A stretch of DNA of 64,000 nucleotides from assembly GCA_021323945.1 (NCBI GenBank), contig JAJPKA010000020.1:620001-684000 (forward strand). Direction: 5' to 3'. This document shows, piece by piece, positions 1 to 64,000 of the stretch. Position 1 is the stretch's first letter; every line of letters begins with the position of its first letter. The DNA comes from Pseudomonadota bacterium (GTDB lineage: Bacteria > Desulfobacterota > Binatia > Binatales > Binataceae). The position numbers and the translations under genes are program-made. Under the pieces are notes generated by a model. The model saw only the letters and a list, made by a program, of their open reading frames with translations, was not told the DNA's origin and made no database searches.

Positions 1-218
1 AGCTGCACATCAGCGGCAACCGAAACGTCGGCCGATACTGCGATCGCTTTGCCACCAGCATCGTTGATCAGTTTGACCGTTCGCTCGGCGCCCTCGGGCA
101 CATAGTCAGCGACCACGATCTTGGCCGCCTCCTTGGCCAGCCGCAGCGCGGCGGCTCGTCCAATCCCCGATCCGCCCCCAGTCACCAATGCTACTCTATT
201 TTCGAATGCTCCCGGCAT
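1..218 (-). CDS. Short-chain dehydrogenase/reductase (SDR), N-terminal part only
   Basis: Read leftwards from the ATG at 216-218, 72 codons are visible before the window edge. The N-terminus has the classical SDR dinucleotide-binding motif TGGGSGIG (residues 13-20), an Asp at the end of the second strand (residue 38) that usually means preference for NAD(H), and an ADVS segment near the edge. A GGAGT ribosome binding site lies 7 nt before the start. The gene follows pgsA on the same strand with about 100 nt between. The substrate cannot be told from this fragment; the Tyr-Lys active site is outside the window. Confidence 0.85.
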   Translation of the reverse strand, partial: MPGAFENRVALVTGGGSGIGRAAALRLAKEAAKIVVADYVPEGAERTVKLINDAGGKAIAVSADVSVAADVQ

Positions 219-321
219 CACTTTGACTCCTGTAATCATCCATATTTAATCGGACAGGCGAGGAGGATATTGCGGCGACACAAATGCTGGCGGCTTGCGA
301 TTATTGTCCGATTCCCTTCGC

Positions 322-951
322 TTACTCGAACATCTGCGGCTCCCTGGAACGCAGCCACAGCAAGCCTTGGTAAGCGTAATGCATCCCCGACAAGGCCGTA
401 ATGCCAACGGTGGCATAGAGTAGCAAATACCAGAGCTCTGGGGAGCTTTCGCTGGTTCCCGCCAAGGCGGCGACCACCGCGGCGAGCTGCAGGCAGGTCG
501 CTGCTTTGCCTAGATAGCTTGGACGCACCGGCACGCGCTCATCAGTATAGAGGATGAGCAGCAGGTAACCGAAGACGATTACAATGTCACGAGTGATAAT
601 CACGCCCAACAGCCAGCCCGGAATAACATTTTCGAGCGAGAGTCCGACAAAAGCGCTAAGCAGGAGTAACTTATCGGCAAAAGGGTCAAGCAACGCCCCA
701 ATCTCCGTGCGCGCATCGAACCACCGGGCGATGGTACCGTCGAGCGCGTCGGTCAGACCGGCCGCACAGAAGACGTAAAGCGCATATCCGAAACGATGGG
801 CGCTCAGCAAGGCTATAAAGACCGGCACCAGAAAAAGACGCGTGAGCGTCAGGAGGTTAGGAATATTTAGAAGGTGCCAAGGGACCAGATTAGGGCGATG
901 GCGACTGGCCCGCAGCGGCGTGACCGGTGCTGGTTGCTTTAGCATTATCAC
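322..951 (-). CDS. pgsA: CDP-alcohol phosphatidyltransferase, PgsA-like (phosphatidylglycerophosphate synthase)
   Basis: An inner-membrane enzyme of 209 residues that should transfer the phosphatidyl group from CDP-diacylglycerol to glycerol-3-phosphate. The family motif D-x2-DG-x2-AR-x8-G-x3-D-x3-D is complete (D68, D71, G72, A75-R76, G85, D89, D93), in a protein with several hydrophobic segments (about 35-50, 55-66, 95-130, 150-195). Length and the LLDPFADK stretch fit the PgsA branch. The reading frame opens with GTG (949-951), with an ATG two codons later. It lies 13 nt behind hflX on the same strand, so the two are probably cotranscribed. A different CDP-alcohol transferase cannot be fully excluded. 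Confidence 0.85.
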   Translation of the reverse strand: MIMLKQPAPVTPLRASRHRPNLVPWHLLNIPNLLTLTRLFLVPVFIALLSAHRFGYALYVFCAAGLTDALDGTIARWFDARTEIGALLDPFADKLLLLSAFVGLSLENVIPGWLLGVIITRDIVIVFGYLLLILYTDERVPVRPSYLGKAATCLQLAAVVAALAGTSESSPELWYLLLYATVGITALSGMHYAYQGLLWLRSREPQMFE

Positions 952-964
952 CCGGCCCGCGGAG

Positions 965-2242
965 CTAAGTGGTCAGGCTGTCGCTCAGTGCCGCCTTACG
1001 CAGCCGCCCGGCCACGGCCGGGCTGACCAAAGCGCGCATGGAGATGACGCCATCATTGTAATCTTCGCTCAGAACCTCGCCGTCCCGGTGGGCCATCGCG
1101 ACCAGATCGCCCCGCAGCATTGGCAAGCGCACGGCGACCTCTTGACGCAGGTTAGTGAACTTTCGAGCAATGGCGCCAATCAAGCGGTCGAGTCCCTCGC
1201 GCTTGAGCGCCGAGACAGCTATCACGTCCGGCGCGGTAGTGCGGCCGAGAGGATGCTCGACCAGGTCAATTTTATTGAGAACCAACAATCGAGGGGTGCT
1301 GCCCACGCCGAGTTCGTCAAGTACGCGTTCAACAACCGTGATTTGTTCCTCGGCGAGCGGCGAGCTTGCATCAACAACGTGTACCAGAAGGTCTGCAATC
1401 CGTACCTCCTCGAGCGTGGCTTTGAACGCCTCCACCAGCATGTGGGGCAGTCGGTGAATAAAGCCGACCGTGTCCGCCAGCATTATTTGCACGCGGCCGG
1501 GTAGCTTCAAGCCACGAATAGTCGGGTCGAGCGTGCTGAATGGGCGATCGGCAGCTTCCACACCCGCATTGGTCAAAGCGTTCATCAGAGTCGACTTGCC
1601 GGAGTTCGTATAGCCGACAAGTGCGACCGTCGGCCACGGGATTTCGAGCCGTCGCTGCCGCTGAAGTGCCCGGGTCCGTTCGACCTCTCGCAAACGCGCC
1701 CGCAGGCGTGTTAACCGTTCGCGAAGTCGGCGGCGGTCAACCTCCAGCTGCGTTTCGCCGGGCCCACGGGTACCAATTCGGCCCCCGGTTCCCCCGGTAC
1801 CGGCGGTTTGGCGAGATAAGTGTGACCAGTGACGCGTCAAGCGAGATTGGAGATAACTAAGTTGCGCGATTTCGACTTGAAGCTTGCCCTCGAGCGATCG
1901 CGCTCGTTGGGCGAAGATGTCAAGAATCAATTGACAGCGATCGATGACTCTTACGCCCAGTTCACGCTCCAGGTTGCGTGCCTGGACCGGGGTCAGAGCA
2001 TCGTCGAAAATGACAAGCGAGGCTCCGCTCTTACGCGCCAGCTCGCGAACTTCGACGGTCTTGCCTCGTCCGATGAAGGTCCTGGGATCGACGGTCTTAA
2101 GTTTCTGCTGAACCTGTCCGGCAACAATCGCGCCCGCACTTTCCGCCAGCGCGCCGAGTTCGGCGAGTGAGCTGTCGGTGGCGATACCGTGTGCATCCAG
2201 CGTATCTACTCCAACCAGCAGGGCTCGTTCGCTCTCATTCAC
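965..2242 (-). CDS. hflX: GTPase HflX (ribosome-associated)
   Basis: A 425-residue GTPase of the HflX family, which binds the 50S subunit and in well-studied species splits stalled ribosomes after stress. Visible parts: the N-terminal HflX domain (about 10-115), the conserved GPGETQLEVDRR segment (about 160-171), a basic helical region (170-200), then the G domain with G1 GYTNSGKS (210-217), G2 TLDPT, G3 DTVGF (257-261) and G4 NKID (about 323-326). Length is normal for the family. It is the first gene of a leftward run with pgsA and an SDR and is divergent from hisH. Confidence 0.95.
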   Translation of the reverse strand: MNESERALLVGVDTLDAHGIATDSSLAELGALAESAGAIVAGQVQQKLKTVDPRTFIGRGKTVEVRELARKSGASLVIFDDALTPVQARNLERELGVRVIDRCQLILDIFAQRARSLEGKLQVEIAQLSYLQSRLTRHWSHLSRQTAGTGGTGGRIGTRGPGETQLEVDRRRLRERLTRLRARLREVERTRALQRQRRLEIPWPTVALVGYTNSGKSTLMNALTNAGVEAADRPFSTLDPTIRGLKLPGRVQIMLADTVGFIHRLPHMLVEAFKATLEEVRIADLLVHVVDASSPLAEEQITVVERVLDELGVGSTPRLLVLNKIDLVEHPLGRTTAPDVIAVSALKREGLDRLIGAIARKFTNLRQEVAVRLPMLRGDLVAMAHRDGEVLSEDYNDGVISMRALVSPAVAGRLRKAALSDSLTT

Positions 2243-2414
2243 AGAGCACGTTTCGGTATATGCCAGAAGAGCTCCTCCTAGATAAAATGGCAGCCAGTGG
2301 AATGCCTAAAGTGTAATTTAGCAAATGACGTCAGCTCGGCAGAAGCGCTTACGCACTCCCGTTGTTGCCAGGATAGTTTCATCTGCTGCCATCCTTGGGA
2401 GAAGATCCTAGATT

Positions 2415-3047
2415 ATGGCCAGAGTCACCATCGTTGATTACAAGGCCGGTAATCTCGCCAGCGTTGCCCGGGCTCTGGAACATCTGGGCCATCACGCGGA
2501 AATTACTGACGAACCACTACAACTCTGCCGCGCGGAGCGCATCATTCTGCCGGGCGTTGGCGCGGCAGGCGCGACCATGGAAAACCTCAACCGGCTCGGA
2601 CTCTCCGAAGCGTTGCGGAACGAGATCGTAGCCGGCAAACCTTTTCTTGGCATCTGCATCGGTATTCAAGTCCTGCTCGACTATAGTGACGAAGACGCCA
2701 CCGAGTGCCTCGGCATCATCCGGGGGCGCGTACTTCGTTATCCATCATCAGTTGACGGACGCTTCTTGAAGGTGCCGCAGATCGGCTGGAACCGGGTCCA
2801 CCAACTAAGCTCTCATCCTCTATTTCAGGGGGTTCCCGACAATACCCACTTCTATTTTGTGAATGCATACTATCCTTTGCCGGCGGATCCTGCCGTCACG
2901 ATCGGAACATCCGAGTATGGCTTAAGATTTACCGCTGCACTGGCGCGTGACAATGTTGTGGCCACCCAATTCCATCTTGAAAAGAGTGGTGCCCCGGGTC
3001 TGAAATTGCTCGATAATTTTTGCAGGTGGCAGCCAGCCAGATGCTAG
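2415..3047 (+). CDS. hisH: Imidazole glycerol phosphate synthase glutaminase subunit HisH
   Basis: Class-I glutamine amidotransferase of 210 residues that supplies ammonia to HisF. The nucleophile Cys81 sits in GICIGIQ, and the His187/Glu189 pair in FHLEKSG completes the triad (the usual motif is HPEKS, so Pro is replaced by Leu). The oxyanion region PGVGA is at 46-50. Its stop overlaps the hisF start by 7 nt, which implies translational coupling. No other his genes lie nearby, so the pair stands outside a histidine operon in this window. Confidence 0.92.
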
Positions 3048-3829
3048 CAAAGAGAATTATTCCCTGTCTCGATGTGCGCAACGGTCAGGTCACCAAGGGA
3101 GTGCGCTTTCTGGATAACCTTGAGGTTGGCGACCCGGTCGCAATGGCTCGTTTCTATTACGAGCAGGGAGCCGACGAAATCGTCTTTTACGACATCACGG
3201 CTTCTAATGAGCGACGTGGAATTATGCTTGAAGTGGTACGGGCGGTTGCCCGGGAAATCTTTATCCCTTTCAGCGTTGGCGGTGGTTTGCGGACGCTTGA
3301 GGACATGCGCGCGGTGCTGCTGGCGGGTGCGGAAAAGGTATCCATCGATTCTGGTGCAGTGCGCAATCCCGAACTGATCACTCAAGGCGCGCGGGCCTTT
3401 GGCAGCCAATGCGTGGTGCTTTCGATGCAGGTCAAACGTCGCTCACCTTCGGCGCAGTTCCCTTCCGGTTATGAAGTGATGATCGATGGGGGACGAATTG
3501 CAACCGGTCGAGATGCGCTTCAATGGGCTCTGGAAGGTGAACGTCTTGGAGCCGGCGAACTCTGCATCAATTCAATTGATCGCGACGGCACCAAGCTGGG
3601 CTATGACCTCGAGATCACACGCCGTATCAGCGAATCGGTTTCGATTCCGGTGATCGCGTCGGGTGGTGCCGGCGCACCTGAGCATCTTTACCAGGCCTTT
3701 ACCGCTGGTGCGGCTGATGCCGCGTTGATTGCTTCGATCGTCCATTATGGCGAGTATCCCATTCCCGGGCTCAAGCGTTACCTCATGGAGCGCAACATTG
3801 AAATGCGCCTTGACCAATTGACCGGTTAG
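3041..3829 (+). CDS. hisF: Imidazole glycerol phosphate synthase cyclase subunit HisF-like, with Gln at the second catalytic position
   Basis: A (beta-alpha)8 barrel of 262 residues from the ATG at 3041, chosen because it gives the family start [12 protein letters not shown] and overlaps hisH by 7 nt. In histidine synthesis HisF turns PRFAR plus ammonia into imidazole glycerol phosphate and AICAR. Asp11 is present and the phosphate loops (SVGGG about 78-82, SIDRDGT, ASGGAG) are intact. The second catalytic acid, Asp130 in the Thermotoga enzyme (AIDAKR), is replaced by Gln130 in LSMQVKR. Either this lineage uses another residue or the enzyme has a changed reaction. The next gene is an archaeal-type ribH, 35 nt downstream. 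Confidence 0.88.
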
Positions 3830-3864
3830 TTCGGGGGCTGGGCTTAAAGCGTAAGGAGTGGCAC

Positions 3865-4275
3865 TTGAAAATCGGCTTCGTGGTGTCAGATTTCAACTTT
3901 GATGTAACCTCGCTGATGCTTGAACGAGCACGCCGTCACGCCGAGTTTCTCGGCGCTGAAGTCAGCCATATAGTACATGTACCCGGCGTCTACGACATGC
4001 CGCTTGCCATCAAGCGCCTGCTGGAACGCAGCGATATCGACGGTGTGGCCCTAATCGGGGCAGTAATTAAGGGGGAAACCAAGCATGACGAGTTGATTGC
4101 CGGCACTACTGCGGCGGCTGCGGTGGATCTCGCGCTGCAATTCAATAAGCCTGTCGGGCTTGGCATAACGGGGCCCGGGATGAATCGGATGCAGGCTTTT
4201 GACCGCATTGATAATGCCAAGAATGCCGTCGAGTCGGTCCTGCATCTGCTTAAGCTCGACAAGCAACTGGTTTGA
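3865..4275 (+). CDS. ribH: 6,7-dimethyl-8-ribityllumazine synthase, archaeal type
   Basis: A 136-residue lumazine synthase, which joins 5-amino-6-ribitylaminouracil with dihydroxybutanone phosphate in riboflavin synthesis. The start is TTG (3865-3867), fixed by the AAGGAG at 3853-3858. Motifs: SDFN near the N-terminus, VPGVYDMPLA (39-48), GAVIKGETKHDE (65-76) with the catalytic His74, and GITGPGMNRMQA near the C-terminus. From memory these segments follow methanogen RibH (Methanocaldococcus) rather than the usual bacterial enzyme, which has GAVIRGETPHFDYV and a different C-terminus. No other rib genes are in the window. It appears to end the hisH-hisF-ribH transcript. Confidence 0.88.
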   Translation: MKIGFVVSDFNFDVTSLMLERARRHAEFLGAEVSHIVHVPGVYDMPLAIKRLLERSDIDGVALIGAVIKGETKHDELIAGTTAAAAVDLALQFNKPVGLGITGPGMNRMQAFDRIDNAKNAVESVLHLLKLDKQLV

Positions 4276-4447
4276 AGCGCCAAGGTCGCCGGGTCCGGAA
4301 CGAATGCCAGTGCCCGGTTTGCGACGAGCCGTCGTTATCGCTCTTTGACACTGGTTGAATCGTGCCCGCTTCGACTGGACAAGCTGTGTAGAAAAGCGGC
4401 GAAACAACGTTGAGATAGTCTAGTCGCCTTCTTATATTGATTGGCTG

Positions 4448-5278
4448 GTGGTGAGGATGGCGGACGTTGGACCATTAACGTATTCAACTCGTGCCGCGGC
4501 GCGAATCCTCGCGGTTTCCCCTGATCGAATTCGCTATTGGGTCAAGCAGCGGCTGATCCAACCCGCTGCGAACCAAGGTCGGAGGTTTCGCTTCGCCTTC
4601 CACGACCTAATTATGATGCGGATGGCGAGGGAGCTGATTCCCAAGCGTCGGCGCCTCCAACCTTTGCGCCAGTGTGTTAAAAAGCTGGGAGGTTCAGACA
4701 ACAAGTCGCGATCAATTACCTCGCTTAAGCTGGAATGCCGCGATGGCGTAATCCTGGTCCGGGAAGGTGAGGTCGTCTTCGAAGCCGACTCGGGACAACT
4801 CTGCCTGCAATTTGGACAACCGCGCAAACCGGCCAAGGTCGAGGAGCGTTTCGGACCGGCTCGGGTGCGTGAGAGATTTGAGGAAGCCAAGCGGATTGCA
4901 GAAGATGATCCGTTCCGCGCGCTTAGGCTCTACAACGAGCTACTGGGGCAAGAGCCGCGCAATTTCGAGCTTCACCTGCGAATGGCGACCCTGCTCGAAA
5001 ACGAGGGTGACTTGGCCGGCGCTTTACGCCACCTGCTTGGAGCGGCCGTGCTGATGCCTACCAATGCGGAGGTGCACCAACGGTTGGGACTGCTCTACCG
5101 TAAGCGCGGCGACAAGGATAATGCGCTCAGTAGTTTTTTGCGCGCTATCGATTGTGATCCTGCCTCAGTCGCCGCACATCGCAATCTCGCTGAATTGTAC
5201 GAAGAGCTCGGCCAGAAGCGCGAAGCGATGCGGCATTTGAGCACACTCCATCGACTCAGTCGGGACGGCTCGCCCTGA
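4448..5278 (+). CDS. MerR-type winged-helix DNA-binding domain fused to TPR repeats
   Basis: A 276-residue protein. Residues about 10-70 read as a MerR-like winged helix (RAAARILAVSPDRIRYWV, then a recognition/wing segment rich in Arg). A beta-rich stretch follows (about 90-120), then three or more tetratricopeptide repeats to the end (about 135-270), with the familiar LYRKRGDKDNALSSFLRAI spacing. This suggests a regulator whose effector is a protein partner. The start is GTG at 4448, or the in-frame ATG at 4457. It follows ribH by 172 nt. No ligand-binding cysteines of metal-type MerR proteins are seen. The target genes are unknown. Confidence 0.75.
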   Translation: MVRMADVGPLTYSTRAAARILAVSPDRIRYWVKQRLIQPAANQGRRFRFAFHDLIMMRMARELIPKRRRLQPLRQCVKKLGGSDNKSRSITSLKLECRDGVILVREGEVVFEADSGQLCLQFGQPRKPAKVEERFGPARVRERFEEAKRIAEDDPFRALRLYNELLGQEPRNFELHLRMATLLENEGDLAGALRHLLGAAVLMPTNAEVHQRLGLLYRKRGDKDNALSSFLRAIDCDPASVAAHRNLAELYEELGQKREAMRHLSTLHRLSRDGSP

Positions 5279-5346
5279 TCCGTTTGTTTCGGGTGGCAGG
5301 TGCGGTGAGATTGAATATGGCAGATTAGGGGCGATAAGCTTGGAGC

Positions 5347-5685
5347 ATGGAGCCGCGTCCGCTGAAGCGAGTTGATCTGCTGCGTCACGAACTCAAGGCG
5401 CTGCGGTTTATTCTCGACCATTACCATTCAAAGACCTTGGCTCCGAGTTCACTCCCTTCGTACGAAGATTTTCAGTCTGAACAGGGACGCGAGATTTACA
5501 CCGCGATTGTCGAGGCTCCTGACCGCTCCAGTGCAGAACAGCGGATTCGGGCGCTCGACCTTGATGAAGTTGACGTCAACTCGTTTTTGCGGCTAGGAGG
5601 CGAGCACTATCACACCTATCCGGCATTGGTACGCAAGCGGGCGGACGCAATCCGTCGGGGCGAACTCAAGATCGAGGCGGCGTGA
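5347..5685 (+). CDS. Small protein resembling the DnaB helicase N-terminal domain
   Basis: A 112-residue, mostly helical soluble protein. The pattern LRHELKALRFILDHY, then YEDFQSEQGREIYTAI, then a C-terminal Arg-rich helix, resembles the DnaB-N / DnaG C-terminal helical fold (compare PEDFYRPDHRLIYEAI in DnaB). No ATPase domain follows, so it would be a free-standing domain. The resemblance is by eye and weak. Its stop overlaps the start of the next gene (GTGA at 5682-5685), so the two are almost surely coupled. Confidence 0.6.
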   Translation: MEPRPLKRVDLLRHELKALRFILDHYHSKTLAPSSLPSYEDFQSEQGREIYTAIVEAPDRSSAEQRIRALDLDEVDVNSFLRLGGEHYHTYPALVRKRADAIRRGELKIEAA

Positions 5686-6041
5686 ATCAGCTTGATTGTG
5701 AAGAACTGTACTTTCTGCTCGATTCCGAAGGTTCGGTCGTCGCCTATCAGGAAAAAGATCAGTCGTGGGCGGCGGTTCTGGCCTTTTCCAGCGAGCAAGT
5801 GGCGCGGAAATTTCTGAAGGCCAGCCGTCTTGAGGTGGCGGAAATAGCGGCCATCGATACAAGCGACCGTGGCGCTCTGCAGGGATTGATCAGGACGCTT
5901 AAGCGCCGGCCCATCAGATACCTCTTACTCGACTTGGACTATGACAGCGGGGCTTGTCGGCAGGTGGATTTCGAGGGCGACCAGCTCGGCGCCGTGCGCG
6001 AGCGGAAGCTTCCCGCTTCCCACCCTCACAAGCAGGCGTAG
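5682..6041 (+). CDS. Hypothetical protein coupled to the DnaB-N-like gene
   Basis: A 119-residue acidic protein starting at GTG 5682, sharing the four bases GTGA with the stop of the upstream gene. No family is recognised with confidence. The sequence alternates strands and helices (LYFLLDSEGSVVAYQE; KFLKASRLEVAEIAAID; IRYLLLDLDYD), reminiscent of small SseB-like alpha/beta folds. No signal peptide or membrane segment. The tight coupling suggests a shared job with its partner. Confidence 0.6.
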   Translation: MNQLDCEELYFLLDSEGSVVAYQEKDQSWAAVLAFSSEQVARKFLKASRLEVAEIAAIDTSDRGALQGLIRTLKRRPIRYLLLDLDYDSGACRQVDFEGDQLGAVRERKLPASHPHKQA

Positions 6042-6134
6042 ACCTTGGCTGAGTTCCGAAATTCACCAACCCTCCAGCTTTAGCCGGCTCTCGCACACGC
6101 CCACGTGCGAGGCACCAAATGTGATGGGGAAGGG

Positions 6135-7343
6135 ATGGATTTTGCTGACGTTGAGCAGGCGCGTAAGCGACTGGCGGGCGTAATCAAGCCGACGCCGCTC
6201 CTGAGAAGCGACACTATTGACCGCCTTACTGGTGCTCGAGTCTTTTTGAAACCGGAGAACCGGCAGAAGACCGGATCATTTAAAATTCGTGGGGCCTTCA
6301 ATCGGCTGGCCGGACTAACCTCCGAACAAGCACGTCTGGGCGTAGTGGCCGCCTCGGCTGGCAACCATGGGCAGGCTATTTCGTACGCGGCGACTCGCTC
6401 GGGAATCGCTGCGACCATTGTGATGCCCCGGACGGCGGCAATCGCAAAGATTGACGCTACTCGTAACTATGGTCAGCAGGTCGTGCTCGCGGGCAACGAT
6501 TACCAGGAAGCACGCGCTGCCGCGCTGGACTTGCAGCGCAAGACCGGCGCAATTTTCGTCGACGCGTATGACGATCCTTGGGTGATAGCGGGACAGGGCA
6601 CCATAGGTCTGGAAGTGGCAGACGAACTCTCACCCGACGTCGTGGTAGTGCCGGTGGGCGGCGGAGGTCTGATCGCAGGTATCGCGTTGGCCCTCGCACA
6701 TCGAGTGCCGAAGGCGGCAATACTCGCGGCGGAAGCAACCGGCGCTCCGCAACTGAGCGCCAGTCTTGCTCGCGGTGAGCCAGCGTCGATCGGCAGTTCG
6801 GTCGACACTATCGCTGACGGACTTGCGACCGGGCGGATCGGTCAGCTTCCGTTTGCGCTAATCCGCGAGCATGTGAAGCGGGTCGTGAGTGTTAATGACG
6901 GCGAAATCGGAGAGGCCGTGCTATTGCTGCTCGAGCGTCTGAAGCTTTTGACGGAGGGTGCTGGCGCAGCCGCCTTGGCCGCCGTACTCAAACTGTGCGC
7001 TGAGCTCGCGGGGGCGCTGGTCGTCGTGATTGTGAGCGGCGGTAATATCGATATCAACCTCTTGGACCGCATTATCTGTCATGGTTTGGCTAAAGCCGGC
7101 CGCTTACTGCGATTCACGACCAACCTCCACGATCGGCCCGGAGAGTTACAGAAGCTGCTGAGCCTGATCAGTGAGGCTGGTGCTAACGTACGGACCATTG
7201 ATCACAATCGGACCCGCCTCAACATACCGATTGGCAGTGCATGCGTAATGGTCGAAGTGGAGACGCGCAGTCGCGAACACGTTAGCGAGATTCGCGAGCG
7301 ACTCCTGGGCGCCGGCTACGAAATTACGGTCGAAGGCGGTTAA
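6135..7343 (+). CDS. ilvA: Threonine ammonia-lyase (biodegradative/ACT type)
   Basis: A PLP enzyme of about 402 residues that deaminates L-threonine to 2-oxobutanoate. The PLP lysine is K50 in TGSFKIRGAF, the Gly-rich phosphate loop is PVGGGGLIAG (about 175-184), and the SAGNHGQ substrate loop is present. The C-terminal 80 residues form a single ACT domain (LHDRPGELQKLLSLI), as in the shorter ~400-residue class rather than the ~510-residue biosynthetic IlvA. The ATG at 6135 is preferred; a GTG at 6105 would add ten residues of no family character. The stop overlaps that of the convergent zinc-ribbon gene by a few bases. Confidence 0.92.
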   Translation: MDFADVEQARKRLAGVIKPTPLLRSDTIDRLTGARVFLKPENRQKTGSFKIRGAFNRLAGLTSEQARLGVVAASAGNHGQAISYAATRSGIAATIVMPRTAAIAKIDATRNYGQQVVLAGNDYQEARAAALDLQRKTGAIFVDAYDDPWVIAGQGTIGLEVADELSPDVVVVPVGGGGLIAGIALALAHRVPKAAILAAEATGAPQLSASLARGEPASIGSSVDTIADGLATGRIGQLPFALIREHVKRVVSVNDGEIGEAVLLLLERLKLLTEGAGAAALAAVLKLCAELAGALVVVIVSGGNIDINLLDRIICHGLAKAGRLLRFTTNLHDRPGELQKLLSLISEAGANVRTIDHNRTRLNIPIGSACVMVEVETRSREHVSEIRERLLGAGYEITVEGG

Positions 7344-7816
7344 GTGAACATTGCGGCCCAACCCTTGCGCCGCACCATTTTTCCCGCCGGGCGTAATTCG
7401 CGAGCCAATTGTTCGAGACTCTGTTCGAAGTCAGCCCTTTCTCGATCAATGAGAGCGCGCAGAGCTGCCTCGTCCGCGCCCTGCTGAAGCAAGTCTTCTT
7501 GTCGCTGTCGGAGTCGCGCGAAGAAGGTTTCGAATTTGTCATGCACGCGTTGGTACATCGGCAAAGTCGGGACATACGATCCGCGGCAATTCGGGCAATG
7601 GAAAACTACGCCGGCCTGAAAATGCCGGTACGGAACTTTGAACGGTTTCTCGCAATCCTTGCAGATTGCCGGCAATTCCCACTCGAGTGGATCGACAGGA
7701 TCACTCTGTCTTGTCGTATCCTCAGCTGGTCCGGGCGTAGTGGCCGTCGCGGTATAGTCGACCGAGTTTGCTGGCATACTAGTTGGCTCAATCCTCCGTC
7801 TGAAATTTACCGTCAT
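7340..7816 (-). CDS. Zinc-ribbon protein with C-terminal coiled coil
   Basis: A cytoplasmic protein with one zinc ribbon (CKDCEKPF, about 16 residues, then CPNCRGSY) followed by a long charged helix rich in Glu, Arg and Gln (RLRQRQEDLLQQ, then LRALIDRERADFEQS), likely a coiled coil. No family is assigned. The start is uncertain: the frame is open to 7942, but that would leave only 5 nt to the divergent def gene and an N-terminus without protein character, so ATG 7816 or ATG 7777 is more likely. It is convergent with, and overlaps, the end of ilvA. Confidence 0.65.
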   Translation of the reverse strand: MTVNFRRRIEPTSMPANSVDYTATATTPGPAEDTTRQSDPVDPLEWELPAICKDCEKPFKVPYRHFQAGVVFHCPNCRGSYVPTLPMYQRVHDKFETFFARLRQRQEDLLQQGADEAALRALIDRERADFEQSLEQLARELRPAGKMVRRKGWAAMFT

Positions 7817-7947
7817 GGTAGGCTGGTAACAATCGCTGCGGGCCCGGCCCTTATGTCTCGAGCCGACAAACGACCAGGTTCGTCGAAGTCCATTGCCTTT
7901 TGAGCTGCCAGCCGGCTCTGATAGACTGGCATTAGCGTTCAACGTTT

Positions 7948-8490
7948 ATGGCGCTCTTACAGATTCGGAAATATCCAGACGCCGCACTTAAGCAGCCCGC
8001 CAAACCGGTCGACAATATTGATGGGAGCGTTAACGCCTTTCTCGACAGCATGGCACAGACCATGTACGCGGCGCCCGGAGTTGGACTGGCTGCGACGCAA
8101 GTGGGGGACAATCGTCGACTCGTAGTGCTCGATACCGATCACGAGCAACCCGGCAAGCATCTGCTCAAACTAATCAATCCGCAAATAGTCGAAGCCGAAG
8201 GCTCAATCCTCTGGGAGGAGGGTTGTCTGTCGGTGATCGATTTCACAGCCGAGGTGCGACGCGCCGCCAAGGTGCTGATTCGTGCGTGGACCCCGGAGCA
8301 GAAGGAGATCGAGATCGAGGCTACGGATTTGCAGGCCGTTGCTTTTCAGCACGAGATCGACCATCTGGACGGCAAATTGTTCATCGACCGCATAAGCCGC
8401 ATTAAACGGGAGCTGTACCGCCGCAAGCTGGCCAAAATGCTGAAAGAGGGTAAGTCCAATGGTCAGCGCCCAACCTCGGTACGCATCTGA
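7948..8490 (+). CDS. def: Peptide deformylase
   Basis: Removes the formyl group from nascent N-terminal methionine. All three family motifs are present: GVGLAATQ (44-51), EGCLS with the metal ligand C93, and QHEIDHLDG with H135, E136 and H139. Length (180) is normal. It leads a translation-initiation cluster, def-fmt-rsmB: fmt begins 32 nt before the def stop, so formylation and deformylation are co-expressed. Confidence 0.96.
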   Translation: MALLQIRKYPDAALKQPAKPVDNIDGSVNAFLDSMAQTMYAAPGVGLAATQVGDNRRLVVLDTDHEQPGKHLLKLINPQIVEAEGSILWEEGCLSVIDFTAEVRRAAKVLIRAWTPEQKEIEIEATDLQAVAFQHEIDHLDGKLFIDRISRIKRELYRRKLAKMLKEGKSNGQRPTSVRI

Positions 8491-9448
8491 GCGCGCGCCA
8501 GTGCGAATTGTTTTCATGGGGACACCGCCACTTGCGGCGCGCATTCTGGAAATTCTGCTCAACTCGCCCAAGCAGCAATGGAGTGTGGTAGCGGTGGTCA
8601 CGCGACCTGATCAGCCTCGCGGGCGGGGCCTGAAGATGGAATCCTCACCGGTTGCTTCGCTGGCTGCAGCTCACGGCCTACCGGTGTTGAAGCCGGTCAG
8701 CGTCAAGACCGCCGAATTTCTCACTACGCTTAAGTCGTTCGAACCCGACCTGCTGATCGTTGCTGGGTTCGGACGAATCTTGCCCAATGAGGTGCTGAAG
8801 GCCGCTCGCATAATGCCGATTAATGTGCACACGTCACTCCTGCCCAAATTCCGAGGGGCTTCGCCCGTAGAAGGAGCCCTTCTGGCGGGTGAGACCGAGA
8901 CCGGAGTGACGATTATGCGAGTCACCGAACGCATGGATGCGGGGCCAATATTATTGCAACGTAAAATTCCCATTACGGGCGACGATACCCAAGGCAGCCT
9001 TAAAGCAAAACTGGCGGAATTAGGCGGCACAGCCCTGCTCGAAGCGCTAGCTCTGCTGAGATGTAATCAACTTTCCGAAACACCCCAGGACGAGAGTCTC
9101 GCCAGTTACACCGCCCCCATTGAAAAGAAGCATGCAACGATCGACTGGCATCACGGGGCCGAGCAGATTGAGCGTATGGTGCGCGCCTACGACCCGTGGC
9201 CTGTCGCGCGTACCAAACTCGGCGACACCGAACTGCTGATTTGGCGCGCCCGGCCGGCCTCCGGCGAGCAGCTTCAACCAGAAGCCGAGCCAGGCACGTT
9301 AGTACGGCTCAGACCGCGACCCGTGGTCAAATGCGGCGAGGGCTGGCTGGAATTATTGGAAGTGCAAGCAGCCGGTAAGCGCCGGATGGATGCAGCCGAT
9401 TTCATGCGCGGTCGCCACGTACCCCAGGGCGTCCGGCTGGGCGCATGA
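8459..9448 (+). CDS. fmt: Methionyl-tRNA formyltransferase
   Basis: Formylates initiator Met-tRNA with 10-formyl-THF. The N-terminal formyltransferase domain has VFMGTP, the 10-formyl-THF/catalytic segment NVHTSLLPKFRGASPVEGA, and the GMR-equivalent ITRP segment RPDQPRGRGL; the C-terminal OB-like domain follows from about residue 215. Length 329 is normal. The ATG at 8459 is preceded by GAGGG and lies inside the end of def. Its stop overlaps the rsmB start (ATGA at 9445-9448). A second, unrelated-in-role formyltransferase domain is found at 62384. Confidence 0.95.
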   Translation: MVSAQPRYASERAPVRIVFMGTPPLAARILEILLNSPKQQWSVVAVVTRPDQPRGRGLKMESSPVASLAAAHGLPVLKPVSVKTAEFLTTLKSFEPDLLIVAGFGRILPNEVLKAARIMPINVHTSLLPKFRGASPVEGALLAGETETGVTIMRVTERMDAGPILLQRKIPITGDDTQGSLKAKLAELGGTALLEALALLRCNQLSETPQDESLASYTAPIEKKHATIDWHHGAEQIERMVRAYDPWPVARTKLGDTELLIWRARPASGEQLQPEAEPGTLVRLRPRPVVKCGEGWLELLEVQAAGKRRMDAADFMRGRHVPQGVRLGA

Positions 9449-10842
9449 AAAGGCAATGTAGTCCGCGTCAAGGACGCTTTTTTCCCGCTCACATGACTGC
9501 TGATCCGCCGCGCCATCTGGTGGCGCGCCGTGTGGCCCTCGAGATCCTGGTGAGGGTTGAACGTGATCGTGCATTTGCCGACGTGCTCTTGGGCCAGCGG
9601 CTCGCTGCGTTCGCTCCGACGGACCGTAGGCTGATAACCCAGTTGGTCCTCGGGACGATCGCGTGGCAGGGTCGCCTCGACTTCGAGCTGTCGCAGTACT
9701 GTCGTTATCCACTCCATGGGCTTGCTCCGGAAGTCCTGGCCGCCTTGCGAATGGGACTCTTTCAATTGCGGCTGCTCAGTCGAATCCCTGATTACGCTGC
9801 GGTCGATACAGCGGTGAGCCTGACACGCGAGTCAGCCGGCAGAGCTGCCGCGGGCTTTGTCAACGCAGTGCTGCGCAGAGCTATTCGTACTCCGGTCGCT
9901 TTGCCAGCGCGCTCTGACGACGAGACGGGGTTCCTTGCGATCACCTATTCTCATCCCCGATGGCTGGTCGAGCGGTTGGTAGAATGGTTCGGCACGAGCG
10001 GCGCAGAGTCACTGATGGCGGCTAACAATCAACCTGCACCGAATGTTATCCGGCTCAATCTCAGGCGCGGAGAACCGCAGGACCTAGCAGCGTCATTGAC
10101 CCGGGATGGGATGAGGGTCGCGCGCTGGGGTCAATTTCCGGAAACCGCAGTTCTCGCGGGAGCCCCGGTATTGATGGGCGAGAGCTGGAAGAGCGGTCTG
10201 TTTCAGCCTCAGGCGGAGGCGTCGCAAATCGTCAGCCGGTTACTGGCTCCTCGCCCTGGTGCGGTTGTTCTCGATTGCGCCGCCGCTCCCGGCGGTAAAG
10301 CCGCTCATTTGGCAGAACTGGTTGGGCCGGAAGGAAGGGTGTTGGCGATTGATCTTAACTTTCGAGGCCTGCTCAAGGCGCGGTCTACTGTGAGTCGGCT
10401 TGGCCATGGCAACGTGCTTTTGGTCTGCGCCGATGCATCAAATGCTTTGCCCCTCCGCCAACATTCGGCCGAGCTGGTTTTGTTGGATGCACCATGTACG
10501 GGGCTCGGCACACTGCGCGAACATCCCGAGATCCGATGGCGTCTGCAGGAGAGCGACATCGAACGGATGGCAAAGCTCCAGAAAAAGATGTTGCGTAAGG
10601 TAGCTGAGGCGGTCGCTCCAGGCGGAGCACTGGTGTATGCGGTCTGCAGCATCGCGCCTCCGGAAGGATCGGACCAGATCCGGGCCTTTTTGGCTGACAA
10701 TCCAGATTTCGCAATCGATCAGACGCCACTCGGTGATCGTCACTTGGCCAAACTTCTCGACGCTGATGGTTGTCTGCGGAGTCGGCCTGACCGCGATGGC
10801 TTGGATGGCTTCTTCGCTGTTCGCCTGAAGCGCAAGCCATAA
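9445..10842 (+). CDS. rsmB: 16S rRNA (cytosine-967-C5)-methyltransferase RsmB
   Basis: A 465-residue m5C methyltransferase. Residues about 25-160 form the NusB-like RNA-binding domain; the SAM-dependent domain follows, with DCAAAPGGKAAHLAE as motif I, DAPCTGLGTLREHPEI with the motif IV Cys, and VYAVCSIAPPE with the motif VI catalytic Cys. The ATG at 9445 shares ATGA with the fmt stop; a second ATG at 9493 (MTADPPRHL) is an equally sensible start because homology begins there. Confidence 0.94.
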   Translation: MKRQCSPRQGRFFPAHMTADPPRHLVARRVALEILVRVERDRAFADVLLGQRLAAFAPTDRRLITQLVLGTIAWQGRLDFELSQYCRYPLHGLAPEVLAALRMGLFQLRLLSRIPDYAAVDTAVSLTRESAGRAAAGFVNAVLRRAIRTPVALPARSDDETGFLAITYSHPRWLVERLVEWFGTSGAESLMAANNQPAPNVIRLNLRRGEPQDLAASLTRDGMRVARWGQFPETAVLAGAPVLMGESWKSGLFQPQAEASQIVSRLLAPRPGAVVLDCAAAPGGKAAHLAELVGPEGRVLAIDLNFRGLLKARSTVSRLGHGNVLLVCADASNALPLRQHSAELVLLDAPCTGLGTLREHPEIRWRLQESDIERMAKLQKKMLRKVAEAVAPGGALVYAVCSIAPPEGSDQIRAFLADNPDFAIDQTPLGDRHLAKLLDADGCLRSRPDRDGLDGFFAVRLKRKP

Positions 10843-10975
10843 CACAGCTTCGACCCAGGTTCCCAATGCTGAGGCGCCATCACTCGACCCCATTTGGACT
10901 CGAACACCTGGAATCTATTCACCCATTTATCTGGTGGCGATTTAGCTGGCGCCCAGGAAGCGGCTATAATTCGGC

Positions 10976-10992
10976 ATGGCCAGCATTTTGCG
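10976..10992 (+). promoter_or_regulatory. Sigma-54-like -24/-12 element upstream of rpe, overlapping a TATAAT box
   Basis: TGGC (10977-10980), seven bases, then TTGC (10988-10991) gives the GG-N10-GC spacing of sigma-54 promoters, 31 nt before rpe. The preceding base is A rather than a pyrimidine. A perfect TATAAT sits at 10965-10970 without a good -35, so an ordinary sigma-70 start is an equally good reading. Confidence 0.3.
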
Positions 10993-11022
10993 AGCCGCTG
11001 ATTTAAGCCTGCCGAGATACCA

Positions 11023-11712
11023 ATGTCGCACAGTTTCAAAATTGCTCCTTCGATTCTCGCGGCCGATTTTACCCGCCTAGGCGAAGAGGTCCACAGGATT
11101 GAGCAGGCGGGCGCTGACCTGATTCATTTCGACGTGATGGACGGTCATTTTGTGCCCAATCTTTCCTTTGGGTTACCGGTGCTAGAGGCCGTGCGGAAGA
11201 TTACGGATCTCCCATTAGACGTGCATCTGATGATCGACAATCCGGAACGCTATCTTGAGGAATTCGTCCACGCCGGCGCCAATTCGATCTCAGTCCATGC
11301 AGAAGTTTGTCAACAGCTGCCAAGGATTGCCGATCGGCTGCACCAGTTGGGAGTTCGCGCAGCTGTTGCCATTAATCCCGAGACCGAGCCGGAAAGAGTG
11401 ATCGAGGCGGCTTCACATTTGGACATGATCCTGGTGATGAGTGTACATCCCGGGTTCGGCGGCCAAGGATTTATCGAGGAAAGCACGGGCAAGCTCAGAC
11501 GCGTCCGGCAAGCGCTCCAGCAACGCGGTCTCGACCTTGACGTCGAAGTGGACGGTGGCATTAAGGTGGGGAACATCAGGATGGTAGCGGAGGCGGGGGC
11601 GAATGTTTTCGTGTCCGGCTCCGGTATCTTCGGCCAACCGGATTACAACGAGATAATTCGCCGCATGCGCGCTGAGCTTACGGCGGTCAACGCAGCCGAC
11701 AAAACGGTGTGA
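11023..11712 (+). CDS. rpe: Ribulose-phosphate 3-epimerase
   Basis: Interconverts ribulose-5-phosphate and xylulose-5-phosphate. The TIM barrel is complete in 229 residues: APSILAADF at the N-terminus, HFDVMDGHFVPN with the metal-binding His and catalytic Asp, LDVHLMI, MSVHPGFGGQ (phosphate and metal site), VDGGI and the final SGSGIFG. It follows rsmB after 180 nt, an arrangement common in bacteria. Confidence 0.96.
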   Translation: MSHSFKIAPSILAADFTRLGEEVHRIEQAGADLIHFDVMDGHFVPNLSFGLPVLEAVRKITDLPLDVHLMIDNPERYLEEFVHAGANSISVHAEVCQQLPRIADRLHQLGVRAAVAINPETEPERVIEAASHLDMILVMSVHPGFGGQGFIEESTGKLRRVRQALQQRGLDLDVEVDGGIKVGNIRMVAEAGANVFVSGSGIFGQPDYNEIIRRMRAELTAVNAADKTV

Positions 11713-11809
11713 GGCACTCGACCTGCAACCCCTCAGTCGTGCCTCGCCTTCGGTGCAAAGGGGTGGTATAAAAGAGTCCCATCTGGAGCGGAGCTTGTTT
11801 CGAAATCGA

Positions 11810-11887
11810 CGGGGTGTAGCTCAGCCTGGCTAGAGCACTGCGTTCGGGACGCAGGAGTCGCTGGTTCAAATCCAGTCACCCCGACCA
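11810..11887 (+). tRNA. tRNA-Pro, anticodon CGG
   Basis: A 7-bp acceptor stem pairs CGGGGTG (11810-11816) with CACCCCG (11877-11883). The anticodon stem is CTGCG/CGCAG around the loop TTCGGGA, giving anticodon CGG (proline). The T-arm contains GGTTCAAATCC. The 3' CCA is encoded (11885-11887). It lies between rpe and plsY. A bulged hairpin at 11711-11745, just after rpe, may separate the transcripts but has no T-tract. Confidence 0.95.
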
Positions 11888-11903
11888 TACCAAACAGACG
11901 CGG

Positions 11904-12518
11904 ATGAATAGACTGGTAGTCGCGGCATTAGTCTTGATGGGGTACTTGTGTGGCGCGATTCCAGTCGGGGTACTAGTTGGTCGCTTATGGGGATTTGATC
12001 CACGAGTGGTCGGCTCCGGCAATATTGGTACCACGAATGTGACGCGAGCGGGAGGCAAAATCCCGGGGCTCCTTACCTTCGTTGCAGATGTGGTCAAGGG
12101 GCTAACTCCAGTCGAGGTTGCTCGTTGGATCGTGGGTTTGGCGCCCAGCCTGCTAGCAACTGTAGCGCTAGCAGCGTTCTTGGGTTCCATAGCATCCGTT
12201 TTTCTGCGATTTCGGGGAGGTCGGGGAGTGGCCACTTCCTTTGGCGTGTGGCTTGCGCTCGCGCCTAAACCAATCGGGATCGTAGCTGTGGTATTCGCTG
12301 CCTCGCTGGCATTGACACGAATCGTTTCCTTGGCTTCTTTGATGGCAGCGCTGGCACTGCCGCCTACAGTTGCTGCGTGGGATTGCCCTGCGCCTTATCT
12401 TCTGACTTCGATCATTATGACCGGTCTGGTGCTCTTGCGTCATAGCGAGAACATCGCGCGGTTGATAAGAGGGGAAGAGCCATCGATCCGCGATAAGGTA
12501 GCAAAGGCGCGACAGTAA
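11904..12518 (+). CDS. plsY: Glycerol-3-phosphate acyltransferase PlsY
   Basis: An integral membrane enzyme that makes lysophosphatidic acid from acyl-phosphate and glycerol-3-phosphate, the first step of phospholipid synthesis. The 204-residue protein has the family signature GSGNIGTTNVTR (about 37-48), the second motif RFRGGRGVATSFG (about 108-120) and HSENIARLIRGEE near the C-terminus, between about five hydrophobic segments. It starts 17 nt after the tRNA-Pro gene. Confidence 0.95.
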   Translation: MNRLVVAALVLMGYLCGAIPVGVLVGRLWGFDPRVVGSGNIGTTNVTRAGGKIPGLLTFVADVVKGLTPVEVARWIVGLAPSLLATVALAAFLGSIASVFLRFRGGRGVATSFGVWLALAPKPIGIVAVVFAASLALTRIVSLASLMAALALPPTVAAWDCPAPYLLTSIIMTGLVLLRHSENIARLIRGEEPSIRDKVAKARQ

Positions 12519-12618
12519 GAAGACCGCACCTCCGATGAAGATCTGCTGAATACATAGTCATTAGCCCCGATGAGTTACGCATCTATCCCCGTCACCGCTG
12601 GTCGCGCAAGCAATGGAG

Positions 12619-12635
12619 CTGGCCTATACGTTGCA
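12619..12635 (+). promoter_or_regulatory. Sigma-54-type promoter (-24/-12) of glnB
   Basis: CTGGC (12619-12623), then CTATACG, then TTGCA (12631-12635), with exactly ten bases between the GG and GC cores, matches the YTGGCAC-N5-TTGCW consensus. It lies about 130 nt before glnB, in the correct direction. PII genes (glnK type) are often sigma-54/NtrC controlled. A TATAAA-like box at about 12716 could give a second start. Confidence 0.55.
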
Positions 12636-12751
12636 TGCGAGTCAGCAGGCCCTGCCCAGCCGACGATCTGCCTCGGCTGCTCGGCGAGCGTGAAAACATG
12701 TTATACGTAGACGTGCTATAAAAAATGAAATGCTGAGTTCCCCGCTGCTAG

Positions 12752-13528
<777 letters not shown>

Positions 13529-13535
13529 AATGCCC

Positions 13536-13564
13536 TCCAAATCGACCAATTCCAAATCGACCAA
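13536..13564. repeat. 15-bp tandem duplication in the lipoprotein leader
   Basis: TCCAAATCGACCAA occurs twice with a period of 15 bp (13536-13549 and 13551-13564), immediately upstream of the lipoprotein ribosome binding site. It probably arose by slippage; it could act as a repeated operator. Confidence 0.7.
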
Positions 13565-13634
13565 CAAAATTGTTCTGGTCTGCCGATTGATGATACTTTG
13601 ACATCCTGTCCGTAGGGAACCTTTTTCGCCTGCG

Positions 13635-14258
13635 ATGCGCTCAGCTGCACTTCATCCTGCCATTTCTAAACATTCGTTGACCGAGTCCCTGACCATCGGG
13701 CAGCATGAAATATCTCGAACAATCCGAATCGGCCTTATCTCGGACACTCATATTCCAGAGGCGTGCGAAAATATTCCAGCTCGGGCTTTGGAGGTTTTTC
13801 AGGGCGTCGAGCTGATAATGCATGCTGGCGACGTGTACGTAAATCGCGTACTGGATGAACTGGAGCGGGTCGCCCCGGTTATCGCGGCTATTGGGAACGG
13901 CGATGAAGGGCTTGACGGTCATAAGTTTAAACTGGAGCTCGACCCCCGGGTCAGCGCCGCTCATCTGGTGAGTGTGGGTCGGTGGGAGATAGGGTTAGTC
14001 CATGCTCTGCCGACCCCGGACGAGACCTCCGAAGCGGTTTTCCTTAGCTCGATGAGGCACTACTTCGGCCGACCCGTGGATGTCCTGGTAATGGGTCACA
14101 GTCATATCGAGGGAGTTGTAAAATTTCGAAGAACGCTGGTGGTTAATCCCGGCAGCGCTACCCTCCCGCGCAATCTGGTCGGGGTACCGGGCACAGTCGG
14201 AATCCTCGAGATCTCACCGAACGGCGAACTAACGACCAAGATCGTCAAACTGGAATAG
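13635..14258 (+). CDS. Metallophosphoesterase of the YfcE/MJ0936 family
   Basis: A 207-residue calcineurin-like phosphodiesterase. The metal-binding motifs are in order: SDTH (about 37-40), HAGDVY (about 67-72), GNGDE (in place of the usual GNCD), LVHA, and GHSHIEG. Family members are small Mn/Ni-dependent phosphodiesterases active on model substrates; the natural substrate is unknown. About 30 residues precede the first motif, so the true start may be later. It is divergent from the lipoprotein gene. Confidence 0.85.
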   Translation: MRSAALHPAISKHSLTESLTIGQHEISRTIRIGLISDTHIPEACENIPARALEVFQGVELIMHAGDVYVNRVLDELERVAPVIAAIGNGDEGLDGHKFKLELDPRVSAAHLVSVGRWEIGLVHALPTPDETSEAVFLSSMRHYFGRPVDVLVMGHSHIEGVVKFRRTLVVNPGSATLPRNLVGVPGTVGILEISPNGELTTKIVKLE

Positions 14259-14498
14259 TTCGACCAACAGTGGCGATGGGAGATGTTCGCTGACTGTCGC
14301 CAGATTCCGGTTCGTTTGCCATGATTAGACTCGTCATGCGCTGATCGTTGAAGTGGCTAAGAATTGTCAGCAATTGCGATTCTCAATTACATTGAAGAGA
14401 CTCGTTAGCTGAAGGATTGTTTGGCGCTGGCGCACGCTGATCTTAATTTGCGCCCGCCGAGCCATTTAGGCAGAGTACCTCGAGCAGGAGAGACACGT

Positions 14499-15839
14499 TT
14501 GTCGGTAGCAACTGAAACAGCCCCGAGACGCGCGGTCACGATGGAAAAGATCGTGAACTTGTGTAAGCGTCGCGGCCTCGTATTCCCAACCAGCGATATA
14601 TATGGCGGACTAGGCTCCACCTGGGACTATGGACCCGCTGGCGTTGAACTCAAACGCAATATCAAAGAGGCTTGGTGGCGCGACATCGTTCAATCTCGGA
14701 ACGATGTGATTGGGCTTGACAGCGCAATCCTACAACACCCCCGGACGTGGGAGGCTTCGGGCCACCTGCAAAACTTCACCGATCCGCTGGTCGACTGCAA
14801 AGGCTGTAAGCAGCGGTTTCGGGCTGATCAGGTGAATGGCCGACGATGCCCAGAATGCGGTGGAGAGCTCACTGAGGCTCGTCAGTTTAACTTGATGTTT
14901 AGGACCTTTATTGGTCCGGTGGAGGACACAGCCAGCACCATTTACCTTCGTCCCGAAACAGCCCAGGGTATCTTCAGCAACTTCGCCAATGTGATCGATA
15001 CCCAACGCGTCAAGTTACCGTTTGGCGTGGCCCAAACCGGCAAGTCGTTCCGTAACGAGATAACTCCCGGGAATTTTATTTTTCGCACGCGTGAATTCGA
15101 GCAGATGGAGATGGAGTTCTTCGTCCGGCCGAACACCGATGAGGAGCTGAAATGGTTTGAATATTGGGTTCAGGCTCGTTTCCAGTGGTACGTGAAGTAC
15201 GGTATAAATCCCGCCCACTTGCGGCTTCGTCCGCATGCGCAGGACGAACTTTCGCATTACTCGCGCGGGACCACTGATATTGAATACCTGTACCCGTTCG
15301 GATGGGGCGAGTTGGAGGGGATCGCGCGGCGTGGCAGTTTCGACCTGGATCAGCACGCCAAGTTCAGCGGCAAGGACCTGAGCTACTTCGACGAGGAGAG
15401 CAAGAGCCGCGTGCGCCCGTGGGTTATCGAGCCCGCGGCCGGTGTCGACCGCGCCATGCTCGCTTTTCTACTCGACGCCTATGATGAGGACGTGGTCGAG
15501 GGCGAAGAGCGCATCGTACTTCGTCTGGATCCGAGGCTAGCGCCGATTAAAGTTGCGGTATTTCCCTTACTGCGCAAAGGGGGCCAGCCGGAAAAAGCGG
15601 ATAAGGTTCGCGAGATGTTGCAGCGCCACTTTACAGTCGCCTACGACCAGGCCGGTTCCATCGGGCGGCGGTACCGACGAATGGATGAAATTGGCACTCC
15701 ATTTGCCGTGACTATCGACCATCAGACGATGCAGGATGATACGGTTACGCTGCGCGACCGTGATTCAACTGAACAGGTTCGAATTCCCATAGCGGGACTG
15801 GTCAACACGTTGATTGAACGGATTGGTTGGCACTGCTGA
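14499..15839 (+). CDS. glyS: Glycyl-tRNA synthetase (alpha2 type)
   Basis: A class-II synthetase of the eukaryote/archaeal/Gram-positive-like alpha2 type, a single chain of about 446 residues, not the alpha2beta2 GlyQ/GlyS type. It begins close to MEKIVNLCKRRGLVFPTSDIYGG, has a zinc-binding pair CKGC/CPEC, motif 2 (FRNEITPGNFIFRTREFEQMEME, cited as positions about 200-225) and a C-terminal anticodon-binding domain. The TTG at 14499 has AGGAGA 7 nt before it; alternatives are TTG 14421 (longer) or ATG 14541. The N-terminal sequence of the alternatives is not conserved. Confidence 0.93.
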   Translation: MSVATETAPRRAVTMEKIVNLCKRRGLVFPTSDIYGGLGSTWDYGPAGVELKRNIKEAWWRDIVQSRNDVIGLDSAILQHPRTWEASGHLQNFTDPLVDCKGCKQRFRADQVNGRRCPECGGELTEARQFNLMFRTFIGPVEDTASTIYLRPETAQGIFSNFANVIDTQRVKLPFGVAQTGKSFRNEITPGNFIFRTREFEQMEMEFFVRPNTDEELKWFEYWVQARFQWYVKYGINPAHLRLRPHAQDELSHYSRGTTDIEYLYPFGWGELEGIARRGSFDLDQHAKFSGKDLSYFDEESKSRVRPWVIEPAAGVDRAMLAFLLDAYDEDVVEGEERIVLRLDPRLAPIKVAVFPLLRKGGQPEKADKVREMLQRHFTVAYDQAGSIGRRYRRMDEIGTPFAVTIDHQTMQDDTVTLRDRDSTEQVRIPIAGLVNTLIERIGWHC

Positions 15840-15882
15840 GCAGCTGCGCAAGGACGGATTTCGCCCGCAACATAGAGAGAAG

Positions 15883-16323
15883 TCACCTGCGGGGAGCGGG
15901 CTGCAGCGTACCAGTCGGGGTTCGGGGTCTTTTGTCTTTCGGCGATGCAGAGCGTCTCGTCCTCGCAGAAGGTGGCTGCCGCAGGGGTGAAAATCCCATG
16001 TAAGGCGCCAGCGCCGGAGCCTGCGCTGGAAGTTGTGCCCGCGCCCGATCGTCGCGCAACATCGCGTAGATCAGTGCATTCGCGAGAAGAATCTTAAGCA
16101 GGGCAAAAACCAGCACGAATGCCGACATTATCAGCACGTCGGTCCAGGTATTGGAAACCATCGCAACAACCGCTACGCACATCACGACGGCGGTAATAAA
16201 AAATGAACCGACAAGAATGAGAAGCGAGCGACGCGTTTCCGGCGAATCCTTTTCGGGTGCTACCTTCGCTCGCAGTTGGCGGATGACCGGACGCGGGCGC
16301 TCGAATCTGATAATTGAACCCAT
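15883..16323 (-). CDS. Hypothetical two-helix membrane protein
   Basis: A 146-residue protein; ATG 16321-16323 is chosen for the GGAGGA 6-8 nt before it. Two hydrophobic helices (about 37-60 and 65-90) are flanked by a basic N-terminal segment (IIRFERPRPVIRQLRAK) and a long C-terminal tail rich in Pro, Arg and Ala, probably unstructured and cytoplasmic. No family is recognised. Confidence 0.65.
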   Translation of the reverse strand: MGSIIRFERPRPVIRQLRAKVAPEKDSPETRRSLLILVGSFFITAVVMCVAVVAMVSNTWTDVLIMSAFVLVFALLKILLANALIYAMLRDDRARAQLPAQAPALAPYMGFSPLRQPPSARTRRSASPKDKRPRTPTGTLQPAPRR

Positions 16324-16747
16324 TGCCGTCCTCCTCCGCCGGGATTTCTGGCCAGGTGCATAGTCACGGCCGGCAGAGATTCTCGACGGTATTGTAGCGA
16401 AGCCGCGATGCAAACCAAAAAGCGATCGCTTGCGTAGTTAATGCGGTACAATAAATCCGCGGGCCGCCGTTCACTGCCGAGAACTTAAGACTGCCCTTGT
16501 CAAAGACTGGGCCAAATCAATCCGATAACGGAGCGGGTTAATCAAGCTACCGGACTCTCGGGTTGAGGCCTCGGGCGGGCGCCGGAAGCAATTCCGGACG
16601 CCGATTTAGTTCGCTGACGGCGATCCCCGTGGCTGAGAGCAGCTCGAATAGACCAGGTTACCCTCGTTCAGCCACTCGAGCGCTCTTAGTGTTTGTGTGA
16701 TTCCGCTGCTCACTTGGCTTGGCGGCAGCTTCTACCGAGTAGCTGAC
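16324..16747. other. Intergenic stretch without a recognisable gene
   Basis: 424 nt between two leftward genes. It holds a hairpin at 16578-16602 (GGCGCCGGAA with TTCCGG-A-CGCC, ten pairs, one bulged A, loop GCAA) without a T-tract on either side. No coding frame of protein character is seen. Confidence 0.5.
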
Positions 16748-17500
16748 TTATACGGCATTGAGACCCCCGTCGACGACGAACTCGGCACCAGTGACGTAAG
16801 AGGCATCATCACTGGCGAGGAAAAGGACCACGTTGGCGACTTCTTCAGGGCTGCCCTCGCGTCCCATTGGCAGGATCGTGTGAAAGGCGCGGCGCTGTTC
16901 GGGGGGTATGATGTCGATCATCTGGGTCGAGATCAGGCCGGGGTGAACCGAATTGACCCGGATATTTTCGCGAGCGTATTGTACCGCGGCCGCTTTGGAC
17001 AACAGCCTGACTGCGCCCTTGGTACCGTGATATGCAGTCGACCCGGTCGAGCCGGTCAGACCGGCAACTGAGGAAATATTAATAATCGAGCCGCCACCGC
17101 GCTGGCGCATGGCGGGGACGGCGGTCTTCATTCCGAGCCACACCCCTTTCTGATTGATGTTGACGATCGTGTCCCAGAGCTCTTCGGAAGTGTCTTCGAG
17201 TCCAGCCATGTGGAAAATGCCGGCATTGTTGACCAGGATATCCAGTCCCCCGAACTGGCGCTGGCACGTATCAACCGCCGCCCGCCAGTCAGCGGCGCGT
17301 GTGACGTCTAAATGGACCGCGACGGCGGCTTGTTCCCCCGCTTTTGCGGAAATCTCGTTTGCGAGTTGCCGCGCCTGATCATCGAGCACGTCGCCGACAA
17401 CCACCTTTGCTCCTTCGCGCACGAACAGGCGGGCTTCGGCGGCACCTTGCCCGCGCGCTCCTCCTGAAATCAGAGCAATCTTGCCTTTGAGTCGGTCCAT
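16748..17500 (-). CDS. Short-chain dehydrogenase/reductase
   Basis: A classical NAD(P)-dependent SDR of 250 residues. ATG 17498-17500 is chosen because AGGAGG precedes it by 7 nt. It has SGGARGQG for dinucleotide binding, Asp at the end of the second strand (VVVGDV), NNAG, the catalytic Ser in NISSVAG and the Y-x3-K pair in AYHGTKG. The sequence is close in style to 3-alpha/20-beta-hydroxysteroid dehydrogenase-like enzymes. Substrate unknown. Confidence 0.88.
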   Translation of the reverse strand: MDRLKGKIALISGGARGQGAAEARLFVREGAKVVVGDVLDDQARQLANEISAKAGEQAAVAVHLDVTRAADWRAAVDTCQRQFGGLDILVNNAGIFHMAGLEDTSEELWDTIVNINQKGVWLGMKTAVPAMRQRGGGSIINISSVAGLTGSTGSTAYHGTKGAVRLLSKAAAVQYARENIRVNSVHPGLISTQMIDIIPPEQRRAFHTILPMGREGSPEEVANVVLFLASDDASYVTGAEFVVDGGLNAV

Positions 17501-17795
17501 CGCGGGGCCTCCTGAGAGAAGTGGCATTGATCCATATCAGGACGGGCACGGGATGAGAAATACTACCAAACCATGCTTCACTAAAGCGCACCAGGCCAGC
17601 CAGTCAGCATGGGCGGACAACCTTGTTTGCTTGACATTTTGCAGGCGAGATGGCAACGCTACCCATTAGAAACGGGCAGTTAGTGCCACTGCTATGGCTA
17701 ATTGCGATGGCAACCTGCCGGGGTCGAACGACAGCGAGTTATGAACCGCTGACCAACTCTTAACCGTCGCTCGCAGAGCGAAAGGATGGCCCGCC

Positions 17796-19562
17796 ATGGC
17801 TGAGTACGATCTTCTCATTAAGAATGGCACGATTGTTGACGGCACCCGAATACCGGCTTATCGCGGCGATATCGGCATCCGCAATGGCCGAATCGTCGCG
17901 ATGGGTAACTTAACCGAAAGTGCCACGCGGACGATCGATGCGACCGGAATGATTGTGGCCCCAGGCTTTATCGACATCCACACCCACTATGATGCCGCGC
18001 TGAGCGGCGGCACCAAATGGGACCCCTACGCATCTTTGTCTGGATGGCACGGCGTAACGACAGTCGCAATCGGCAACTGTGGCTTCGGATTCGCTCCAGT
18101 TAAGCCCGAAGATCGAGAACGCGCCATGCGGCGCATGGAGCGGACGGAGTCAATCCCACTTTCCTGCATGCAGGCCGGCATGCGCTGGGACTGGGTCACC
18201 TTTCCTGAATTCCTCGATAGCTTGGAACGGGGAGGGCTGGGAGTCAACGCTGCATCATTGGTGCCCTATTCACCCCTGCGCGCGTTCGTACTGGGCAACG
18301 AAGCTGCCCGTGATCCGAATTACAAGGTGACTGAAGAGCAGCTGCAGCAGATGAAGAATCTGCTGCGGGAAGGGTTGCGCGCCGGAGGTTTTGGTTTTTC
18401 GGCGACGTGGAGTATGGCCAACCGTGATTACGACGGTGGCTATCTACCCACCCATGTAGCACCGCGCGAAGAATTCCTGGAGATGGCCAAAGTGATGCGG
18501 GAATTCAATCGCGGCGCAATCGAATGGACCATGGGCCGCTCTTTGCAGAAACTCGGTCACGACTTCCTGATAGAGCTGGCCCAAACCAGCGGGCGTCCAG
18601 TCAACTGGAACGCGATTATCTACGATCCAACGCACCCCGACAGCTGGAAAAAGGAATTGGCTTGGGCGGAAAAAGCCTACAAACAAGCGGTTGTGCTTCC
18701 AGTCAACATTTGCCTGCCAATCGAATTCGAGTTCACCCTGCAAAGTATTGGCATTTTTGACAATTTGCCCGCCTGGAATGAGGCGACCGTTGGTACCTTC
18801 GAAGAGCGCAAGGCGAAGCTTGCCGATCCCGCTCGACGACCTGCATTGAGGGCGGATATGGACCGTGCCCGCTCCGTATTGCCACAAGCGGGTGAGGGGC
18901 GCACTGACGGTGAAGCAGGTCAAATCCAGATGTTCCGTTGGAACGAGACCTTTATCGATGACGTTTACCTGGAGAAGAACAAGCATTTAAAAGGGCGCTC
19001 GATCGCCGACTTGGCCAGGGAATTGAATAAACATCCGGTTGACGCACTGCTCGACCTCGCGGTCGAGGAGGACCTGAAAACCGAATTCAATATGCAGGGC
19101 CTCATTAACAACAACGAAGAGGCAGTCGCTGAAATCATCAAACATCCTTTAACCATCCTGGGTGCCTCCGACGGTGGCGCACATACGAAATTCCTGACCA
19201 CTGGGCGCTATCCGACTCACTTCCTGGCGCACTGGGTGCGTGACAAGCAGGTGATGACGCTGGAGGAAGCTCATTGGCGGCTTTCGACGATGGTTGGGTG
19301 GGCCATCGGTATCCGCGACCGTGGCTGGCTGCGAGAGGGCATGCCCGCTGATATCGTAGTGTATGACTTGGAGAAACTGGCAGTTAAGCCGATGGAGACG
19401 GTTCGCGATCTGCCCGACGGCGATTGGCGCCGCGTTCAGAGGGCCGAAGGGTACCGGTTTATCATCGTCAACGGCCAGATCACGTTCGAGGACAACGTGT
19501 GCACTCATGCGTTGCCGGGCAAGATGTTGCGCAGCTACGACCAGGCACCTGCGGTGGCATGA
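17796..19562 (+). CDS. N-acyl-D-amino-acid deacylase family amidohydrolase
   Basis: A metal-dependent hydrolase of 588 residues in the D-aminoacylase branch of the amidohydrolase superfamily. The N-terminal beta-sandwich (DLLIKNGTIVDG) leads to GFIDIHTHYDA with His62 and His64; the C-terminal part has GASDGGAH, with a likely metal Asp, and DIVVYDLEKL of the second sandwich. Substrates of relatives include N-acyl-D-amino acids and other amides, so the exact substrate is open. The ATG at 17796 follows an AAAGGA site. A strong terminator follows. Confidence 0.88.
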   Translation: MAEYDLLIKNGTIVDGTRIPAYRGDIGIRNGRIVAMGNLTESATRTIDATGMIVAPGFIDIHTHYDAALSGGTKWDPYASLSGWHGVTTVAIGNCGFGFAPVKPEDRERAMRRMERTESIPLSCMQAGMRWDWVTFPEFLDSLERGGLGVNAASLVPYSPLRAFVLGNEAARDPNYKVTEEQLQQMKNLLREGLRAGGFGFSATWSMANRDYDGGYLPTHVAPREEFLEMAKVMREFNRGAIEWTMGRSLQKLGHDFLIELAQTSGRPVNWNAIIYDPTHPDSWKKELAWAEKAYKQAVVLPVNICLPIEFEFTLQSIGIFDNLPAWNEATVGTFEERKAKLADPARRPALRADMDRARSVLPQAGEGRTDGEAGQIQMFRWNETFIDDVYLEKNKHLKGRSIADLARELNKHPVDALLDLAVEEDLKTEFNMQGLINNNEEAVAEIIKHPLTILGASDGGAHTKFLTTGRYPTHFLAHWVRDKQVMTLEEAHWRLSTMVGWAIGIRDRGWLREGMPADIVVYDLEKLAVKPMETVRDLPDGDWRRVQRAEGYRFIIVNGQITFEDNVCTHALPGKMLRSYDQAPAVA

Positions 19563-20311
19563 AGTTTTAAGCTGAAGCGTCGGATGAGGGCGGCCGGCCG
19601 AGGGGCCGGCCGCTTGTTTGTTAATCGATACCATCTGTGCCCTCATCGATTGTTGCAGTCATGATGCCTGGGCGGCCGCGTACGACGCGGTTCTCACAAG
19701 TAAACCGATCATCAAGCCAAAAGTCACAATAGCTTGGGCATAGGGTCGCGCCGACGAAAGAGTTTCTCGCCGTGATTAACGGCGTCCGGCAGCGTTTTCG
19801 GCTCACGTGAGATTTAGCGCTGATAATCCGACTTGAAGAGCGCGCTGCCTGTCGGCAAAAGAAACGAGGCTTGTCTTTATCCCTATCAACGGCTGCTTAT
19901 CGTGCTTAGCGACTATCAACCGGACCAACTCCTTATCCCGGAGAGCCCGCTCTCGACAATTTTCGCGGAACTGTCAGGGCCATCCGAGTTGTGTTCCCAC
20001 GCAGCGCAATTCAGGCGGAAGTCTTAAGGTTGACCGACTGCTAATTAGTGCGGTCGGACTTATCGAGGAGGGAGGGTACTGCATATTCTGCTCGAGGCGA
20101 CCCACTCGACCGGCAGATTGAGCCTATGGCCGATGACGACTGGTGGGTCAGGTTACCGACGGATCGGAAAGTGAGGCCCGGGATCGGCGCTGCTGCTAGC
20201 TTACCTGTGGCGCATGCGAGGAGGCGCTCAGACTGGGCAAGAGATTCGACGCACTGCCCGCATGCTGCTCCCACCGGCATTTATCTTGGGCTGTATTGGA
20301 TTAAGTCGACG
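19563..20311. other. Intergenic stretch between convergent genes
   Basis: 749 nt between the amidohydrolase and the AsmA-like gene, which end towards each other. Apart from the terminator at 19590-19622 no feature is recognised. Open frames here (for example 19833-20027 and 20048-20350 plus) lack family character and ribosome binding sites. It may be decayed sequence. Confidence 0.5.
19590..19622 (+). terminator. Rho-independent terminator after the amidohydrolase
   Basis: A perfect 10-bp stem (GCGGCCGGCC / GGCCGGCCGC, 19590-19599 and 19604-19613) with a 4-nt loop is followed by TTGTTTGTT. It lies 28 nt beyond the stop codon. Confidence 0.8.
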
Positions 20312-22738
20312 TTATCTGAACAGACCTTTAAGTTGGTTCAAGGGATTTAACTTGGTTCCGCCACCTATAAGACCGCCCAGCCCACCACCACCTCTTTTGC
20401 CTAGTAACTTTCCCACCTCGCGCTGCGCTGCGTGGGTCGCCGCCCGCTGGGCCAACACTGTAACGTTGGGAAGTATTAAAGGCTTCGGCAACTGGCCGAC
20501 AATCCGAAGTGGAATTTCGATGCGATTGTCGGGACGCGCAATGTAGGCGACGTTGTGCTTGGCCGTTATCAGCTCAGTGCTTAAAGCCTGCGACAGAACA
20601 ATCCGTGCTGCCAGGTCGATATTTTTGTCCATGTCGAACCATCCATCGCCCAACAAGGAGTAATCGGCAGCTGCAACGTTGAGATCATGGGTCACAAGCC
20701 GGGGGCCCTGAAGCACGAAAGTGAAAGTGGCATTCTGAATGTCGGTGTCGCTTGAACGAAACAGCTCCGGATGGCGGGCGACGACGCTGGCCGGGACCAG
20801 GGCTCCAATCCCCGGCAGGTTGTCAACTTTTTGTAATGCTTGGCCGACGACGTTGATCCCCAGGAGCCGGCCCTGCGTCAGGACTGCGCCTCCAGTCCCG
20901 TGCAGTGTCGGCTTGATTTGATCAAAGCCTCGTCCTGCACCTCCAATCTGGGCGTTGCCGGTCAAAGAGCCACGAAGGATATTGGCAGCTTGCGACCTCT
21001 GGGAGGCCAGGACTTCCCGCACGTTTAGGTGGGCCGCGGTCAGCCTAAGATTGAAACTCCGGTCTCCGCCTGCACTGGCAACTCCGGATGCTGCAACTGC
21101 ACCTTGGAAGGCGTTGAGCTTCAGCGAACTTATCGTAAACTGGCTGCCGTCATAAATGGCCTCGAGGTTGAGGTTCTGGTACGGCATTCCCGCGGCCATT
21201 CCTGACCCCGAGGTCAGATTGCTGGTGGCATAGACCGCGCCTCGAGATCCTCGATTCACATTACCAGTTATTGCGAGCTGGTTAAGATGCTCGCCCATGG
21301 CTCTGCGACTAGGCACCAGCTCTCCGATATTCACAATGGCTGCATTCAATCGATAGCTTGCACGCAACGGCCGCAGAGACTGCGCTATGGCTTCGAGGCG
21401 GGCGGGGTTCGTGCCAAGCCTGAAGGAAATCGGTCCGAGCTTGGCGCTGTTACCGGCCATCTGGATGTTACCGCTCAAGGCTCCGATTGGGGGAATAGTG
21501 CTGCCTGGTAACCGAGCGTTCACATTGGCCAAGGTTACGGTTCCGTCGGCAGCCGGCTGATGATCAGCGAGCCGCAGGGTGCTATGGATCTCGGCACTGC
21601 CAGTGAGATTGTACGGTGCTAAGGGCGTCAAGACTTTTCCCAGAGGGCCCAAGTCAAAGTTGTTAGTGTCGATCCGAGCCGCATAATGGTGGGGCTCGAC
21701 CACCACATCGGAAGCGTGGGCGCGCAACGAGGCCAGCACGAGCTCGGCGTGTTCAAGTCTTAATGTATGGCCCGCGCGCGAAGCAGTGGCTGCGAATTTA
21801 AACGGTACGTTAGCGGCCTTGCTGAGCATGGCATCATAGTTCACCTGATTATCGGTAAAATCGGTGCTTACGGCGACTATTGGGGCGTCGGAGGAGCCTG
21901 TGACCTTTAACTCGACTGTTATCGGTTGAGGAATCGAAAGCGCGGACGGGATGGCACGGACCAGTTGCGGTACGGCCTGCAACTGAGCAATGGTGACGGG
22001 TCCGATTGTGACGTTAAGGTCGATCGGTACCGAGGTGGTCTGAATCCTGCCCTCGTGCATTAAGGGGCCGACCTTGCCTGAGACCGTCAAATCCTGCTGG
22101 TTACCCATCACGGCAAGCGACATCGCTAAGTCAAACGGCGCATTGACTCCAAAGTTATCGATCGCGAGATTCAAATCGCTAACCTTGAGTGGAACGGCGC
22201 CACTTTGGCGGTCAGCATATAAGACAGTTCCGTGATCAATCCTCAGACTGCCGACAGTCAACGCCGCAAGGCTTGCCGCATTGTTGGTTTTTTCTTGAGG
22301 GAGAGAGGCAGAGGGCTGCGCCGCGTGCGCTTTCCCGCCGATGGTCGAAAAATTGAGCGTGCCACCGCTGCTACGGATGATCCGCAATTGCGGTTGGTCG
22401 ATTTCGAGCTTGGTTACCTTGACTGACCGTGAAAGCAGCGGCAGTAACTTGACATCTACGTCGACGCCCGCTGCCTCGAGAAAGGGGAGTTGCGAAAAGC
22501 TGGGATCGTCGCCGACGGTGACTCCGCGGACCGCTACCTTTACTCCCCAGCCCAGGCTCGCTTTGATATTTTGAATCTGGACGGGACGACCCAAGGCGGA
22601 GCTGGCCCGGGCCACGATGTAGCCTCGATTGGCGGCAATGATCGAATTCAGATTGAAGTAGGCATAAGCAAGTATCGCGATGATTGCCAGGATTACTACT
22701 CCGACGATCGCACCGAGTATAGTCAGCCATCGGCCCAT
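20312..22738 (-). CDS. AsmA family protein
   Basis: An 808-residue envelope protein. One N-terminal membrane helix (about 5-28) anchors a large periplasmic region of repeated beta strands, with the AsmA N-terminal pattern (GRPVQIQNIKASLGWG, then PLLSRSVKVTKLEIDQPQL). AsmA-like proteins are thought to bridge the periplasm and move phospholipids to the outer membrane, so this supports a Gram-negative cell plan. The C-terminus ends in a Gly-rich, basic tail. Confidence 0.85.
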   Translation of the reverse strand: MGRWLTILGAIVGVVILAIIAILAYAYFNLNSIIAANRGYIVARASSALGRPVQIQNIKASLGWGVKVAVRGVTVGDDPSFSQLPFLEAAGVDVDVKLLPLLSRSVKVTKLEIDQPQLRIIRSSGGTLNFSTIGGKAHAAQPSASLPQEKTNNAASLAALTVGSLRIDHGTVLYADRQSGAVPLKVSDLNLAIDNFGVNAPFDLAMSLAVMGNQQDLTVSGKVGPLMHEGRIQTTSVPIDLNVTIGPVTIAQLQAVPQLVRAIPSALSIPQPITVELKVTGSSDAPIVAVSTDFTDNQVNYDAMLSKAANVPFKFAATASRAGHTLRLEHAELVLASLRAHASDVVVEPHHYAARIDTNNFDLGPLGKVLTPLAPYNLTGSAEIHSTLRLADHQPAADGTVTLANVNARLPGSTIPPIGALSGNIQMAGNSAKLGPISFRLGTNPARLEAIAQSLRPLRASYRLNAAIVNIGELVPSRRAMGEHLNQLAITGNVNRGSRGAVYATSNLTSGSGMAAGMPYQNLNLEAIYDGSQFTISSLKLNAFQGAVAASGVASAGGDRSFNLRLTAAHLNVREVLASQRSQAANILRGSLTGNAQIGGAGRGFDQIKPTLHGTGGAVLTQGRLLGINVVGQALQKVDNLPGIGALVPASVVARHPELFRSSDTDIQNATFTFVLQGPRLVTHDLNVAAADYSLLGDGWFDMDKNIDLAARIVLSQALSTELITAKHNVAYIARPDNRIEIPLRIVGQLPKPLILPNVTVLAQRAATHAAQREVGKLLGKRGGGGLGGLIGGGTKLNPLNQLKGLFR

Positions 22739-22756
22739 CGAGTGAGTGCTCCCTGC

Positions 22757-23956
22757 CTAAATGACCCGAGTGATATTACCTTCCAGCCCCAGCAAAGCGC
22801 GGCCATAGATTTCAAGACCGGTTGCAGCGATCAGTGCTGAATGGCGTCCGGCAACGTTGACATCCCGCCAGTAGCGCTGCACGGAATTTGATTCCTTGAA
22901 AGCAGAGCCGCCCGCGATCGACACCAACAAATTGACTGCTTCGCACGCTGCACGGGCTGCGTATCCGCAGTCCGCCCGCAGCCGCGCGCGGGTCAGATAG
23001 TCGGGTTGCACCCCGGCGCCAGCGCGATCCACGTCGCTGGCCGCGCGAAAAATATGGAACCGTGCTGTATCGATCATCATCGCTGCGTCCGCAATGTGAT
23101 GCTGGACGACCGCTGAGTCAGCACGACGATGATAAACCGTGTATTTAATCCCGCGCTGATGCGTGCCGCTCATTACCGCCTCGAGAGCTCCTTCCGCTGC
23201 GCCGAGTACCGGTCCAATCAGGACTAAAACGAGTACCGACATGAGCGGCCAATAATCACACGGTTCGGGTTCATAGCGCGAAGCCCAATCACTGTCGGCG
23301 TGTTCACCCCGTAGGGACATGAGCCGATGTTGCGGGACGAACAAATTTTCAGCGACTACAGTGTGGCTCCCCGTACCTTTCATGCCAGCGGCAAACCAGG
23401 TGTCCTCGATTGTGAGATCGGACATTGGGATAAAGGCCCATCCTGACTCATCGGTTTTTACGCCGTCTTTGAGGATAGGAACTCCACAAATACACCAATT
23501 GGAATGAAGGCAGCCCGAGGTAAAATCCCAACGACCGCTGACGATGACCCCTCCTTGGGTCGGCTGAATTTGACAGGAAGGCATTAATCCGCCGCATAGT
23601 CGAGGTCTAGCAGTATCTCGGAAGATATCTTCTTGTAGACGATGCGAAGAGCGAGTCGCGAACCATGACGAAACGTTCATTAAGGTCTGGACCCATGAAG
23701 TTGAAGGACAGCCCTTGGCCAGTTCTGCAGAGACGCGAAGCATGGTTTCCATTGATACTGCCCTCCCACCAAACCGCCTGGGCAGCAACAGTTCGAATAG
23801 ACCCGCAGCTTCCAAGGCTTCGATGACCTCGTCCGGAATCCGGCGTTCGGCTTCCGAGCGGGCAGCATGCTCAACCAGCAGTGGCCGCAAGGCTATGGCT
23901 CGTTGGATGAACTCCTCTTGGTGATACACGTGCGGTGCCTTTGTCGCGTCGGTCAC
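22757..23956 (-). CDS. Acyl-CoA dehydrogenase-fold flavin monooxygenase (HsaA/group D type)
   Basis: A 399-residue protein with the acyl-CoA dehydrogenase fold but the sequence style of reduced-flavin-dependent hydroxylases (HsaA, HpaB-C2, dibenzothiophene-type): VIEALEAAGLFELLLPRRFGG, SGRWDFTSGC, WFAAGMKGTGSH, and a C-terminal YWRDVNVAGRHSAL. Such enzymes hydroxylate aromatic or steroid rings using FMNH2 from a separate reductase; a flavin reductase-like gene lies at 34875. No CoA-dehydrogenase catalytic Glu was assigned. Substrate unknown. Confidence 0.82.
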   Translation of the reverse strand: MTDATKAPHVYHQEEFIQRAIALRPLLVEHAARSEAERRIPDEVIEALEAAGLFELLLPRRFGGRAVSMETMLRVSAELAKGCPSTSWVQTLMNVSSWFATRSSHRLQEDIFRDTARPRLCGGLMPSCQIQPTQGGVIVSGRWDFTSGCLHSNWCICGVPILKDGVKTDESGWAFIPMSDLTIEDTWFAAGMKGTGSHTVVAENLFVPQHRLMSLRGEHADSDWASRYEPEPCDYWPLMSVLVLVLIGPVLGAAEGALEAVMSGTHQRGIKYTVYHRRADSAVVQHHIADAAMMIDTARFHIFRAASDVDRAGAGVQPDYLTRARLRADCGYAARAACEAVNLLVSIAGGSAFKESNSVQRYWRDVNVAGRHSALIAATGLEIYGRALLGLEGNITRVI

Positions 23957-24082
23957 AATCCTGCTAATTCAAATGCGCTTTAGATTATCAGAGGCTGTCC
24001 CTGGCCGCGTTTATTCAAGTTAGCAACCCAACTAAACTTCCCCTTGAGAAATCCGCAAATTTTGTCCAATAACGGCAATTAT

Positions 24083-24358
24083 ATGTATTTCATTCTCTTA
24101 TACGAAGTCGTGGATAATTTCGTTGCTCGTCGCGCGCCATTTCGCGCGGACCATCTGAGGCTGCTCGAGGAGGCCCATCAACGTGGCGAGCTGGTGATGG
24201 CGGGGGCTTTTTCCGATCCAGTCGATGGCGCCGCGCTGGTCTTCCGATCCGAAGATCCCGGGGTCGCGCGGCGCTTCGCTGAAAATGACCCTTACGTCAC
24301 AAACGGCTTGGTAACCAATTGGCGAGTTCGGGGCTGGACCGTGGTGGTCGGTGGCTGA
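24083..24358 (+). CDS. YciI-like protein
   Basis: A 91-residue protein of the YciI family (dimeric ferredoxin-like fold). It has the opening MYFILLYEVVDN, a conserved His in RADHLRLLEEAHQRGELVMAG, and PYVTNGLVTNWRVRGW near the end. The ATG at 24083 gives the normal family N-terminus; an upstream TTG at 24044 would add 13 residues without match. Relatives are often found beside catabolic or dehalogenation genes; the role here is unknown. Confidence 0.82.
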   Translation: MYFILLYEVVDNFVARRAPFRADHLRLLEEAHQRGELVMAGAFSDPVDGAALVFRSEDPGVARRFAENDPYVTNGLVTNWRVRGWTVVVGG

Positions 24359-24424
24359 ATCTCTCGCTGACTGCTCTACCGTAAGTCAGCGGTGGCCAAT
24401 ACCGCGAATCGCCTATCGAGCTGA

Positions 24425-25174
24425 TCACAGGTCCGTCTTGAGCACGGCAGCCATTGCTTCTCTCAGGCTGCGCGTCGCAGTGCGCAGGTTCCACAGCAAT
24501 CGCACTGACGCGATTGCGAGACGGGGTTGGGTCATCAAAGCTCCGGCGACTGTGAACGGCTTTATCGGACCATTCTCATCCCCGAGGTAGGGAGTCACAA
24601 TCTCCTCACTTGCGGTATCCATGATGGTGCGCAAACAGAGGAAGGGCAAGCCACGACTGGTGGCTTCCAAGGCGATAATCGCGCTTTCCATGTCCACGGC
24701 AATTGCGCCCAATGCTTCATAAGCGCGCTTCTTATCCGCGGCTTTGGCGATCACCTGTGACGAAGTCAAAATCGGTCCAATGACAAATGGGGCGGGTGCG
24801 GCGCCGAGCGCCGCACCCGCCCGTTCACGACAATGGACTGGCGCCTCGATTTCCGTGTCGAGTTCGAATTCGTCATCGCGCCGAAGCATTAGGCGGTCGG
24901 CTACTACGACTCGACCGATTGGTAGCGCGGCATCCAGCGCGCCGGCTACACCCGTAGTTACCATCCATTGAACGTCTTTGAAACAATCGAAAGCCAGCCT
25001 GGCCGCCTGACGCGCTCGCCGGGTTCCGATACCAGTAGCGATGAGCGCCACTTGGGACCCGCCGACAAATCCCTGAAAGCCCCGCAACCCGCGCCGCGTA
25101 AGCGGCTGGATGTCGCTCAGCAGCTGTCGAAGGGAACCAAGTTCAGCGCCAAAAGCGCAGAAGACGAGGATCAC
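24425..25174 (-). CDS. Nucleoside phosphorylase-superfamily protein, HpnG-like (hopanoid-associated phosphorylase)
   Basis: A 249-residue protein of the PNP/MTA-SAH nucleosidase superfamily. It has the GVAGALD loop, VDMESAIIALEA with the ribose-contacting Met-Glu, and FLCLRTIMD with the base-site Asp. Its C-terminal tail (QPRLAIASVRLLWNLRTATRSL) resembles HpnG, which removes adenine from adenosylhopane. The start is GTG (25172-25174). A perfect 15-bp inverted repeat lies inside the gene. No hpnH or squalene cyclase is in the window, so a hopanoid role is inferred from sequence only. Confidence 0.72.
   Translation of the reverse strand: MILVFCAFGAELGSLRQLLSDIQPLTRRGLRGFQGFVGGSQVALIATGIGTRRARQAARLAFDCFKDVQWMVTTGVAGALDAALPIGRVVVADRLMLRRDDEFELDTEIEAPVHCRERAGAALGAAPAPFVIGPILTSSQVIAKAADKKRAYEALGAIAVDMESAIIALEATSRGLPFLCLRTIMDTASEEIVTPYLGDENGPIKPFTVAGALMTQPRLAIASVRLLWNLRTATRSLREAMAAVLKTDL
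24790..24822. repeat. Perfect 15-bp inverted repeat inside the HpnG-like gene
   Basis: GGGCGGGTGCGGCGC (24790-24804) is followed by CGA and its exact reverse complement (24808-24822). In the gene's frame it encodes an Ala/Gly/Pro-rich loop (RAGAALGAAPAP). It could form a very stable hairpin in mRNA. Confidence 0.85.
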
Positions 25175-25270
25175 GACTCAGTCGAATTCATCGATTTGGA
25201 CCTAACCCCTCCCACGGCTTCTTCGCTTGCCCACTTGGGCGCTGTTGACCGGTGGTGGATAGCCGCGTGC

Positions 25271-26065
25271 TCAGCACCCTTTGAATACTGGAGGTCGTTT
25301 GGCCAGGAAGGCCGCGATTCCTTCGCGGCTATCTTCACTACGCGATACCTCGGCGATAGCTTCGGTTTCATGTTCCATCTGTTCCGCCAGTGTGGCATTC
25401 GCACTAGCATACAGTAGACGTTTGACCGCGCCATAGGACCGGGTGGCTCCGGCAGCGAGTTCAACCGCGAGGTTCTGTGCCTGGACGACTACTTCAGAGT
25501 CTGGCACGACACGGGTCACGATGCCCCATGACGCGGCTTCATGAGCCGTGATCGTTCGATTGGTCAGGGCCAACTCCATGGTACGACGTAGCCCGATGAG
25601 GCGTGGCAAGAAGTACGTGGAAGAACCATCAGGTGACAGTCCCACTCGTGTATAGGCGAGTGTAAAGCGGGTTGACTCACCGGCAATCACCAGGTCACCG
25701 GCCGCCGCCAGGCTCATCCCAGCCCCACCAGCGTTGCCGTTTACCGCAATTACGAGTGGGGCGTCGGCTCGGGCGAACAAGTAAACTGCCCGGTGCAGGT
25801 GAAATGTCACTTGCTTCAACAAGCCCGGTAGGTCAGCGGGCGCGCACGCCGCAAAGCTTCTCAAGTCACCTCCGCCGCAAAATAGCCGGCCAGCACCGGT
25901 CAGCATAACTGCCCGTATCGCTCGATCCTGATCGCACATCAATGCGGCCTGCTCAAGCTCCCGCGCGAGCTCCAAGTTGATCGCATTGGCGGCTTCGGGG
26001 CGATTGAGCGTCAGGTAGGCCACATGGTCGCGCACTTCTACAATCAGATGGCGAAAGTCAGTCAT
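25271..26065 (-). CDS. Enoyl-CoA hydratase/isomerase family protein (PaaG-like)
   Basis: A 264-residue crotonase-fold protein. It has LNRPEAANAIN, the oxyanion-hole segment FCGGGDLRSF, and VNGNAGGAGMSLAAAGDLVIA. The acid region reads VGLSPDGSSTYFLPRLIG, the pattern of PaaG-like isomerases, with Asp where classical hydratases place Glu. It should act on an unsaturated acyl-CoA in beta-oxidation or ring-cleavage degradation. The phosphorylase gene follows 96 nt downstream on the same strand. Confidence 0.88.
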   Translation of the reverse strand: MTDFRHLIVEVRDHVAYLTLNRPEAANAINLELARELEQAALMCDQDRAIRAVMLTGAGRLFCGGGDLRSFAACAPADLPGLLKQVTFHLHRAVYLFARADAPLVIAVNGNAGGAGMSLAAAGDLVIAGESTRFTLAYTRVGLSPDGSSTYFLPRLIGLRRTMELALTNRTITAHEAASWGIVTRVVPDSEVVVQAQNLAVELAAGATRSYGAVKRLLYASANATLAEQMEHETEAIAEVSRSEDSREGIAAFLAKRPPVFKGC

Positions 26066-26412
26066 AAGAAACTCCTATCCAGGTAAAGCCAGTTGCTTCA
26101 GCATACCGAGTTTAGCCAACAATCAGGTTGAAGCCGAAAGGGGTAGCCAAAAGGCGTGGTTTGGTTGCGGGTGCTAGGAGCCCGCATACGCGATTTCTGC
26201 CGAGCAGCTAAAGCCAGGCACCGAAGGAGCGAGCTAGTTCAACCGTTAGACATGCGTTTTGAGAACAACCATCGCGCATCGATGATCCGTTTGCGCCCGG
26301 ATAGTCGGTCGAGTCAGTCACATGTGTAATTTGATTTACAATCGTCACGTTAGTGCGAGACCAGACCTCGCTCGCTCAGTAAGGGAATCGGATTTTTCAA
26401 AGCACAAAGACT

Positions 26413-26429
26413 TTGGCATCTCTGTTGCG
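26413..26429 (+). promoter_or_regulatory. Sigma-54-like promoter element, rightward
   Basis: TTGGC (26413-26417), ATCTCTG, TTGC (26425-26428) has the correct GG-N10-GC spacing. It points towards the DUF1328 gene, but 395 nt separate them, so an unannotated transcript is possible. Confidence 0.35.
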
Positions 26430-26634
26430 ACATCAACGCTCAACTTGGAGGTTGCGAGGATTCATTTCTGACGCCCGAGCAACTTTCAAAACGGATCAAA
26501 CTTGAGTGCCGTTGGAACGGTCAAAAGGCGAAAATTGGATTACATGAGATTAATTCAGTTTAAGATCAGATAAAAGCCAAGCCCTTCACTGATTCGTGAA
26601 CAGGCGACCAGGCAGCTGCCGGAAGACAGCTTAT

Positions 26635-26651
26635 CGCAAGGTAAAAGCCAG
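26635..26651 (-). promoter_or_regulatory. Sigma-54-like promoter element, leftward
   Basis: On the minus strand CTGGC, TTTTACC, TTGC (core 26636-26650) has the correct spacing and points towards the enoyl-CoA hydratase gene 570 nt away. Context support is weak. Confidence 0.3.
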
Positions 26652-26822
26652 CGTTCGGGTACCAATCGTTGTATTAGCGGAAAGTCGCTGTCAGGACCGA
26701 GCAATGTGAGACTGCTCGGCGCAAAGCTTCATTCCGCCAGTTGGTTATTGGGTTCCCCTATTCGACAGCAACAATTGTCCGGGCTTTCCGACGGACACCA
26801 ACCCATAAGGAGAAACGACAAT

Positions 26823-26984
26823 ATGTTATATTGGACACTAGTTTTTTTACTGATCGCGATAGTAGCTGGCGCGCTTGGTTTTTTCGGCATCGCCGGGACG
26901 GCTGCCGCGATCGCGAAAGTACTCTTCTTTATCTTCCTGGTCCTTTTCATTGTGAGTTTGGTTGCCGGAAGAAGAGTAGTCTGA
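26823..26984 (+). CDS. DUF1328 (YtjA-like) small membrane protein
   Basis: A 53-residue protein of two hydrophobic helices: [20 protein letters not shown], then an [20 protein letters not shown] stretch, ending VAGRRVV. This is the typical size and pattern of the DUF1328/YtjA family, usually linked to envelope or general stress. The ATG at 26823 has AAGGAG (26808-26813) upstream; an open frame further upstream is not needed. Confidence 0.85.
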
Positions 26985-27426
26985 GGCGGAAGAGCAATGA
27001 CTTCCAGATAGAAATCGCTATGACCTGAACAATCAGTGCTTGTAAGTTGCGGTCGCGCTGCGCTCTGTCAACTCAGATCGCAGCGCGAACTGCGCTTCAA
27101 ACTGTTGTCCGCGCCCTGTCATCGGTTCCAAGATCGCCTGCCATCTCGTTGACTAACAAATCGAGGTGTTTGTGCGACGACTCAAGGTCGTTAAGCGCCC
27201 CCATCTTTACGGCCTGTGAGTAGAGCTGATCGGCCCAAGCTGGGGGCGGGAATGAACGTGTGCGAAGAAGAGGCCGGCCCTGTACTCTTTTCGTCTCGAT
27301 CAGGGTCAAATAGCATAGCGACTGGATATCTGGTTGCACTTTGACGGCCTCAGCGCCAAACATCCTCGCGCGTATATACCTTTGCGTTCGAGTCCTCCAC
27401 AGCAGCAGCCCAGCAACAATATCTCA
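26985..27426. other. Intergenic stretch without a recognisable gene
   Basis: 442 nt between DUF1328 and the YqjE-like gene, which converge. An 88-codon frame on the minus strand (27097-27363) has no family character. No hairpin with a T-tract was noticed. Confidence 0.4.
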
Positions 27427-27777
27427 TTACTTTTTCTTGGCGGCTGCCGACATCACCCTCTGGAAGGCGATCCCTAAAGAACAAATAGCAATACCCGTAA
27501 TCAGAAAGGCAAGCCACCACGCTAGCCAAAGGTGAATGAGCAGCACAATGCCACCCAGCAAAAAGAGGGAGCCATAACCAAAGGCCACGACCAAGGCCAG
27601 CATGCCTACTATTTTGTCAGTCTGCGACTCGATGAGACGCTTCAGGGTAGCTTCGAGAAGCTTGATCTCGGTGCTGGCGACTTTGGAAAGATCATCTACA
27701 GTTCTTGCAAGCAGCTCTGGCCAGTTCGGATTCTCGGTCATTACGCCATGATTACTGCTGTTGCTCTGTTTTGCCAT
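27427..27777 (-). CDS. YqjE-like/phage-holin-III-family membrane protein
   Basis: A 116-residue protein with an N-terminal amphipathic helix (LLARTVDDLSKVASTEIKLL) and two membrane helices (about 58-78 and 83-105), ending in basic residues. This is the DUF1469/YqjE pattern, listed in databases with phage holins although most members are ordinary envelope proteins. It overlaps the upstream DUF3618-like gene by 26 nt, the familiar partner arrangement. No phage genes are near. Confidence 0.78.
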   Translation of the reverse strand: MAKQSNSSNHGVMTENPNWPELLARTVDDLSKVASTEIKLLEATLKRLIESQTDKIVGMLALVVAFGYGSLFLLGGIVLLIHLWLAWWLAFLITGIAICSLGIAFQRVMSAAAKKK

Positions 27778-28114
27778 AAGAGGGGCCTGATACGGTCCGC
27801 CGTACCGGCCTGATAACGTTTTGACCGAGACTGGTTAGTATGTCACGCCCTCCAGCCCTGCCTGCACTTGTCAATGCAGCTATTGTTTCGCTCGGCGCCC
27901 CTTTGCGCCGATCAAGGAAATATCCGACGATGAATCCGACAAGCAGAGCTCCAAACGAGGTCAACATTGGCCGGTCCAAAATCACCCTCCGAGGACTCAG
28001 ACGAGCTCTGGTCTCCTCGATCTTGTTGCTGATGCGTATCGCATCTTCGTGTAAATCTCGCTTGTGTTCTTCGAGCTCGGATTCGAGTTCGCGGATATCT
28101 TCGCTTGCGCTCAT
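27752..28114 (-). CDS. DUF3618-like membrane-anchored protein
   Basis: About 120 residues from ATG 28114. A charged helical N-terminus (IRELESELEEHKRDLHEDA, then KIEETRARLSPRRV) matches the DUF3618 style, followed by one membrane helix (FGALLVGFIVGYFLDRRKG). The gene begins a two-gene unit with the YqjE-like protein. The role is probably in envelope or stress physiology, from family association only. Longer starts upstream to 28270 lack protein character. Confidence 0.72.
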   Translation of the reverse strand: MSASEDIRELESELEEHKRDLHEDAIRISNKIEETRARLSPRRVILDRPMLTSFGALLVGFIVGYFLDRRKGAPSETIAALTSAGRAGGRDILTSLGQNVIRPVRRTVSGPSYGKTEQQQ

Positions 28115-28840
28115 TGCTGTGTAACGCTCTACCGAAATAGGTATGTTGCGTTGTGGCCTCAGGATTAGCGGCCCACGGAAAGTATATAAGGGAAGCCGGG
28201 ATCCGGCGGGGTCACGCGAGCATCGACGACCGATGCTTTTACAGTTGAGAGTCAATTTTGGAGCCATCAAAGTGTGCGAAGCAAGTCATGTACCGGTCTA
28301 CTAGCAAGGCCGTGTTGCATTTAATCAGTCTTATAACGCAGTGCAAGATGAGAAAGGTAATCAGAGAGAGAAATGCCCAGACACCGAAACATGAAAAATT
28401 TCGGCTTGGTATCACTGTTGTCTGGAAGATTGCGCTGGGCTGGCTCGGTCGCGCAGCGGTGAATGCTAAGCTGCGGAAGAGTCACGGGTGGAGTGTTAGG
28501 TGAGTATTAACAGATGCCAGAGGTCCGCTTCTTTTGTTTGCAATCGTTTCTTTTGTGAACTTCAGCCTGTGTTCGTGCGCTAACCCGCACTCCCGTTCGT
28601 TGACGTAACCGATGCGATAAGTGTTATCTGCGCAGAAGAGCACGTTCGGGGAGACGGAAAAAAGGGAAGAGAAGGGTGTTCGAAGAGAGCGGTAAAGATG
28701 AAGCATTGGGCCAACGGAAGCCGCATTCGCAATACCAAACTGAAAGACCGGTTCGTCGGGCGGAAAGACGGTTGCTCCCATGGTCGTCCCGGCACGCAAT
28801 TACGTCTGGCACCGCGATTTGCCCGGGACGTCCCTTGGGG
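28115..28840. other. Intergenic stretch between divergent envelope genes
   Basis: 726 nt. A TATATAAG-like box at 28183-28190 might serve the DUF3618 gene. Frames such as 28258-28503 plus look non-coding. No RNA, repeat or terminator was recognised. Confidence 0.4.
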
Positions 28841-29302
28841 GTGATCAGATTCGGAAAGCACGGCGTTCGAGGAACTCTTTGCGTCTTTGTAACGATTGCA
28901 ATTATCGGGTGCTCGATGCTGGGAATGGGCGGGACGACGCCGCAACAGCGTGCCATGGATTTGGAACCTATGCTGTCCGCAGCTGGATTTCACATGATTC
29001 CGGCCGATACGCCGGAAAAAATGCGTCATTTGGAAACGTTGCCCGCACTCAAGGTGAACTATTACGTTGGGAAAGATGGTGCTATGCGCTATTGGTTCGC
29101 AGATCCCAGCTATTGCCGGTGTCTCTACCTCGGCGACGAAAAGGCCTATCAGAAATATGAGAATCTACGGGTTCAGGCTCGAATTGCCCGGACCGAGCGG
29201 GAGGCGGCAGAAGAAAATTACGAAGCGCAGCAGCAGATGCAGATGAATATGATGAATCCATTCGGATTCGGGTTCGGCCCGGGCATCGGATTCGGCTTCT
29301 GA
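28841..29302 (+). CDS. Putative lipoprotein with Gly/Phe-rich C-terminus
   Basis: About 153 residues from GTG 28841. A short basic start and hydrophobic run end in a lipobox (IAIIGC). The mature part has a globular stretch (LSAAGFHMIPADTPEKMRHL, then YYVGKDGAMRYWFADP), a charged helix (RVQARIARTEREAAEENY) and a Met/Gly/Phe-rich tail (GFGFGPGIGFGF). No family is known to me. The start is uncertain; the frame is open further upstream but lacks protein character there. Confidence 0.65.
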   Translation: MIRFGKHGVRGTLCVFVTIAIIGCSMLGMGGTTPQQRAMDLEPMLSAAGFHMIPADTPEKMRHLETLPALKVNYYVGKDGAMRYWFADPSYCRCLYLGDEKAYQKYENLRVQARIARTEREAAEENYEAQQQMQMNMMNPFGFGFGPGIGFGF

Positions 29303-29543
29303 GAGTTTGGTTTGATAACGGACTTGAATCGGAGACTCGAAACGCAAAGCCGGGCTGATTCGCGGCAATCCTTTGTAAGTGATGGATGTAGCTCGAACAG
29401 TCGCAGAGTATATATGCCATAAGTTCTCGCTGGGTGGATCGGCGCCAATCGCTCGCCGCTGACGCCAATGCTACCACGCGATGGCTTGCGGTGCTTCAAG
29501 GCGCGCCGAAGCCAGAAACAGCTGCGGCAATTGAAGTCAATAG

Positions 29544-30650
29544 ATGGCTCAGATTGAACGTCCCAACTGCCCATTGTACAACGACCAGAAGCTGAAACTT
29601 GGGCTGTTTGGCACAAATTGCAGCAACGGTCTGACCGTTTCGCATGCGCCGAGCACCTATGAAGTGACATGGGCGCACACCCTGGCAATCGCCCGGCGCG
29701 CCGAGGCGATCGGTTTAGAAATGTTGGTTCCCATCGCCCGCTGGCGTGGCTTCGGTGGGAGTACCGACTTCAACGGTGTATGCTTCGAAACCTACACGTG
29801 GGCTGCGGGACTTGCGGCCGCGACCAGCCGGATCATGGTTTTTTCGACCTCGCATGTGCCGACCGTACATCCTATCGTGGCCGCCAAACAGTGCGTGACG
29901 GTTGACCATATCTCCAACGGGCGCTTCGGGCTTAACATCGTGATGGGCTGGTTCACGCCGGAGATGGAAATGTTCGGTGCCGCGCAGCGCGAGCATGACG
30001 AACGCTATGCTTATGGCGCCGAGTGGCTGGGCGTTGTGAAGCGGCTGTGGAGCGATGAGCGTCCCTTTGATTTTGACGGCAAGTATTTCCATATCCGCCA
30101 AGGCCAGGCCCGTCCCAAACCGCTCCAGAAACCCTATCCGGTGCTGGTCAATGCGGGCTCGTCGCCCGCCGGAATCGAGTTTTCAGCACGCGAAGCTGAT
30201 TTCAACTTCCTTAGCATCGACACGCTGGAGAACAGCAAGGCCAGGATCAGCGAGCTGCGCCGGCGTGCGCACTCATATGGCCGCGAGATCGGCACGATGA
30301 CATACGCGATGGTGATTTGTCGCGACACCGAGCGCGAAGCACAGGATGTCCGGCGTGCAATTTTGGCGAACGGCGACTGGCAAGCGGCGACCAACATCAT
30401 CAGGGTGCTCGGCATCGAGAGCGGATCATTCCACGAACAGATAAAGAGTTTTGGCGAGCGTTTCATCCTCGGATGGGGCGGCTATCCGCTGATCGGCACA
30501 CCCGAGCAGGTGGTCGACGAACTGTGCAAGATCAGCGCGCTCGGAGTCGAAGGTGTCATCATGGGTTTTCTCGACTACTACGAGGAACTGACCTACTTCG
30601 AACGCGCGGTGATGCCGCTGCTGCGGCAGGCGGGCTTGCGCCATGACTAG
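29544..30650 (+). CDS. LLM class flavin-dependent oxidoreductase
   Basis: A bacterial-luciferase-like monooxygenase of 368 residues. The TIM-barrel markers are present: LGLFGTNCSNG at the first strand, ARWRGFGG, STSHVPTVHPIVAAKQ, HISNGRFGLNIVMGW, then PYPVLVNAGSSPAG and a C-terminal GTPEQVVDEL. The style is that of RutA/alkanesulfonate and dimethylsulfone monooxygenases, which need FMNH2 from a partner reductase. An SDR follows 53 nt downstream on the same strand, likely in one operon. Substrate unknown. Confidence 0.9.
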   Translation: MAQIERPNCPLYNDQKLKLGLFGTNCSNGLTVSHAPSTYEVTWAHTLAIARRAEAIGLEMLVPIARWRGFGGSTDFNGVCFETYTWAAGLAAATSRIMVFSTSHVPTVHPIVAAKQCVTVDHISNGRFGLNIVMGWFTPEMEMFGAAQREHDERYAYGAEWLGVVKRLWSDERPFDFDGKYFHIRQGQARPKPLQKPYPVLVNAGSSPAGIEFSAREADFNFLSIDTLENSKARISELRRRAHSYGREIGTMTYAMVICRDTEREAQDVRRAILANGDWQAATNIIRVLGIESGSFHEQIKSFGERFILGWGGYPLIGTPEQVVDELCKISALGVEGVIMGFLDYYEELTYFERAVMPLLRQAGLRHD

Positions 30651-30703
30651 GCCGCAATCCCTGCGAAATTGACGGCCGCTTCGACGCCGCGAGGAGTAAC
30701 ACG

Positions 30704-31456
30704 ATGAATCGCCTGAAGGACAAGTGCGCCATAATCACCGGTGCGGCAGGTGGTCAGGGCCGCGTCGCCTGCCGGATGTTTGCCGCCGAGGGTGCGCGCG
30801 TGCTGGCCACTGATTTGGAGGCCGGGGCCAGGAGGGAGATAGAAGGAATTGCGCCGGGCGCGATTACTTACGTAGACGCCGATGTCGCGGTAATGGATGG
30901 CATAGAAAAGATAGTTGATACGGCGCGATCGGTCTTCGGCGGGCGCATCGACATTCTTTACAACAATCACGGTGTCATCCTTGGAAAATCATTCATGGAA
31001 ACCACCCCCGAGGAGTGGGATCGAATCCACAACGTCGATTTGAGGTCGGTCTACTTTCTCAGCCAGCGCGTAGTGCCAGCGATGAGTGGTGGCGGCTCGA
31101 TCGTCAACGTGTCATCCATCGGCGGCCTGGTAGCGCTCGAGAACATGACTGCCTACGGGGCAGCCAAGGGCGGGCTCGTGATGTTGACGCGCGGCATGGC
31201 GCTCGAATTAAGGGCCCGCGCGATCAGGGTCAATGCGATCTGCCCAGGTGTCATCGACACGCCGATGCCTCGCAACTTCGTGCGCGACCGACCGGACCGC
31301 GATGCGATCATGCGTGCGATGGCTGAGCGCCACATGATGCGCCGGCTCGGGCGACCACATGAGGTCGTCGCGTTGGCGCTGTTTCTGGCCAGCGATGAGT
31401 CGAGTTTTATGACCGGCAGCATAATAACCGTTGATGGTGGCTGGACCGCATTCTGA
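30704..31456 (+). CDS. Short-chain dehydrogenase/reductase
   Basis: A 250-residue classical SDR. It has TGAAGGQG for cofactor binding, Asp at the end of the second strand (LATDL), NNHG in place of NNAG, the catalytic Ser in NVSSIGG and the Y-x3-K pair in AYGAAKG. AGGAG lies 7 nt before the ATG. It is probably co-transcribed with the LLM monooxygenase and may act on the same substrate or product. Confidence 0.9.
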   Translation: MNRLKDKCAIITGAAGGQGRVACRMFAAEGARVLATDLEAGARREIEGIAPGAITYVDADVAVMDGIEKIVDTARSVFGGRIDILYNNHGVILGKSFMETTPEEWDRIHNVDLRSVYFLSQRVVPAMSGGGSIVNVSSIGGLVALENMTAYGAAKGGLVMLTRGMALELRARAIRVNAICPGVIDTPMPRNFVRDRPDRDAIMRAMAERHMMRRLGRPHEVVALALFLASDESSFMTGSIITVDGGWTAF

Positions 31457-31720
31457 GCGAGCAACAGCAAACGGACTGCAATGGTGGGACTGCCCGCTGT
31501 CGCTGGCGACAAGTGCAATTACGCCTTTTATTTGCGCCGCCAGTGATAGCGTGCCCGCGACGCGCAGCATTTTGACGTCGAGAGCGGCCAGGAACTTTGG
31601 CGATCAGTCTCGATTATGTGGCTTCGTAACAACCTCCCCGACCGGTATGCCAGCCGAGCGGTAAACGAATTTGTGGATCGTGTCTCACGCTGTTTGTGTT
31701 TAGTTGAGAAAAAGCTGTTC

Positions 31721-32479
31721 TCACGGGGTTCGCTCGCGGCGTCGGCGTCCGAGACCGAGGATCTCAGCCAGAGCAATTGCGTTCCATGGAGCATAACCTT
31801 TGGCGTCGTTATCGAAATATATGTGAACGTCGCGTCCTTCATTCAGCCATTGGCGTATTTTTTGAGCCCACGCTTCAAGGGCATCCTGGTCATAATTCGA
31901 AGCATAGGTCGATTCATGACCATGCAAGCGAACAAAGACAAGGTCAGTTGTAACGGCCTGCCACAAGGGCCATTTTGACGCGTCCGATTGGCAGACGGCG
32001 ACTTTTTCGCCTGCCAAAAACTCGGCAACCTCATCGTCAAACCAGGAGCGGTTGCGGAACTCGACCGCGTGACGCACCTCTGGCCAGATAGCGAGCATCC
32101 GGACGAACGTCCGGAGTTTGGCCATGTCCTTGTGGAGACTTGGAGGAAGTTGCCACAGCACCGCGGCGAGTTTTTCACCGAGTGAACAGGCGCTGTCGCG
32201 CTGCATCTTGAGCGAGTCTACCGGAGGTTCCAGGCGCTTTACATGAGTGATGTAACGGTGACCCTTGATCGCGAAATGGAAATCCGCTGGTGTCCTTTGG
32301 TACCAGGATTTTGCGACGTTTTGGCGTAGGAGATGGTAGAAAGTCCCGTTGATTTCCAGGGCGTTGAAATGCTCGGCGTAATACTCGAGCCACCGCTTGC
32401 GTGGCACACCCGAGTAAAAGTCGTCTTTCCAACTGGCATAGTTCCAGCCGCTAGTGCCGATAAATGCGGTTGGCCCCAT
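31721..32479 (-). CDS. DUF72 family protein (YecE-like)
   Basis: A 252-residue TIM-barrel-like protein of the DUF72 family. Characteristic segments are FIGTSGWNYASWKDDFYSG, YYAEHFNALEINGTFY, FHFAIKGHRYITH, LWQLPPS, HAVEFRNRSW, and the closing YFDNDAKGYAPWNA. The biochemical role of the family is not established. It lies 30 nt behind the M24 peptidase gene on the same strand. Confidence 0.92.
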   Translation of the reverse strand: MGPTAFIGTSGWNYASWKDDFYSGVPRKRWLEYYAEHFNALEINGTFYHLLRQNVAKSWYQRTPADFHFAIKGHRYITHVKRLEPPVDSLKMQRDSACSLGEKLAAVLWQLPPSLHKDMAKLRTFVRMLAIWPEVRHAVEFRNRSWFDDEVAEFLAGEKVAVCQSDASKWPLWQAVTTDLVFVRLHGHESTYASNYDQDALEAWAQKIRQWLNEGRDVHIYFDNDAKGYAPWNAIALAEILGLGRRRRERTP

Positions 32480-32509
32480 AACGGTTCAAGTGCTTCAGCT
32501 TGATTAGCT

Positions 32510-33721
32510 TTATGGATGATTGGCGGCCGGGGCGAGGGCCAGAATCGGAATAACCTGTTGTTGCGCCGGACCTCCACTGATTTCAGCCCGATGGTCTTCG
32601 ATTGTCATATCGAGCTCGCTACGAACTCCGAAACTGTCGGGCAAATAGATGCCGGGTTCAACTGAAAAGCAAGTGCGATCGATTAGACTGCGAACATCCT
32701 GCGTTTCAAATGAATCCAGATTGGCCCCGTTGCCGTGGACCTCGCGGCCAATCGAATGACCCGTGCGGTGCACAAAATATTCTGCGTAGCCGGCTTCTTC
32801 GATAACTCGTCGCGACGCCCGGTCGGCGTCAGCGCCGGTCACTGCCATCATTTGGCCCACTCGAGTCTGGATCAGGTCGACCACTGCGTCACGAGCACGT
32901 GCGACAATTGCAAAGATGCTCGCGTAGTCATCGGGCACGGTCTGGCCAACGAATCCCATCCAGGTAAGGTCGCCATAAATACTGTCGGGCCCGAGCTCCT
33001 TGGCGAACAAGTCGAGCAAAACGAGATCTCCAGGCTTAATCGGAGTGTCGTTGGCCTCACTGGGGCTGAAATGTGGATTTGAGGCATTAACGTTGACCGC
33101 GACTATGGGCGCTTCGTCTGTCCGCAGGTGCCGTCTGTCGATTCGTTCGAGCACGAAACGCTGTATCTGAAACTCGGTACAAGGCAAGTGGCGGCGCACT
33201 CTACGCGCGATTTCTGTAAAAGTCTCTTCCACAATCTCGCGAAGGGATGCAGCCGCGCGCCGATGACTCGCCAATTGAGCGGCCGTAAGCGTCGCTTCAA
33301 ACTGCTGGATCAGATCGGCCGCGCTTACTATTTCCACTCCGAAGGAGCGAACCAGCTCGAGCGTTCCTCCATCGACACGCGAGACGTATGGAATCGCACA
33401 ACGTGGCGAATAGTTCATGGCGATTCGACGATGGTCGCGAAGTATCGCCGCCAAGCCATCAATCATCTGCCGCTCGGAGCGATAGACGAGTCGGGGAGAT
33501 GCGGGTAACACGTCCAGGCGGTGAGCCTCGACGGAAGAAACCAGCGCCTTCGGGGGTCCGTCCCTGGCGACGAGATAGAACCATCTCCGGGTGGCCAGTC
33601 CTCTTTCGGGCAACTCCAGAATGCGGTAGGCGAGCGGATCGCTGAAACGAAAATCATAAAACAACCAGCCGTCCAGGCCGGCCACGGCCAGGGCACGGCC
33701 AATTTCGTCAAGGCGCGCCAT
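32510..33721 (-). CDS. M24 family metallopeptidase (Xaa-Pro peptidase-like)
   Basis: A 403-residue pita-bread-fold peptidase. The five metal ligands are visible: D237 (LLDLFAK), D251 (YGDLTW), H322 (RTGHSIG), E355 (SVEPGIY) and E369 (RSELDMTI). The N-terminal creatinase-like domain covers about 1-145. It likely cleaves Xaa-Pro peptides or a related C-N bond. It starts right after the PPOX gene ends (1 nt between), so the two are coupled. Confidence 0.88.
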   Translation of the reverse strand: MARLDEIGRALAVAGLDGWLFYDFRFSDPLAYRILELPERGLATRRWFYLVARDGPPKALVSSVEAHRLDVLPASPRLVYRSERQMIDGLAAILRDHRRIAMNYSPRCAIPYVSRVDGGTLELVRSFGVEIVSAADLIQQFEATLTAAQLASHRRAAASLREIVEETFTEIARRVRRHLPCTEFQIQRFVLERIDRRHLRTDEAPIVAVNVNASNPHFSPSEANDTPIKPGDLVLLDLFAKELGPDSIYGDLTWMGFVGQTVPDDYASIFAIVARARDAVVDLIQTRVGQMMAVTGADADRASRRVIEEAGYAEYFVHRTGHSIGREVHGNGANLDSFETQDVRSLIDRTCFSVEPGIYLPDSFGVRSELDMTIEDHRAEISGGPAQQQVIPILALAPAANHP

Positions 33722-33722
33722 T

Positions 33723-34235
33723 TTATGCGTCCGTCGGCTTAAAGCGCTGGCCCCAGCAATGGACTCGCTCCGCCTCGATGCGCACCATCGGGTTGCGTTC
33801 GACGCTCAGCAACATTGCACGATACTGCGAGTATTTGTCTCGCAGGTTACGCAAAGCCAGGACGTATTCCTGAGGGTCCTCGACCAGCTGCGCCGCCCCA
33901 TGGATGAGCACGTAAGCCAGGCAGGTCCAATCCTCTTCGTAATGATCTACGATGAGCGCTACGCGGGGATTCGCGCTGATATTACGCATGCGCTTAAGGC
34001 CAACCCCACTTGCCCGCTTAGGCTTTTCGTCGACGATAAAGTAGAATCGGGTCGTGCCATCAAACCAGAAACAGATCGGGATATTATGCGGAATTGCGTC
34101 GCGGCTTGCCGTAGCCAGATGTCCCAGACGCGCGAGCCTCAAAAACTCAGCTACTCTTACGTCAGTTAAGCTACTAAGCGCCCGTTCGTCCATCTGTTTC
34201 GAGTATTGCGCCCTATAACGCTGAGAGCAAATCAA
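33723..34235 (-). CDS. PPOX-class flavin/F420-binding protein (Rv0121c-like)
   Basis: A split-barrel protein of up to 170 residues. It has LGHLATASRDAIPHNIPICF, YFIVDEKPKR and NPRVALIVDHYEEDW, the pattern of the probable F420-dependent PPOX subfamily typified by mycobacterial Rv0121c. The cofactor could be FMN or F420; sequence alone does not settle it. A start at ATG 34193 (MDERALSS) is more likely than 34235, but no clear ribosome binding site is seen for either. Confidence 0.8.
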   Translation of the reverse strand: MICSQRYRAQYSKQMDERALSSLTDVRVAEFLRLARLGHLATASRDAIPHNIPICFWFDGTTRFYFIVDEKPKRASGVGLKRMRNISANPRVALIVDHYEEDWTCLAYVLIHGAAQLVEDPQEYVLALRNLRDKYSQYRAMLLSVERNPMVRIEAERVHCWGQRFKPTDA

Positions 34236-34302
34236 TGAATATTGACGGCCATAGCCTGACGATCAGGCTTTTGTACGGGTTAACGGTACAAGAGGCGCTG
34301 AC

Positions 34303-34638
34303 TCAGTTACCTGTAATCGGACGTTCAGGTTCCTGGACACATAATGCGCATCGGCAGAGCTCTCGAAGCTGGACAGTCGTGTACAGGGTCTCGTGACCGT
34401 CGGCCCAAGCCAGATAAACGGCCGAGTCGCCCAATCGGGACAACTGCAGCAACCGTTGCGACTCCGCTGAATCGTTACCTTCAGCCGCGACGCAAGTGTT
34501 GCAGGGACACGCGTTGCGAAGGTTCCGTAAGGGGAAGATACTCTCATGTCCGTCCGCCCATTGGACGCCGATGGCGTATCTTCCAACCTCGTTGAGGCCG
34601 CGAATGCGCGGTACCGTCTTTGACTTCCCAATCGCCAT
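34303..34638 (-). CDS. DUF971 family protein
   Basis: A 111-residue protein. Two related halves are visible, VQWADGHESIFPLRNLRNACPC and LAWADGHETLYTTVQLREL, with Cys pairs (CPCNTC and CRCALC) that can bind zinc or a cluster. The N-terminal half matches DUF971, found alone in Fe-S/Mrp-related contexts and as the N-domain of gamma-butyrobetaine hydroxylase. Function unknown. Confidence 0.82.
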   Translation of the reverse strand: MAIGKSKTVPRIRGLNEVGRYAIGVQWADGHESIFPLRNLRNACPCNTCVAAEGNDSAESQRLLQLSRLGDSAVYLAWADGHETLYTTVQLRELCRCALCVQEPERPITGN

Positions 34639-34874
34639 TGTTGCACTCTTGACTTAAGACGCGTGCGAAGCAGTTTGACTTGCGGGCATTTTCACGGGCA
34701 ACAACGGACCCGCATACTCAGTCATCCCGGCTGCCGAGCTACGTGTTTCGGATATTATCGCACCGTGGCGTTGCCGTGAAGTCGCAAGGGGAAACGTGCT
34801 TTTCTAAGCTTGGTTGACCGGCGCCTCGGCGTCGCGGTGTGAATCTCGCTTTTCAGCAAGCGGAGGGAGCAAGA

Positions 34875-35351
34875 ATGGATGAAAATGCGAAGAAAAAAAG
34901 CCTGCGCATGATCCCCTATGGTCTTCAGGTTCTGGGTGCGCGCGACGGCGACAAGCAGACAGTGGCTTCGATCAATTGGACCACTCAGGCGAGCTTTCAG
35001 CCGCCGCTGGTCGTTATTGGAATCAAAACGGATTCGACCGCTCACGATCTGGTCAAAAGGTCGAAGAAGTTCGCGCTGTCGATGCTCGGTACGGGTCAAA
35101 AAGACATCGCAATGGCATTCTTCAAGCACGTTGACCCCAAAGACGGTAAATTCGGCAATTACGCGTTCGAAAGCGGTAAGAACGGCTGCCCCATAATCAG
35201 TGATGCGCCGGCGGCAGTGGAATGCGACGTCATCCACTTCTTCGAACACGGAGACCACAGTATCGCCGTTGGGCAGGTCACCGAAGCCTACCTCAAGAAG
35301 GATGTCGAGCCGCTCACCCTGAAGGAGTGCGGTTTCAATTACGGCGGGTAA
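34875..35351 (+). CDS. Flavin reductase-like protein (flavoredoxin type)
   Basis: A 158-residue FMN-binding split-barrel protein. The ATG at 34875 has GGAGGG 7 nt upstream. Segments MIPYGLQVLGA, TVASINWTTQASFQPPLVVIGI, FALSMLGTGQ and ECDVIHFFEHGDHSIAVGQV follow the flavin reductase domain. It could supply reduced flavin to the LLM (29544) or HsaA-like (22757) monooxygenases; this is inference. Confidence 0.85.
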   Translation: MDENAKKKSLRMIPYGLQVLGARDGDKQTVASINWTTQASFQPPLVVIGIKTDSTAHDLVKRSKKFALSMLGTGQKDIAMAFFKHVDPKDGKFGNYAFESGKNGCPIISDAPAAVECDVIHFFEHGDHSIAVGQVTEAYLKKDVEPLTLKECGFNYGG

Positions 35352-35458
35352 GCGCGCGGTACGCGGGAGGCGATCGAGAGCGGACTTGTGTCCTGTCGAT
35401 TACCTCCCGTCATTCGGACCAACCCGTCCGCGGTTGGTTTGGTCAAGGGAGATCAAAC

Positions 35459-36514
35459 GTGTCCAGCAAGAAAGTCGTGATCTTGCCCGGCGATGATGCG
35501 GCGCCCGAGACGGTTTACGCTGCTATGGAGGTCATGCATAGCCTCGCCCTTCCATTGGAATTCGTTGAGTTTCCTCCGGGCGAACAATGGGTGCGCGGCG
35601 AGACTGACAAAGCCGCCCGCGCGGCGATTGATGCCTCAGATTCCACTCTGTTCGGCTCCACATCGGGCAAGACCACGGCTGTAACTTACTTGCGTTGGGG
35701 CAAGGAAACTTACGCCAACGTGCGTCCTTGCCGTTTTCTTCAAGGATTTCGCAGCCCACTTGCTCATCCCGAAGGAATCGATTTCGTGATTGTTCGCGAG
35801 AATCTCGAAGACCTCTATTTAGGTCTTGAAGGACCGTTGGCGGCGCTTGCACCACTTCATCTCCACAGTCGTATTTTGCGGTCCGAGCTGGACACCGATG
35901 AACCGGGTAGATATGCAATCAAGGTCATCACAGAGCGCAACACCAGACGGATCGCTCGTTTCGCCTTCAACCTCGCGCGCCAACGTAAAGCACAAGGCCG
36001 CCCCGGCAAGGTTACTTGTACATCCAAATACAATATGCTGCGCGAAAGCGACGGCCTCTTTCGACGGATCGTTGCCGAGACGGCGACCGAATATCCCGAT
36101 GTCGCTTATGAAGAATTTATTGTTGACGACTTCGCGCGCAGGCTGGTGCAAATGCCGCAAATGCTCGACGTGGTGGTGATGCCGAACCTGTATGGCGATA
36201 TCCTTTCGGACGCTGCTGCGGGCATAATTGGCGGACTCGGTTTGGCACCCTCGGGATGCTACGGGGACCATTACGCTTACTTCGAATCCGTGCACGGTAC
36301 GGCGCCCGACATCATGGGGCTGGGTATCATCAATCCGACGGCCACTATGCTCTCGGCGGTGATGATGCTTGAATATCTCGGCTTGGAAGAGGCCGCAAGA
36401 CGCTTTAGGAACGCCGTGAGCAAGGTTTATGCAGACGGCAAAGTGCTCACGCCTGATCAGAACGGTACCGCCAAAACCCGGGAGTTTACGCGGGCCGTGA
36501 TAGCAAATCTGTAG
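35459..36514 (+). CDS. Isocitrate/isopropylmalate dehydrogenase family protein
   Basis: A beta-decarboxylating dehydrogenase of 351 residues. The start is GTG 35459, with AAGGGA upstream. Family marks: YANVRP, the IVRENLEDLYLG segment, CTSKYNMLRESDGLF with the active Lys, NLYGDILSD with the metal Asp residues, and HGTAPDIMG. The N-terminal loop is GDDAAPE instead of GDGIGPE, so its substrate may differ from isocitrate or isopropylmalate (tartrate/homoisocitrate-like enzymes are alternatives). It does not lie with leu or TCA genes. Confidence 0.88.
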   Translation: MSSKKVVILPGDDAAPETVYAAMEVMHSLALPLEFVEFPPGEQWVRGETDKAARAAIDASDSTLFGSTSGKTTAVTYLRWGKETYANVRPCRFLQGFRSPLAHPEGIDFVIVRENLEDLYLGLEGPLAALAPLHLHSRILRSELDTDEPGRYAIKVITERNTRRIARFAFNLARQRKAQGRPGKVTCTSKYNMLRESDGLFRRIVAETATEYPDVAYEEFIVDDFARRLVQMPQMLDVVVMPNLYGDILSDAAAGIIGGLGLAPSGCYGDHYAYFESVHGTAPDIMGLGIINPTATMLSAVMMLEYLGLEEAARRFRNAVSKVYADGKVLTPDQNGTAKTREFTRAVIANL

Positions 36515-36525
36515 GCAACGAATAC

Positions 36526-36834
36526 TTAGTCGATTTCAATGAAAACCTCGCCATCGATGATTTTGACGGGAAAGGTCCTTAATGGGCGGCTGGCCGGCGG
36601 CGACAACGCGTGTCCGCTACGGATGTCAAATATTGAACCGTGATATGGACATTCGACGGTGCATTCCTCGAGGTCCACGTCTCCAGCCGCCAATGAGGCC
36701 TGGGCATGTGTGCAGGTGTCCTGGGTCGCATAATATCCATCGCTCAGTCGATAGAGCGCAATCGGCGGCTCCGCCTCGAGTCGCAATGCTTCGCCTGGTT
36801 TGAGTTGGTCAGTCTTGCACGCCTTGAACAGCAT
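36526..36834 (-). CDS. Rieske [2Fe-2S] ferredoxin
   Basis: A 102-residue soluble Rieske protein. The cluster ligands are C41 and H43 (CTHAQASL) and C62 and H65 (CPYHGS). Size and sequence match BphF/NdoA-type ferredoxins that feed electrons to ring-hydroxylating oxygenases. No oxygenase alpha subunit or reductase is adjacent, so the partner must lie elsewhere. It is divergent from aroE. Confidence 0.9.
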   Translation of the reverse strand: MLFKACKTDQLKPGEALRLEAEPPIALYRLSDGYYATQDTCTHAQASLAAGDVDLEECTVECPYHGSIFDIRSGHALSPPASRPLRTFPVKIIDGEVFIEID

Positions 36835-36941
36835 TAAACTTCCTCCCCGTGATTGCCGACTTCAATTGTACCCGGACAGGCGAGTTGGCCATATTACCTC
36901 GCCAGTCGGTCGGCGGTTTACGTTCGAACTTGGGTGACACC

Positions 36942-37808
36942 ATGGAAATAACTGGGCGCACACGATTCACTGCGGTGCTTGGCGACCCGGTTGATCATTC
37001 GCTCTCGCCGGTGATGCACAATGCGGCGTATCGCGCGTTAGGCATCGACCGCGCCTACCTTGCTTTTCATGTAGCCGCCAAGGATTTGCCTCTCGCGCTC
37101 CGTGCGCTTCCCGCTCTCAGGCTCGCGGGGGTTAATCTGACGGTCCCACACAAGGAAGCGGCGGTTGCCATGATGTCAGAGCTGAGTATGGAAGCTGGCA
37201 TCCTCGGCGCGGTCAATTGCGTAATTAACCGCGACGGCGAACTTTATGGTGATAATACCGACGCCCGCGGGCTCGAGCGAGACCTGCGCGGGGCCGGAGT
37301 CAAGATCGGAGGAGCCACAGCGGTTATTGCGGGGGCAGGAGGAGCAGCGGCTTCCGCGTTGTTAGTTTGTGGCAGGATGGGTGCCGGACGGGTAGTTCTG
37401 TGTAACCGCACAGTCGAGCGCGCGGCCAAACTCGTCAAACGGTTCGCGGAGCATGGGGATTCAGCCGCCACACGGCTGGAGTTCGGCGGTCTCGAGCTGC
37501 TGACTCATCGCGAGCTGATGGCCAGTGCCGCTTTGGTCATCAACGCCACGTCAATGGGTCTAGGTACCGGCGGGTTCACCCCTGTCGCCTATGAGGTTAC
37601 ACCGCCTGAGTGTGTTTTTTATGACATGCTGTATGCGCGCGAGCCGACACCATTCCTGGCCCCGGCGCGCGCTCGGGGCAGGCGCACGCTGGACGGTGCG
37701 GGAATGCTGCTGCACCAGGGCGCTATGGCATTCGAGCTGTTCAACAATCGGCCGGCGCCGGTCGACATTATGCGGGCCGCATTAATGGCAGCGTTAGGAC
37801 GTCAGTGA
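36942..37808 (+). CDS. aroE: Shikimate dehydrogenase
   Basis: Reduces 3-dehydroshikimate with NADPH. The 288-residue protein has GDPVDHSLSPVMHNAA, NLTVPHKEA with catalytic K71, GDNTDARG with D107, GAGGAAASA for the nucleotide and NATSMGL. The ATG at 36942 gives the normal family start MEITGRT; a frame open to 36849 would add 31 residues of no similarity. A hairpin separates it from the convergent hsp20 gene. Confidence 0.94.
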   Translation: MEITGRTRFTAVLGDPVDHSLSPVMHNAAYRALGIDRAYLAFHVAAKDLPLALRALPALRLAGVNLTVPHKEAAVAMMSELSMEAGILGAVNCVINRDGELYGDNTDARGLERDLRGAGVKIGGATAVIAGAGGAAASALLVCGRMGAGRVVLCNRTVERAAKLVKRFAEHGDSAATRLEFGGLELLTHRELMASAALVINATSMGLGTGGFTPVAYEVTPPECVFYDMLYAREPTPFLAPARARGRRTLDGAGMLLHQGAMAFELFNNRPAPVDIMRAALMAALGRQ

Positions 37809-37816
37809 ACACCGGA

Positions 37817-37842
37817 GAAGGAGGCGTGCAGACGCCCCCTTC
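37817..37842. terminator. Hairpin between convergent aroE and hsp20
   Basis: GAAGGAGGCGT (37817-37827), loop GCAG, ACGCCCCCTTC (37832-37842) gives an 11-bp stem with one mismatch. No clear T-tract follows on either side, so it may act as a bidirectional hairpin barrier. Confidence 0.45.
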
Positions 37843-37847
37843 AGGCT

Positions 37848-38249
37848 TCAGGCTGTGCGGACTTCGATCTTGCGCGGCTTGGCATGTTCGCGTTTGGGCA
37901 GCTCAACTTCAAGAACGCCATTACGCATGCGCGCCTGGATTCGCGACTCATCAATATCTTCATTCAATGCAAACTGTCTGAAATAGTTACCGACATTATA
38001 TTCAGTGTATACCGGCGAAAGGTTGTTGTAAGTTTCAGGAGAGACGGTGCCGGTAAGCGTGAGTGTACTATCTTTGAGCATTACTTCGACATTCTTCTCT
38101 GATACTCCGGGCATATCCGCCCAAAGCATTAGCTTGTCCGGATACTCACAGATATCAACATCGGGTACGTAATAGCGTCCCGGACGAGTGGACTCGGTTC
38201 CTTGAACCTGTTGTTTTTCTTTAGTCACAATTTCCTGTTCGGGCATCAT
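37848..38249 (-). CDS. Small heat shock protein, Hsp20/alpha-crystallin family (second of a pair)
   Basis: A 133-residue holdase chaperone. The alpha-crystallin domain runs from about residue 25, with PGVSEKNVEVMLKDSTLTLTG and the end of the domain ARMRNGVLEVELPKRE. The start ATG 38249 has AGGAGGG 7 nt before it. Expressed behind the other hsp20 gene with only 36 nt between. Confidence 0.9.
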   Translation of the reverse strand: MMPEQEIVTKEKQQVQGTESTRPGRYYVPDVDICEYPDKLMLWADMPGVSEKNVEVMLKDSTLTLTGTVSPETYNNLSPVYTEYNVGNYFRQFALNEDIDESRIQARMRNGVLEVELPKREHAKPRKIEVRTA

Positions 38250-38285
38250 CGAACATCCCTCCTGCACGGTTAGCTTTAAACGGCA

Positions 38286-38729
38286 TCAGCTGGCAGCGTT
38301 CACCGTGATCTGCCGGGGTCTGGCCGCTTCAACTTTGGGAATCTTCAGCGTCAGGACTCCGTTTTCGTACTTGGCGGTTGCCTGGGCCATATCCAGATCG
38401 TTGGGAAGCTGGATTGAGCGTGAAAACTCGCCGAACGGGCGTTCACGGCGGTGATAGCCGGTCGCATTCACCTCTTCGCGCTTGCGTTCGCCGTGAATGG
38501 TGACGGTTCTGCCGGCGCCCGAGATTTCGAGCTTGCTTGGGTCCAGCCCAGGGATTTCAGAAATAATCACGGTGCCTTCCCTGTCCTCGAAAATGTTGAT
38601 GGGTGGATAAGCGCCATATCCCGAGGGACCGAGGTTAAAGGCGGGGTTGCGGATGAATCGCTCAAGCTCCTGCTGCAAGGCCAGCAGGTTGCTGAGCGGA
38701 TCGAAAGCATCGAACCGAATCAGTGCCAT
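38286..38729 (-). CDS. Small heat shock protein, Hsp20/alpha-crystallin family (first of a pair)
   Basis: A 147-residue holdase. The N-terminal helix (DPLSNLLALQQELERF) precedes the alpha-crystallin domain, with IPGLDPSKLEISGAG, the GERKRE segment, RSIQLPNDLDMAQ and the A-x-x-x-N-G-V-L motif (AKYENGVLTL). The second gene follows 36 nt downstream. Different sequence from its neighbour suggests hetero-oligomers. No CIRCE element is seen upstream. Confidence 0.92.
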   Translation of the reverse strand: MALIRFDAFDPLSNLLALQQELERFIRNPAFNLGPSGYGAYPPINIFEDREGTVIISEIPGLDPSKLEISGAGRTVTIHGERKREEVNATGYHRRERPFGEFSRSIQLPNDLDMAQATAKYENGVLTLKIPKVEAARPRQITVNAAS

Positions 38730-38766
38730 TACCAGCCACCTCCAGAGTGTTAACTGAGCTAAGCGG

Positions 38767-38794
38767 AAATTAATGACGGAGTGGCCGATGTCAA
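38767..38794 (-). promoter_or_regulatory. Possible promoter of the hsp20 pair
   Basis: On the minus strand a perfect TTGACA (38789-38794) is followed after 16 nt by TAATTT (38767-38772), about 40 nt before the first hsp20 start. The -10 box matches poorly, so a heat-shock sigma factor could be used instead. Confidence 0.35.
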
Positions 38795-38911
38795 GGCTCT
38801 CGAAGACTCATTCACACTACAGCTGGATACCGATTCGGGTCGATATAAATAGTCAGTGGATTGCTACTTAGTGAAGTATAGTTCTTATATCGTGCGGGCG
38901 CTGAAGTGGGC

Positions 38912-39358
38912 TCAAGCGTCCAACAGGTCTGCCAATACACGGGCCGCATGGTCGCGAGGATCAACCCTGTCGTAGACCCTCATCACTCGCCCTTGTTCAT
39001 CAATGAGCACACTGATGCGTTCGGGGTAGCGGGCGCGCGGATCCTGGCAGGCGCCATAGGCCAATGCCAGCGAGCGGCTTGTATCGCTCAGCAGAGGAAA
39101 GTCCAAACTGAGCTTACGGGCGAACGCGGCATTCTCCTCGAGCGGGTCGAAGCTCGCTCCGAGTAGGGCAACGTTACACTGGTCAAAGTAGGGTCTATGT
39201 TCCTGGAAGCTCTTCGCCTCAGTGCTACAAGCAGGCGAGCCGGCTTCCGGAAAAAACCAGATGAGCACCTTGCGGCCGCGCAGCTCGGCAAGCGAGACTG
39301 GTTTGCCTTCGTGCGATAACTGTGTGAAATCGGGAGCCGGGTCGCCTGGCTTGAGCAT
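38912..39358 (-). CDS. Peroxiredoxin (Bcp/AhpC-TSA type)
   Basis: A 148-residue thiol peroxidase. Catalytic Cys44 lies in SPACSTEA, which replaces the common TPGCTTEA. GDPAPDFTQLSHEGKPVSL is at the start and FPLLSDTSRSLALAYGA further on. No resolving Cys is obvious at the Bcp position (residue +5), so it is probably of the 1-Cys or other resolving type. It ends a leftward run with the TPR and radical SAM genes. Confidence 0.9.
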   Translation of the reverse strand: MLKPGDPAPDFTQLSHEGKPVSLAELRGRKVLIWFFPEAGSPACSTEAKSFQEHRPYFDQCNVALLGASFDPLEENAAFARKLSLDFPLLSDTSRSLALAYGACQDPRARYPERISVLIDEQGRVMRVYDRVDPRDHAARVLADLLDA

Positions 39359-39401
39359 ATATCCGCCTTGCTGCCGCCAAGTGTTAAACAAAAGCGGCAG
39401 T

Positions 39402-39887
39402 CTAGTTGAGCATCGCCTGCAGCTCGGCCAGCGCTCGACGACAGAAAGGCTCATCCGGCTGGAGGCGAAGCGCACCCTCGAATTCCTCGATGGCCTTGCG
39501 CACCATCCCTTTGGCGAAGTACACCCGACCGAGATTCATGAACGGGTAGTGACGTGGTTCGTAGCGGGGAGCCCGTTTGGCTTTCTCGAACCAGCCGATT
39601 GCCTCGTCGAGCTGGCCTTTGGCCATCAGGTACGCGCCGATATCGTTGTAGGGGTTGCCGAAATCAGGATCGATATTGATGGCTCGGTAACAGTCGGCTA
39701 GAGCTTCATCAGTACGCCCCATTTGCCCGTAAACCCATCCTCGAAACGTATAAGCTTCGGCCGTTGGGCAGAGCTCGATGGATTCTGTGTAGAGCTCGAT
39801 CGCACGCTCCAGGTCACCCTCCATATGGGCCTGGTAAGCTCTCTGCCAGAGAGAAACTGCCCGGGATTTCAGCCGCTCGTCGTCCAT
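39402..39887 (-). CDS. TPR repeat protein
   Basis: A 161-residue soluble protein of about four tetratricopeptide repeats, for example AYQAHMEGDLERAIELYTES, RGWVYGQMGRTDEALADCYR, DIGAYLMAKGQLDEAIGWFE and GRVYFAKGMVRKAIEEFEGA. It should act as a protein-binding scaffold. Neighbours upstream and downstream on the same strand are the radical SAM and peroxiredoxin genes. Confidence 0.88.
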   Translation of the reverse strand: MDDERLKSRAVSLWQRAYQAHMEGDLERAIELYTESIELCPTAEAYTFRGWVYGQMGRTDEALADCYRAINIDPDFGNPYNDIGAYLMAKGQLDEAIGWFEKAKRAPRYEPRHYPFMNLGRVYFAKGMVRKAIEEFEGALRLQPDEPFCRRALAELQAMLN

Positions 39888-40008
39888 CTAAGCGAGCGTT
39901 AATGCTTGCCGGCAGATTCGTCAAGAGGCGGTGTCCCGCGTCGGTGAGGTCCCCTGGCGACCCGTGTTGCGGGTCGGAGGCATCGCTTTGAGCAAGTCTG
40001 GCACTCTT

Positions 40009-41334
40009 TTAGTAGTAATCCACCGGGTCAATTTGGCGCTTTGCCCCATACCAGAACAGCATATTTTCGGTCAGACCCTGCCAGGTGAATTTACCGGGTG
40101 GCATCAGCAGCCGCTTGAACATCGACTTGAAGGAATAGAATTCTTTGGTGCAGCGCCAGACCCCTTCTTCGACTTGCTGGGGTGAGAGGTTTTTGGGCAC
40201 GAACATACAGCGGAAGTTATTGGTGTACATATCGGCATCGGGGATAATCACCCGATCCTCGGCTTCCAGCTGCTGGCGCATCGGGGTGCCTTTTCTTGGC
40301 GTAACGGTGTTGAAAAAGGCTTCGGGTGCCTTGACTTCGTGCAGAAAGCGTAGCGTGTCGTCAAAGATCCGCTCGTGATCCTGGTCAAGCCCGAACAGGA
40401 AGTTGAGTGAATAATAGATACCATAGTGTTCGAGCCGCTTGAGGAGTTTCTTGTAGTCTTTGGCGTGATTTTGAATCTTGTTCATCGACAGCAATGAATC
40501 CTGACTGATTGACTCCACGCCGATGTTGACGTGAAAGACCCCAGCCTTGGCTGCGAGCTCGAGCAACTCCTCGTCATGGTTGGAATTGACCGTCCATAAG
40601 CACGAGAAGCGAATATTCAGGGGAGCCAAAGCTCTGAATAGCTCTTTGGCGAACTTGTGTTTGCCCGTGATCTGGTCGTCGATAAACTGGAAACGGCGAA
40701 AGCCGGTGATGGCCATCGTCTCTTTGATTTCGCGAACGATGTCTCCGACTGGGCGGGTGCGATAAGTGCCGTTATAAAACACCGGTATCTCGCAGAACGA
40801 GCAGCGATAGGGACAGCCGCGGCTTGCCTGAATCGGCACGGCTTTGAACATATAGCGGTTCAACTTCAGCAACTCGTGGCGCGGGCGCGGTAGGTTTTTG
40901 AGGTCGTGCAGCTTGCTTGCCTTGTAAATCTGCTTGAGCTTGCCATCGCGCCAATCTTGCAGCAGTTCTTCCCAAACCAGGTCGGCCTCACCTTGCACCA
41001 CGGCATCGGCGTGTTTAAGCGCCTCTTCGGTTTGCAGCGTTGCGTGAAAACCGCCCATCACGACTGGAATGCCGCGTTTGCGGAATTCGTCCCCGAGTTG
41101 ATAGGCGCGCAGCGAGGCGCCGATTGTGGTTGTCATTCCGACCAGGTCCCAGCCGGCGTCGAAATCGATATCCTCGAGCCGCTCGTCACACAAGGTGACA
41201 TCGTATTCGGGTGGCGTCAGGCCAGCCATCAGCGGGATCATCAGACCCATGATCAGCCGCCAACGCGTCTTGTGCGGCGTTCCGTCAAGATGCACCGTAG
41301 TCGGTTGAACGAGCAAAATGCGGGGTTTTCTCAC
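40009..41334 (-). CDS. B12-binding-domain radical SAM enzyme
   Basis: A 441-residue enzyme. The N-terminal cobalamin-binding-like Rossmann domain (about 5-150) has no DxHxxG motif clearly visible; the radical SAM domain has the cluster ligands C174, C178 and C181 in RGCPYRCSFC, followed by GGFHATL-type strands earlier and FIDDQITG later. The C-terminal part (TPRKGTPMRQQLE) resembles enzymes of lipid methylation and related families. It follows the CDP-alcohol phosphatidyltransferase gene by 26 nt, which suggests modification of a lipid or its head group. Confidence 0.87.
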   Translation of the reverse strand: MRKPRILLVQPTTVHLDGTPHKTRWRLIMGLMIPLMAGLTPPEYDVTLCDERLEDIDFDAGWDLVGMTTTIGASLRAYQLGDEFRKRGIPVVMGGFHATLQTEEALKHADAVVQGEADLVWEELLQDWRDGKLKQIYKASKLHDLKNLPRPRHELLKLNRYMFKAVPIQASRGCPYRCSFCEIPVFYNGTYRTRPVGDIVREIKETMAITGFRRFQFIDDQITGKHKFAKELFRALAPLNIRFSCLWTVNSNHDEELLELAAKAGVFHVNIGVESISQDSLLSMNKIQNHAKDYKKLLKRLEHYGIYYSLNFLFGLDQDHERIFDDTLRFLHEVKAPEAFFNTVTPRKGTPMRQQLEAEDRVIIPDADMYTNNFRCMFVPKNLSPQQVEEGVWRCTKEFYSFKSMFKRLLMPPGKFTWQGLTENMLFWYGAKRQIDPVDYY

Positions 41335-41360
41335 AAAAGCTCCTTGCAGCGTGTATTTGA

Positions 41361-42599
41361 TTAAGGTTGAATCAACCGGCCAACTGCATCCCTAGTCGGT
41401 TGAGGATGCTGAATGCGACTATTCTTCCGGTACCGATTGGTGAGCCACCAAAGCCCGAGCGCGAACACGTAGGTTCCAAATGCGGCTCCCCAAATGAAGT
41501 ATTGCAGGCGGTCAAAAATCGCGAGAAGCACTAGGATATAGGCGAAATCGCGACCGGTAGCCCTCTCGACTTGTCCGATCCAGCGCATGGCCTTATCACC
41601 GACCATGTTAAGCGCGCGATTGACCGAAACCGCACATGCGCCGAACCCGGCCAGCAGAACTGTCAGGATCCAGAAATAAGAGCTGCTATGGCTTACTCGG
41701 TAGCAGCCAGCTGCGATCCCAATAAAAACCGCAACATGTACGGCATTGTCGGTTAATACGTCGAGCCGCTCGCCGAAGCGCGATTCGAGCATCCGCAGAC
41801 GCGCCAGTTCTCCGTCGACGCCGTCCAAGGTAATCGATACCAGCAGGAGGAGAGCCCCAAGCAGGCGCAACCAGTACGACGTTGTTGCCAATAGCGCGGC
41901 ACAGCCAAAACCAAGAGCGGTGTTGACCAGGGTCACTTGATTGGGCCGAATGCGGGTGCGGGCCAATTGCAGGCTCAATCGCCAAGAGAGTCGCCGATCG
42001 AGCAGCCGAGCCATTAGCGCATCCGTTTGCGCACTTTCCTCACGAACCGACTGGGCGAGTCGAAGCTCTGCCTCTTCGCGGTCCTTAGGCCTACCGTTCA
42101 GCGCGAAGGGTAACCTTGCAGAGTTTAGGAACAGGCCATGACTTTGGCGCAACCCTCCCGGAGCGCGGTTCGAAGCGTAATGGTGCGTTCGCTCCAAAAG
42201 CGCGGCCATTGGTGCCACAGTAATCATGCCGCCCTGTTCCCGATCTGTACTGGGGACCTGGAGTTCGACGCCAGGTCGTGAGAGATACTGCTCGATTACA
42301 CGAGCCAGCTGCGATTGGGCCAGGACCAGGTTGCCGGAAAAGTGGATACATGTGCTTGCCAGGTCGAGGTCTTGCGCCGACTCGAGGTCTTTAAACGTTG
42401 GAACAATTTTCACGGCGGGATGATTCGCGAACTGGCCCAGCGCAGTGATGGCACGCCTCTGATGGTCCGGGCCTGCCTCGATGATGAATCGTGAGATTCC
42501 CAAGCGCTGGCATATAATAATCAAACGCTCCAAGAGAGGGCGTCCGAAAATCGGTTCCTCTGCCCGGGAAGGTAGGGTTATGAGCGCAGTTTCAATCAC
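41361..42599 (-). CDS. Bifunctional-type CDP-alcohol phosphatidyltransferase with degenerate nucleotidyltransferase domain
   Basis: A 412-residue protein. The C-terminal half (about 215-400) is a membrane CDP-alcohol phosphatidyltransferase with the complete motif D259, D262-G263, A266-R267, G276, D280, D284. The N-terminal half (about 1-180) looks like a sugar-nucleotidyltransferase Rossmann fold but lacks the LAAGxGxR nucleotide loop. The layout resembles archaeal/bacterial IPCT-DIPPS enzymes that make di-myo-inositol phosphate or inositol lipids. The radical SAM gene follows 26 nt downstream. Confidence 0.82.
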
Positions 42600-42875
42600 A
42601 TCTCATCAATGGCGTCGCGCTGCTCAGCAATTCGCAGGCGGCTGACAACCCTTCTAAAGTTGAAGCTGTTTTTAAGCCATACTGACCGATGAGTCAATGT
42701 AACACGGCGGACACTCTGTCGTAATCCGGTCGCTTAATTCAAGCTCATTCAGGAGTAGCGAGCAGCTTTTCGCCTCCGACGTGCCTGGCGCATAGGAGCT
42801 TGTGACGAGGGCGACGCAGTCGATCTGCTACAGTATAGTTGACAAAAATGTGCTGAAAGAAGGAGCCGCAATCTC

Positions 42876-44004
42876 ATGACCATTAGCGAAATTCGTGAAT
42901 TGCTCGGGGAATATCACAATCGCTTCGACAATCTTGGGAGGCGTCTTTGACGTCCCTCGACTGACCGCGCGCGCCAATGAACTGCTCGAGCAATCCGGCC
43001 GGCCCGACTTTTGGGACCGTCCGGAAGCCGCCCAGGCGATTTTACGAGAACATGACAAAATTAAAGCCCAGTTAGCGGACTACCAGCGCCTGGGCACGAC
43101 TCTCGAGGAAGCTCGGCTTTTTCTCACAATGGCCGAAGAAGAGGGCGACGAGTCGGAAGCTGCGCGAGAAGCGCAAAAGGCATTGGAACTTGCGCGCGCG
43201 GAGCTCGAGCGCCAGGAGCTCCAGATGATGCTGGGTGGCGAGTACGATCGGCTCGGCGCGATTGTCTCAATCCATCCTGGTGCCGGTGGCACCGAAGCTC
43301 AGGATTGGGCCGAGATGCTGCTGCGCCTCTACCTGCGCTGGGCCGAACGGCATGGTTTTCGAACCGATTTGGCTGATCTTCAGCCGGGTGACGGTGCGGG
43401 CATCAAGAGTGCCACGTTTGAAGTCGATGGCGAGTGGGCGTATGGCTACCTGAAGGCGGAAGCAGGTATTCATCGGTTGGTGCGTATTTCGCCCTTTGAT
43501 GCCAATGCGCGCCGCCACACTTCGTTCGCCTCGGTGTTCGTTTTTCCGGCCATTGATGACAAGGTCGAGGTCAAAATCAACCCCGCCGATCTCCGCGTCG
43601 ACACCTTCCGCGCCTCGGGGGCAGGCGGCCAGCACGTCAACAAAACCGATTCAGCCGTTCGGATCACTCATATTCCGACCGGCATTGTGGTGAGTTGCCA
43701 GAACGAGCGGTCTCAGCATAAGAACCGAGCCATGGCGCTTAAGATCCTACGGGCTCGGCTCTTTGAGCTGGAGCAGCGTAAAAAACGCGAGGAGCTGGAG
43801 AAATTCAGCAAGGACAAAAAAGAGATCGCCTGGGGTAGCCAGATCCGCTCCTATGTCTTGCAGCCCTATCAAATGGTCAAAGACCATCGCACTGGGGTGG
43901 AAGTTGGCAATACCAATGCAGTGTTGGATGGCGATATAGACGTGTTTATCCAGGCTTACCTGATGGGGGAACGCCGAGGCGAGGCGCAGCCTGCATCAGC
44001 GTAG
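42876..44004 (+). CDS. prfB: Peptide chain release factor 2, with programmed +1 frameshift
   Basis: RF2 reads UGA and UAA stop codons. The first 24 codons run from ATG 42876 to an in-frame TGA at 42948-42950; the ribosome must slip +1 at CTT-T to continue from GAC 42949, yielding about 375 residues. The shifted part carries the anticodon-like SPF (ISPFDANARRHTS) and the GGQ loop (GAGGQHVNKTDSAVRI). Annotation software may call only the second frame. AAGGAG precedes the ATG by 11 nt. The mechanism lets RF2 level control its own translation. Confidence 0.95.
42936..42951 (+). promoter_or_regulatory. prfB programmed frameshift site
   Basis: GGGAGG (42936-42941), CGT, then CTT-TGA-C (42945-42951) reproduces the well-known internal Shine-Dalgarno plus CUU-UGA-C slippery site. 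Spacing is the same as in Escherichia coli. Confidence 0.93.
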
Positions 44005-44036
44005 GCGATCGCCACCCCCACATTGGAGGAGCTCAC

Positions 44037-44741
44037 ATGCTTGATCTTTATTTCTGGACCACACCCAACGGCTATAAGATCACTATTCTGCTTGAGGAGC
44101 TGGGCTGGCAGTATAACGTGATCCCGGTAAACATCGGCAAGGGCGAGCAATTTAAGCCAGAGTTTTTGCGCATCAGCCCCAACAACCGGATCCCAGCGTT
44201 AGTCGATCACGACGGTCCGGACGGTCAGCCGCTGTCTATTTTCGAGTCCGGGGCTATCATGATGTATCTGGCGGAGAAGGCTGGGTGGCGGTTTATGCCG
44301 CCCGATACGCGCCGCCGCTATGATGTGGTGCAATGGCTGATGTTTCAGATGGCGAGTGTCGGCCCAATGCTTGGCCAGGCCCATCACTTCCGACGGTATG
44401 CGCCCGAGCAGATCCCTTACGCAATCGACCGCTATACCAACGAAGCTCGCCGGATCTACGGTGTTATCGACAAGCGGCTGAGCGAAGTGCCTTATCTCGC
44501 CGGCGAGTATTCGATCGCTGACATGGCGACGTACCCTTGGCTGAGAACTCACCATTGGCAGGGCCAGGACTTGGAGGCATTCCCTCATCTGAAACGGTGG
44601 TATGACGCTATCGAACAGCGACCCGCGGTGCAGCGTGGGCTGGCAGTGATGAAAGATGAGGTCGAGCGCGCCCGACAAGGCCTCCCTGACAAGGAAGCCT
44701 GGGATATCCTGTTCGGCAAGAGGCAGTTCGAACGTCGCTGA
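44037..44741 (+). CDS. Glutathione S-transferase family protein (YghU/Ure2-like)
   Basis: A 234-residue GST. The thioredoxin-like N-domain has the opening FWTTPNGYKITILLEELG, with the Thr/Asn-Gly pair of the Nu/Ure2 type, RISPNNRIPALVDHDG and the glutathione-binding FESGAIMMYLAEK. The helical C-domain follows from about residue 90 (QWLMFQMASVGPMLGQAHHF). AGGAG stands about 6 nt before the ATG. It may reduce peroxides or disulfides. Confidence 0.92.
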   Translation: MLDLYFWTTPNGYKITILLEELGWQYNVIPVNIGKGEQFKPEFLRISPNNRIPALVDHDGPDGQPLSIFESGAIMMYLAEKAGWRFMPPDTRRRYDVVQWLMFQMASVGPMLGQAHHFRRYAPEQIPYAIDRYTNEARRIYGVIDKRLSEVPYLAGEYSIADMATYPWLRTHHWQGQDLEAFPHLKRWYDAIEQRPAVQRGLAVMKDEVERARQGLPDKEAWDILFGKRQFERR

Positions 44742-44857
44742 CGGTGGGCGCGACCACTTCTTCAAGCCGGCCACCCTGACCATCTTTCACCGAGACCGGA
44801 AGGACATGCTGGCATCGCGGCCGATCGTGCTTAACTTGGGTTAGGGTGAGATTTTGC

Positions 44858-45553
44858 ATGGACAAGCGACTGAACGAGATCGGCAAGGAAGAACGTGAAA
44901 AAGTCTCGCCGGAGTCCTCGCCGGGCACGGGTATTGACCTACGACCGGAGCAGGAGGTGAGGGCCGACTCGGCGGAAAAGGTCGCAGCAGCGGCCAAAAC
45001 GGAATCCGAACCGACAACAGATTCTCTCATCGCGAAGCTGCAGGCACAACTGGCCGAGAAAGATCGCGAAATTGCGGAACTAAGGGACCGATATCTTCGG
45101 GCATTGGCCGAGAACGAAAATGCGCGAAAGCGCCTGCGTCAGCAAAGCGATGAAACGATTCGACTGCAGCGCGAGAACTTCCTGCGTGAGTTGCTGCCCG
45201 TGGTGGATAATCTCGAACGCGCGGTTGACGCCGCCCGGGGTGGCGGTAATGGCAAACCCATCGTAGAAGGCGTCGAGATGGTTCTGCGAAGTTTGCTTGA
45301 TTTCCTTAAGACCCACGGCGTCACGCAGCTTAGCTCGGTGGGGCAACCCTTCGATCCGCAGCTTCATGAGGCGGTCGATCAGATCGAAAGCAGTCAGCAT
45401 CCGCCCAATACGGTAGTAAATGAGTTCCACCGCGGCTATCAGATCGGAGACCGATTGTTACGGCCAGCGCGCGTAGCAGTTGCGAAAAGTGTTTCCAATG
45501 ATAAGGACGGGAGCTCTGGCAGCACCGAGGGCGGTAGCGTTGAAACCACTTGA
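44858..45553 (+). CDS. grpE: Nucleotide exchange factor GrpE
   Basis: DnaK co-chaperone of 231 residues. An acidic, unstructured N-terminus is followed by a long coiled coil ([20 protein letters not shown]) and the beta domain ([20 protein letters not shown], then [19 protein letters not shown]). ATG 44858 is preferred to GTG 44846. The dnaK start follows closely. No hrcA gene or CIRCE element is upstream, so control differs from the Bacillus pattern. Confidence 0.95.
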
Positions 45554-45588
45554 AACGTGGTTATGTATTCTCTAGAGGTTGTCGAAAA

Positions 45589-47514
45589 ATGGCCAAAGTA
45601 ATCGGAATTGATCTCGGCACAACCAACAGCTGTGTCGCGATTATGGAAGGCGGGGACCCGGTCGTTATCGCTAACTCTGAGGGCAGTCGTACGACACCTT
45701 CGGTGGTGGCATTCACCGATTCGGGCGAGCGCCTGGTTGGTCAGATCGCGAAGCGCCAGGCTATTACCAATCCCAATAACACGATTTTTGCCATCAAACG
45801 CTTGATGGGCCGCCGCTATGATGACCCGGAAGTACAGAGGGCGATCAAGGTGCTTCCATACAAGGTCATCAAAAATTCCGATGGCGCGGCGTGGGTCGAA
45901 ATCCGCGACAAGAAGTACAGTCCACCGGAAATCTCGGCATTCATTCTTCAAAAAATGAAGCAGACGGCCGAGGATTATCTCGGGGAGAAGGTTACCGAGG
46001 CCGTCATTACGGTACCTGCATACTTCAATGACAGCCAGCGCCAAGCCACCAAAGACGCCGGCCGAATCGCCGGACTCAATGTGTTGCGTATCATCAACGA
46101 ACCCACCGCAGCATCCCTGGCGTACGGGCTTGATAAGAAAAAGGACGAAAAGATCGCGGTCTTCGACCTCGGCGGTGGCACTTTCGATATCTCGATCCTC
46201 GAACTGGGCGAAGGAGTCTTCGAGGTCAAGGCGACCAATGGTGATACGTTCCTGGGTGGCGAGGATTTCGACCAGCGCGTGATTGACTACCTGGCAGACG
46301 AATTCAAGAAAGACCAGGGAATCGATCTGCGCAAAGATCGAATGGCGCTGCAACGACTCAAAGAAGCGGCCGAGAAGGCCAAGTGCGAATTGTCAACCGT
46401 GATGGAGACAGACATTAACCTGCCCTTCATTACGGCGGATCAGTCCGGTCCCAAGCATCTCAACATGAAGTTGACGCGGGCAAAGCTCGAAGCGCTCTGT
46501 TCGGATCTGCTCGAGCGCCTGGACGGCCCGTGTTTGATCGCCCTCAAGGATGCTGGGTTACGCGCCAGTGATATCGATGAAGTCGTCCTGGTCGGTGGAA
46601 TGACCCGAATGCCCGCTGTGCAAGAGCGCGTACGCAAGCTGTTCGGCAAGGAAGGGCATAAGGGAGTAAACCCAGACGAAGTAGTGGCTGTCGGCGCAGC
46701 GATCCAAGCCGGCGTGCTCAAGGGCGACGTCAAAGACGTCTTGCTACTGGACGTGACACCGCTGTCACTTGGGATCGAGACGCTCGGCGGCGTGTTCACC
46801 AAGCTGATCGAAAAGAACACCACGATACCGACCCGCAAGAGCCAGATCTTTTCGACTGCGCAGGATAATCAGCCAGCCGTCACGATTCGGGTCTTCCAAG
46901 GCGAGCGCGAGATGGCAGCCGACAACAAGCTCCTGGGTCAATTTGACCTGGTCGGTATTCCGCCGGCGCCGCGTGGCGTGCCTCAGATCGAGGTTACCTT
47001 CGACATTGACGCCAATGGTATTGTGCATGTCTCGGCCAAGGACATGGGGACCGGCAAAGAACAGTCGATCAAGATCACGGCGTCGTCGGGCCTGAGCGAA
47101 GAAGAGATTCGGCGGATGGTGCGGGAAGCCGAGCAGCACGCGGCGGAGGACCGACAGCGGCGGGCGTTGGCCGAAGCTCGTAATAAACTTGATAACCTCA
47201 TCTACACTACTGAGAAGACGCTCAAGGATTACGGTTCGCAACTCGACGACAGCTCCCGCAGAGGGGTCGAAGACGCGCTCAGCGAGGCTCGTGGCAAGCT
47301 TGAGTCGAAGAACGTAGAGGAGCTGAATCGGGCAGCTGAGGCGCTGGCAACTGCTTCCCACAAGCTCGCGGAGGCCATGTACAGCAAGACGCGCCAGGCT
47401 CAAGGTGCCGGTGCGAGCGCGGGCGACGGGGCCGGTCCGCGGGGCGGAGACGGAAGCTCGGGTACAGACAAGAAGGAAGACGTCGTGGATGCGGACTTTA
47501 AGGAAGTGAAATGA
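45589..47514 (+). CDS. dnaK: Chaperone DnaK (Hsp70)
   Basis: A 641-residue Hsp70. The start [20 protein letters not shown] is at 45589, with AGAGGTT upstream; the frame is open 39 nt earlier, inside the end of grpE. The ATPase domain has [30 protein letters not shown] and [13 protein letters not shown]; the linker [19 protein letters not shown] leads to the substrate-binding domain. The C-terminal tail is Gly-rich and acidic, ending in [12 protein letters not shown]-like residues ([14 protein letters not shown]). Confidence 0.97.
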
Positions 47515-47708
47515 GGCGGGCCCTGCGACCCCTGCGCACCGGTCGCTGCGCCCGCGCCTTCACGTGTAGCATCATTGGATAGTCGACTCGGAAGGTGGGA
47601 GACGTGGTTCGGCAGCGGCAGCCTGACGTAGAGACCTTGGTTATAAGAGTTCTATTACATCGCGATTACGCTTACCTCGAGAATGTAAGTCGACTAATAT
47701 AAGGCGCG

Positions 47709-48845
47709 ATGCCGTCCAGTGATCGAAAGCGCGACTACTACGAAGTGTTGGGCGTCAGCCGAACCGCTGGCGAAGAGGAGATTAAGAAAGCTTACCGGCG
47801 GTTGGCGATTCAGTTTCATCCAGACCGCAATCCCGGCAATAAGCAAGCTGAGGAACGGTTCAAAGAGATAAACGAAGCCTATCAGGTCCTGTCTGATCCT
47901 GAGAAGCGCAGCCAGTACGACCGTTTCGGTCATGCCGCCTTTGAAGGTCCTCAGGCCGCCGGCGGCTTTGGCGGTTTTGATTTCAGTCAAGGTTTCGAAG
48001 AAGTCTTTTCCGACATCTTCGGTGATTTCTTCGGTACCGGCCGCGGACGTGCGCGCTCGCACAGTCGGCGTGGGGAAGATCTGCGCTACGACCTCGAAGT
48101 TGAATTCGAGGAGGCGGCTCGGGGAACGGAAAAAATCATCAAGTTTCAGCGGCTGACGATTTGCGAAGGATGTAACGGGACACGTGCGCGGGGCGGTGCT
48201 GAGGGCGTTCGTACTTGTCCTAATTGCCGCGGCACTGGTCAAGTTCGTACTCAGCAAGGCTTTTTCTCAATCTCGACCACCTGCGGTCAATGCCGCGGCG
48301 AGGGAATGATAATCGCCGATCCTTGCCCGCGATGCCAAGGGCAGGGACGGGTGCGAAAGCCAGTGTCTCTATCGGTGCGCATCCCGCCGGGAGTCGACAA
48401 CGGCTCGAGGCTTAAGCTGCGAAATGAGGGAGAGGCCGGTTATGCCGGCGGCGCCCCGGGCGATCTCTATGTGGTCGTTCACGTCAAAGAGCATCCGCTG
48501 TTCGTTCGCCAGGACAATGATGTTGTGATCGAGGTTCCAGTGAGCTTTCCGCAGGCGGCGCTCGGTGCGGAACTCGAAGTGCCGACACTTGACGGGAAGA
48601 TCAAGCTCAAACTGCCACCGGGCACTCAGTCCGGCAAGATTTTTCGCCTCAAAGGGAAAGGATTCGTTGACCTTCACGGATATGGGCGCGGGGATCAACT
48701 CGTGCGGATCGTGGTGGAGACTCCGCGCCGCCTAACAGCACGCCAGCGCGAGCTGCTGGAGGAGTTTGCCAGGACCTCGGGCGAGGATGTCAACCATCCG
48801 ATGGCCAAGGGCTTCGTGGACAAGCTCAAAGAAATGTTCGGTTGA
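47709..48845 (+). CDS. dnaJ: Chaperone DnaJ (Hsp40)
   Basis: A 378-residue type-I J protein. The J domain has HPD in QFHPDRNPG; a Gly/Phe-rich linker ([14 protein letters not shown]) follows; four zinc-binding repeats [24 protein letters not shown] and CPRCQGQG (the first lacks its final Gly); then the substrate-binding C-terminal domains. It lies 194 nt after dnaK and ends at a strong terminator. Confidence 0.96.
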
Positions 48846-48865
48846 GTCTTGGGTCGCATCGTTGG

Positions 48866-48910
48866 CGCCCCAGCCTGCACAACGCGTAGCGGCTGGGGCG
48901 TTGTTTTTTT
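48866..48910 (+). terminator. Rho-independent terminator after dnaJ
   Basis: A perfect 10-bp stem CGCCCCAGCC / GGCTGGGGCG (48866-48875 and 48891-48900), 15-nt loop, then TTGTTTTTTT. It lies 20 nt after the dnaJ stop and closes the grpE-dnaK-dnaJ unit. Confidence 0.92.
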
Positions 48911-49076
48911 ACGCCTCGTAGCAGGCCGATTCGCCGAGCCCAGGTCGTGTGATTGAGCGGCGTAACGGCTCCGATGAGCGGCGATTTCACCGACACTGTA
49001 TGGCAAAAATTTGGCATTACTTGCGCCATTCTCTAGGTAATTCCTTGCAAATTTAACGCTGTAATGTGGGCTGAGG

Positions 49077-49093
49077 TTGGCCTAATTTTTGCG
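49077..49093 (+). promoter_or_regulatory. Sigma-54-type promoter of the sigma-54 activator gene
   Basis: TTGGC (49077-49081), CTAATTT, TTGC (49089-49092) keeps GG-N10-GC spacing, and its -24 side (TGGCCTA) is the same as in the glnB promoter. It stands 47 nt before the start at 49140. A second, poorer element (TGGC-N7-TGGC) lies at 49001-49015. Confidence 0.5.
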
Positions 49094-49139
49094 CAAACGA
49101 CAAGCGAACTTAATTGGACGCGGTGATACGGTAGGATAG

Positions 49140-50294
49140 TTGGACTTCGACGAAGAAAGGGGGGGCCGGAATCCGACCTCTGGCCGTGAGAGCACGGCTC
49201 CTAACAATGAATGGCTAGATATTGATTCCCTTGCTGTGGGAGCCGAAGAGATCGGCGGGATGGTCATTCAGTCGGCTGAAATGCGCAAAGTGCTTGACAC
49301 CATCTCGCGTCTCGGGCCCTACAAAGCCACCGTGCTGATCTATGGAGAATCTGGAACCGGCAAGGAATTGGTGGCGCGCGCGCTTCATGTTCTAGGCCCC
49401 AATCCAAAGGGTCCGTTCGTCACTTTCAATTGCTCTAACCTGATGGAATCGCTGGCCGAATCACAGCTGTTTGGCCACGTCCGTGGCGCATTCACCGATG
49501 CGCGGGAGGATTCATTGGGCTATTTTCGTTCCGCCAACGGTGGAACCCTCTTTCTGGACGAAATTGGCGAGCTGCCTTTGCGCTTGCAGCCCAAGCTGCT
49601 GCGTGCGGTGGAACTGCACGAAGTGCAGCCGGTCGGTTCATCGCAGAGCTACAAGGTAGATTTGCGTCTGATCGCCGCCACCAATCGCGATCTGCGTACA
49701 ATGGTCAAGGCCGGACAGTTCCGTGATGATCTGTACTATCGCTTGAGTGCCACGGCCATAATGATTCCCCCACTGCGCCAGCGGCGCGACAATATCCCGG
49801 CCCTGATCACTCATTTCGTCAAGCACTACAACCGCCTGTTCGGCAAAAATGTGCGCTTCATTTCGAACGCGGCACTCACGATTCTAAAGACCTATGACTG
49901 GCCAGGAAACGTGCGCGAGTTTTCGCATGCGATTCAAAGTGCCGTCATGCTCGCTGATAGTGAATTTCTCGATGTCGGAGCGCTGCCTGAACACGTCGCT
50001 CATGCAGCGATTGGCGTCGAGTCGTCGGCTGGCTCGACTGCGGTGACACAGTCCCCGGTATCTCCAGCCACTCCGCCGTCCGAACCACGATCCCCTTTGC
50101 TGCTGGATGAAGTGATCAAGAAAACCCTGATGCGCTCTCTTGAGGAGACCGAAGGTAATCGCCGCCGCGCCGCAGACTTGCTCGGGGTTTCACGTTCGAC
50201 TCTGTACAGGATGCTCGCCCGCTACGGACTCGGCGACGCCGAGACCGGCCGGCGACGCTCACCGAGCGGTTCCGGTATGGGCCGCCGCGCCTGA
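49140..50294 (+). CDS. Sigma-54-dependent transcriptional activator without receiver domain, GAFTDA variant
   Basis: A 384-residue AAA+ activator. Walker A GESGTGKE (69-76), the sigma-54 contact loop GAFTDA (116-121), Walker B GGTLFLDEIG (about 132-141), sensor and arginine-finger regions, and a C-terminal Fis-type helix-turn-helix (NRRRAADLLGVSRSTLYRML). No phosphoacceptor, GAF or PAS domain precedes the AAA+ domain, only about 40 residues. GAFTDA differs from the common GAFTGA but is seen in some members. The start is TTG 49140 with no strong ribosome binding site. Target genes are unknown. Confidence 0.88.
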   Translation: MDFDEERGGRNPTSGRESTAPNNEWLDIDSLAVGAEEIGGMVIQSAEMRKVLDTISRLGPYKATVLIYGESGTGKELVARALHVLGPNPKGPFVTFNCSNLMESLAESQLFGHVRGAFTDAREDSLGYFRSANGGTLFLDEIGELPLRLQPKLLRAVELHEVQPVGSSQSYKVDLRLIAATNRDLRTMVKAGQFRDDLYYRLSATAIMIPPLRQRRDNIPALITHFVKHYNRLFGKNVRFISNAALTILKTYDWPGNVREFSHAIQSAVMLADSEFLDVGALPEHVAHAAIGVESSAGSTAVTQSPVSPATPPSEPRSPLLLDEVIKKTLMRSLEETEGNRRRAADLLGVSRSTLYRMLARYGLGDAETGRRRSPSGSGMGRRA

Positions 50295-50589
50295 TCGATT
50301 TTCGCGCAAATTCGTCGCTGACCTGTGCCTCAGGTTTCCAACACCGTGCTATCTTGCACGCTCGTGCCTCCGCGCATACTGGAAACTGACGACACGTTTG
50401 AGTCACAATAAGACCAGACGATGCCTTTTTAGTGTTAGTTCCGCGACATCATCGCGAGAGACTGGTTCTTGCGGTCTCGTCCCGGCTCGACGATGATGAC
50501 GCGGGCGCTTGTTGCCTCGGCCGGCATTGAGACGAGCGCATCTTTCGGTCGACCGCTTCAGGCACTGACAAAAGTAGCAGCGGACGTAA

Positions 50590-51774
50590 ATGGCGGGATC
50601 CGATCATATCTGGTCTGAAGCAGTTCGCACACTTGAACGGCAGCAGCCGTTCGTGTTGGCAACGGTCGTTAACGTTCGTGGTTCCACACCTCGCGAGGTG
50701 GGGGCGAAGATGATCGTGCGTAATGACGGTCAGTTCGGCACCATCGGTGGCGGTTGTGGGGAGGCGGAGGTCTTTCGCAAGGCTCGACTGCTGCTCAACG
50801 AAAGCTCTGGCGCGAGACTTACCGAGGTGGACCTGACCGGCGATTTCGATCAACAGGAAATTGGCAGTTGTGGTGGGGTTATGGATGTCTTCATTGATCG
50901 GTGGTCGCCGCAAAAGGACTTAGCCATAGCGCGTCATCTAGCCGATTCGATGGAGCGAAATCGAGCCACGGCTTTATTGACGTTGGTAGAGCCGGGCGCG
51001 CGCAGCGAAGCACAGCGAGGCGCAAAATTTGTCTTCGACCCCGCCGATCCGCACTCTTCGGGGGTTCTTGTGGGGTTGTCGAATCAAGCTCTGGCCAAGT
51101 TGTCCGAACGAGTGGCTGACGCGCTGCCCGGATTGATCGAAATCGACGAGAATGGAGAGGTTCACCCAGCTGTTCGGATTGGCTCGTCAACGACACGGTG
51201 TGTATTTATCGATCCGGTAACGGGCGCACAGCGCCTGATAATAGCTGGTGCCGGACACATCGCCGTACCGCTGGCGACGCTGGGCTCGCTGATGGGCTTC
51301 CACGTGACAGTAATTGATGACCGCGCTGCCTTTGCCAACCCTCAGCGATTCCCGTGCGCTGACAAGATAATTGTCAGCCGTTTTGACGCCGCGCTCGAGT
51401 CGCTACAACTGGACCGCCACTGTTACGTAATCTCAGTGACACGCGGCCATTCGTTTGACGAACTGGTGGTGCGCACCGCTCTGCGCCAGCAAAGCCGGCT
51501 GCCGGCCGAGCGGCGCGGGTGCTTCATCGGGATGATTGGTTCGCGCAGACGAGTCCGCGCCCTGCTCAAGCAGCTGGAAGAAGACGGCTTTGATCCGGCC
51601 CTGCTTGATGAGATTCATGCTCCTTTGGGGCTGGATCTGGGTGCTGAGACTCCCGAAGAGATCGCAGTGTCGATCATGGCCGAAATAATTCGCGAGCGCC
51701 GTACCGGAATACGCGACGATTTCTCGCTCGGGGTCAAAAACGGACGGCTGCGTAAGTCGCCTCCCAGAGAATAG
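50590..51774 (+). CDS. XdhC/CoxI family protein
   Basis: A 394-residue protein. The N-terminal XdhC domain has ATVVNVRGSTPREVGAKMIV and GTIGGGCGEAEVF; the C-terminal Rossmann-like domain has LIIAGAGHIAVPLATLGS and VIDDRAAFANPQRFPCAD. Relatives bind molybdenum cofactor and insert it, after sulfuration, into xanthine dehydrogenase or CO dehydrogenase-type enzymes. No such enzyme is encoded nearby, so it must serve one elsewhere. Confidence 0.88.
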   Translation: MAGSDHIWSEAVRTLERQQPFVLATVVNVRGSTPREVGAKMIVRNDGQFGTIGGGCGEAEVFRKARLLLNESSGARLTEVDLTGDFDQQEIGSCGGVMDVFIDRWSPQKDLAIARHLADSMERNRATALLTLVEPGARSEAQRGAKFVFDPADPHSSGVLVGLSNQALAKLSERVADALPGLIEIDENGEVHPAVRIGSSTTRCVFIDPVTGAQRLIIAGAGHIAVPLATLGSLMGFHVTVIDDRAAFANPQRFPCADKIIVSRFDAALESLQLDRHCYVISVTRGHSFDELVVRTALRQQSRLPAERRGCFIGMIGSRRRVRALLKQLEEDGFDPALLDEIHAPLGLDLGAETPEEIAVSIMAEIIRERRTGIRDDFSLGVKNGRLRKSPPRE

Positions 51775-51809
51775 CCCTTAAGGGTTGCCTTACTTAAAAA
51801 CGCGCCAGG

Positions 51810-52598
51810 CTAGCGCCCTTGGAACTGCGGTTTGCGCCGCTCGCGCCAGGCCCGATGGCCTTCACGCTTATCTTCGGTCTGTTCGAGCAGCATAAAGCGA
51901 TAGAGATCGGCGTTAGCCAGCTCGTTCAGTGGCATTTCGAAGCCGGAATTCAACGATTCTTTGGCTAGTCGTGTCGCCAGCGGCGGCAAAGCCGCGATGT
52001 GGTCTGCCACTTCCATCGCTTTGTGCATTAACTCTGAGTGTGGCACGAGCCATTGCGCCAAACCCATCCGGTAGGCCTCCTCGGCCTTCAAGGGAAACCC
52101 TAGCGCGAGCCGCATCGCCAGACCTCTGCCGATCCAGCGGGCAACCCGCATAGTGCCGCCCTGGGCGGGTAGAATGCCGAGCGCTACCTGTGGAAGACGC
52201 CACTCAGCTCGCTCCGATGCAACGATGAGATCGCAGCAGCAGGTCAAAATACAGCCAATGCCGATCGCGAACCCGTTTACCGCAGCAACGACCGGCTTTG
52301 CAAAGTCCGTCAAGATCGTGATCGGACTAAAGCGGCGCCGGCGCGGAAGCTCTTCAATGAAATGCGCGACCGAGTCTTCAGTATGGGTCCGCGGATCCTT
52401 TAGGTCAGCGCCGGCGCTGAAGGCGCCACCCCGATCATCACCCGTTAACACAATGCAACGAATCTCCGGATCTTCCTCGAGCCGTGGCAATTGTTCTTGT
52501 AATCCCGAATGAAATTCCGTGCACCACGCGTTGCGCGCTTCGGGACGGCTCAATGTCAGGATTCCCACGTGTCCCCGTTGTTCATAGAGCAAAGGCAT
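51810..52598 (-). CDS. Enoyl-CoA hydratase/isomerase family protein
   Basis: A 262-residue crotonase-fold protein. It has LSRPEARNAWCTEFHSGL, FSAGADLKDPRTH (oxyanion hole), VNGFAIGIGCILTCCCDLIVAS and ALGILPAQGGTMRVARWIGR, where Pro-Ala-Gln-Gly-Gly replaces the usual Pro-Glu/Asp region. AGGAGA stands before the ATG. Likely substrate: an unsaturated acyl-CoA. Confidence 0.88.
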   Translation of the reverse strand: MPLLYEQRGHVGILTLSRPEARNAWCTEFHSGLQEQLPRLEEDPEIRCIVLTGDDRGGAFSAGADLKDPRTHTEDSVAHFIEELPRRRRFSPITILTDFAKPVVAAVNGFAIGIGCILTCCCDLIVASERAEWRLPQVALGILPAQGGTMRVARWIGRGLAMRLALGFPLKAEEAYRMGLAQWLVPHSELMHKAMEVADHIAALPPLATRLAKESLNSGFEMPLNELANADLYRFMLLEQTEDKREGHRAWRERRKPQFQGR

Positions 52599-52745
52599 TG
52601 CAGTGTCTCCTTATCGCGTGCCGGCGCATTGAGCCGACTATATGCCCAAGGATCTTTGCCTCAGGCAACGATGGCCGGGTACAGATTGATGTTCTTGTTT
52701 GTGCCATTGCACGAGGCGGGTGCTGGCGGATTGCACCGAGCGCCC

Positions 52746-52997
52746 TCAGATTTGAAAGTTGTCCTTACGCGGTCGCCGACTGTTACCGGCACGGCGAGCT
52801 TCGAGCTGGAGTGCTTCTAATTCCTGCCGAACCTGCGCCAGCCTGCGTCGGAAGTCTTCGGCGTCAACCTTGACGACGGCGCCGCACTGATGACAATTTA
52901 CCCGCGTCTCGGAATGATCTTCGACATCGCGAACCAGGATCGGATTTTTTCGACCACAATTTGGACAGACAATATCGACCGTTTCGTCGTCGAACAT
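52746..52997 (-). CDS. Small zinc-ribbon protein
   Basis: An 83-residue protein from ATG 52997 (MFDDETVDIV). One zinc ribbon, CPNCGRKN then CHQCGAVV, is followed by a charged helix (DFRRRLAQVRQELEALQLEA). Its layout, ribbon plus helix, is like that of the protein at 7340-7816. The frame is open upstream to 53183 but lacks protein character. No function is known. Confidence 0.68.
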   Translation of the reverse strand: MFDDETVDIVCPNCGRKNPILVRDVEDHSETRVNCHQCGAVVKVDAEDFRRRLAQVRQELEALQLEARRAGNSRRPRKDNFQI

Positions 52998-53255
52998 CGG
53001 TTGTTTTCCCCAACTTAAAATCGATGAATCTGCTGAGTGAGCTGGCACGCGCATATAAGCATTGCCGGGCTGCAATGATGCATTCGATCTTGCACCTGCA
53101 TGTGCTATAAGGCCAGCGGCCACGGCCAAAACAACCGCCTTCGGTTGAACGACTTCGGGTAAATCATGGCCATTGGTGGGCAATCGTTAGGGTCGGAAGC
53201 AGTCGCCAGCCAACGACCGGCTGACCCTTCGGGCGCGGCGCAAAAGAGGCGGCCT

Positions 53256-53765
53256 ATGGATTCGAGCCTGCTAATCCTGCTGGTGATGGTCTTCGCAGCC
53301 GAGCTGTTCGCAATCAGGCGCAATCCCGAGTTACCGCTGGAAGGGCTCAAAGGCAGCGCGCGCCTGCTACGCGGGGTATGGCTGGACTTGCTACTTGGCT
53401 TTGTCTTTGCGGGACTTGCAGACGTCCTGCTGCCACAACCTGTGCTCTCCCGCTGGCTAGGTAGTGAACGTCCTGGTCAGGCGATTCTGGTGGGGTGGGC
53501 GGCCGGTCTACTTATTCCCGGAGGACCCTACCTAGTTTTTCCGGTATTGGCCGGACTCTTTCAAAAGGGCGCCGCTCCCGCTCCGTTGATTACGCTGATA
53601 ACCGCAAAGACATTGGTCAGCCCGATTAGAATGCTCACTTATGAGGCTCCACTCCTAGGATGGCCACTAACTTTGGCGCGATTTATCCCCGGCGTCTTGC
53701 TCCCTCCGATAATGGGAGTAATAAGTGGATGGCTATTCTCGGTGTTCAGCGGCGCAAGTCCATAG
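53256..53765 (+). CDS. Half-size permease of the DUF318/ArsP type
   Basis: A 169-residue membrane protein with about four hydrophobic helices. Segments WAAGLLIPGGPYLVFPVLAG, LFQKGAAPAPLITLITAK and FIPGVLLPPIMGVISGW match one half of the two-repeat DUF318/ArsP permeases, whose full members have about 300 residues. It may form a dimer. AGAGG lies shortly before ATG 53256. The substrate is unknown. Confidence 0.68.
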   Translation: MDSSLLILLVMVFAAELFAIRRNPELPLEGLKGSARLLRGVWLDLLLGFVFAGLADVLLPQPVLSRWLGSERPGQAILVGWAAGLLIPGGPYLVFPVLAGLFQKGAAPAPLITLITAKTLVSPIRMLTYEAPLLGWPLTLARFIPGVLLPPIMGVISGWLFSVFSGASP

Positions 53766-53951
53766 ATCGGACCGGCGCGCTGTCTGCTGCCTGGTCTTTT
53801 CACATTTCGCTTGACGTTAGGGTGGTGCGACATAGCCTAAAGCTATGAAGGCGAAAGTCTTCGGACCTGGCAATAACTGATGGTTATGAGGATTGCGCAG
53901 CCCCGTTCAATCGCTGGTTCGGTGCGTAACTGAAAAGAGACCTGTGGGAAA

Positions 53952-55364
53952 ATGATGGAAATGATAGAGAGGATAGAAATGAGACTGGGTATCTTTATAC
54001 GCAGGGGGTTGGCACTCGCCCTAGTTGTCATGCTGGCGCAATCAGGAGCGGCGCGCGCTCAGGAGTATGTGCCACCTAATTACCCGCCTCCTGAGGATAT
54101 GCGGCAATGGCTGATTGCTACCGAGCATCAGACCGACATTCCTGTAGGGACCACAATCACGCCCGAGAACTGGCAGCAATATAAAGAGGAAATGAGCTAC
54201 GGTCTGCAGACGCTCTACTCGGGCAAATATTTTTGGAAGATCCCGCCGGATTCCGCAATCACAGTCGGTCCGACAATTCTTCTCTCCCAGCCAAAACCGT
54301 ATGTGGAGGCTGGCGAGAAATACGGCTCTCAAACGTCCATCGGGGTGACAGCCAATGGCCACCGGTTCGTCAAGAATTACGTGGCCGGAATTCCTTTCCC
54401 CGATGCCTTTAGCCGCAAGAATGACCCGCAAAAAGGATACAAGATCCTGGCTGACGACTATCTATCATGGGTGCCTGATCTCTATGCCCAACCCTTCGGC
54501 CATCCAGGTGTCAGCTGCACGCAGGACCGATTCGCCAATATCGCCTGCACGACGCTTGTCTGGATTTATACCCAGGTTGGATGGAACACGGACCCGGGAG
54601 TTCCGCGCAACTATCCTCAGGCCGGAGATGCCTGGTTTACACAGTGGTTTACCGTGGAAACTCCAGAACAGTCAAAGTACACCACGAATTTGACGATTTT
54701 CTATAAGAATCCCGAGAAAGAGCAGGACGACTACGTTTTCGTGCCCTCCTTGCGTCGCTCGTTACGGCTTGCTGTTACGGCTCGATGTGCGCCGGCTGCG
54801 GGAAGCGATTTGGTCCTCGACGACTATTTCACGCCAGGGTTCAATGGGGGGCTCGCGCTATTCGATGCTACCTACCTGGGGCATCGCAAGTTACTAATCC
54901 TGGAGGGTGACTTCACTCATCAAACCGGTCGTATCCCTGAAGACTGGGACATGCCCCTGGGTTTCCCAAAACCGTCGTGGGGAAAATGGCAGCTGCGTGA
55001 CTACGACATTATCGACGTCCGCCGAATCCCGTCAGAGCGGGCCGGCTATTGCTACGGCAGCCGCGTCATGTATGTCGACTCAGTCTATCATTACGCTGCA
55101 TGGCTGGATATTTTCGATGCCAACCTCAAGCATTGGAAAATCCAATTCTGGGCCTCGAGAGCAGAAGACGTGCCGCTGCTCGGACACGTCAATACAAATT
55201 CGGTCACACTCGCTGTGTGGGATGTTCAGAACGATCACGCAACCTATTTGTCGACCTATGACGCGGCCGGGGTGGGGCCATACTTTAATCAGGCGGCGCC
55301 GCCGGAATATCACAATTTCACCAAGTACTCATCGCCAAGCGGATTGATGCAGGTGATGCAGTAG
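53952..55364 (+). CDS. DUF1329 family secreted/envelope protein
   Basis: A 470-residue protein. A signal peptide (LALALVVMLAQSGAARAQ) ends with a probable cleavage after ARA. The mature protein follows DUF1329, with characteristic Trp/Tyr-rich strands (YFWKIPPDSAITVGP, DVRRIPSERAGYCYGSRVMY, HWKIQFWASRAE). DUF1329 proteins resemble lipoprotein-sorting folds and are often near RND transporters or hydrophobic-substrate catabolism genes. The start may be ATG 53952 or ATG 53979. The NIPSNAP gene follows 70 nt later. Confidence 0.82.
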   Translation: MMEMIERIEMRLGIFIRRGLALALVVMLAQSGAARAQEYVPPNYPPPEDMRQWLIATEHQTDIPVGTTITPENWQQYKEEMSYGLQTLYSGKYFWKIPPDSAITVGPTILLSQPKPYVEAGEKYGSQTSIGVTANGHRFVKNYVAGIPFPDAFSRKNDPQKGYKILADDYLSWVPDLYAQPFGHPGVSCTQDRFANIACTTLVWIYTQVGWNTDPGVPRNYPQAGDAWFTQWFTVETPEQSKYTTNLTIFYKNPEKEQDDYVFVPSLRRSLRLAVTARCAPAAGSDLVLDDYFTPGFNGGLALFDATYLGHRKLLILEGDFTHQTGRIPEDWDMPLGFPKPSWGKWQLRDYDIIDVRRIPSERAGYCYGSRVMYVDSVYHYAAWLDIFDANLKHWKIQFWASRAEDVPLLGHVNTNSVTLAVWDVQNDHATYLSTYDAAGVGPYFNQAAPPEYHNFTKYSSPSGLMQVMQ

Positions 55365-55434
55365 GAAGTCAGAGTCGGGGAGCGATTGCCGCTGGGGCGA
55401 GATGAGCACGGAAATGAAAAGAGGCAGGTAAAAC

Positions 55435-56049
55435 ATGATTGTCGAGATGCGCACCTACACGCTCAAACCAGGCACCGTCGCTCGAGTCGAGGAGCGATTC
55501 GGTCAAGCGCTTCCAGCTCGGCTCAAATTCTCGCGCCTTGCGGCACTCTGGCATACAGAGATCGGTACACTCAACCAGATCATTCATCTGTGGCCATACG
55601 ACAGCCTTGCGCATCGCGAGCAAACGCGCGCTGCGGCAGCACAGGCCGAAGGCTGGCCTCCCGCCATAGCTGAATTCATCGTCGAGGCGAAGGCTGAAAT
55701 CCTGGTTCCGGCGCCCTTTTCGCCACCGTTGGAGGAGCGGTCGTTGGGCAGCCTGTACGAGATTCGCACTTACACCTATGAGGCCGGCGCAATACCCAAG
55801 GTGATCGAGAGCTGGAGCGAGAAGATAGAAGCTCGTACGAAGTTGTCTCCTCTGGTCGGATGCTGGTATTCGGACCTTGGCGAGCTCAATAAGTGGGTTC
55901 ATGTCTGGGCGTATCGCGACTATGCCGAACGGGCGCGGATCCGACACGAAGCGGTGGAGCGCGGCATTTGGCCACCCCGCTCGGGTGCAGGTCTGCTGAG
56001 GCAGGAGAATATGCTGGTTATTCCAGCTTCGTTCTCGCCGTTACACTAG
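55435..56049 (+). CDS. Double NIPSNAP-domain protein
   Basis: A 204-residue protein of two NIPSNAP (ferredoxin-like ABM) domains. Repeat 1 opens MIVEMRTYTLKPGTVARVEE and repeat 2 opens LYEIRTYTYEAGAIPKVIE; each later has a strand with IIHLWPYD or WVHVWAYRD. NIPSNAP proteins occur with catabolic and stress genes, without an established catalytic role. AGGCAG lies before the ATG. It sits right after the DUF1329 gene. Confidence 0.88.
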   Translation: MIVEMRTYTLKPGTVARVEERFGQALPARLKFSRLAALWHTEIGTLNQIIHLWPYDSLAHREQTRAAAAQAEGWPPAIAEFIVEAKAEILVPAPFSPPLEERSLGSLYEIRTYTYEAGAIPKVIESWSEKIEARTKLSPLVGCWYSDLGELNKWVHVWAYRDYAERARIRHEAVERGIWPPRSGAGLLRQENMLVIPASFSPLH

Positions 56050-56309
56050 CTTCGCAATATTCCGCGGGAGGACAGTTTGGCTTCGTCGGTGGCCGACGCC
56101 GGCTTGCCCGTCAGCGAACATTTGGTGCCGACCGAGGTAGTCATAATGAAGCCTCGGGCTGGACCGCGCATGCAATCTCTTCTAACGTGCGGGCAGCATT
56201 CGTGGTTTTAAGGTAGCAAGCCCGCAAAGCCAATCAGAGGTCGCGGCGCATTAGAAGCCAGAAGGGTTGAGGGATAGCACCGGGTCGGTCAAAGAAATGG
56301 AGGAAATCA

Positions 56310-57032
56310 ATGGACTTGCTTAAGAATCGAGTCGCGGTGATTACGGGCGGGACCGGAGCGCTGGGGCGTGCTGTGAGCGAGCGTTTTTTGGAAGAAGGAG
56401 CGCGGATCGCGGTCCCTTGGATTGTCGAAGCCGAGGTGCCGCTGTTCAACAACCGGATAGGCAGTCGTTTTGGAATGTCCAGTGTCTTCCTGAGCAAGGT
56501 CAACCTCGGTGAGGAGGAGCAGATCGCCAGATTCGTCGATGAAACCGTCCGTCAAATGTCGCGGATCGACATCCTGGTCAACTTGGTTGGCGGTTTTTGG
56601 GGTGGTAAGACCATTGCCGAAACCACGCTGGCCGAATGGCAAGCAATGTTTGATCTCAACCTGAAGCCGACCTTTCTCTGCTGCCGAGCCATCGTCCCCA
56701 TCATGCAAAAAAATAAATACGGCCGAATCGTCTCGGTCAGTTCGCGCACCGGACTTACCGGAGCCGGAGAATTCGCCGCCTACGCGGTCGCCAAGGGGGC
56801 GATCAAGACCTTTACCGCCTCGCTGGCGGAAGAGGTTCTTGCCGACAACATCCTCGTCAATGCTATTGCGCCGAGCACGATCGATACCGAGGCCAATCGG
56901 AAGTCGATGCCGAATGCAAAGCATGAAAACTGGGTGAAGCCTGAAGACATCGCCCGGACCATTGCCTATCTCTGCTCCGAGCAGAATCAGGTCACGTCCG
57001 GAGCAGTAATACCGGTTTACGGCCGCGCGTGA
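56310..57032 (+). CDS. Short-chain dehydrogenase/reductase
   Basis: A 240-residue SDR. It has GGTGALGRAV (a TGxxGxxG variant), an LVNLVGG element in place of NNAG, the catalytic Ser in SVSSRTG and Y-x3-K in AYAVAKGA. AGGAG precedes the ATG. The second-strand region lacks the usual Asp and reads AVPWIVEAE, so cofactor preference is unclear. Confidence 0.88.
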   Translation: MDLLKNRVAVITGGTGALGRAVSERFLEEGARIAVPWIVEAEVPLFNNRIGSRFGMSSVFLSKVNLGEEEQIARFVDETVRQMSRIDILVNLVGGFWGGKTIAETTLAEWQAMFDLNLKPTFLCCRAIVPIMQKNKYGRIVSVSSRTGLTGAGEFAAYAVAKGAIKTFTASLAEEVLADNILVNAIAPSTIDTEANRKSMPNAKHENWVKPEDIARTIAYLCSEQNQVTSGAVIPVYGRA

Positions 57033-57305
57033 ATGGACGAATTGTAGGAGCATCAACCGGGGATGGACCGGCCTTGCGTCGGTTGATTCAAGCGTTCTTG
57101 CGGCTCTAGTTGGCCAGCATTCAAATGTTGACCGGTAGTGGGGGAGCCGAGAGCGCCTGGAATGCAAACCAAGCAAACGGGCGGTGGCGCCCCGCCCGTT
57201 CGCCGCAAGAGCGCCATATGTGCGGCATTGTTGTTCGCGCCACGTCCTGCCCAGTCCCACAAAGAAGTCATGGCCGGGCTTTCAGACAATAACCGTCGAG
57301 TTGAT

Positions 57306-57746
57306 TCAAATCTGAAAGTGCAGAGCGGTGCGGCGCTGCTCGGTCAAGGATTGAAGAGTTGTCCGGCGCAAGATCGCATTGACGGTGTCACGCACCTCGC
57401 ACCAAACGCTGCGCATCGCACAGCCCTCGCCGCGCTGACACAAGGCATTTGCCGAACCTTCTTCCAGACAGTCGACCGGAACATACTCTCCTTCGACTAT
57501 GTGAATTACGTCCGCCATGGTGATTTTGGCGGGATGACGGGCCAGCATATAACCGCCATTGGGACCTTTTTGGCTGATCAGCAAGCCTCCACGCTTCAAT
57601 TCGAGTAGCAGGCGGCGAAGGTAATTCTCCGGAATGTTCTGGGAGGCGGCGATTTCCTCGACACGCTGCGGCTGAGCCGCGGGAAAGCGCTCAGAGAGCA
57701 TGATCAGAGCCTTCAAACAGTAATCGACGCCGACGCCGAATTTCAT
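57306..57746 (-). CDS. Rrf2 family transcriptional regulator
   Basis: A 146-residue winged-helix regulator. The N-terminal DNA-binding part has ALIMLSERF, VEEIAASQNIPENYLRRLLLEL and the wing KGPNGGYMLARHPAKIT; the C-terminal part carries Cys residues (C93, then CQRGEGC and C of SVWCEV), partly like the cluster site of IscR. It is divergent from the sulfite reductase gene, so it probably controls sulfur assimilation, as CymR and related regulators do, by inference from position. Confidence 0.88.
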   Translation of the reverse strand: MKFGVGVDYCLKALIMLSERFPAAQPQRVEEIAASQNIPENYLRRLLLELKRGGLLISQKGPNGGYMLARHPAKITMADVIHIVEGEYVPVDCLEEGSANALCQRGEGCAMRSVWCEVRDTVNAILRRTTLQSLTEQRRTALHFQI

Positions 57747-57820
57747 CTTTCTGACCGGCAGGATTTATATCAATTTTTACTGGATAGGGGAATAGATGAC
57801 TTTTCTACTCACATTATTTC

Positions 57821-57849
57821 TTGACTAAGATAGTCTATTAAGTTACTTT
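57821..57849 (+). promoter_or_regulatory. Putative promoter/operator between Rrf2 gene and sulfite reductase
   Basis: TTGACT (57821-57826) and TACTTT (57844-57849) are 17 nt apart. The 9-bp palindrome ATAGTCTAT (57830-57838) lies between them, where a bound repressor would block transcription. AATAGA also appears in the opposite orientation at 57791-57796. Confidence 0.4.
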
Positions 57850-57865
57850 TTCGACCGATCCCAAT

Positions 57866-59518
57866 TTGGTCGTAAGAGTGACGAGGTCTGTGCCGAAACG
57901 AGAACCACCATCTCGCGAGCTAGTCCTTAAGCGCAACTCAGTCGAGAGGCTGAAGGCCGAGCTCTTCCCTACCGAATTGGCCAATCAATGGCAGAGACTG
58001 ATCGATACTCCTTACGACAAACTGCCTGAAGAGGACATTGTCCGGCTGCAATGGTTCGGCATGTATCACGACAAGCCCAAGGTCGGCACCTTTATGATGC
58101 GGATCAAGATCCCGAGCGGGATTCTGACGCCCGACGGCCTCCGTGTCATTGGTGAAATCGCAGAGCAGCATGCGCGCGACCAGGCCGAACTAACCACTCG
58201 TCAGAACATTCAACTGCATTACATCACGCTTGACAGGTTCCCGGGGATTCTCGAGCGGTTGAAGGCGGTCGGATTAACCACGATGGGGGGATGTGGCGAT
58301 GTCGTTCGCAACATAACTGGCTGCCCGGTGACTGGAGTCGACCGTGACGAGCTGTTTGACGTCAGCGGATTAATCAAAGAAGCGGCAGCATTTTTTTATG
58401 GCAATCGTGAATATTCCGATCTGCCGCGCAAACATAAAATTACGATTTCGGCCTGTCCGTATCAGTGTAACGCTCCAGAGATTAACTGCATTGCGTTGGT
58501 CGGCACGATTTATCAAGGACGAGCCGGTTTTGCTGTTCGCGTTGGTGGCGGCCAATCCTCGACTCCGCGGCTCTCGCGCCATCTGGGCGTTTTTATCACT
58601 CCCGAGCAGGCGCTGGCCGTTCTGCGAGCGATTATCGATGTCTGGCAGTCGTCGACCGAATATCGTTTGTCACGCGTCAAAGCACGGCTCAAATTCATGA
58701 TCGACGACTATGGAGTTGAGAGCTTCAGGCAATTGGTGGAAGCGAGATTAGGCTTTGAACTCGAGCGGTTGGATGAGCTTCCGTTGCCGACATCGGAAAG
58801 CGATCACATGGGGCTCCATGAGCAAAGTGAGCCCGGAAAATTTTACGTGGGGTTTCCGGTTTATCTCGGCCTAATGAGCGGGCGGCAGATGCGCCGTCTT
58901 GCCGATCTTGCCGGGAGTTTCGGCGGGGACATTCGGCTCACACGTCGACAGAATTTCATTCTGAGTGGCATCCCGCAGGACCGGCTGGAGCAAGTCATCG
59001 CTGAAGCGGGCGAAATCGGTTTTCCTTTGGAGGTGAACGGCCTTTACGGTTCGTCAATCGGTTGCATCGGTGACCCTCATTGCAATTATGCGGTGACTCC
59101 GAGCAAGGAAAAGCTGGCATCGCTGATTGAGCGATTGACGGCCCAGTTCGGCAACCAGGTAGCCGGACTCAAACTAAACTTGGACGCGTGCCCGCACGCC
59201 TGCGCACAGCATTGGACAGGCGATATCGGACTTCAGGGAACAACAGGTCGAGGTCCGGACGGCGAGCCCCTGCAAGCGTTCGATATCATCCTGCGCGGCG
59301 GGCTTGGTCGCGACGCAGCTATCGGAAAGCCGCTTCTGCGGCGGGTTCCTGCAGCCAATGTTGAAGACACGGTCGCCAGGCTCTTCGAGGGGTATTTGCG
59401 GAATCGGCTCGAAGGCGAAACGTTTACCCGGTTTTGTGCGCGGATGCCTGACGAAGTCTTGATTGCGTTGGGCAATGGCGACTTCCCAAACCATCTGCCG
59501 GTACAGGTGGCCGATTGA
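57866..59518 (+). CDS. Siroheme sulfite (or nitrite) reductase, ferredoxin-type hemoprotein
   Basis: A 550-residue enzyme with two sulfite-reductase repeats. The [4Fe-4S]-siroheme ligands are C400, C406 (CIGDPHC), C442 and C446 (CPHAC). An N-terminal GGCGDVVRNITGCP and RQNIQLHY are also typical of the family. The neighbouring APS reductase argues for assimilatory sulfite reductase rather than nitrite reductase. Starts TTG 57866, GTG 57878 and GTG 57890 are all possible. It is likely controlled by the divergent Rrf2 regulator. Confidence 0.9.
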   Translation: MVVRVTRSVPKREPPSRELVLKRNSVERLKAELFPTELANQWQRLIDTPYDKLPEEDIVRLQWFGMYHDKPKVGTFMMRIKIPSGILTPDGLRVIGEIAEQHARDQAELTTRQNIQLHYITLDRFPGILERLKAVGLTTMGGCGDVVRNITGCPVTGVDRDELFDVSGLIKEAAAFFYGNREYSDLPRKHKITISACPYQCNAPEINCIALVGTIYQGRAGFAVRVGGGQSSTPRLSRHLGVFITPEQALAVLRAIIDVWQSSTEYRLSRVKARLKFMIDDYGVESFRQLVEARLGFELERLDELPLPTSESDHMGLHEQSEPGKFYVGFPVYLGLMSGRQMRRLADLAGSFGGDIRLTRRQNFILSGIPQDRLEQVIAEAGEIGFPLEVNGLYGSSIGCIGDPHCNYAVTPSKEKLASLIERLTAQFGNQVAGLKLNLDACPHACAQHWTGDIGLQGTTGRGPDGEPLQAFDIILRGGLGRDAAIGKPLLRRVPAANVEDTVARLFEGYLRNRLEGETFTRFCARMPDEVLIALGNGDFPNHLPVQVAD

Positions 59519-59581
59519 CGCCGCCCGTCATCGTGAGCTGAATAACCGCCAGCTCTGAAAGCGATCAAGCTTTAGTGATTC

Positions 59582-60436
59582 GTGCGAACTCGACTGGTGA
59601 ATGAGATGCATACGGAACATCAGATGGATGAATTGGAAGCCGGTGAAGCGGCGGTCGAATTGGATGCCCTGGAACCGCAGGAGGTACTTGCCTGGGCAAT
59701 TGAGAGGTTCGGTCGCCAGCTCGGGATCTGCTCAAGCTTTCAGGCAGAAGGTTGTGCCCTGATTGATATGGCCTCACGGATCGATCCGGGGGTTCGGGTC
59801 TTCACTATCGACACTGGCCGTCAGCCTGAGCAGACTTACCGGCTCATCGATCGGATTCGAGATCGATACGGGATCAAGATCGAGGTGTTCCTGCCGGATA
59901 CGCGCGTTGTCGAACAGATGGTTTCGCGGCACGGCGCAAATCTATTTTATCGCGATGTTAACTTGCGCCTGCTCTGTTGCCAGGTCCGGAAGGTCCTGCC
60001 ATTGCGGCGGGCGCTGATGAATTTTGACGCGTGGGTCACAGGGCTGCGGCGCGATCAATGGGCGACGCGGTCCAACATCCGCAAGATCGAGATCGACCAT
60101 GATCATGGAGGAATCGTCAAGTTTGCCCCGCTGGCGGATTGGACCGAAGCCGAGGTATGGGATTATATCCGCGCCAACGATGTCCCTTACAATGAACTGT
60201 ACGACCAAGGCTACAAATCGATCGGATGCAGCCCATGTACTCGCGCTGTAGCCAGCGACGCTGACCCTCGGTCCGGGCGTTGGTGGTGGGAAACTGGCGC
60301 GCCGAAGGAATGCGGAATGCATTGCTCGATTGAGACTGGTGGTTTCGAACACGAACTTGCCGCATTGTTAGGTGGTCACGGAGCCAATGGTCATGTGAAT
60401 GGAAGCGTGGCTTCGTCACCCGCGGGGAAATCATAA
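59582..60436 (+). CDS. cysH: Phosphoadenylyl/adenylyl-sulfate reductase
   Basis: A 284-residue APS/PAPS reductase. The Cys-Cys pair C132-C133 (LLCCQVRKV) and C216/C219 (CSPC) mark the [4Fe-4S] APS-type enzyme, and the catalytic Cys C244 lies in KECGMHC. The P-loop-like strand is SSFQAEG. It reduces APS to sulfite, the substrate of the upstream gene, 63 nt away. The start is GTG 59582 or ATG 59606. Confidence 0.92.
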   Translation: MRTRLVNEMHTEHQMDELEAGEAAVELDALEPQEVLAWAIERFGRQLGICSSFQAEGCALIDMASRIDPGVRVFTIDTGRQPEQTYRLIDRIRDRYGIKIEVFLPDTRVVEQMVSRHGANLFYRDVNLRLLCCQVRKVLPLRRALMNFDAWVTGLRRDQWATRSNIRKIEIDHDHGGIVKFAPLADWTEAEVWDYIRANDVPYNELYDQGYKSIGCSPCTRAVASDADPRSGRWWWETGAPKECGMHCSIETGGFEHELAALLGGHGANGHVNGSVASSPAGKS

Positions 60437-60442
60437 TCCGTA

Positions 60443-60910
60443 GTGGACGAACCAATCGCAGTAGACCGCCTGCAACGAGACATTCTTGTCCCTCAATTGG
60501 AGTCTTTTCTAGCTGCTGCCCCTGACTCCGAGGGGCGTGCTCCCTATATCAGACTGCGACAAGCTCTGGACAGATTGCTGATACCCCCGGAATTGGCCGA
60601 ACGGCTTGGTGCCGTCACAGAAGTTCTTTTAAGTAGCGGTAGGGTCCGGAGTTTGTATGGTCCTGGCGCGGAATTGTCGCTTTGGTCCCTGTTCCAGAAG
60701 ACCCCGCGCGGGCGCGAGATCGCCAGGTCGATTGACGGTGCAAATACCGCCCTTCAGCGTCTTATTGGTCAAACGATCCAGGGTGTCAGCGTAGTCGCCC
60801 GTGGACCGGCAGCTTATGCGTTAATCGTCCAGACAGCGGAAATGCAAATGGTCGTGAGATTCGAGCCGGCTGGTATACGCCTGGAAAACGTCGAGGTCGG
60901 CAGCGGTTGA
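60443..60910 (+). CDS. Hypothetical protein downstream of cysH
   Basis: A 155-residue soluble protein starting at GTG 60443, 6 nt after the cysH stop, so likely in the same transcript. Mainly helical N-terminal half (YIRLRQALDRLLIPPELAERL) and a strand-rich C-terminal half (VVARGPAAYALIVQTAE). No family is recognised. A part in sulfur metabolism is only suggested by position. Confidence 0.6.
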   Translation: MDEPIAVDRLQRDILVPQLESFLAAAPDSEGRAPYIRLRQALDRLLIPPELAERLGAVTEVLLSSGRVRSLYGPGAELSLWSLFQKTPRGREIARSIDGANTALQRLIGQTIQGVSVVARGPAAYALIVQTAEMQMVVRFEPAGIRLENVEVGSG

Positions 60911-60967
60911 TCTCGGCGCTCGCCGTCGCTCTGAAGAGCTGGATAGGGACTGCCGCAAACGCGCGAC

Positions 60968-61327
60968 TTAAAACCCCAGCGAATCGGCCCAATCGGCGAG
61001 TTCGGGAATCCGATAGCGTTCTCCGCTGTAAGCTTTATACATCAGAATTACCCAGAAAATTGCGGTACCGATATCGAAAATTCGAAGCAGAAAGGCCAGC
61101 AAGGCCGAGATCGGGTGCGGCATTACCGCGATGAACACAGCGGCGATGACCTGAACCGCGAACCACGCAATTGAAAATATAATCGATTGCCGTGCGTGAA
61201 AGCGGACGAACTCATCGCGGTTGTACGGCTCGACATACAGAAATATAACGCCGGTAATCGCTCCCAGCAGGTAGCTCAGAGCCGCGACTATTCGATAGTT
61301 AGGTGCCGCGCCCGCTTGTACGTCCAT
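60968..61327 (-). CDS. DUF4870/Tic20-like membrane protein
   Basis: A 119-residue protein of about four hydrophobic helices. It has ALSYLLGAITGVIFLYVE, FVRFHARQSIIFSIAWFAV and a closing ERYRIPELADWADSL, the pattern of the DUF4870 family. AAGGAGG precedes ATG 61327, fixing the start. Function unknown. Confidence 0.85.
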   Translation of the reverse strand: MDVQAGAAPNYRIVAALSYLLGAITGVIFLYVEPYNRDEFVRFHARQSIIFSIAWFAVQVIAAVFIAVMPHPISALLAFLLRIFDIGTAIFWVILMYKAYSGERYRIPELADWADSLGF

Positions 61328-61461
61328 GGCCGGTTCCTCCTTGGCGCACGCATCGTTAGAAAAATAACCGAGTCTATTAATCAATCAGACCGGCGGAGCT
61401 ACCGCAATCGTTTGCTAGTTGGCCTGTCGAGGTTACGGTGGCAGGCGAGCTGAGGAGCGCA

Positions 61462-62004
61462 CTACGGTGTATCGCGTACCAGCAGAAGAATGGCAAGCAA
61501 ACGTTTGGGCGTCACTGTTCCTCCCAAGATGCTCAGATGCCGCAGAACTTCCAACTCCTGATGAGTAACCCGATAGCGCGTCAACAAGGCGCTGTTCTTG
61601 AACAGGCGCGCCCAAGACCGATTGGGACGGGTCCAGGGTTGCGAGGCTGGTGCGATTAGCCCCCTTATCTCGGGATAAGCCAGCTCCAGCAGTGCCCTCC
61701 CGTCCACGCCGAGTGAGACTGCAAGTCTCTTTATCAAGCCCAGGGAGGGGCGTCGGCGGTCGTTTTCAAGCAGTGCGATGTGGCTTGCACGAACACCGAG
61801 CTTTCGGGACAGCGCCTGCTGCGTTAGGCCGAGTTCACGGCGACGCCTTTTCAGAAACGGTCCTAAATGAGCGGCAACTGTTGTTTGGGGGAGTCGAGCC
61901 CGGATGATCACCCGATGCGACCGGCGGTGGCCCGACGATGCATTGCCTCGGCTATTGACCCTCGAGTCAGTTGAAGCAGCTGCGCTTCCCATCCAGTCGG
62001 CCAA
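61462..62004 (-). CDS. XRE-type helix-turn-helix regulator
   Basis: A 180-residue protein. The XRE/Cro domain spans about 48-110 (LGPFLKRRRRELGLTQQALS, KLGVRASHIALLENDRRRPS). The C-terminal part (TRYRVTHQELEVLRHLSIL) is of unknown role. The N-terminal 40 residues are low in conservation, so the start may be later, for example after residue 35. Target unknown. Confidence 0.72.
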   Translation of the reverse strand: MADWMGSAAASTDSRVNSRGNASSGHRRSHRVIIRARLPQTTVAAHLGPFLKRRRRELGLTQQALSRKLGVRASHIALLENDRRRPSLGLIKRLAVSLGVDGRALLELAYPEIRGLIAPASQPWTRPNRSWARLFKNSALLTRYRVTHQELEVLRHLSILGGTVTPKRLLAILLLVRDTP

Positions 62005-62383
62005 TCTTTTCTGCGATTATATGGTAAGCGACGAAAGGAGCATGATTGGTGCCCAAACGAGCGAATAGATTCGATGGTCACGGGTTAGAAGAGAGCAAAG
62101 TTGCCTATCTGCATGTCGCAGTTCCGCACCACAGATGAGACTATCCTGTTTGGGGGGTGGGAGCGCTGGATGCGATCTCCGTTTCAATTCGGCTGGGCTA
62201 TTGCCGCGGGCGCCGGGGGGAGGCAACAATGCAGCGTGGCCAGGCCGGGTTGCAGACGCTGTTTAGCACGACCGTTTTTTGGAGATGCGAACAGAGTAGG
62301 GCTCCGCGCTTGGCGCTGATGCTGGTATAGGAAACTAATCTAAGAGTTGAGCAACGCCACGTCGCTTCGGGAGGTGCCAGTAC
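62005..62383. other. Intergenic stretch with a possible 30-codon frame
   Basis: 379 nt between the XRE gene and the formyltransferase-like gene. GTG 62049 to TGA 62138 is a 30-codon frame with AAGGAG (62035-62040) upstream, not resembling any known peptide. No RNA or repeat was recognised. Confidence 0.35.
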
Positions 62384-63292
62384 TTGCGGATTATCTTAAT
62401 AGGCCAGGCAGCATTCGCGGCTAGGGCGCTCGAGGTCATTCAAGCCCGTGGCGACCAGATTGTTCATGTGTTTGCTCCGCCCGATCCCCCCGCTGGGCGT
62501 ACCGACCCGTTGAAGACGAAAGCACTGGAGATGGGGCTGCCCTTGAGCCAGCCTCCAAATTTTCGGTCAGATGCGGTCTATGAGCAGATCAAGCGTCTCG
62601 ATGCCGACCTGACAGTCATGGCGTTCGTGACCATGATCGTGCCGGAACGGATCCTGTATGCTCCGCGCTATCACTCGATCTGCTTCCATCCCTCATTGTT
62701 GCCGCGTCATCGAGGTGGTAGCGCGATAGCCTGGACCTTGATCCAAGGCGATCAGGAAACTGGGGTGACCTGGTTCTGGCCCGACAAAGGGATCGATACG
62801 GGCCCGATCCTGGTCCAGCGGCGGGCACCTATCGGGCCCAATGATACAACTGGTTCATTGTACTTCAACACACTTTTCCCTCTGGGAATCGAGACCCTGC
62901 GAGATGCACTGGCCCTGATTGAGAGCGGTAATCCGCCGCGCATAGCGCAAGACGAGAGCCTTGCCACTTATGAGCCGATTTGTCGTGATGAGCACGCACG
63001 GGTCGATTTCACGAAAAGCGGATCTGAGGTGCACAACCTCATTCGAGGTTGTGACCCTCAGCCGGGAGCTTATGCGTTTTTTGGGAGCCGTCGGCTGCGC
63101 CTGTACGAGCCCCGTATCGCTGAACCAGCGCCGGGTAGCCCGGGCACGATCATTTCGGTCGACGCCAGCGGAATGAAGATCGCGCTTCGCGGCGCGAGCG
63201 TTGTGATCCACCGGGTGCGATTAGAACCAGCACGTGACAAGGTTGTTCCGACCGAGTTGCGCGACCTCCGGCCAGGAGCTGTCCTTGAGTAG
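62384..63292 (+). CDS. Stand-alone formyltransferase domain of the 10-formyl-THF dehydrogenase type
   Basis: A 302-residue formyltransferase-fold protein starting at TTG 62384 with GGGAGG 8 nt upstream. HPSLLPRHRGGSAIAWTLIQ and WFWPDKGIDTGPILVQRR resemble the N-terminal hydrolase domain of ALDH1L-type 10-formyl-THF dehydrogenase much more than Fmt. No aldehyde dehydrogenase domain follows. It could hydrolyse 10-formyl-THF or transfer formyl groups to an unknown acceptor. The housekeeping fmt lies at 8459. Confidence 0.85.
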   Translation: MRIILIGQAAFAARALEVIQARGDQIVHVFAPPDPPAGRTDPLKTKALEMGLPLSQPPNFRSDAVYEQIKRLDADLTVMAFVTMIVPERILYAPRYHSICFHPSLLPRHRGGSAIAWTLIQGDQETGVTWFWPDKGIDTGPILVQRRAPIGPNDTTGSLYFNTLFPLGIETLRDALALIESGNPPRIAQDESLATYEPICRDEHARVDFTKSGSEVHNLIRGCDPQPGAYAFFGSRRLRLYEPRIAEPAPGSPGTIISVDASGMKIALRGASVVIHRVRLEPARDKVVPTELRDLRPGAVLE

Positions 63293-63328
63293 CCTCGTGT
63301 CTAACTAGCAGCCAGAGTAGGATCGAAA

Positions 63329-64000
63329 TCACAAAGGATGTCCCATCAGGCCGGTATGCGCGGTTACACCGCCGTCCACGACCACTGCGCTGCCGGTCAT
63401 GAAGGAGGCATCGTCCGAGGCCAGGAACAAAACGACCTTCGCGATTTCCTCAGGCCTGCCAAGCCGACCCATTGGGTGGCATTCTTCGGCACGGCGCCGG
63501 GCTCGTTGCGGATCGCGGGATCGTGCGATCAAGCCGTTTAGAACGGCTGGTGTCGCGATCACACCCGGGCAGACAGCATTGACCCGGATGTTCTTGCGAG
63601 CATATTCAATTGCGGCCGCCCGCGTCAGATTGATAACCCCGGCTTTGGCTGCATTGTAGGCGCCCGCCCCATAGTCGCCACCGAGACCGGAGATGGAGGC
63701 GGTATTGACAATGACGCCGCCTCCCTGAGCCACCATTTGTGGCAGGGCGAAGCGCATTCCATAGAAAACGCCCGAGAGTGTGACCGAGAGGGTTTTTTGC
63801 CAGCCGTCTATCGGCGTTTCACCGATCGGACCGAAAGTTGAGGCAAACGCATTGTTAAATAGCACATCGAGGCGGCGAAAATGATCGACCGCGCTCTTGA
63901 TGAGATTCTCCACATCCGCAGGATTGCCCACGTCGGCCTGGTGGAATATTGCGGCCGCTCCAATCTCGCTGGCGACCCGATTACCAGCGCGATCGTCGAT
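63329..64000 (-). CDS. Short-chain dehydrogenase/reductase, C-terminal part
   Basis: About 224 residues are visible before the window edge; the N-terminal dinucleotide-binding motif is beyond it. Present are the ADV strand-4 motif, NNAF in place of NNAG, the catalytic Ser in NTASISG and Y-x3-K in AYNAAKAG. The C-terminus is the usual SDR GSAVVVDGGVT. Confidence 0.88.
   Translation of the reverse strand: MDDRAGNRVASEIGAAAIFHQADVGNPADVENLIKSAVDHFRRLDVLFNNAFASTFGPIGETPIDGWQKTLSVTLSGVFYGMRFALPQMVAQGGGVIVNTASISGLGGDYGAGAYNAAKAGVINLTRAAAIEYARKNIRVNAVCPGVIATPAVLNGLIARSRDPQRARRRAEECHPMGRLGRPEEIAKVVLFLASDDASFMTGSAVVVDGGVTAHTGLMGHPL

Follow-up and report, generated by a model that had tools for sequence, protein, structure and literature searches.

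A CDP-alcohol phosphotransferase and radical SAM gene pair and its possible place in an inositol-linked hopanoid pathway

Genes and motifs at the locus

The 64-kb window, the whole stretch of DNA analysed here, contains a run of four genes on one strand (Table 1), positioned as in the initial annotation and with the same 26 nt between the first two. In the lead gene product, here called CDPA, the transferase part is intact: a pattern search found D..DG..AR.{8}G...D...D, and PF01066 scored 50.7 bits (cut-off 22), so that both the profile and the motif DxxDGxxAR(8)GxxxDxxxD place it among the CDP-alcohol phosphotransferases. The best scores of this domain in the profile search went to inositol enzymes, all under cut-off: IPCT/DIPP synthase (NF041135, 73.3 bits for a cut-off of 580), archaetidylinositol-phosphate synthase (NF040950, 66.3 for 180) and PIP synthase (NF045883, 45.6 for 170). 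CDPA thus belongs to none of the three, and for the first of them it lacks the AAG.G.R loop as well.

Table 1. Features of the four-gene run, with positions in the window.
Feature	Position	Strand	Description or basis
CDPA	42599-41361	minus	412 aa; nucleotidyltransferase-like N-domain without LAAGxGxR plus CDP-alcohol phosphotransferase, about six membrane helices
Degenerate nucleotidyltransferase-like domain of CDPA, residues 1-190	42030..42599	minus	alignment, model, profile comparison
CDP-alcohol phosphotransferase signature of CDPA, residues 259-284	41748..41825	minus	motif search
B12-binding radical SAM protein, not HpnJ	41334-40009	minus	441 aa
CxxxCxxC iron-sulphur motif (CPYRCSFC) of the radical SAM protein	40792..40815	minus	motif search
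TPR protein	39887-39402	minus	outside the conserved unit
Peroxiredoxin, AhpC-TSA/PrxQ-like	39364-38912	minus	150-aa version

The N-domain of CDPA matched no Pfam or NCBIfam profile. The AAG.G.R pattern was absent from the window's protein and, in an alignment read by eye, LAAGxGxR was absent from all 41 CDPA rows; an active nucleotidyltransferase was rejected on these grounds. The predicted model of CDPA is of low confidence (mean pLDDT 51, with ten-residue blocks at 57-83 over residues 1-140), and its N-domain resembles the folds of IspD and CMP-Kdo synthetase (best Foldseek E 3.4e-5), so the label nucleotidyltransferase-like stands. In profile comparisons with NTPT, a stand-alone nucleotidyltransferase discussed below, N-domains from outside the host's family gave E 1.4e-7 and the family's own just E 3.5e-4, at a probability of 16%. 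Motifs, PF01066 and the low-confidence model together support the earlier description of a nucleotidyltransferase-like domain, devoid of its loop, fused to an intact CDP-alcohol transferase. The best PDB sequence match is AF2299 (E 1.3e-16, residues 188-324), which with AfDIPP synthase is the nearest solved relative; the cytidylyltransferase-like domain of AF2299 is possibly inactive. CDPA looks six-helical in its predicted form. According to the accessible text of PMC4634129, six-helix CDP-alcohol phosphotransferases use soluble acceptors and lipid-acceptor ones have extra helices, so this form counts against a lipid acceptor.

The radical SAM protein scored 68.1 bits with PF04055 (cut-off 29.5). 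Its match to B12-binding PF02310 was marginal (33.3 bits for a cut-off of 32.1), and so is the B12 part of its assignment to the B12-binding radical SAM proteins by CxxxCxxC, PF04055 and PF02310. Its structure model reached a mean pLDDT of 46. Three known identities were rejected: HpnJ (TIGR03471, 76.3 bits versus 577.6), from which it also lies far in the tree, HpnR (TIGR04367, 48.7 versus 650) and BchE (TIGR02026, 101.4 versus 481.35). The host genome encodes a separate canonical HpnJ of 726 bits. As for the peroxiredoxin, the AhpC-TSA match spans residues 6-128 of the 150-aa version; an alternative frame of 187 aa, starting at 39475, overlaps the TPR gene.

Conservation of the pair and of a nucleotidyltransferase operon

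Of 35 genomes from the host's family, 31 carry full-length CDPA and radical SAM genes side by side: 29 of these cases come from the 30 loci L009-L038, and the other two are L086 and L091. The gene-order survey that had been proposed as a test of the pair therefore found it conserved. Among the exceptions, G003 carries CDPA on another contig, G016 has a shortened CDPA that is still next to the radical SAM gene, and G008 and G027 have no CDPA. Gaps between the two genes, measured in 18 loci to a start projected from the window's protein, range from -14 to 48 nt and are negative in seven; the pair is probably co-transcribed. The adjacency recurs outside the class, at L188. The conserved unit comprises only these two genes. 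In 25 fetched family loci, some of which lie away from the pair, tblastn found no match to the TPR gene and a single peroxiredoxin, that of the genus's other species. The TPR protein and peroxiredoxin, rejected as functional partners on this absence, look like bystanders.

Gene calls in these GC-rich loci were chosen by conservation, which placed a number of starts too early and missed genes such as NTPT in L088 and L154. Cluster labels came from similarity to a few representatives, and the labels TetR, LLM, TolC-like and acyltransferase-like were read from the sequences, not by profile search. A scan of the genome contigs found two relatives.

In 15 of the 19 family loci that have the pair, it is flanked by a divergently oriented operon. 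This operon consists of NTPT, an ATP-grasp protein (ATPG), usually a class III aminotransferase (AT3), and HAD phosphatase genes (HAD1, HAD2). The AAGxGxR loop is present in all 32 copies of NTPT, and nucleotidyl transfer is probably the job of this separate, intact gene. The NTPT of L188 best matched the inositol cytidylyltransferase part of IPCT/DIPPS, at 135.9 bits and under the cut-off of 580; ATPG showed comparably weak matches to an inositol polyphosphate kinase and to RimK-type ligases. Pair and operon are some 71 kb apart in the window's genome, where they, the hopanoid cluster and inositol-phosphate synthase (INO1) are mutually unlinked.

The losses are correlated. CDPA and ATPG are missing genome-wide from G008 and G027, as are HAD1, NTPT and AT3 from the locus, the level at which the latter absences were judged, and inositol-phosphate synthase is absent from both genomes and from G016. 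All three retain the radical SAM gene, whose product is 83-85% identical to that of the window, with HpnH and SHC close to it in G008 and G027. This gene is the most conserved of the 13 measured (mean identity 87%, versus 50% for CDPA). Its orthologues from two further families in the phylum (51-54% identity) had no CDPA beside them in the 16 loci fetched, and elsewhere in the phylum only one of 60 radical SAM homologue loci also holds CDPA. A gene that persists without CDPA, and whose orthologues stand apart from CDPA, does not support the proposal that the CDPA product is modified by the radical SAM enzyme. Since the protein is not HpnJ and is kept where CDPA is lost, its probable role is a CDPA-independent action on the hopanoid.

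Hopanoid and inositol genes around CDPA

Hopanoids are bacterial sterol-like lipids, major sterol analogues that leave molecular fossils. In L156, L157 and L161, the array HAD1-NTPT-ATPG-AT3-GFO-CDPA, where GFO is a Gfo/Idh oxidoreductase, is followed by HpnL-like and HpnK genes, and the HpnK of L156 exceeds its cut-off; shorter or partly called versions occur in other families of the class. L147 reads NTPT-ATPG-AT3-HAD2 and continues to GFO, HpnH, FPP synthase and SHC. Outside the class, L188 holds an INO1 fragment and CDPA-radical SAM-NTPT-HpnH-squalene-synthase-like-HpnM-like-HpnL-like, with an HpnN-like gene farther on. CDPA, NTPT, ATPG, AT3, GFO, an HpnL-like gene and INO1 are together in L240-L243, and CDPA accompanies matches to HpnM, HpnN, HpnI, HpnH and SHC in L244, L247 and L261. 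The HpnL-like proteins tested scored under the HpnL cut-off.

Hopanoid markers lie near CDPA in 11 of 36 phylum loci versus 6 of 60 radical SAM homologue loci, a moderate excess. The 36 comprise every match at E 1e-45 or better beyond the host's family, G463 (L188) and G040 excepted; many of them span the transferase domain alone, those of L240-L242 included, which leaves the state of the N-domain unseen there. HpnJ, counted from the tables, is within 5 kb of CDPA in 17 of the 42 CDPA-bearing class genomes outside the host's family. Of the 79 class genomes that carry CDPA, 74 have SHC or HpnH, compared with 18 of the 69 that do not; among ATPG carriers the figure is 52 of 53. The p values of such co-occurrences ignore shared descent. 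SHC and HpnH are both missing from G040, which has CDPA and operon genes, and from G053, G080, G102 and G103, which have CDPA.

Inositol-phosphate synthase occurs in 48 of the 53 class genomes with ATPG versus 26 of 95 without; G016, G033, G019, G146 and G147 have ATPG and no match to the synthase. The tie of the synthase to CDPA is weak outside the host's family (21/42 versus 18/65, p 0.024 with shared descent ignored). In families f5 and f6 only one of nine genomes with CDPA near HpnJ has the synthase, and the head group may therefore differ there. INO1, NTPT and CDPA are clustered in L188 and L240-L243, where the search covered these kinds of gene. Gene sets, gene order, motifs and correlated losses are direct observations.

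A possible head-group pathway and its relation to known systems

The reading we favour, at somewhat short of an even chance, is that CDPA and the operon supply hopanoids with a head group by way of CDP-(amino)inositol, in a variation on the CDP-inositol lipid pathways proposed elsewhere. What each enzyme acts on, which molecule accepts the head group, how the steps follow one another and what the radical SAM enzyme does are inferred. Inositol-phosphate synthase would supply inositol phosphate, which the phosphatase, GFO, AT3 and ATPG might turn into (amino)inositol phosphate, or into a form of it that bears a further group. NTPT would convert this to its CDP derivative, and CDPA would pass the phospho-cyclitol on to its acceptor, for which a hopanoid polyol is the likeliest candidate, its own nucleotidyltransferase domain perhaps being only a structural or regulatory remnant. 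The HpnL-like protein may move the product, and the radical SAM enzyme may modify the hopanoid part, independently of CDPA. The undescribed phosphodiester of the initial annotation is plausible from gene context, narrowed to a probably inositol-derived, hopanoid-linked compound and stripped of the radical SAM enzyme as its modifier.

The hopanoid genes might instead adjoin CDPA because both serve the same membrane, the product of CDPA being phosphatidyl-(amino)inositol or its phosphate, a glycerophospholipid of the ordinary kind, with either CDP-diacylglycerol and a cyclitol phosphate or CDP-cyclitol and diacylglycerol as substrates. The best scores of CDPA, which are inositol-phosphate transferases with PIP synthase among them, its six-helix form, and the similar Bacteroidetes core proposed for inositol glycero- and sphingolipids in the accessible text of PMC9246714 would all fit. 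We nevertheless consider it unlikely, given that CDPA sits amid HpnH, SHC, HpnI, HpnJ and HpnM/HpnN matches in several families and that SHC or HpnH accompanies nearly all class genomes with CDPA or ATPG (74/79 and 52/53). A novel phosphodiester made by CDPA and modified by the radical SAM enzyme as the next step would explain their adjacency in 31 of 35 family genomes, the short and partly negative gaps and the renewed pairing in L188; retention of a well-conserved radical SAM gene in the three genomes with CDPA lost or shortened, and CDPA in one of 60 homologue loci, make it quite improbable. We give very little credence to a DIPP-synthase-like CDPA that makes a soluble di-cyclitol phosphodiester solute: neither AF2299 nor AfDIPP synthase processes lipids (PMC4634129, accessible text), but HpnL-like (flippase-like) and HpnN-like transporter genes adjoin CDPA.

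Returning to the hopanoid head-group pathway, it is possible, though on the doubtful side, that undescribed phosphorus-containing hopanoids occur across the phylum, bearing (amino)inositol phosphate on a hopanoid polyol via CDP-cyclitol and modified by the radical SAM enzyme in the host's family. If so, hopanoids with a charged inositol-phosphate head would make up a new kind of lipid and would explain at once several unassigned genes beside hpn genes, through a short, testable gene set. The radical SAM protein is a candidate enzyme in the same hopanoid setting.

A CDP-inositol pathway is reportedly the subject of Jorge et al. 2015. In the accessible text of PMC9246714, a putative alternative cluster of Bacteroidetes is assigned a CDP-inositol dependent inositol-lipid pathway. 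It shares with the present system inositol-phosphate synthase, a stand-alone NTP transferase, a CDP-alcohol phosphotransferase, a HAD hydrolase and a nearby lysylphosphatidylglycerol-synthase-like gene; the window's genome has the first four, with pair, operon and synthase unlinked. The aminotransferase, the Gfo/Idh oxidoreductase, the ATP-grasp protein, the degenerate NTP-transferase domain on the transferase and the hopanoid genes are additional here, as is the B12 radical SAM protein in the host's family and L188. AF2299 and DIPP synthase also have a cytidylyltransferase-like domain ahead of a six-helix CDP-alcohol phosphotransferase (PMC4634129, accessible text), whereas the CDPA N-domain lacks the catalytic loop and has no sequence match to theirs, and CDPA falls far below the DIPPS cut-off.

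Titles and opening lines of abstracts in the literature searched, including that on B12-binding radical SAM proteins and hopanoids, revealed no inositol or CDP-alcohol link to hopanoids. Around the hpn clusters of Alphaproteobacteria, according to the accessible text of a survey published in 2025 (PMC12583986), no genes apart from hpnA, B, L and M stood out as obvious new candidates, so the clusters described here, from another group, are a fresh source. For Caulobacter ceramide diphosphoglycerate synthesis, the accessible text of PMC12275187 describes CpgD, a stand-alone cytidylyltransferase related to inositol-1-phosphate cytidylyltransferase. Its proposed role, like that of NTPT, is the activation of a polar group that then becomes attached to an unusual bacterial lipid, but that system involves neither inositol nor hopanoid and its transfer step is assigned to CpgA. 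The hopanoid cyclitol-ether genes HpnI, HpnK and HpnJ are likewise head-group genes, found next to CDPA in several of the class's families; HpnJ is a radical SAM protein too, yet the one in the window is distinct from it.

The gene pair in the window and in its family

The window is part of contig 8 of a 3.74-Mb genome, and the four minus-strand genes claimed in the initial annotation were present as described. CDPA, in which a degenerate nucleotidyltransferase-like N-domain is fused to a CDP-alcohol phosphotransferase, and the adjoining B12-type radical SAM gene indeed form a conserved pair: full-length CDPA with the radical SAM gene next to it was found in 31 of 35 family genomes. The distance from CDPA to the projected radical SAM start ranged from −14 to 48 nt (n = 18 loci, 7 negative). 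The radical SAM gene itself occurred in 40/41 family genomes, with full-length copies at 83-95% identity, and no match above 43% identity was found in the class outside the family. The remainder of the proposed four-gene run did not hold: of the 25 family loci fetched, none contained the TPR gene and one, from the other species in the genus, contained the peroxiredoxin. The Hsp20-like genes of the window had close matches only in L073, likewise the other species in the genus, among these 25 loci. Mean pairwise identities in the family, calculated on locus sets that partly differ from gene to gene, were 87% for the radical SAM (n = 20), 82% for HpnH (n = 8), 77% for CoaX (n = 12), 72% for aminotransferase AT3 (n = 16) and 50% for CDPA (n = 17). 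CDPA and the radical SAM gene are coupled, yet under very different constraint.

The description of CDPA as an intact CDP-alcohol transferase behind a nucleotidyltransferase-like domain without LAAGxGxR was borne out. The transferase motif was complete and the loop was absent from all 41 aligned CDPA rows, so its loss is old. The N-domain gave no match in Pfam, NCBIfam or PDB sequence searches; its model, moderately confident in residues 1-140 alone, resembled cytidylyltransferase folds. Against the stand-alone nucleotidyltransferase, the N-domain profile from CDPAs outside the family scored E = 1.4e-7 (probability 91%), and that from the family's own CDPAs E = 3.5e-4 (probability 16%). In family f53 (L254, L259, L263) a CDPA-like transferase domain is directly followed by an NTP-transferase match, and in two of the three loci another such match precedes it.

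Features located in this analysis
Feature	Location	Remarks
CDP-alcohol phosphotransferase, further	window 400-870	216 aa; 123.6 bits; 1 of 6 matches in genome
Two Hsp20-like genes	window 37848-38729	downstream of pair; named by reading gene list
GrpE-DnaK-DnaJ run	window 44846-48845	upstream of pair; named by reading gene list
Operon, window's genome	C8:584834-589273	about 71 kb from pair
Second, more distant CDPA copies (G003, G007)	L095:8229-9725; L096:8330-9718	41-44% identity to window's; apart from radical SAM gene of pair
CDPA within 5 kb of HpnJ		G038, G039, G046, G066, G068, G069, G078, G084, G085, G086, G088, G089, G102, G103, G111, G112, G145

The neighbouring operon and hopanoid genes

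ATPG (ATP-grasp) and neighbours from a divergent operon, HAD1-NTPT-ATPG-AT3-HAD2, lay beside the pair in 15 of the 19 family loci with an adjoining pair, the window counted. In L074 HAD1 alone was found there, at a contig end; the window, L073 and L078 had no operon genes beside the pair. In the window's genome the oxidoreductase GFO is on contig 15, with HpnH, FPP synthase, an alcohol-dehydrogenase-like gene, SHC, Dxr, HpnC and HpnD, and L147 carries an unbroken run from SHC to NTPT. NTPT is a MobA-like nucleotidyltransferase (Pfam) with the nucleotidyltransferase loop in 32/32 copies; its profile matched sugar-1-phosphate nucleotidyltransferases and the inositol-1-phosphate cytidylyltransferase 2xme. 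AT3 is a class III aminotransferase. GFO belongs to the Gfo/Idh/MocA family, its top NCBIfam match being inositol 2-dehydrogenase, far below cut-off (72.6 vs 355). ATPG of the window's genome had no Pfam match; the ATPG profile's weak matches to inositol trisphosphate 5/6-kinase over 50 columns (E = 2.7e-4) and to RimK-type ligases over ~200 columns (E = 3.7e-4) make it a candidate kinase or ligase alike.

Outside the family, the order HAD1-NTPT-ATPG-AT3-GFO-CDPA-HpnL-like-HpnK was found in L156 (HpnK 329 bits vs cut-off 232.6), L157 and L161, in L154 with NTPT not called, and in shorter or re-ordered versions in L102, L153 and L158. Of the class genomes outside the family, 42 carry CDPA, 17 of them with HpnJ no more than 5 kb away from it. 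The CDPA profile matched in 42/395 phylum genomes (E up to 1e-45). Of 36 phylum CDPA loci outside the family, 11 contained one or more matches to HpnH, SHC, HpnI, J, K, N or M, several of them by HpnN, HpnK or SHC alone; AT3 with ATPG was present in 15 and inositol-phosphate synthase (INO1) in 4. The corresponding numbers for 60 radical SAM homologue loci, shorter on average, were 6, 0 and 1. This comparison set cannot count as random, because hopanoid genes lie close to some of the radical SAM homologues in it. L188 brings together both types of locus: a partial INO1, located where the contig ends, is followed by CDPA, radical SAM, NTPT and HpnH (486 bits vs cut-off 225), then squalene-synthase-, HpnM-, HpnL- and HpnN-like genes, all four below cut-offs.

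Co-occurrence, loss and the role of the radical SAM protein

Among 148 class genomes, CDPA was found in 79, ATPG in 53, SHC in 90, HpnH in 85, HpnJ in 82 and inositol-phosphate synthase in 74; Fisher p values for these co-occurrences ignore shared descent. ATPG was a near-subset of CDPA (52/53). SHC or HpnH accompanied CDPA in 74/79 genomes (37/42 outside the family), the five CDPA genomes with neither counting against a hopanoid link. Inositol-phosphate synthase accompanied ATPG in 48/53 (14/16 outside the family); its presence in only 21/42 CDPA genomes outside the family counts against an inositol link. G008 and G027 had neither CDPA nor ATPG genome-wide; at their loci HAD2 and the radical SAM gene share a contig, some 0.4-0.6 kb apart, with HpnH and SHC alongside. 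In G016 CDPA is shortened to 316 aa: half of the motif, the first, is missing, as is the stretch corresponding to membrane helices 1 and 2. Inositol-phosphate synthase was not found in these three genomes, nor in G033, G019 and the incomplete G005, though CDPA is kept there. These losses link CDPA with the operon and, more loosely, with inositol.

The radical SAM gene was kept in G008, G027 and G016, which separates it from the CDPA product and speaks against the initial proposal that it modifies that product. In the tree its sister group was formed by the orthologues of families f23 and f66 (51-54% identity), with HpnJ far off. CDPA did not adjoin these orthologues in the 16 loci fetched, and five f23 genomes had the CDPA operon at other sites (L240-L243, L245). 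A relative near HpnH was seen in 3/60 loci (L185, L186, L188). As a tentative first guess, therefore, the radical SAM protein may act on the hopanoid skeleton. The f23/f66 orthologues (L171-L182, L190-L193) have a conserved neighbourhood of their own, in which k1, k2 and k3 recur across many of the loci compared. Radical SAM homologues of about 35-39% in other parts of the class (L105-L109) lie near members of clusters c19 and c20, read from their sequences as acyltransferases, and may belong to a different lipid modification.

A possible head-group pathway

CDPA may be the transferase of a pathway placing a CDP-(amino)inositol-derived head group on a hopanoid, a reading to which we give slightly less than an even chance. 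Its weakest step is the acceptor, because by the rule in PMC4634129 the six-helix form of CDP-alcohol phosphotransferases, which CDPA appears to share, argues for a soluble acceptor. Titles and abstract openings, with few subscription journals covered, revealed no CDP-alcohol phosphotransferase in hopanoid synthesis and no inositol-bearing hopanoid. The amination genes are reminiscent of the inosamine route in streptomycin biosynthesis. The gene set as a whole resembles the inositol-lipid route proposed for Bacteroidetes, with CDP-inositol as head-group donor, as outlined in PMC9246714.
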